A stretch of DNA of 22,621 nt from Patescibacteria group bacterium. GTDB taxonomy: Bacteria > Patescibacteriota > Microgenomatia > UBA1400 > MFAQ01. Location of the stretch: positions 1 to 22,621 of the forward strand of contig JAHITH010000045.1 of NCBI GenBank assembly GCA_018817845.1, given 5' to 3'. This document shows, in pieces, positions 1 through 22,621 of this stretch. Position 1 is the first letter of the stretch, and each line of letters starts with the position of its first letter. The translations under genes and the position numbers were made by a program. A model generated the notes under the pieces. The model had not been told where the DNA came from and searched no databases. It saw only the letters and a list, made by a program, of their open reading frames with translations.

Positions 1-18
1 AATTCATTTACCCACATT

Positions 19-831
19 CTACCCCATTTGACAGTTCGGGCACCAATAAGTTCCCCTACCACTCAACTTAAACTTTTCAATTTTTCCCTTACACTTTTTA
101 CATTTTTCTCCCTCTCTACCATAAACCAAGAAATAATTTTGATACTTCCCTGCCAACAATATTCCCTTGTTTATTACCTTTTTTATGGCTTTGTGCAACC
201 GCTCAATCTCATTATTATCTAAACTACTAGCCATCTTCTTGGGGTCAATCTTAGCCAGAAATAATCCATCGTTTGCATAAATATTCCCCACTCCACCAAT
301 TTTTTTCTGATCCATTAGCACCAACTTTATTGCTCGTTTAGAACCAGAAACTAGCTCTTTAAATAATTGAAGAGTGAATTCTTTATCTACTACGTCTGGC
401 GGCAACCTTGGAACATCTCCAATTTTCATCCATCCAAATGCTCGCATATCATTAAAAAATAATCTCGAACCATTCTTAAAATAAATTATCACTCTAGTAT
501 GTTTACTTGGTAATTCATTAACCCAATCCGCCGTCGGGTGCCCCCCAACAATTCTCATTTCTTCCTCGTCATTCCCGCGCAGGCGGGAATCTATATAAAT
601 TAACTGCCCCGTCATCTTAAGATGAATCAAGACCACCTTCTTAAGTTCCATAAACTCCATCACCATCATCTTTGACTTCCTCCCCACCTTCTTAATCTTT
701 CTACCTACCAACTCCTTGATTTCCCCCTTAAAGGACTTCTCTCTCAACACCTCCACTCTCTCTATCACCATCCCCCTCAAAACTTTATTCAACTGTCTAA
801 CAATAATCTCTACTTCTGGTAACTCTGGCAT
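19..831 (-). CDS. mutM: Formamidopyrimidine-DNA glycosylase (Fpg/MutM)
   Basis: Base-excision repair glycosylase/AP lyase that removes oxidised purines such as 8-oxoguanine. The 270-aa protein has every family hallmark: N-terminal MPELPEVE with the catalytic Pro2 and Glu3, the MTGQL strand at about 73-77, the helix-two-turn-helix around DQKKIGGVGNIYANDG (about 174-189), and a C-terminal zinc finger with two CxxC pairs ending in GRGTYWCPNC. The start is fixed because Pro2 must follow the initiator Met. Its start lies inside the 3' end of the glycosyltransferase gene (22-base overlap), so it is the last visible gene of the ftsH operon. Odd feature: residues 81-88 (DSRLRGND) are encoded by a GC-rich palindrome of the dRS3 type (568-591), apparently inserted in frame into a surface loop after the MTGQL strand. 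The protein is otherwise intact and probably active. Confidence 0.96.
   Translation of the reverse strand: MPELPEVEIIVRQLNKVLRGMVIERVEVLREKSFKGEIKELVGRKIKKVGRKSKMMVMEFMELKKVVLIHLKMTGQLIYIDSRLRGNDEEEMRIVGGHPTADWVNELPSKHTRVIIYFKNGSRLFFNDMRAFGWMKIGDVPRLPPDVVDKEFTLQLFKELVSGSKRAIKLVLMDQKKIGGVGNIYANDGLFLAKIDPKKMASSLDNNEIERLHKAIKKVINKGILLAGKYQNYFLVYGREGEKCKKCKGKIEKFKLSGRGTYWCPNCQMG
568..591. repeat. dRS3-like palindromic repeat inside fpg
   Basis: The sequence GTCATTCCCGCGCAGGCGGG (then AATC) has arms ATTCCCGC and GCGGGAAT around a 4-base centre. This matches the widely scattered ATTCCCGC-N-GCGGGAAT intergenic repeat type known from Neisseria (dRS3) and other bacteria. Here it lies within a coding sequence and adds DSRLRGND to Fpg in frame. 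It is much richer in GC than its surroundings. Confidence 0.75.
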
Positions 832-1919
832 ACTTTCCTCATCTCTTTCTCAAATTTTTCTTTAGAAAATTTCCTGGCTTGTTGTTGTAATTTATTTTTA
901 TCCCAATTCATACTCATTACTTTCTTCACCGCCTTGCCTATTGTTTTTTCACTAGTATCGTTTATCAAAACCCCCGTCACTCCATCTACCACCGACTCCT
1001 TAAATCCACCCCCATTAAAAGCAATCACTGGTGTTCCACAGGCCATTGCCTCTACCGGCGTTATTCCAAAGTCCTCATCACGCGCTAAAGCAATAAACCC
1101 AATCGCTTTAGCATAAAGCTTGGCCAATTTTTCATCACTCACCCTTCCTAGCAACTCCACATTTTCACCACCCAAATTCTCCAATTTTTCAGCTACTCCC
1201 GAAAGCCCAGCCTCGCTACCAGATATTCTCAATCTAAAACCACCTATTTTTGCCGCCCTTACTGCCTCTTCCAATCCCTTACTCCCCACCAATCTAGACA
1301 CAATCAAAAAATAATCTCCCTTTTTTGTCTTTCGGCTTTCTTCAATAAATCTCTCCACGTCTATCGGTGGATAAATTACAACAGAATTTTTTCTATAAAA
1401 CTTTTTTACCCTTCTTTGAATATTTAAAGAGTTCACAATCCACTTATCAACCGTGTCAGCAGACCACAAATCATAAAGCCGCAAGAAATGATTAACCACC
1501 CCAGCGTAAATCCTCACCAGCCAGTATTTTTGCAAATTTATACTCGTATCATACCCGTATAAATATCTCGGCGGAGTATGACAATAACAAACCACCTTGG
1601 TATTTTTACCAACTTTAAATCCCCGGGTAATATACCAACTAGCACTAGTAATCACTAAATCAAACTCAGACAGATCCATACTTCTCCACACCAACGGAGC
1701 TAAAAACCGCAACGGACTATATAACTTCCAGATTTTTAAAAGCGGGGCCAAAAAACTTGTCACTATTTCTCTATCCTTAAAAACCTTGTCACACTCAGAA
1801 CCCTTAACCCTAAAAGCAGTATAAATTGGCGCCTTAGGGTACATATCCGAAAGTACTCGCAACACTCTTTCCGCTCCTCCAAACTCCTTTATATAATCAT
1901 GCACCAAAGCTATCTTCAT
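810..1919 (-). CDS. Family 4 glycosyltransferase (GT-B, mannosyltransferase-like)
   Basis: Probably transfers a sugar from an NDP-sugar to a lipid-linked or surface glycan at the inner face of the membrane; donor and acceptor cannot be read from sequence. I start it at the ATG at 1919 (MKIALVHDYI..., 369 aa) because an AGGAGG Shine-Dalgarno lies 7 bases upstream and the family N-terminus begins there; a longer frame to 1949 has no such support. Seen: the N-terminal GGAERVL donor-domain loop, HTPPRYLYGYD at about 114-124, a GT4 C-terminal domain with LIVSRLVGSKG, and the EX7E motif DEDFGITPVEAMACGTPV (Glu282 and Glu290). The start codon overlaps the exonuclease stop (ATGA at 1916-1919), indicating translational coupling. 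One of the few starts here with a strong SD, as expected inside an operon. Confidence 0.92.
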   Translation of the reverse strand: MKIALVHDYIKEFGGAERVLRVLSDMYPKAPIYTAFRVKGSECDKVFKDREIVTSFLAPLLKIWKLYSPLRFLAPLVWRSMDLSEFDLVITSASWYITRGFKVGKNTKVVCYCHTPPRYLYGYDTSINLQKYWLVRIYAGVVNHFLRLYDLWSADTVDKWIVNSLNIQRRVKKFYRKNSVVIYPPIDVERFIEESRKTKKGDYFLIVSRLVGSKGLEEAVRAAKIGGFRLRISGSEAGLSGVAEKLENLGGENVELLGRVSDEKLAKLYAKAIGFIALARDEDFGITPVEAMACGTPVIAFNGGGFKESVVDGVTGVLINDTSEKTIGKAVKKVMSMNWDKNKLQQQARKFSKEKFEKEMRKVCQSYQK

Positions 1920-2830
1920 ACAAATACCTCCTCTACTTCTTGTTCCCATCTATCTTTGGGTAATTTGGAAACCAAACTCCTAAACTCTAACTTTTCAAAT
2001 AATTTCTCAACCTTCTCTCTATCATAATTAACCAGTTCACACCTATCCCACTCTAAATCAATCGGCATACCGCACTCTATAGTTCCCAACTCCCTACTTC
2101 TAAAAGCCTCTTCCTTTTCTTTCCTTAACAAGCTTTTTACTCTCTCACTCACTTGTAATTTTTCAAGATTCTTATACACCCCATTCAAATCACCAGCTTC
2201 TTGCAACAACTTTGTTCCCGTTACCAACCCAACCCCTTTTACACCCTTAATATTATCCGACGAATCTCCCATTAACCCCTTTAAATCAATTAGCTGTTTT
2301 GGCAACAGCCCATACTTAACCTTAACCGCCTTTTCATCAAACATAGCCGACCCATTTCCAGCTCTTTTGCTTCTTACTGGCATATATACCTTTACATTCT
2401 CACCCCTTACCAACTGCAAAGCATCCCTGTCTCCAGTTGCGATTACTACTTCACTTTCGTCTCCAATAGCCTGTTGTGCCAAAGTCCCAATAATATCATC
2501 TGCTTCATACCCCTCTACACCAAACTGCGGAATATTTAAACTCATCACCACCTCTTTGGTTCTATCAATCTGATCAATTAACTCCTGATCCGTCTTCGCC
2601 CTCCCAGCTTTATACTCTTCATACATCTTGTGTCTAAAGGTCTTCCCTTTAACATCCCAAGCCACCGCTACGTGAGTTGGCTGAAGCTGTTCTAAAACCC
2701 TAAGTAACATTGCCGAGAAACCAAACACCGCATTCACCAACTCTCCACTTTTTGTCCTTAAACCAGGGTACCCGTGATACGCTCTGTGCAACAATGAATT
2801 GCCGTCAATCAATACCAATTTTTTCATCAT
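1916..2830 (-). CDS. Stand-alone 5'-3' exonuclease (PolA N-terminal / ExoIX type)
   Basis: Flap/5' exonuclease, related to the 5' nuclease domain of DNA polymerase I, acting in Okazaki fragment processing and repair. The 304 residues carry the metal-binding acidic set: Asp9 in [14 protein letters not shown], Asp59 in AWD, Glu109/Asp111/Asp112 in VEGYEADDIIG, Asp134/Asp136 in ATGDRDALQLV, and Asp189/Asp192 in GLMGDSSDNIKGVKGVG, followed by the helix-3-turn-helix. The C-terminus ends with a PolA-like LEFRSLVSKLP stretch, exactly where the exonuclease domain of Pol I joins the rest, but here a stop follows, so the polymerase must be encoded elsewhere. Start 2830 (ATGATG) overlaps the ftsH 3' end; the second ATG (2827) is equally possible. 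Downstream gene coupled by ATGA. Confidence 0.93.
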   Translation of the reverse strand: MMKKLVLIDGNSLLHRAYHGYPGLRTKSGELVNAVFGFSAMLLRVLEQLQPTHVAVAWDVKGKTFRHKMYEEYKAGRAKTDQELIDQIDRTKEVVMSLNIPQFGVEGYEADDIIGTLAQQAIGDESEVVIATGDRDALQLVRGENVKVYMPVRSKRAGNGSAMFDEKAVKVKYGLLPKQLIDLKGLMGDSSDNIKGVKGVGLVTGTKLLQEAGDLNGVYKNLEKLQVSERVKSLLRKEKEEAFRSRELGTIECGMPIDLEWDRCELVNYDREKVEKLFEKLEFRSLVSKLPKDRWEQEVEEVFV

Positions 2831-4709
2831 AAATTGCTTTCTTTATATCCATTATTTTCAAAAACTCATCCGTCTCAATCGTTTCTACCTTCAACAACCT
2901 TGTAACCAACCTCTTCATCCTTACTTTGTTTTTCTTTAAAACTACCTCGGCTAGATTATATGCCTCATCTATAAAAAGCTTAATCTCATCGTCTATTTTA
3001 GATTGCATCCTATCAGACACCTCCACCTGTCTCATAAACCCTCGCCCCATGTCACCCATTGGTTCCCAACCAGACCCTAAAGCCACAGGTCCCAACTTAC
3101 TCATTCCCAAATCAACCACCATCTTCCTAGCTAACTTTGTAGCTCCATCAATATCACTTGCCGCTCCTCCAGATAATTCATTATAAACAACCCTCTCAGC
3201 CGCCCTTCCTCCCATCATCACCGCCAATCTATCCTTCAACTCAGACAAAGTATACTGATACCTATCTCTGTTTGGCCTGCTTTCGGTGTGCCCCAAAGAT
3301 AGCTCTCTAGACACAATACTAACTGTATGAATCGGATCAGCTCCTGGCAACATATGACCTACAACCGCGTGCCCTGCTTCATGATAAGCCGTCATCTCTC
3401 TTTCTCTTTTGCTTTGCAGTCGTTTTTTTTCAGGTCCCAATTTCACCTTAGTCGCCGCTTCTCTAATATCTTCAAGTCCAATTTTCTTTCTTGCCCTCCT
3501 CGCCGTCAAAATAGCCGCCTCATTAAGCATATTCTCCAAATCCGCTCCAGAAAAACCAACCGTCATCTCCGCCACCCTTTCCCACCTTAATTTATCTACA
3601 AACGGTTTACCCTTAGCATGAATCTTAATAATTTCTTTTCTATCCGCAATATCTGGTAAATCCAAACTAACCCTTCTATCAAATCTACCTGGCCTTACCA
3701 AAGCAGAATCTAAAACATCAGGCCTGTTGGTGGCCGCCACCACAATCACATTATCATTAGCCGTAAATCCATCCATCTCCACCAATATCTGATTCAAGGT
3801 TTGCTCTCTCTCATCATGGCCCCCCATCGTTCCAATACCTCTAGATCTACCAATTGCATCTATCTCGTCTATAAAAATAATTGCCGGCGCCATTTTTTTT
3901 GCTGTAGCAAAAAGATCCCTAACCCTACTCGCTCCAACACCCACCAACATCTCCATAAACTCAGACCCCGCCATAGAAAGAAACGGCACCCCAGCCTCCC
4001 CCGCTACTGCTCTAGCCAATAAAGTTTTTCCCACCCCACTAGGACCAATTAACAAAACCCCTTTTGGAGTCCTGGCTCCAACCGCCTTATATTTTTTAGG
4101 ATTCTTCAAAAAGTCCACCACCTCTTCTAACTCCTTTTTAGCCTCATCAACCCCAGCCACACTACTAAACCTTTCAGACTGCTTACCTTTAACAAACAAC
4201 TTAGCCCCACTCTTACCAATACCAAACATTCCTCCAGGACCACTACCCATCTGCCTTTTAGATAAAAAATAAAGAATTAATCCAAACCCTAAAATGGGCG
4301 CCACCAAAGACACCATACCCCAAAACGCCTTAGATAAAGTCTGTGAAACAACTTCTATCTTTACATTATTTTCATCAATCCCTGCTCCTTGTAAAATATC
4401 AACCAAGCCAGTTCCCTCTTCTTTTCTGGCCAACTTCAAAACAGGCACACCATCCACCTCTGGATAATAAAGCACCAATTCATCACCCCTAATCTCCACC
4501 TTTTCAACTTGCTCACTCCTTATCTCCTCAATCGCCTCGGACAAAGCAATCTCATCTATCAAACCAGAGCTTTCCCCCAAAACCCCTAAAAGCGACGGTA
4601 AAAACAAAAAAATCACCAAAAACCACACCAACAAACGTCTAGGATTAAACTTAAGCTTTAACTCAAATTTTTTAACTTGTTTTTTCTTCGTCTCCTTCTT
4701 CGTAGCCAT
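2805..4709 (-). CDS. ftsH: ATP-dependent zinc metalloprotease FtsH
   Basis: Membrane-anchored AAA+ protease that extracts and degrades membrane and misfolded proteins. From the ATG at 4709 it has 634 aa: a Lys-rich N-terminus, TM1 at about 25-45, an extracytoplasmic domain of about 85 residues, TM2 at about 131-149, Walker A GPSGVGKT (222-229), Walker B IIFIDEID (about 277-284), [24 protein letters not shown] (from 326), and the zinc site HEAGH (443-447). Pore loop [12 protein letters not shown] fits the family. The usual GPPGTGKT reads GPSGVGKT, which keeps the essential GKT. A longer frame would use TTG at 4718, but that codon lies within the -10 box, so 4709 is preferred. First gene of the ftsH-exonuclease-GT4-fpg operon. 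Confidence 0.97.
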
Positions 4710-4717
4710 GAACCCCA

Positions 4718-4723
4718 ATTATA
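4718..4723 (-). promoter_or_regulatory. -10 box of ftsH, leaderless-type
   Basis: A perfect TATAAT on the minus strand ends 8 bases before the ftsH ATG (4709). Transcription would start at or next to the A of ATG, and no Shine-Dalgarno exists. No good -35 is seen at 16-18 bases. Confidence 0.6.
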
Positions 4724-4760
4724 CCCCACAATCTACCCCACCACCGCTCCCACCTCCATT

Positions 4761-4782
4761 CTTGAAGGAACGCAACCTTCAA
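4761..4782. repeat. REP-like palindrome, copy 1 (upstream of RAYT)
   Basis: CTTGAAGGAACGCAACCTTC followed by AA. Arms TTGAAGG and CCTTCAA flank the loop AACGCAA. Two further exact copies lie at 4984 and 5270 inside the adjacent RAYT gene. The position just upstream of the transposase is where REP elements of RAYT systems are usually found. Confidence 0.8.
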
Positions 4783-4804
4783 ACTCATCTGCTAACATTA
4801 AATT

Positions 4805-5488
4805 ATGCCCAGTAAATATTTCCAAAGAAATTTCACAAAAAATAATTTTTACCACATATATAACCGTGGTAGCCACAAGCAAACAATTTTCAAAAATCAT
4901 CAAGACTATCAAACTTTTACAGACATTCTCTCCTACTACCTTAAATTCCCCACCGGCACAGCTCTTTCCAGACTCCCTCGTAACTTGAAGGAACGCAACC
5001 TTCAAGAGACCACACCAACCTTCCGTCTTATATGCTACTGTCTCATGCCTAATCATTTTCATCTTCTCTTGCAACAACATCTCCACCCAACTACTACCAA
5101 CAATATCAGCAACTTCATGAAGCGTGTTTCATTAGCATACGCCATGTATTTCAAAAACAAATATGATCATAGCGGCAACCTACAAGAAGGCAGGTTCAAA
5201 AACGTAACTATCAACACCGAAGAACAACTTTTATATCTCACTAAATACATCCATCTAAATCCATCCAAGCTTGAAGGAACGCAACCTTCAAATTTATCAA
5301 TATATCAGTACTCCAGTTACCCAATATATATCGATCAGATTCCTGCTCCACAATGGCTCAATCCAAATGAAATATTAAATTTAAGTTATTATCAAAACAC
5401 CAAAAACCCACACCAGGCCTACAAAAAATTTGTCGAGGGTAAACAAACAAATCCAGAAATAATTTCCCGTTTAACTCTAGAGGATTAA
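4805..5488 (+). CDS. REP-associated tyrosine transposase (RAYT, Y1/HUH family)
   Basis: Single-strand DNA nuclease of the IS200/IS605-related Y1 family that nicks and joins DNA at REP palindromes. The 227-aa protein starts with the typical NNFYHIYNRG (14-22), has the HUH motif as MPNHFHLLL (His84-Phe85-His86), the probable nucleophile Tyr112 in SLAYAMYF, then GNLQEGRFKN and YIHLNPSK. It is the only plus-strand gene between minus-strand operons, consistent with an insertion. Two copies of its probable REP palindrome lie inside the gene and are read through in two frames: as NLKERNLQ (60-67) and as KLEGTQPSN (155-163). The reading frame stays open, so the inserts are tolerated or recent. Start ATG follows a weak TAACAT -10 by 6 bases and has no SD. 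Activity is uncertain because the first insert falls ahead of the HUH strand. Confidence 0.9.
   Translation: MPSKYFQRNFTKNNFYHIYNRGSHKQTIFKNHQDYQTFTDILSYYLKFPTGTALSRLPRNLKERNLQETTPTFRLICYCLMPNHFHLLLQQHLHPTTTNNISNFMKRVSLAYAMYFKNKYDHSGNLQEGRFKNVTINTEEQLLYLTKYIHLNPSKLEGTQPSNLSIYQYSSYPIYIDQIPAPQWLNPNEILNLSYYQNTKNPHQAYKKFVEGKQTNPEIISRLTLED
4984..5005. repeat. REP-like palindrome, copy 2 (inside RAYT)
   Basis: Identical over 22 bases to copy 1, with arms extended to CTTGAAGG/CCTTCAAG. Translated in frame as L-K-E-R-N-L-Q within the transposase. Confidence 0.85.
5270..5291. repeat. REP-like palindrome, copy 3 (inside RAYT)
   Basis: Third exact 22-base copy, with the same orientation as copies 1 and 2. 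Here it is read in another frame as L-E-G-T-Q-P-S-N, so the protein similarity is not what preserves the sequence. Confidence 0.85.
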
Positions 5489-5509
5489 CTCATCCACTTA
5501 ATTTTATCG

Positions 5510-6919
<1,410 letters not shown>

Positions 6920-6930
<11 letters not shown>

Positions 6931-7183
6931 ATGCTTCCTCTCTCTTTTTCGTTTCTCTCCTCATTCTTTTATAGTCCCTCATATCAAACCAATCACCTTT
7001 TATTTTCAAAAGCTTATTCAAATACTTTTCCCTATCACCTTTTTCTTCCATCGGCTCCATTACTATACTTTGATTGATCAACTTAAGTTTTAACCAAAAT
7101 TCTGTTCCCAAATTCAACTCATCCCTAAAACTCTTAGGAATCGTAATCTGACCTTGCGAAAAAGACTTAATGTATTTCATCAT
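6920..7183 (-). CDS. vapB: AbrB/MazE-like antitoxin VapB
   Basis: DNA-binding antitoxin that neutralises VapC and represses the operon. 87 aa from the ATGATG at 7183: a swapped-hairpin AbrB-type domain with KSFSQGQITIPKSFRDELNLG at the N-terminus, then a basic/acidic C-terminal tail (EKGDREKYL...RETKKREEAYDW) that would wrap the toxin. A GTG further upstream (7231) would place the start before the -35 box and is rejected. The promoter and a near-perfect 24-base inverted repeat sit directly before the start, the arrangement expected for autoregulation. Confidence 0.88.
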
Positions 7184-7186
7184 ACT

Positions 7187-7222
7187 GAAATTCAGTATAC
7201 ACTGAATTTCAACTTCTGTCAA
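7187..7222 (-). promoter_or_regulatory. vapBC promoter with inverted-repeat operator
   Basis: Minus strand: TTGACA (7217-7222), 17-base spacer, TATACT (7194-7199), then 10 bases to the vapB ATG. The inverted repeat GAAATTCAGT-ATAC-ACTGAATTTC (7187-7210) covers the -10 box and the start region, so VapB(C) bound there would block RNA polymerase. The perfect arms and promoter position make this one of the best-supported control sites in the window. Confidence 0.85.
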
Positions 7223-7233
7223 CACACTCACTG

Positions 7234-7307
7234 TAGCAGGGGGGAGACTTGAACTCCCGACTTCCGCCTTATGAAGACGGCGCTCTAACCAGCTGAGCTA
7301 CCCTGCC
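7234..7307 (-). tRNA. tRNA-Met (anticodon CAU, elongator type)
   Basis: A full cloverleaf of 74 nt can be drawn: acceptor GGCAGGG/CCCTGCT (G1-U72 wobble), D-arm with AGCTCAGCTGGTTAGAGC, anticodon stem CCGTC/GGCGG around TTCATAA, T-loop TTCAAGT and discriminator A. Anticodon CAU. The D-arm and the absence of three consecutive G-C pairs at the base of the anticodon stem point to elongator Met; a lysidine-modified tRNA-Ile cannot be fully excluded. CCA is not encoded (the next bases are CAG). Confidence 0.95.
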
Positions 7308-7372
7308 AAGTACCTCTTATTCTACACTAGCCACAGCCATCCCTGCCAGCCAGTCATAATTTATTAACATAC

Positions 7373-7402
7373 TTGACAAGATTTGCCAAACCTTGCTATA
7401 AT
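7373..7402 (+). promoter_or_regulatory. Promoter of the second toxin-antitoxin operon
   Basis: TTGACA (7373-7378), 18-base spacer ending in TGC, and a perfect TATAAT (7397-7402) with a TGn extension. The antitoxin ATG begins 7 bases after the -10, so the mRNA is probably leaderless. Confidence 0.85.
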
Positions 7403-7409
7403 CATAATT

Positions 7410-7694
7410 ATGAATACAGTAAACATCTCCTTAACTCAAAATCAAGTCAACCAGGTCAATCAGGCCACAATCAACCTGGGGTTCGCTAACAGAAGCGAAT
7501 TTTTTAGAGCCCTATTAAGAAAAACTCTATCCAACCCAATTGCTCTTGAAGAGGTCAAGTCTTACCCTTTTATTTCCCCCATTACCAAAAACTCTCAAGA
7601 AATCGTTTCTAGTTTCAAAAAAACCAATAAATACTCCACAAAGTTCCTAAACGATCTCAAAGAAGGCTTAGAAGATAGTCCTTACTTTCAATAA
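7410..7694 (+). CDS. Ribbon-helix-helix-type antitoxin
   Basis: 94-aa protein. The first 45 residues look like a CopG/ParD-type ribbon-helix-helix: a beta strand MNTVNISLT, then a helix QNQVNQVNQATINLG, a turn, and NRSEFFRALLRKTLS. The remaining half is polar and probably disordered, as in antitoxins that wrap their toxin. The ATG at 7410 is chosen because the upstream in-frame codons (7383 onward) fall inside the promoter. Its TAA overlaps the toxin ATG (TAATG), indicating coupled translation. Annotation rests on fold-level pattern and context, not on a close match. Confidence 0.8.
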   Translation: MNTVNISLTQNQVNQVNQATINLGFANRSEFFRALLRKTLSNPIALEEVKSYPFISPITKNSQEIVSSFKKTNKYSTKFLNDLKEGLEDSPYFQ

Positions 7695-7948
7695 TGGCCA
7701 TTATTCTTCCTCCAAACAAAAAAGTTCTCCAAAAAGCCAATAAACTAAAAATCCTCAAAAAATTAAACAAAGCAATTAAGTTGCTTTCAAACAACCCAAA
7801 TCATCCTAGCCTGAACACGGAACTTCTGCACCCAAAAAAAATGGGTATTTATAGTTTCAGGGTAGATAGAAAAACCAGAGCTCTATTTTTCAAACACAAA
7901 AATAAAAATGTTTTAGAAATCATCAACCTTACCACCCACTACCACTAA
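7694..7948 (+). CDS. RelE/ParE-superfamily toxin
   Basis: 84-aa basic protein in the toxin position of the operon. The C-terminal half, with GIYSFRVDRKTRALFF and VLEIINLTTHYH, matches the RelE/ParE/YafQ fold pattern (Y-R-x-R strand, then a final beta strand with a terminal His/Tyr), and the N-terminal Lys-rich helix hairpin fits too. RelE members cut mRNA on the ribosome, while ParE members poison gyrase; the sequence alone does not separate them, although the terminal THYH favours an RNase. Start overlaps the antitoxin stop by one base. Converges with the epimerase-like gene 24 bases downstream. Confidence 0.8.
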   Translation: MAIILPPNKKVLQKANKLKILKKLNKAIKLLSNNPNHPSLNTELLHPKKMGIYSFRVDRKTRALFFKHKNKNVLEIINLTTHYH

Positions 7949-7972
7949 ATCCACACCTCGAGAGTATGACAA

Positions 7973-8734
7973 CTACAATTTTCTTATAATCAAAGAATAT
8001 TCTTTTATCTCTCTTGACCCCACTACATCCCCCTTACCAACTTCTGCCCACCAAGGTTCGACACACTCATATTTGTCCAGATCGTCTGTCCAAAACACCC
8101 ACTGAGTGGGCACCGGGTCTGCTTCAAGAACAACTCCAAAATCCTTTACTCTATAAGAAACTCTCGCCATTCCATTACTCTCACTTTTTGAGAGCACTTT
8201 CGACTCACGGTTTACCAATGGGTGTATTTTTTTCACAACTTCATCATCAAAATCAAATTCATCACCATGTTTTGACAGGTAAGGATGCAACGCATGGCCT
8301 ATCTCTCTAGGTTTATCTTCAAAATTAGTTATTCTCTTTGCTATCTTTACTCCATCATCTAAAAGAGCAATCTCCATCTGGATTTCTCCAGCAAAAAGAA
8401 ATTCATTTGGACCCAAAAAACGCTTTAACACTATTTTCCCCTCATCGAACTGGTCTACTTGCCAGCTAATTGTTCTATCTGTACCGTGACTGGGCAGCTT
8501 AGGATAAAGGTGTTCCCAGTCAGTACCTTTAATAGGCCCTGGTGTAGGACCAAGAACCGGCACGCCACCTCTTTTAAGGTTTTCGAGTTTTGGAGAAAAT
8601 ATTATTTCTTCGCCATCGATAACCAAAGATTTAAGATCGGCTCCTTCGATGTGCACTTCTGTCTGAACTCTATCATTTTTTAACACTAATACTTCTGGAA
8701 CAGATAATAATTCCTTCCTTTGTGATTCTGTCAT
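7973..8734 (-). CDS. Aldose 1-epimerase-like protein (galactose mutarotase fold)
   Basis: Probable sugar mutarotase, interconverting alpha and beta anomers of a hexose or hexose phosphate in the cytoplasm. 253 aa from ATG 8734. Recognisable family parts: the beta-sandwich start VHIEGADLKSLVIDGEEIIF, the GGVPVLGPTPG loop, a His in KLPSHGTDR, HALHPYLSK (catalytic-type His), and near the end CVEPWWAEVG with the probable general-base Glu. Shorter than GalM (about 340 aa) and nearer to the YeaD/hexose-6-phosphate mutarotase group in size. A TATAAT at 8746-8751 ends 11 bases before the ATG; a GTG at 8743 in the same frame would lie too close to the -10. Substrate unknown. Confidence 0.82.
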   Translation of the reverse strand: MTESQRKELLSVPEVLVLKNDRVQTEVHIEGADLKSLVIDGEEIIFSPKLENLKRGGVPVLGPTPGPIKGTDWEHLYPKLPSHGTDRTISWQVDQFDEGKIVLKRFLGPNEFLFAGEIQMEIALLDDGVKIAKRITNFEDKPREIGHALHPYLSKHGDEFDFDDEVVKKIHPLVNRESKVLSKSESNGMARVSYRVKDFGVVLEADPVPTQWVFWTDDLDKYECVEPWWAEVGKGDVVGSREIKEYSLIIRKL

Positions 8735-8745
8735 AGTAAGCACAT

Positions 8746-8751
8746 ATTATA
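8746..8751 (-). promoter_or_regulatory. -10 box of the epimerase-like gene
   Basis: Perfect TATAAT on the minus strand, overlapping the stop codon of the upstream 176-aa gene and giving a predicted leader of about 4-5 bases. No clear -35. Confidence 0.5.
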
Positions 8752-9277
8752 ACTCAGCCATCCCTGCCAACCACCCTCTCATTTTTCTAAGTAAATTCAA
8801 ACTTCTTCGAACTCTAATTCTTAGCACACCAAAGTACTCATCTCTATTTGGATATATTTTCTTCCATGTCGTTTTCTGATAAAACGGTTTCGCAAACTGT
8901 TCCTTCCCTACTCCTAGATTCTTTATCCAAAACCTTTCAATCTTACCAATCCTGTCTTTATGAGACTCATTTGCCGTAACTCTAAATAATAAATCTATTT
9001 TTGATACTCCCAAGCACCGCTCCAACCAAGAAACATAAAATTTTGCCATATTCGGGTCTGATGTTCCCAAACCAAGCCCGCTCTCATCCTTATGCTTAAA
9101 ACCTTCAGCCCAATATAAGGCAACTCCAGCCATAAACAGATCTCTCTTTGTAAGCTTTCCAACGTCTCTTTTTCCATCTTGAAACAATTTGTCTGTTAAT
9201 CTAACAACATCCTTAGTTCTTTGAGCTTGATACTTCTTTCTACCTGCTTGCAATTTCTCAAACAACACTAGATCCAT
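8747..9277 (-). CDS. Small LAGLIDADG-like protein (possible homing endonuclease relative)
   Basis: 176-aa basic protein. The core motif DLFMAGVALYWAEGFKHKDESG resembles one LAGLIDADG helix (L-x-G-x-A-L-Y-W-A-E-G, with Glu at the metal-binding place), followed by a strand containing LGTSDPNMAKFYVSWL. After that come a second alpha-beta unit and a basic C-terminus (RIRVRRSLNLLRKMRGW). Proteins with this ALYWAEG...SDP pattern are, to my knowledge, common and uncharacterised in CPR genomes. It is transcribed away from the group I intron-containing tRNA gene 72 bases off, with overlapping -35 boxes, so an old homing link is possible but unproven. No strong SD; ATG 9277 lies 6 bases after a weak -10. 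Confidence 0.6.
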   Translation of the reverse strand: MDLVLFEKLQAGRKKYQAQRTKDVVRLTDKLFQDGKRDVGKLTKRDLFMAGVALYWAEGFKHKDESGLGLGTSDPNMAKFYVSWLERCLGVSKIDLLFRVTANESHKDRIGKIERFWIKNLGVGKEQFAKPFYQKTTWKKIYPNRDEYFGVLRIRVRRSLNLLRKMRGWLAGMAEL

Positions 9278-9283
9278 ACCTTC

Positions 9284-9312
9284 ATTTACCCATATATTAC
9301 CCGAATTGTCAA
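9284..9312 (-). promoter_or_regulatory. Putative promoter of the LAGLIDADG-like gene
   Basis: Minus-strand TTGACA (9307-9312), 17-base spacer, weak GTAAAT (9284-9289), then 6 bases to ATG 9277. The -35 is shared, base for base, with the divergent promoter at 9306. Confidence 0.45.
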
Positions 9313-9334
9313 GTCAGACTATTAATGGTAAAAT
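9306..9334 (+). promoter_or_regulatory. Promoter of the intron-containing tRNA-like gene
   Basis: TTGTCA (9306-9311), 17-base spacer, TAAAAT (9329-9334). Transcription would begin near 9341, about 8 bases before the mature 5' end of the tRNA-like RNA, typical for a tRNA gene. Confidence 0.75.
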
Positions 9335-9379
9335 ACACACCATTAACATGCGGGCGGGAGGTAAGTATCTCGTGAGGCT

Positions 9380-9561
9380 CAAAATGGGCCCCTATACAGG
9401 CAACTGTATCTGAAAATCTGGCTATATCGGTGAAACCCTGCATCACAGGGCAATGCCGAGGGAAGTTGTAATTAACCCCGTAGAGACTACACGCCGGACT
9501 CCTGAAATTATCAGGATGATGACATAGTCCGACACTCCAAGTAATTGGAGTCAACCAAAAG
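9380..9561 (+). ncRNA. Group I self-splicing intron (182 nt)
   Basis: All core helices are visible. P1: exon GGCU (9376-9379) with GGCC (9387-9390), giving a U-G pair at the 5' splice site. P2: ATACAG/CTGTAT with a GCAA loop (9394-9409). P3: TCTGGC (9417-9422)/GCCGGA (9493-9498). P4: TCGGT (9427-9431)/GCCGA (9455-9459). P5: CCCTG/CAGGG (9436-9450). P6: GGG/CCC (9460-9478). P7: GACTA (9485-9489)/TAGTC (9525-9529), in the standard contexts AGAGACTACACG and GACATAGTCC. P8: TCCTGA/TCAGGA (9500-9516). P9: ACTCCAA/TTGGAGT with a GTAA loop (9534-9551). P10: ATG (9384-9386) with exon CAT (9562-9564). The terminal G is 9561. No internal ORF. It resembles compact bacterial tRNA introns. Confidence 0.93.
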
Positions 9562-9576
9562 CATAATCTCACTTAA

Positions 9577-9595
9577 CCAAGGAGCGTAACCTTGG
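9577..9595 (+). repeat. REP-like hairpin forming the T-arm of the tRNA-like RNA
   Basis: CCAAGGAGCGTAACCTTGG: arms CCAAGG/CCTTGG and loop AGCGTAA. Its core AAGGAGCGTAACCTT differs from the RAYT palindrome core AAGGAACGCAACCTT by two transitions and has the same orientation. It occupies the place of the T-arm. Similarity is short and could be chance. Confidence 0.4.
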
Positions 9596-9608
9596 GCCCG
9601 CAACCAAA

Positions 9609-9968
9609 TCAGCGCCATAAATCAAGCCATTTCTCCCAATTCTCCTTCTTCTCCACGTCATCCCGGACTTGATCCGGGATCTTACTTAACTCACCATCTT
9701 GTAAAACAACCACCGTTTCCCCTTCTTTTTGCATATTTAGCTCATTTCTTATTATCCCTTCAATATATTCATCCTTCTGCACTTCCTCTAACTTTTCCTT
9801 TAATTCCTCATGTTTAGTCTCCTCAATCTCAAGCACCTCTTTAGCCTCATCAACTCGTTTATAAGCCCCCCTTAATTCAAAAAACCCTTTCATTAACGAC
9901 CACAACAACAACAAACCTACTAAAAACATCAATTTACCTAAAAAACCGCTTTTTTTCAACCTTGACAT
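9609..9968 (-). CDS. FtsB/DivIC-like septum formation protein
   Basis: 119-aa bitopic membrane protein: short basic N-terminus (MSRLKKSGFLGK), one TM segment at about 12-27 (LMFLVGLLLLWSLMKG), then a strongly charged coiled coil at about 35-66, then EYIEGIIRNELNMQKEGETVVVL, the usual FtsB/DivIC end in which a coiled coil is followed by an E-R-LG/M-x-K-x-GE box. Such proteins join FtsL and FtsQ in the divisome. The C-terminal tail contains LSKIPDQVRDD, encoded by a palindromic repeat (9657-9681), so the tail is longer than usual. Its stop lies 3 bases from the convergent intron-split tRNA. No clear SD. Confidence 0.78.
   Translation of the reverse strand: MSRLKKSGFLGKLMFLVGLLLLWSLMKGFFELRGAYKRVDEAKEVLEIEETKHEELKEKLEEVQKDEYIEGIIRNELNMQKEGETVVVLQDGELSKIPDQVRDDVEKKENWEKWLDLWR
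9657..9681. repeat. Palindromic repeat encoding IPDQVRDD inside the FtsB-like gene
   Basis: GTCATCCCGGACTTGATCCG continuing GGATC: arms ATCCCGGA and TCCGGGAT with loop CTTGA. This is the well-known scattered bacterial repeat whose translation is (K/R)IPDQVRDD. In-frame here near the C-terminus. Confidence 0.75.
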
Positions 9969-9990
9969 ATGTAATAAACACTAGTAAAAT
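9962..9990 (+). promoter_or_regulatory. Promoter of the Xer-like recombinase gene
   Basis: TTGACA (9962-9967), 17-base spacer, TAAAAT (9985-9990). The start site near 9997 gives a 47-base leader containing the AT-rich quasi-palindrome around AATAATCATTATT. A second -10 candidate, TAATAA, 7 bases before the ATG, would make a leaderless mRNA. The -35 overlaps the divergent ftsB-like start. Confidence 0.65.
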
Positions 9991-10043
9991 ATACCCTGTA
10001 GTAATCAATAATCATTATTATCATTAAGCGTAATAAATAAAAT

Positions 10044-10919
10044 ATGGAGTCTGGTAATAGTTTTGCATCATCAATCAGTAATTTCAAAACCCACCTAACC
10101 ACACTAGGTAGAGCCAATGCTACTATTTTAGCCTATACCAAAGACATAGAACAGTTAGGCAATTTTCTAAAAGAAAACTTAAAAATAACCTCCATCAACG
10201 AGGTCAAAACAGAAGACATAAACTCCTTCAAAGAACATCTAACTAAAAAAGACTACACTGCTAAATCAATTTCCAGAAAAATAAACTCAATTAAGTCATT
10301 TTTTAACTTCCTTCAGTCACAAGATATTATTAAAAGTAATCCCGCTCTAACAGTCACCCACCCCAAATACGAGGTCAAACCTCCAAGAATTCTCTCAAAA
10401 CTAGAGTATAGAGCCCTAAGAGACGCTTGCAAAGAAGACTCTAGAATCTTTGCCATAGTAGAAATCCTTCTTCAAACCGGTATCAGAATTTCTGAACTAG
10501 CCAACTTAAGAATAAACGATGTCAATTTAACAGAAAATAAAACTATCATCATAGCCCACGAATCTCATCCAGAACGAACCATTCCTTTCAATCAGGCTTC
10601 AAAAGAAGCTCTAGAAAAATATCTAAAAGATCGTCCTAAATCAGAGACCCAAACTATCTTTATTACCAAAACAGGCAATCCTTTCTTAATAAGAAACATC
10701 CGTTCAAGCCTAGATCGTTACTTCAAACTCGCCGATATAGAAAACGTAAAAGTAAATGATTTGCGCCACACCTTTATAGCCCATCAGCTTACAGCTGGTA
10801 GTCCACTTGTATACATTTCTAAACTCGTTGGTCACAAACGTCTTTCTACCACAGAAAAATATCTAGAATTCATCCCCAATAAACCCACAAAAGACAAACC
10901 CCAACTCTCCGAGCTCTAA
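10044..10919 (+). CDS. Tyrosine recombinase, XerC/XerD-like
   Basis: Site-specific recombinase of the phage-integrase family, candidate for chromosome dimer resolution. 291 aa, the usual Xer length. N-terminal SAM-like core-binding domain (about 8-100, with NATILAYTKDIEQLGNFL), and catalytic domain with Arg148 (TGIRISELANL), Arg241 (NDLRHTF), His264 (LVGHKRLSTTEKY) and nucleophile Tyr273. Two active-site positions depart from the norm: Asn238 stands where the HxxR His is expected, and the beta-hairpin that usually reads GKGxKxR is AHESHPER, without a lysine. Activity may be altered, or the family branch may use other residues. Overlaps the convergent hypothetical gene by 4 bases. It is the only integrase in view, and dif-like sites were not recognised. 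Confidence 0.88.
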   Translation: MESGNSFASSISNFKTHLTTLGRANATILAYTKDIEQLGNFLKENLKITSINEVKTEDINSFKEHLTKKDYTAKSISRKINSIKSFFNFLQSQDIIKSNPALTVTHPKYEVKPPRILSKLEYRALRDACKEDSRIFAIVEILLQTGIRISELANLRINDVNLTENKTIIIAHESHPERTIPFNQASKEALEKYLKDRPKSETQTIFITKTGNPFLIRNIRSSLDRYFKLADIENVKVNDLRHTFIAHQLTAGSPLVYISKLVGHKRLSTTEKYLEFIPNKPTKDKPQLSEL

Positions 10920-11269
10920 TTTTTCTTCATCATCTTATTTAATCCATCTAAAGTTATTCCAGCCAAAAACCCCAGCACCTGATTCAGTTTTTCTACCCCT
11001 CCAACCGCTACTGCTAACCAACCAGAAGAACTTCTTCTTTTGTCTTCCACCACCACAAAAGCAGAACCTACATGATTTATCTCTAAACTCTCTCCCGTTA
11101 TCTCATCCTCTATCACAATAGTTACAGGGTTCCCTTTCTCCCCTATTCCCAAGTTACCAGAAATAACAATGTCTTTAGACTCTTCCTCTTCTTCTGCATC
11201 CATCTCATCTAACAACGGAGAATCAAATCCCAAAAGCAATCTGTCCTTTTCCTTTTTTATTTTTTTCAT
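10916..11269 (-). CDS. Hypothetical protein, acidic N-terminal region
   Basis: 117-aa protein I do not recognise. It starts MKKIKKEKDRLLLGFDSPLLDEMDAEEEEE, continues with beta-rich sequence (DIVISGNLGIG, NPVTIVIEDEITGESLEI, SAFVVVEDKRR), and closes with a small Gly/Leu-rich amphipathic or weakly hydrophobic region (LAVAVGGVEKLNQVLGFLAGITL) and a Lys-rich tail. No signal peptide. It lies 40 bases downstream of tRNA-Ile on the same strand, with no separate promoter seen, so it may be co-transcribed with the tRNA. Reading frame quality and lack of a better alternative on the other strand support it as a real gene. Confidence 0.7.
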   Translation of the reverse strand: MKKIKKEKDRLLLGFDSPLLDEMDAEEEEESKDIVISGNLGIGEKGNPVTIVIEDEITGESLEINHVGSAFVVVEDKRRSSSGWLAVAVGGVEKLNQVLGFLAGITLDGLNKMMKKN

Positions 11270-11309
11270 GGCCTGCCACGTTTAAATTTACTTAAGAAAA
11301 TTTATTACG

Positions 11310-11386
11310 TGGTGGGCCGGGCTGGACTCGAACCAGCGACCACCAAGGTATAAGCTTGGCGCTCTGACCAACTGAGCTACCGGCCC
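11310..11386 (-). tRNA. tRNA-Ile (anticodon UAU)
   Basis: Full 77-nt cloverleaf with encoded CCA: acceptor GGGCCGG/CCGGCCC, D-arm AGCTCAGTTGGTCAGAGC, anticodon stem CCAAG/CTTGG around CTTATAC, T-arm GCTGG-TTCGAGT-CCAGC. Anticodon TAT reads AUA directly. Most bacteria instead use a CAU tRNA modified to lysidine by TilS. Confidence 0.95.
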
Positions 11387-11398
11387 TCAGCCACTTGT

Positions 11399-11427
11399 AT
11401 TATAGCCTCACCCGCACTCCTTGTCAT
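11399..11427 (-). promoter_or_regulatory. Promoter of tRNA-Ile(UAU)
   Basis: Minus strand ATGACA (11422-11427), 17-base spacer, perfect TATAAT (11399-11404). Predicted start about 6 bases before the tRNA 5' end. Confidence 0.7.
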
Positions 11428-11439
11428 CCCGTTTGCATC

Positions 11440-11488
11440 TTGTAAAATTGTAAATCCAATTGACAATTTTACAACCACATGATATACT
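11440..11488 (+). promoter_or_regulatory. Promoter and inverted-repeat operator of the AAA_14/DUF4143 gene
   Basis: TTGACA (11460-11465), 17-base spacer, TATACT (11483-11488), then 7 bases to the ATG. A perfect 12-base inverted repeat TTGTAAAATTGT (11440-11451) / ACAATTTTACAA (11463-11474) with an 11-base gap covers the -35 and spacer. A repressor dimer or a DNA cruciform there would control this otherwise strong promoter. Confidence 0.75.
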
Positions 11489-11495
11489 CCTTATT

Positions 11496-12677
11496 ATGAT
11501 CATCCCCCGCATACTATCGTCATCCATAAAAAAATCCGCCAAAAAAAACCCCATCATTGGACTACTAGGACCCAGGCAATCAGGCAAAACCACGCTAGCC
11601 AAATCCATGTTTCCCAAATACGACTATGTCAATCTAGAGTTACCAGATAACCTCCGTTTCGCCTCCGAAGATCCACGCGGCTTTCTTAACCGTTATTCTA
11701 AATACGTCATACTCGATGAGGTTCAACGCGTCCCTCAAATTTTTTCGTACCTTCAAGTCAAAACAGACCAAGACAAAATCAATGGCCAATACATCCTCAC
11801 CGGCTCTCAGCACTTCCTCATGCTTGGTTCCATTTCTCAATCCTTAGCTGGCCGCATCTCTATATTCAATCTCTATCCATTTTCTTACCAAGAACTCAAA
11901 AAAAACCGACTCGCCAAAAAAAACCTACACCATCAAATCTGGCTTGGGGGCTACCCCAGAATTTACACCCAAAAAGTCAACCCTATCGAATGGCACAACA
12001 ACTACATCAAAACCTACCTAGAAAAAGACATCAACCTAATCTCCAAAATAGACAACCTATCAACCTTTGACAAATTTTTAAGATTGGCCGCTGGTCGGAC
12101 CGGCCAACTTTTAAACCTTTCCACCCTGGCATCAGACATTGGGGTCACCCACAACACCATCAAATCTTGGATTGACCTACTTGAAACTAGTGGCCTAATC
12201 AAACTTCTCCAACCATACTTCACCAACATTAACAAACGCCTTACCAAAACTCCCAAATTATACTTTCTAGACACCGGTTTAGTTTGCCGTCTACTAGGCA
12301 TCAACTCTCCTCAAGAACTTTCTTTACACTCCCAAATAGGCGCCATCTTCGAAACTTTCCTCGTCTCAGAAACCTACAAATCTCTAGCCAATAACAATAG
12401 CCCCATCGTTCCTTATTTCTGGCGTGACCGAACCGGTCTAGAAGCAGACATGCTCCTAGAGTCTGGCACCAAAATCAACCTTTACGAAATCAAGTCCGCC
12501 CAAACCATCCACCAAAACCCTTTCACCAAACTCAAACTTATTAAAAACTACCTTCCCAAACCAACCAAACTACACCTACTTTATGGTGGTGACGACTCCC
12601 AAAACCGCACCAACGGCCAAATTCTTTCTTGGCAAGACTTTCTCTCTGATCCAACTACATCTTGGATCTCTTCATAA
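11496..12677 (+). CDS. AAA_14 / DUF4143 ATPase
   Basis: 393-aa protein of the ATPase family common in archaea and CPR, with unknown cellular role. N-terminal AAA_14 domain: Walker A GPRQSGKT (25-32), Walker B YVILDEVQ (70-77), sensor YILTGSQHF (about 99-107), and the conserved LAGRISIFNLYPFSYQEL. Then YLEKDINLI, a winged-helix-like part (LSTLASDIGVTHNTIKSWIDLLETSGLI), and the DUF4143 C-terminus with KLYFLDTGLVCRLLG, GAIFETFLVSE, YFWRDRTGLEADMLLE and the nuclease-like NLYEIKSAQT (D/E-x-K). The promoter and ATG at 11496 fix the start; in-frame codons further upstream fall in the promoter. Ends 23 bases inside the convergent TraG-like gene. The sharp operator suggests tight regulation, perhaps defence or stress related, but no partner is seen. 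Confidence 0.9.
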   Translation: MIIPRILSSSIKKSAKKNPIIGLLGPRQSGKTTLAKSMFPKYDYVNLELPDNLRFASEDPRGFLNRYSKYVILDEVQRVPQIFSYLQVKTDQDKINGQYILTGSQHFLMLGSISQSLAGRISIFNLYPFSYQELKKNRLAKKNLHHQIWLGGYPRIYTQKVNPIEWHNNYIKTYLEKDINLISKIDNLSTFDKFLRLAAGRTGQLLNLSTLASDIGVTHNTIKSWIDLLETSGLIKLLQPYFTNINKRLTKTPKLYFLDTGLVCRLLGINSPQELSLHSQIGAIFETFLVSETYKSLANNNSPIVPYFWRDRTGLEADMLLESGTKINLYEIKSAQTIHQNPFTKLKLIKNYLPKPTKLHLLYGGDDSQNRTNGQILSWQDFLSDPTTSWISS

Positions 12678-14976
12678 TCTCCTGCTCTACCTCTTCCTTA
12701 TCTCTACCATACTTTAAAGCAGACAATTCCTTCACTAACTTGGCCACTTCCGCACTACCATAGTTTTTTTCTTTTCCTAAATCTCGCCATACGTTCATGC
12801 TAAATGGTGGAACTGGTGTACCCTCAATAATAGTCTTTACATAAATATTCTGAGCTCCAATATTAGTCAAGTCAGCTTCATTAAAAGTGGGCGCAAAGGT
12901 TTTAGCCAAAATACTCGCGTCCTGTACTCCAACCCGGTAACTCATCAACGTACCCACATTACCAAAAATGGCATCTCTTACCTGTTCGTCTACTTGGCTC
13001 ACAAACTGATTAGCCAAAATCAACCCCAGGTTATACTTTCTGGCCTCAGACAACATCTGGGCGAAATCTGGCGTAGCAAAATTCTGAAATTCATCAACGT
13101 AAAAATAAAACGGCCTTCTCTCCGATTTTGGCATATCTTGCCTAGACAAAGCCGCCTGCAAAATTTTTGGCGCCAACACCAATCCCAAAAAGTTAGAGTC
13201 CTCTTCACCAATCAGCCCTTTAGCCAGTTTCAAAAATACAATCTTCCCCTCATCCATTGCTTTTCTAAAATCCAAAGTCGTCTCACTCTGCCCTATTATA
13301 TTTCTTATCATCTTGTTAGTAATAAACCTGCCAAACTTAGACACAATGTAATCCAACACCTCCGATTTATGAAAATCAGACGTCTGGGCTATCTGATCCG
13401 TCCAGTACCTCTTTACTATCGGATCCTTAACCTTAGGTAACAACTCCTGCACATACTTACTATCAGTCAAAGCCCGCACAATTTCTATAAACCCAGCTCC
13501 CTTCTCTACCGCCACCGTCAACATAATATTTCTTATAGAATGCTCAAACCTAGGACCAACCATACCTGTCTTGTTTGGATCATAAAGTTTATACATCAAA
13601 TTAATTATGGAACTGGCCACTTGATAAATCTCCTCATAATTTTTAACCGACATTGGGTTAAACCCAATTGGCCTCTCTTCATCCGCCGGGTCAAACACAA
13701 TCACGTCTTCTGCTCTTTCTGGTGGCACCATCTCTAACAATTCCTCAATTCCGTCACCGTGTGGCTCCAAGAAGCACAAACCGTTACCCGCCCTCATATC
13801 TTGAATAATCATTTGTTTTAAAAACTCCGTCTTTCCCGTACCTGTTCTTCCAATAATATACATATGCTTCATTCTGTCCGCCTCACTCATAAATATATTT
13901 CTTGTCTGACCCCTATAAATAGATCTACCCAACCAAATTCCAGTAGACGGGAACCCACCAGACGCCGGTGCACTCTTGGCATTCAACCAATAAATATGTG
14001 GCGTTGCTATCGTGTTATTCGGCATATGCCAAACGGTCGCCAACTCATCACTAGACAAAACAGAATTATTACCAAACATCGACTGATATCTATAAACAAA
14101 ATCCACCATAAAACCTTTTTTAAACCTAATTTTCTTTGAAGAAAAACTATTCAAATCGCTAGAATACTGAGCAAAAGCCCCTTTTAAGTTACTTAAGTTA
14201 CTCTTGGCTTGCCCCTCACTAGGCGCCACACACACAATCCTAGCACTTGTTAAAAACCCTGGTTTACCTATTTTTTGGTCAATCGCTTCCATATCCTGCG
14301 GACTCATCTTAAAACTTGCCTTCTCTGGATCCGCCTCGTCCTTTTTTGTTTTGGATAAATATCCTCCACCGGACTTACTCCAAACAGAATCTGCCGGACT
14401 CACAATAAATTGAATCACCGCCGACTCTCCATCACCAAACTTAGCCAAAGAAGAAGTAACCGCAGACAAAGAATCAACCGATAAATCCTTGTAACTCTTT
14501 ATTGGCTTAAACGACTCGTTCTTTAAAACCAACTCCGTAAAAGCCACCTTGCCCTTATCATCAAAAATATTGTATTCCTCTACCTCTTTCACCTGTATAC
14601 CAGGATAAGCCCCCGCCAACTGCTTGTCTATTAGCTCCATATTATCCCTATGGCACGAAACGTAAAACCTAATGTCTTCTTTTTTACCCACAATCTCAAA
14701 CGATAAATGTTGCTGTGATTTAAACTTCTGCCAAAAACCACCCTTCTTAATAGAAGACAACGCCGCAAACATCTGTTCCGCCGCATCTATCTTTACCTCA
14801 TTGTCTCTTGGTACCGCCAACTCCAACAGTACAAAATTAAGGCTCACTTCCTCTCTGTTTTTAAACCTAAGCCACTGCAATAATATTATTCCCAAACCCA
14901 AAAACACCATTAAAAACAACGACAATCCCAAAACTACTCCAAAAACATACTGAATCATGCTGGCTAAATCAATCAT
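12655..14976 (-). CDS. TraG/VirD4-like membrane ATPase (type IV secretion coupling type)
   Basis: 773-aa protein with one or two TM segments near the N-terminus (about 8-36), a large beta-rich domain (about 45-330), then the P-loop ATPase: Walker A GRTGTGKT (376-383), FLEPHGDG (402-409), FDPADEERPIGFNP (428-441), Walker B FYFYVDEFQNF (623-633) and the downstream LSEARKYNLGLILANQF. These are the marks of the TraD/TraG-type hexameric DNA or protein pump with a DUF87-like core. Probably membrane-bound, moving DNA or protein in conjugation, uptake or type IV pilus-linked transport; the substrate is not readable. Its start overlaps the stop of the 117-aa gene (ATGA, 14973-14976), so the two form an operon, a pairing I associate with CPR genomes. 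Confidence 0.87.
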   Translation of the reverse strand: MIDLASMIQYVFGVVLGLSLFLMVFLGLGIILLQWLRFKNREEVSLNFVLLELAVPRDNEVKIDAAEQMFAALSSIKKGGFWQKFKSQQHLSFEIVGKKEDIRFYVSCHRDNMELIDKQLAGAYPGIQVKEVEEYNIFDDKGKVAFTELVLKNESFKPIKSYKDLSVDSLSAVTSSLAKFGDGESAVIQFIVSPADSVWSKSGGGYLSKTKKDEADPEKASFKMSPQDMEAIDQKIGKPGFLTSARIVCVAPSEGQAKSNLSNLKGAFAQYSSDLNSFSSKKIRFKKGFMVDFVYRYQSMFGNNSVLSSDELATVWHMPNNTIATPHIYWLNAKSAPASGGFPSTGIWLGRSIYRGQTRNIFMSEADRMKHMYIIGRTGTGKTEFLKQMIIQDMRAGNGLCFLEPHGDGIEELLEMVPPERAEDVIVFDPADEERPIGFNPMSVKNYEEIYQVASSIINLMYKLYDPNKTGMVGPRFEHSIRNIMLTVAVEKGAGFIEIVRALTDSKYVQELLPKVKDPIVKRYWTDQIAQTSDFHKSEVLDYIVSKFGRFITNKMIRNIIGQSETTLDFRKAMDEGKIVFLKLAKGLIGEEDSNFLGLVLAPKILQAALSRQDMPKSERRPFYFYVDEFQNFATPDFAQMLSEARKYNLGLILANQFVSQVDEQVRDAIFGNVGTLMSYRVGVQDASILAKTFAPTFNEADLTNIGAQNIYVKTIIEGTPVPPFSMNVWRDLGKEKNYGSAEVAKLVKELSALKYGRDKEEVEQEIMKRSKM

Positions 14977-15326
14977 TGTTTGTAGAACACCTTGCCAGGG
15001 TACTTCTTAATAATCATCACACACCACTCCGCCAACCACCTAACCGCATCAAATATCTTATGATGCAAGCCATTTCTTACTTCTTCCTCATCTAACGGTA
15101 ACACAATCTTTATCTCTTTTTGTTGCTGAGCCGCCTGCATCACCACGTTTCCAGCATCGTCACTTATTTGCAAATCATCACCACTCGGCTTAGCTGGTTG
15201 CAACGGCCCAGCTGGTTTTTTTGTTTCCGCCTGTTTCTCCACCCGTTCTATATAACCATCCACTTCCTGTAAAGCCTGTTCTTCTGTTGTTGGTATTCTT
15301 GGTTCTTTTTCCTGCAATACTGGCAT
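14973..15326 (-). CDS. Small proline-rich protein paired with the TraG-like ATPase
   Basis: 117 aa from ATG 15326 (MPVLQEKEPRIPTTEEQ...). First half is hydrophilic and probably disordered, with a Pro/Lys stretch (TKKPAGPLQPAKPSGDD); the second half contains KEIKIVLPLDEEEVRNGLHHKIFDAVRWLAEWCVMIIKKYP, which suggests an amphipathic or peripheral-membrane helix. No known domain recognised. The TATACT 6 bases upstream of the ATG defines the start and rules out the longer frame to 15353. Translational coupling (ATGA) to the ATPase implies that it works with that protein, perhaps as adaptor or substrate receptor. Confidence 0.75.
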   Translation of the reverse strand: MPVLQEKEPRIPTTEEQALQEVDGYIERVEKQAETKKPAGPLQPAKPSGDDLQISDDAGNVVMQAAQQQKEIKIVLPLDEEEVRNGLHHKIFDAVRWLAEWCVMIIKKYPGKVFYKQ

Positions 15327-15332
15327 ATCTAA

Positions 15333-15338
15333 AGTATA
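15333..15338 (-). promoter_or_regulatory. -10 box of the TraG-like operon, leaderless-type
   Basis: TATACT on the minus strand, 6 bases before ATG 15326. No SD and no clear -35. Between here and 15520 I see no gene; the stretch has no recognised repeat. Confidence 0.5.
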
Positions 15339-15520
15339 CCGTCCCGCTACCAATTTTGCCCAGGTTTCTCATCGGACACTGTCGCTTCTTAGTGACTGTT
15401 CAGATGTGGAACCTGCAGAATCCCATCTCTCATCTTATAAAATACAACTTTTCACCCACACATCAACAAAAAACACCACTTACCCCCAAACTATCACTTC
15501 CAAAGCACGACTGACAATTT

Positions 15521-17923
15521 TTAGCACTTACTCGCCCCACAAGAATAACACTTAGCACAACCCTCTTCTAACACCAAACTAGCTTGTCCACAATCAGGAC
15601 ATAGATCTGCCTTTTTTGCAGTTAATATCAACTGCTCCTGTCTAACCGACATCAATTCTTTACCCGTTTCCAAATCTTTTCTATCAGAGTAACCATTTAA
15701 AAACTTTCCCTCTTTTTCTTCTAAGTAATGCTTTAACATCTTGGCAACTCCATCGGCCAAACTTCTTACTTTATCATTACCAAAACCCACGCTTTCCGAC
15801 CCGCCGATACCCGCCAGTTGTTCTATCATTGCTTCCGCTATCACCTTAGCCGGCAATGCAGAAGGGATTCTTAAAGCCATAGATAGCAATCGACCAATAG
15901 CCTCCGCATCAGCCATTACATGAGTTCCTGCCTTACCCACATTAATGAACACTTCAAATGGATTTCCCAAATCATCAGAATTAATCACCACAAACGCCGT
16001 TCCCACCGGAGTCTTAATTTTATAAGTACTCCCAGTCAATCTTTCAGGCCTTGGCTGTAACTCCGCCATTTCATCCTCACTACCTTCAATCTGGCTCTTG
16101 CCATCCTCGATTTCGCTCTGCGAAGATCGGGACTTCCCCACATTCAATACCTGCCAGTCTTTACTTCCATCTCTATAAACCGTTACTCCCATACAACCCA
16201 ACTCATAACTTTGCATGTAAACATTGGCCACATCTTCTACACTAGCACCATTAGGTAAATTAACCGTTTTGCTCACAGCATTATCCGTATGTTCCTGCCA
16301 AGCCGCCTGCATTTTTACATGCCATTCCGGGCTAATCTGATGCGAAGTCACCAAAACTTTCTGCCACTTTTCTGGCACCTCTGGCAAACCCTTTACACTA
16401 CCCATCTTCGCCACTTTTTTAGCTAAAGCATCGCTCCAAAACCCTTCATCACGCGCCACTTTCTCAAAAGCAAAATCAGTAAAAAAAAGCTCTCTATTCA
16501 AACTCTCATCTTTTACCATGTGCTTGTAAGACAAAGCAAACACCGGCTCACAACCACCACTTGTAGCAGCCAAAATACCAATACTACCAGTTGGTGCAAT
16601 TGTTGTTACCGTGGCATTTCTCATCAGTTCTCCATCAGCAAATATACTTTCATTCCACAACTCAAACGGACCTCTAATTTTTGCCAAGTTCCTGCTAGCC
16701 TTATGCCCTTCCTCCTTAATTGTCTTCATTATTTTCCTAGCTAACATCAACGCCTCTTCAGAATCATAAGCAATTCCTAGTAAATAAAGCATATCTCCCC
16801 AACCTCCGATCCCTAATCCTATTCGCCTTACGGAACGAACAACATCATTAATTTGCTTCAATGGATATGGATTTATTTCAATTACATTATCTAAAAATCT
16901 AACTGCTTCCCTGGCTGCTTTCCCTAAACCATTCCAATCAATTCTAGGTTTCCTTCCCTTCTCTCTTACAACAAACTTATCCAAAAATATACTCCCTAAA
17001 TTACAGGCATCAAACGGATAAAGTGGCTGCTCACCACAAGGATTGGTACTTTGTATCGGTCCTTTACTTGGTACCGGATTTGCAGTACTGTTATTAATCT
17101 TATCTATAAAAACAATCCCTGGATCACCAGTCTTCCAGGCAGTCTCGGCAATTAGATCAAAAATTTCTTTTGCTTTTTCAGAACCAACTACTTCTCCTGT
17201 GTGTGGAGCCTTCAAATCATATTCAGCATCTTCCCTTACCGCTTTCATAAATTCATCTGTCACCGCCACCGAAATATTAAAATTAGTAATTCCTCCATCA
17301 ATCTTACAAGTAATAAACTCACGCAAATCAGGGTGATCCACTTGCAAAATTCCCATATTCGCCCCTCTTCTTGTCCCGCCTTGCTTAATCTGTTGAGTCG
17401 CCTCATTAAACACCCTCATAAAACTAACTGGTCCAGAAGCCACCCCCTTACTTCTCTTCACTATTGCTCCTTTTTGTCTCAAATTCGAAAAAGAAAAACC
17501 CGTCCCACCACCAGACTGATGGATAATAGCTTGATATTTAATAGCATCAAAAATTCCCTCCAAAGAATCTTCCACAGGTAACACAAAACAGGCCGAATAC
17601 TGAAGACCATTACCCTTACCAGCATTCATCAAGGTAGGAGAGTTAGGCAAAAACTTCCTTCCCACCATTAACCTGTAAAACTTTTTTGCCTGCCTTATCA
17701 CACCCTTCTTGCTCGTACCCCAAACTTCCTCTGCCTTAGCCACCGCTACAGCCACTCGCCACGCCATCTCATCAGGAGTCTCAATCACTTTACCAGAGTC
17801 ATCTTTATCCAAATATCTTTCTTGTAAAATCCTAATTGCCTGTTTAGACCAACTCCCTTTGGGCAAATCATCTGGCAATCTCTTCAAATCATTTTTAATA
17901 TTTTTATATACAACTTTATTCAT
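15521..17923 (-). CDS. nrdJ: Ribonucleotide reductase, class II (adenosylcobalamin-dependent)
   Basis: Reduces ribonucleotides to deoxyribonucleotides with a B12-derived radical, independent of oxygen. 800 aa. The first redox cysteine is Cys112 in YSACFVLPVEDS, the active-site loop is NPCGEQ (Asn294, thiyl Cys296, Glu298), and the second redox cysteine is Cys307 in FDACNLGS. HQSGGGTGFSFSNLR (135-149) and GTRRGANMG (183-191) are typical of class II. After the barrel come a linker domain and a C-terminal CPDCG...CAKCYSCGASKC, the zinc-ribbon/redox tail usual in NrdJ. No intein or frameshift. Monocistronic by spacing; a weak TTGATG-17-TATTGT lies 24-60 bases upstream. Implies B12 uptake or supply from other organisms. 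Confidence 0.96.
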   Translation of the reverse strand: MNKVVYKNIKNDLKRLPDDLPKGSWSKQAIRILQERYLDKDDSGKVIETPDEMAWRVAVAVAKAEEVWGTSKKGVIRQAKKFYRLMVGRKFLPNSPTLMNAGKGNGLQYSACFVLPVEDSLEGIFDAIKYQAIIHQSGGGTGFSFSNLRQKGAIVKRSKGVASGPVSFMRVFNEATQQIKQGGTRRGANMGILQVDHPDLREFITCKIDGGITNFNISVAVTDEFMKAVREDAEYDLKAPHTGEVVGSEKAKEIFDLIAETAWKTGDPGIVFIDKINNSTANPVPSKGPIQSTNPCGEQPLYPFDACNLGSIFLDKFVVREKGRKPRIDWNGLGKAAREAVRFLDNVIEINPYPLKQINDVVRSVRRIGLGIGGWGDMLYLLGIAYDSEEALMLARKIMKTIKEEGHKASRNLAKIRGPFELWNESIFADGELMRNATVTTIAPTGSIGILAATSGGCEPVFALSYKHMVKDESLNRELFFTDFAFEKVARDEGFWSDALAKKVAKMGSVKGLPEVPEKWQKVLVTSHQISPEWHVKMQAAWQEHTDNAVSKTVNLPNGASVEDVANVYMQSYELGCMGVTVYRDGSKDWQVLNVGKSRSSQSEIEDGKSQIEGSEDEMAELQPRPERLTGSTYKIKTPVGTAFVVINSDDLGNPFEVFINVGKAGTHVMADAEAIGRLLSMALRIPSALPAKVIAEAMIEQLAGIGGSESVGFGNDKVRSLADGVAKMLKHYLEEKEGKFLNGYSDRKDLETGKELMSVRQEQLILTAKKADLCPDCGQASLVLEEGCAKCYSCGASKC

Positions 17924-17953
17924 AGATATCCATTACCATAAAATAAGACCTCT

Positions 17954-17982
17954 ACAATAGCAACCACCACTTAATACATCAA
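17954..17982 (-). promoter_or_regulatory. Possible nrdJ promoter
   Basis: Minus strand TTGATG (17977-17982), 17-base spacer, TATTGT (17954-17959); the predicted leader is about 24 bases. Weak match and not unique. No B12 riboswitch-like structure was recognised in the 110-base gap. Confidence 0.35.
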
Positions 17983-18033
17983 AACTACTCACCAGGCTAA
18001 TCACCGCAAAATCTTCTTCGAATACTAAAAATC

Positions 18034-19278
18034 TTACTTCTTCCCCAAATACACCAAAATCCACCGAGTAATTATTTGCGTCATTTGTTTCAAGCTATTT
18101 AGATCCACCCATTCTCCTTCATCTTCTTCAATCACTCCATCAGGCCCAAAACCAGCCAAACAAGGAGTATCCGTCTGAGTTAACATCCAAGCATCATTCC
18201 AAGGACCACACCCTTCTAATTTTGGCAAATTGCCCAACACCACACCAGCTTGTTCATGTAACAACTTCACCCATCTATCAGTTTTGTCAACCTCCATTGC
18301 CGGAATATATAGCAAATCCTCCAACTCCCAATCCACATTCTTTAAATTCTCAAGCCTTCCTTCTAACCACCATCTCACCTGACTATGAGTATTCCCCGGC
18401 AAAAGCTTTACATCTCCCCAAGCCGCACACTTACCCGGCACCATATTAACCACCCTACCGCCAACAATTTTGGTAGGAAAAGTAAACACCGGCACCCTAC
18501 CAGGAAACGCTCTCGCTGGCTTAAACGGTAAATCAAAACCACCCAAACAAACAATAATCTTGTGCATATCAGTAATCGCATTTCTTCCCCTCACTCCTTT
18601 TTCCCAAGCTTTTCTACCAGTATCAACTTCCTCACCTTTTACATTTATCTTAAACCTATACCCACCTCTATGACCCACCGCTATCTTGTCTGTTCCAGGC
18701 TTAGCCAACAAAGCCACCTTTGCTCCAAATCCTTTCTTAACCAAATACTGCAAACCCAACTTAGAAGAAATCTCACTTTTCCCATCCACCGTAAAGGCCA
18801 ACTTCAATTTACCATCCAACTCTATTTTCAAATCTTTTAAAGCTTTCAAAGCAAAAACATAAGCAGATAAAGAGGCCTTCATATCTAACACCCCTGTTCC
18901 ATACATCTTTCCATCCTTAACCTCTCCCGAATACCACTGTGTCTTATTTTCACCAATTGGCTCGTCTGTATCCATGTGTCCTACTAAAGCCAAGGACTTT
19001 CTGGATCTAGTAGGACCCCAAGAAACAACCAAATTTGGTCTTTTTTTCTTACACCTTAAATACCTAGACACCACCCCCATTTCCCTAAGCTTGCCTCTAA
19101 TTACCCTTGCCATTCCCTCTTCTGAAGAATTTTCATAACCAAGTCTGTCTGGATTCACACTCTTTTGTTTAACTAAAGACTCTAAAAAACTCGTCTGATT
19201 CTTAAAATTCTTTTCTACCTGCTTATCAATTCTTTTTAACTCACTTACCTTTATTTCTTTTGGCATATCTGGTGACAT
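18034..19278 (-). CDS. M20-type metallopeptidase/deacylase homologue with altered active site
   Basis: About 410-414 aa; start is ATG 19278 or ATG 19266 (MPKEIKVSELK), upstream codons being less likely. The M20 frame is clear: ALVGHMDTDEP (metal His and Asp), GTGVLDMKASLSAYVFAL (bridging Asp), AVGHRGGYRFKINVKG and a dimerisation domain, CGPWNDAWML and GFGPDG near the end. But the DEE box, with the catalytic base, is replaced by DGKSEISS; the usual EP(T/S) metal ligand after it is AKPGTDK; and the last His (H-x-x-N/D-E) is missing from GVIEEDEGEWVDL. It is therefore likely inactive as a two-zinc hydrolase, or uses one metal, or has become a binding protein. Family members cut N-acyl or dipeptide bonds (ArgE/DapE/CPG2). 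Substrate unknown. Confidence 0.8.
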   Translation of the reverse strand: MSPDMPKEIKVSELKRIDKQVEKNFKNQTSFLESLVKQKSVNPDRLGYENSSEEGMARVIRGKLREMGVVSRYLRCKKKRPNLVVSWGPTRSRKSLALVGHMDTDEPIGENKTQWYSGEVKDGKMYGTGVLDMKASLSAYVFALKALKDLKIELDGKLKLAFTVDGKSEISSKLGLQYLVKKGFGAKVALLAKPGTDKIAVGHRGGYRFKINVKGEEVDTGRKAWEKGVRGRNAITDMHKIIVCLGGFDLPFKPARAFPGRVPVFTFPTKIVGGRVVNMVPGKCAAWGDVKLLPGNTHSQVRWWLEGRLENLKNVDWELEDLLYIPAMEVDKTDRWVKLLHEQAGVVLGNLPKLEGCGPWNDAWMLTQTDTPCLAGFGPDGVIEEDEGEWVDLNSLKQMTQIITRWILVYLGKK

Positions 19279-19320
19279 CCTACACCCAAACCCCATTTTA
19301 AGCAAATCCCAGCCTCAAAC

Positions 19321-19364
19321 CCAACCACTAATCCACCTACGCGATCGCGTCACTGGTTTGGTAA
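19321..19364. repeat. ACGCGATCGCGT palindromic repeat, copy 1
   Basis: 44-base element with a perfect 12-base palindrome ACGCGATCGCGT in the middle and outer arms CCAACCA/TGGTTTGG. Differs from copy 2 at one base. Lies just after the 225-aa gene and its terminal hairpin. Confidence 0.85.
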
Positions 19365-19369
19365 GCTCT

Positions 19370-19404
19370 ACTTAATCTTACAGCTCGAAACTGTAAAATT
19401 AAGT
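19370..19404 (-). terminator. Hairpin directly after the 225-aa gene
   Basis: ACTTAAT and TTACAG pair with CTGTAA and ATTAAGT around CTCGAAA (7+6 pairs with one mismatch), beginning at the base after the stop codon. No U-run follows, so it may stop transcription inefficiently or protect the mRNA end. Confidence 0.45.
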
Positions 19405-20073
19405 TTACAAATACTCAAAATATCCTCCAGAATTCTCCAGATTTTGAAAAAAACTAACCAAAACACTTGAACGATCTTTATTTTTCGATACTTCTTCCGG
19501 AATTTCTACATCATTTAAAACATAAAACCCATCTGCCTTTATCCTACTCATACCTCCGCGACCATCACTCGCATCTAGTCCAGAAAACACACGCTGATAG
19601 AAACCCTCCAGCGTACCAGGATTTTTCTTTATTGTCTCGACAAACTCATCAGCTACTTTGGCAGACAACCTTACTACATAAGCAGCCGGAGAAAAACCAG
19701 TCCTACCAACATCACTATTTTTTGTATCTTGAAAAAAATAAACCGCCAAAACCTTCATGCCCTCACTATCTTCTGGCATCACCGTCACCATCTGTCTTTG
19801 CAATAAAAACTTAAGATCATCCACATTTTTATAAATACCTCCTTGTAGCTTTTTCATCAAACTTTTCTTATGAATTTCTATCTTCAACGGATTATCCTTA
19901 CCATGAAAGCTAAAACTTAACGGATACTCTACAATTTTTTCTCCATCCAACAAAGTATCTGCAGGCAATTTCCCAAAAATAACTTTTCCTTCCACTTGAT
20001 TAGCGAAATATTCCACACTTCTTTCTGTAACAACCCTATCCTCATCGTTACTTCGAACATTTTCATCATCCAT
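19405..20073 (-). CDS. Hypothetical protein (222 aa)
   Basis: Unrecognised, soluble-looking protein from ATG 20073. It reads as mixed alpha/beta with no signal peptide or TM: DRVVTERSVEYFANQVEGKVIFGKL near the start, KNVDDLKFLLQRQMVTVMPED, AVYFFQDTKNSD, AAYVVRLSAKVADEFVETIKKNPG and a C-terminus LVSFFQNLENSGGYFEYL. No catalytic motif stands out. Start choice follows a perfect TATAAT (20081-20086) exactly 7 bases upstream; ATG 20082 is inside that box. First member (downstream end) of the repeat-separated trio with the PaaX-like and CPBP-like genes. Confidence 0.75.
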   Translation of the reverse strand: MDDENVRSNDEDRVVTERSVEYFANQVEGKVIFGKLPADTLLDGEKIVEYPLSFSFHGKDNPLKIEIHKKSLMKKLQGGIYKNVDDLKFLLQRQMVTVMPEDSEGMKVLAVYFFQDTKNSDVGRTGFSPAAYVVRLSAKVADEFVETIKKNPGTLEGFYQRVFSGLDASDGRGGMSRIKADGFYVLNDVEIPEEVSKNKDRSSVLVSFFQNLENSGGYFEYL

Positions 20074-20080
20074 AAACAAC

Positions 20081-20086
20081 ATTATA
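20081..20086 (-). promoter_or_regulatory. -10 box of the 222-aa gene, leaderless-type
   Basis: Perfect TATAAT on the minus strand, 7 bases before ATG 20073; no SD. Confidence 0.6.
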
Positions 20087-20160
20087 ATACATCACAAAAA
20101 CACCCCAGAATTCCTCTCTAAAAAAAGGGATACTTGACATTCAAATAAAAATCTACCAAT

Positions 20161-20204
20161 CCAACCACTAATCCACCTACGCGATCGCGTCATTGGTTTG
20201 GTAA
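20161..20204. repeat. ACGCGATCGCGT palindromic repeat, copy 2
   Basis: Same 44-base element as copy 1 with one substitution. It overlaps the end of the PaaX-like gene and supplies its last codons (SLPNQ) and TGA stop. Confidence 0.85.
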
Positions 20205-20876
20205 ACTCACTACTCGCTTCATCAAGCTCTCCCACAAATAATCATTAGGCAATAGTTCTCTAGGTAAAAACGGATCTCTCATCAACTCCTTCAAACAATC
20301 TAGCCTTTTATTTTCATCAAACTCCTTTAATACCTCCTTATACCTCTTGTTAATTTCGCTTAACTTCCATATTCTCTCGGCAAACAACATGTCTGATGAA
20401 CCCACCACCCTTCTTGATTCATGCACGCTACAATAGTCCTCCAATTCATGCTCAACTAAAAGATCATTAAGTTCCTTAATCACAGGATGAGGAGAAACCC
20501 ATACAGAAATTTGCCACTGCGCAAAACCCAGCTTCTTTAACAACCTACGCAGTGAATCTCTTTTACTTTTCTTGTTTTCAGGAAAATCATACATCACCAC
20601 TCGCCAAACCCCATCCCATTTCTTTTTTCTCCATTCAAGCAAAGGAAACTGTTTTAACAAATCTTTTCTGCCTAATGATGTCAATTGCAAAAAATCTGAA
20701 TCTATTTTAATCTGTCGATTTTCCAAAAACTTTTTCTTTGCGTACTCAAAACTTTTACTAACTGATGAGCTTTCCCCAGGTTGAAAATTCATCAGCCTCC
20801 TCAAACTCCCACTATAATTACCAAAAAATTCCCCTGCGAACTCCCAAAACAACAACCACAAAGTCCCTGACCTCAT
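20190..20876 (-). CDS. PaaX-like protein with central Cas2-like domain
   Basis: 228 aa from ATG 20876. Order: N-terminal helices that may form a winged helix (GTLWLLFWEFAGEFFGNY, later LTSLGRKDLL), a central ferredoxin-like Cas2-type domain (WDGVWRVVMYDFPENKKSKRDSL ... LGFAQWQISVWVSP), and the PaaX C-terminal signature DPFLPRELLPNDYLWESL. PaaX is a repressor of phenylacetate catabolism in Proteobacteria; the CPR homologues have no such pathway in view, so the role here is open (regulator, or nucleic-acid binding through the Cas2 fold). The Asp of YDFPE matches the Cas2 catalytic-type Asp. No CRISPR array or other cas gene is seen. TATAAT at 20886-20891, 9 bases before the start, abuts repeat copy 3. 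Confidence 0.8.
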   Translation of the reverse strand: MRSGTLWLLFWEFAGEFFGNYSGSLRRLMNFQPGESSSVSKSFEYAKKKFLENRQIKIDSDFLQLTSLGRKDLLKQFPLLEWRKKKWDGVWRVVMYDFPENKKSKRDSLRRLLKKLGFAQWQISVWVSPHPVIKELNDLLVEHELEDYCSVHESRRVVGSSDMLFAERIWKLSEINKRYKEVLKEFDENKRLDCLKELMRDPFLPRELLPNDYLWESLMKRVVSLPNQ

Positions 20877-20885
20877 ATACAAACC

Positions 20886-20891
20886 ATTATA
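20886..20891 (-). promoter_or_regulatory. -10 box of the PaaX-like gene next to repeat copy 3
   Basis: Perfect TATAAT on the minus strand, 9 bases before ATG 20876, directly adjoining the repeat at 20892. Confidence 0.55.
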
Positions 20892-20928
20892 CCAATCCAC
20901 CTACGCGATCGCGTCATTGGTTTGGTAA
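20892..20928. repeat. ACGCGATCGCGT palindromic repeat, copy 3 (shortened)
   Basis: 37-base copy lacking 7 bases of the left arm; arms here are CCAAT/ATTGG. It lies 2 bases after the CPBP-like gene stop. Confidence 0.8.
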
Positions 20929-20930
20929 GT

Positions 20931-21488
20931 TTACAAAACCGCCAGCATCAACATAAAACGGGCAATAATCGACCCCGTCACGTTTCCTGTTTTCTGTCTT
21001 ATCCACCCATTAATTACCGCCACAGAAAAAAGCCAGACCACAACCCCTAGTAGTTCTCTACCACCAACACCATACACAAAAATATTAATCGGTAAATGCA
21101 CTCCTACTACCATTAAACCAACCATCACCAAGTTATCCATTAATCCTAAAACAAATCCACTAAATGTCAGCTCTTCCACCACCGCCGTTACTAAAGCTAT
21201 TCCCAATAAGTTCAAGCCCCAATTCATCTGTCCAGCAAAACCCATTATCTTAAACAATCCAAAATAAAAAATCCCCACCAACACCCCCAAACCTCCACTT
21301 AAAAACCACTTATTGTTAAACAACTTTGGCTTTCCACCCAAACTTACACGCCACCAAAACAAAGGTACCAACCAAATGATCGGCTTAAACCACAACTCCT
21401 CAATCACTTCTGGCAATCTCACCCAATATCTAAAAACTCCCCAAACCAATAACAAGTAAACATAATAAACACCTAACCTCATAAACAT
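20931..21488 (-). CDS. CPBP-like intramembrane protease homologue
   Basis: 185-aa polytopic membrane protein from ATG 21488 with about five or six hydrophobic segments. The motif VVEELTFSGFVLG corresponds to the EExxxR box of CPBP (Abi/Rce1-type) glutamic intramembrane proteases, followed by a second motif with His in GVHLPINIFVYG. The usual Arg of motif 1 is Ser, and the last conserved His/Asn box reads NVTGSIIARFMLM, with Arg for His. Activity is therefore doubtful. The frame continues to 21653 but the upstream part runs through a palindromic repeat; a TATAGT (21495-21500) 6 bases before 21488 supports the shorter, leaderless start. Confidence 0.72.
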   Translation of the reverse strand: MFMRLGVYYVYLLLVWGVFRYWVRLPEVIEELWFKPIIWLVPLFWWRVSLGGKPKLFNNKWFLSGGLGVLVGIFYFGLFKIMGFAGQMNWGLNLLGIALVTAVVEELTFSGFVLGLMDNLVMVGLMVVGVHLPINIFVYGVGGRELLGVVVWLFSVAVINGWIRQKTGNVTGSIIARFMLMLAVL

Positions 21489-21494
21489 AATTCT

Positions 21495-21500
21495 ACTATA
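21495..21500 (-). promoter_or_regulatory. -10 box of the CPBP-like gene, leaderless-type
   Basis: TATAGT on the minus strand, 6 bases before ATG 21488; a weak TTCAAT lies 16 bases upstream. Confidence 0.45.
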
Positions 21501-21557
21501 CCGTCCCAGTGCCGATATTGAACCGGCCTTTGGCATCGGTCCCTTACCCACAAACCT

Positions 21558-21644
21558 GTCATTCTGGTAAGTGAGTCTTCGAACGCATCCAGAATCAGAT
21601 TCTGGACCATCGTCCTGGCCAAGTCCAGGAACTGCCAGAATGAC
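21558..21644. repeat. Three-armed palindromic intergenic repeat
   Basis: Outer arms GTCATTCTGG (21558-21567) and CCAGAATGAC (21635-21644) enclose two hairpins: TCCAGAATCAGATTCTGGA (21588-21606), arms of 9, and TCCTGGCCAAGTCCAGGA (21613-21630), arms of 6. The GTCAT...ATGAC ends resemble those of the repeats at 568 and 9657, suggesting one family of scattered elements. Confidence 0.75.
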
Positions 21645-21702
21645 GCATGTCAATTACATTTTAAGCTACAATACCCACATCAAAGCAAAAGTACCATTGC
21701 GA

Positions 21703-22621
21703 CTAATTCTGCTCAGTCCCTACAAAAAAAATATTTTCCTGATCGACAGATTGACTTGAACTATATTCCTCAAGTTTAGGTTTATTTTCAAGTTTAGAGA
21801 AAATGTTATTAGGAATGTCAAAAATATAGTACATTTCTGAAACAGCATCTATCCTTTGACTGATGATTCCTGAACAGTTTTGACTCCAATAAACCTCTGC
21901 ATTTTTTGTATCGAAAGAATCAGACAATAAAAATAAATCATCAGGCATGTTGATCGTAGAATCCACGGGATCATTTGAATACAGTTCTAGAAGCGTCGTG
22001 AAATTATAATAGTCAAGTTTATTGCCATTGTAGTCAAGTCTTCTATATGCCCCAGCTATAAAACCTTCATAATAACCAGGTGTAATTGAATAAACGAAAC
22101 AATCTCCGTCTGGACCCCAGTATAGATTATTGAATGGGTACTCACCATCTGGCTCTGCTACCTTAGCTCCAGTTATTGTATTGACAATAACCAGTTGAGG
22201 GTCTGCATGAGTGTCAGCATTTAGCAACAGAAAATCCCCTTTTGGAGAGAACCAAACGTCAGGATCTGATTCCCATACTTCCATTAAGGATTCTACAGTA
22301 GAGGAATTGGAGCTGTACAAAGTATCTGTCCCACGAGTATCGTCTCTACCTCCATACGATTTGAATAAATTACCATCAGAATACAAATATAAGTTGTGAA
22401 CATCAGTTACCCTTTCTTTGGGTGTAGTGATTATTGCCATCATGTTTTTAGGTTTGTATATCCAAATATTAAGTGGACGTTCCGGAAGTATGAAGTTAGC
22501 AATTTCCATCCCATCCTTTTTTAACCTAGCTTTCTTGTTAAATTTATTCCAAGAAAATTCATATGTATCAGAAGCCTTAATAGTTATCTCGTTAAATGTT
22601 GGGTTATCAAATCGCGTATCA
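21703..22621 (-). CDS. Beta-propeller-like protein, 5' end outside the window
   Basis: About 306 codons are visible; the frame is open without a stop to the window edge (ATG 22509 is only an internal Met, preceded by DTRFDNPTFNEITIKASD...). Repeating units such as DPDVWFSPKGDFLLLNAD, NLYWGPDGDCFVYSITPG and LVIVNTITGAKV have the WSPDG-type signature of TolB/WD40-like beta-propeller blades. No enzyme motif seen. The visible part ends in a polar Ser/Gln-rich tail. Codon use appears more even than in the neighbouring genes, which could reflect lower expression or acquisition. Possibly an exported or surface protein, but the N-terminus is missing, so localisation cannot be judged. Confidence 0.7.
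   Translation of the reverse strand, partial: DTRFDNPTFNEITIKASDTYEFSWNKFNKKARLKKDGMEIANFILPERPLNIWIYKPKNMMAIITTPKERVTDVHNLYLYSDGNLFKSYGGRDDTRGTDTLYSSNSSTVESLMEVWESDPDVWFSPKGDFLLLNADTHADPQLVIVNTITGAKVAEPDGEYPFNNLYWGPDGDCFVYSITPGYYEGFIAGAYRRLDYNGNKLDYYNFTTLLELYSNDPVDSTINMPDDLFLLSDSFDTKNAEVYWSQNCSGIISQRIDAVSEMYYIFDIPNNIFSKLENKPKLEEYSSSQSVDQENIFFVGTEQN

Follow-up and report, generated by a model that had tools for sequence, protein, structure and literature searches.

Results

An interrupted tRNA gene in the window

The window, by which we mean the whole stretch of 22,621 nucleotides that was analysed, carries a tRNA-like gene whose anticodon loop is split by a group I intron. The features in and around this gene are the following:

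7233..7307, - strand: canonical elongator tRNA-Met(CAU), reported by the Rfam tRNA model and by ARAGORN, about 2 kb from the initiator gene
9306..9334, + strand: promoter-like TTGTCA-17-TAAAAT a short way before the gene, matching the consensus at 10 of 12 bases
9349..9379, + strand: 5' exon of an initiator-like tRNA (half-match of model R1 at 9349-9415, 24.8 bits)
9380..9561, + strand: group I intron of 182 nt, between U33 and C34 (RF00028, 72 bits; same-site introns in relatives)
9562..9606, + strand: 3' exon of the same tRNA (R1 half-match at 9536-9603, 18.4 bits)
9609..9968, - strand: DivIC/FtsB-like septum formation gene, adjoining the tRNA (Pfam PF04977, E 1.6e-9)

The promoter-like match is weak, as two such sites occur in the region against a shuffle mean of 1.2. 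The initial annotation had placed a complete group I intron here, inside a CAU tRNA-like gene spanning 9349-9606, and these coordinates proved exact. Rfam model RF00028 (Intron_gpI) matches positions 9370-9551 of the + strand over its full length (model positions 1-253), and this covariance model match exceeds the curated score, reaching 72 bits where the gathering score is 50 (E 9.3e-17). Removal of the 182 nt joins GGCT, ending at 9379, to CATAA, starting at 9562, and restores the CTCATAA loop and the 7-bp acceptor just as had been predicted. The U-G pair at the 5' splice site (P1) and the terminal G are readable in the intron, and so is a P10 of 3 bp in which the AUG before the guide GGCC pairs with the CAU anticodon; these elements, also drawn in the initial annotation, recur in the introns of relatives.

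The 5' exon supplies the 5' strand of the acceptor, G8 G9, the D-arm GAGGUAAGUAUCUC, the 5' strand of the anticodon stem and C32 U33, and the 3' exon supplies the CAU anticodon, the variable loop, a 6-bp T-stem with loop AGCGUAA, the 3' strand of the acceptor, A73 and an encoded CCA. When joined, they make 76 nt that fold into a cloverleaf (-32.0 kcal/mol), with acceptor TGCGGGC/GCCCGCA and anticodon stem (G)TGAGG/TCTCA(C) around the restored loop. The D-loop, UAAGUA, lacks G18G19 and the T-loop lacks TTCRA, and it is because these signatures are absent that tRNA finders miss the gene: neither the Rfam tRNA model nor ARAGORN reported the exons on the window, and ARAGORN did not report a tRNA on the spliced 76-nt sequence either.

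The cloverleaf was evaluated on an alignment of 19 distinct homologues, 18 cellular and one viral. Pairing was seen in 99.3% of 455 cells, and 12 of the 24 pairs were doubly changed, spread across all four helices. Sliding the partner strand lowered pairing to at most 55.2%, and none of 500 shuffles reached the observed pairing, two-sided-change and covariation measures, while the count of further pair types was reached by 55 of 500.

The initiator gene among relatives

We searched a close set of 54 genomes, the window's own and 53 relatives. BLAST with the E. coli fMet gene was discarded as a detector: it matched 18 of the 54 genomes, never beyond about 50 of 77 bases, and most of its matches, read by eye, were elongator-Met or other tRNAs. 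Since it was too weak, two models were built, R1 for the window's initiator form (here called type A) and R2 for a compact type found in other families of the same order, which measures 69-70 nt and mostly has the D-loop ACGGU(N), the T-loop TTCRACT and C1xA72. An initiator gene was found in 45 of the 54 genomes. Type A is uninterrupted in 17 of them and interrupted in seven (one, G001, seen only at its 5' side), the compact type is uninterrupted in 12 and interrupted in seven, a third form, Ch65, occurs interrupted in one genome (G017), and one initiator (G029) is truncated where its contig stops. The searches brought up none in the remaining nine (G011, G016, G028, G038, G040, G043, G045, G047 and G053).

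R1 gave strong matches (at least 89 bits) in 17 genomes, once in each, and R2 (at least 91 bits) in 12 genomes, none of which carries type A; no genome of this set combined type A with a strong compact-type match, and the other R2 matches, below 54 bits, were a mixture of other tRNAs and type A genes. Ch65 is intermediate, having the window's body, its 6-bp T-stem and the same-site intron, yet UCGGUA and UUCAACU as its loops. A pattern for the 5' exon matched 19 of the 54 genomes with one match each, of which 18 are genuine (that in G001 is cut by a contig end) and one, L072 in G029, was rejected as chance. In a wider scan of contigs the pattern hit at least 117 stretches, mostly by chance, and 14 of those listed show the full gene or its start. 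At the scale of the class, R1 matched 148 of 373 genomes at E 1e-6 and R2 matched 206 of 373 at E 1e-12; two initiator copies were seen in two genomes, G057 and G396, the latter with one copy of each 18/55 state.

The same gene is present in records named Collierbacteria, Beckwithbacteria, Woesebacteria or Patescibacteria, which agrees with the earlier claim that a group I intron follows U33 in a CAU tRNA-like gene and that the organism is a CPR bacterium. That description of the host gene was right as far as it went; it missed the initiator type, the remodelled elbow and the fact that most relatives carrying the gene have it uninterrupted. The 3' ends vary as well, and some initiator genes encode CCA while others have C and another base after A73, a difference seen even within a genus (G024, G035).

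Type A tRNA also occurs in viruses. Among 16 IMG/VR stretches that match the pattern, two (L218 and L221, on contigs of 76.7 and 44.7 kb) carry it with T-loop UGCGAUU, beside tRNA-Glu within a tRNA array, and in both arrays it sits between the Glu and Gln genes. ARAGORN reported 20 other tRNAs on a 3.8-kb stretch of one array and seven on a 1.1-kb stretch of the other, none with a CAU anticodon. Both copies score 75.7 bits with R1, a score that is not independent since a viral sequence was among those from which R1 was built. The host of these viruses would be a CPR bacterium of this kind.

Introns at a single site

The same-point intron, GGCT|...G|CATAA, interrupts the initiator in 15 of the 45 genomes. 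An alignment of 14 introns of 175-263 nt, drawn from both initiator types and the Ch65 form, showed that all begin after GGCT/GGCU, end in G before CATAA/CAUAA and contain the guide GGGCC or GGGUC. Read by eye, a 3-bp P10 between the three bases before GGCC/GGUC and the CAU anticodon is possible in 13 of the 14, in one case with a G-U pair. A consensus of 32 pairs was 97.2% standard, with 18 pairs doubly changed, in a structure predicted from the same 14 sequences on which pairing was scored. All of them, the window's included, are too short to hold an endonuclease gene. On the strength of this conservation, the window intron is likely a functional ribozyme, and the presence of same-site introns across families suggests that one site in the initiator tRNA is held or re-invaded by introns.

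Other group I introns were noticed during these searches. In the window's own genome (G000) a second match, L014:1-180, at the start of contig G000:C19, scores 34.5 bits, below the gathering score, and apparently splits the 16S rRNA gene close to the 3' end of that gene. Seven loci of relatives (L028, L029, L030, L032, L040, L042 and L056) hold further group I introns, apparently in elongator tRNA genes near the anticodon, judging from flanks such as TAGCTCAG upstream or GGTTC downstream.

Probable initiator identity

Bacterial initiator tRNAs are recognised by a CAU anticodon with U33 and A37, C1xA72, three consecutive G-C pairs in the anticodon stem and A11-U24. The window tRNA has the CAU anticodon with U33 and A37 on its stem, and it has A11-U24 (D-stem GAG/CTC). 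At positions 1/72 it has U1-A72 in place of C1xA72, and in place of the three G-C pairs it has A29-U41, G30-C40 and G31-U39. Positions 1/72 vary across the 169 initiators that our parser could read (C/A in 67, U/A in 87, A/U in eight, other in seven), and the window's anticodon stem also occurs in neighbouring families whose elbow is canonical.

The window's own assembly holds one canonical CAU tRNA, along with tRNA-Ile(GAU) and tRNA-Ile(UAU), and the split gene is the only CAU tRNA found there apart from the elongator Met; this assembly is 88% complete, so that a missing second initiator there is weak evidence by itself. An elongator tRNA-Met gene near the initiator is seen in many relatives as well: the sequence taken around the locus contains one at 12 of 15 type A loci, as it does at several of the other types. 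An Ile2-CAU identity, which was also considered, is disfavoured: the window carries a tRNA-Ile(UAU) at 11310-11386, which makes an Ile-CAU unlikely, and the exon resembles initiators.

An Fmt-like match was found in 43 of the 54 genomes, the window's own among them, and the curated cut-off was passed by two of the 54; the own frame (G000:C34:2602-3342) scores 169.5 bits, below the cut-off of 201.5. The Fmt matches in the four f6 genomes are without the first 71-98 model positions and there is none in the three f7 genomes (G021, G032, G040), so that families carrying the altered initiator may differ in formylation. ARAGORN, run on stretches around the 30 Rfam tRNA matches of the window's genome, returned no Ser, Asn, Asp or His tRNA, an absence that could reflect missing contigs or further interrupted genes.

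A coupled change at positions 18 and 55

The parser was given 173 genes, a subset of the matches made up of the best-scoring loci of the class and close set, 80 picked for family spread, five pattern or viral matches and 11 with the intron removed, and it read 169 of them (141 distinct), with family placement for 162 genomes. Its rule, chosen by us, accepts T-stems of 6 bp and holds the acceptor in a fixed register, and the type A rows depend on it. Positions 18/55 were G/U in 86 genes, G/C in nine and A/G in 74, and the combinations A/U, A/C and G/G did not occur among the 169. Positions 19/56 were G/C in every one of them. The window tRNA accordingly has A18/G55 where the canonical elbow has G18-Psi55, and keeps G19/C56. 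Three apparent exceptions to the coupling in an earlier parse turned out to be artefacts of loop numbering, and the four genes left unread by the parser (L389, L402, L404 and L406) are G18/U55 by eye. A search across the phylum gave 18 loci for examination, of which 16 show an initiator, 12 of these outside the class; read by eye, 12 of the 16 are G/U and four A/G, with no uncoupled case. Collapsing at 90% identity left 50 representatives, 23 with A/G, 21 with G/U and six with G/C. The models had been trained on one or the other state, but the R1 class search took in matches scoring as low as about 39 bits, and a wholesale loss of mixed states is therefore not expected.

Other tertiary positions differ as well. 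Positions 8/14 were U/A in 132 parsed genes and G/U in 37, never mixed in this set, and in the G/U forms read U14 is able to pair with A21; three loci of the phylum-wide search (L431, L435 and L438) have A8/A14 with the canonical G18/U55 elbow, and the 8/14 rule is therefore not general. All 95 parsed genes with G18 have U/A at 54/58, and the 74 with A18 have U-A in 26, C-A in 20, G-G in 14, A-U in 11, C-C in two and G-U in one. A T-stem of 6 bp, which makes a 13-bp acceptor-T stack against the usual 12, was seen in 28 of the 169 (type A genes and G017). Given the changes at 8, 14, 54 and 58 and the longer T-stem, the new elbow of type A may not be a one-for-one replacement. The 29 tRNAs that ARAGORN found on stretches around Rfam matches in the window's own genome keep their GG and TTC loops, as read by eye.

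Both 18/55 states occur inside single families, namely f30 (three G18, seven A18), f31 (13 and two), f43 (one and six) and f90 (three and one), and the switch has therefore probably happened more than once in the initiators of the phylum. The A18 cases of f31 may stem from transfer or from mis-binned contigs, as G396 holds both forms.

Loss of TruB, the Psi55 synthase, was considered as the sole cause of G55 and is not supported. TruB (TIGR00431) matches were found in 30 of the 54 genomes, and they include the window's own and seven others among the eight type A genomes with the enzyme, so that its loss alone does not explain G55. Of the 16 genomes in the window's family f1, 14 gave no TruB match, nearly complete ones included, but the enzyme was present in both genomes of the window's genus; U55 is kept in the other tRNAs of the window's genome.

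Discussion

Our results indicate that the spliced gene very probably provides a Collierbacteria-like CPR bacterium with its initiator tRNA, standing in place of the compact G18/U55 initiator of neighbouring families. The best explanation of the locus, in which we have considerable confidence, is that it represents the only initiator tRNA gene of this bacterium, split after U33 by a small group I ribozyme. The intron itself is of an ordinary kind, and its host is a new initiator tRNA variant with a rewired 18-55 elbow contact.

The spliced RNA could instead be a conserved tRNA-like molecule that acts in regulation or arises as a by-product of processing, with the true initiator having been missed. 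Two canonical elbow signatures are indeed missing, ARAGORN overlooks type A in 15 of 15 loci and the Rfam tRNA model overlooks it in three of three, even at E up to 10. However, the sequences form a continuum to recognisable initiators: the f43, f26 and f11 forms are called tRNA-Met by ARAGORN, with Ch65 as a direct intermediate, and the calls for f43 and f26 mean that A18/G55 alone does not blind the program. Type A genomes, several of them 96-100% complete, show no second initiator by E. coli fMet BLAST or R2, and the type A tRNA stands among canonical tRNAs in two viral arrays, which leaves another function improbable. Far less credible is that the tRNA gene in the window is decaying and persists solely as an intron harbour, as its loss of G18G19 and TTCRA and its escape from gene finders might suggest, since 17 of the 54 genomes have an exon of this kind without interruption and its helices covary; the uninterrupted copies and the covariation led us to reject a reading of the exons as debris.

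A separate matter is whether the correlation between 18 and 55 reflects ancestry, with two old sequence types inherited in blocks, and not compensation. Most families are uniform at 18/55, and shared descent inflates any two-column statistic, for which reason the Fisher value for 18/55 is not a probability of independence. Yet both states occur inside f30, f31, f43 and f90 on different D-loop backgrounds, with no uncoupled combination, and we consider the explanation by ancestry unlikely. We lean instead, with moderate confidence, towards a repeated exchange, in which Patescibacteria swapped the near-universal G18-Psi55 for A18-G55 in the initiator and not in the elongators (as read in one genome), a natural compensatory switch of a tertiary pair, which the direct entry of the initiator into the P site would make tolerable. 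The window's clade would have gone further, with changes at 8-14 and 54-58 and an acceptor-T stack of 13 bp, to the point where gene finders no longer see the gene.

The steps from gene to initiation can be proposed from the sequence. A precursor would be transcribed from the + strand, and the intron would fold and use guanosine, with its guide GGCC paired to GGCU of the exon (P1) and its AUG paired to the anticodon CAU (P10). The intron would then excise itself and leave the loop CUCAUAA, after which the spliced tRNA would be trimmed, charged with methionine, presumably formylated by the Fmt-like enzyme that the genome encodes, and put to use in the P site of the ribosome. The elbow would be held by the unchanged G19-C56 and by an A18-G55 contact replacing G18-Psi55, with 8-14 and 54-58 changed too. 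We infer self-splicing, processing, charging, formylation and use in initiation alike.

If the initiator of the phylum exchanges its 18-55 contact, with both states in single families, the role of this contact in initiation and first translocation becomes testable with natural variants. The altered elbow would also explain why programs such as ARAGORN can leave genomes of the clade seemingly without an initiator tRNA, a gene that our models recover. No earlier description of an altered A18-G55 initiator elbow in CPR bacteria was found in the literature searched, most subscription papers lying outside it. Work with randomised D- and T-loops in suppressor tRNAs reportedly exists, and its active clones may include A18-G55.

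Compared with the canonical tRNA-fMet of E. coli, the window tRNA shares CAU in CUCAUAA, the preceding GGCU, A11-U24 and the A72 A73 CCA end; unlike it, the window tRNA is without G18G19, TTCRA and the run of three G-C pairs, and has U1-A72, G8/U14 and a 6-bp T-stem. Small group I introns are described, in the available parts of the sources, in cyanobacterial tRNA-fMet and tRNA-Leu and in proteobacterial tRNA-Ile2 (PMC4033280, PMC8450103), and the accessible portions of two papers on CPR bacteria speak of rRNA introns only (PMC10714607, PMC7143001). The window's intron resembles the tRNA introns of those accounts in being small and self-splicing by prediction, in lying in the anticodon loop of an initiator tRNA and in that tRNA finders lose the split gene (PMC4033280, PMC8450103). 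It differs from what is described there in its occurrence in CPR bacteria and in the non-canonical elbow of its host tRNA, and its position between U33 and C34 may also set it apart from the cyanobacterial fMet introns.

Natural tRNAs without G18G19 and T-Psi-C are also known among tRNA-Pyl and metazoan mitochondrial tRNAs, as far as the available text of PMC7609411 goes, and the D. hafniense tRNA-Pyl treated there shares G8 with the window tRNA. In the same portion tRNA-Pyl is described as lacking G19 and C56 too, whereas the window initiator keeps G19-C56 and exchanges 18-55, and type II mitochondrial tRNAs are described as without D-T loop contact, unlike the window initiator (PMC7609411). 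The eukaryotic initiator tRNA with A54 offers the likeness of a T-loop change specific to the initiator; in the accessible part of that account the change lies at 54 and gives an A54-A58 pair (PMC7912444), whereas here 55 and 18 change together and, in type A, 54 and 58 as well.
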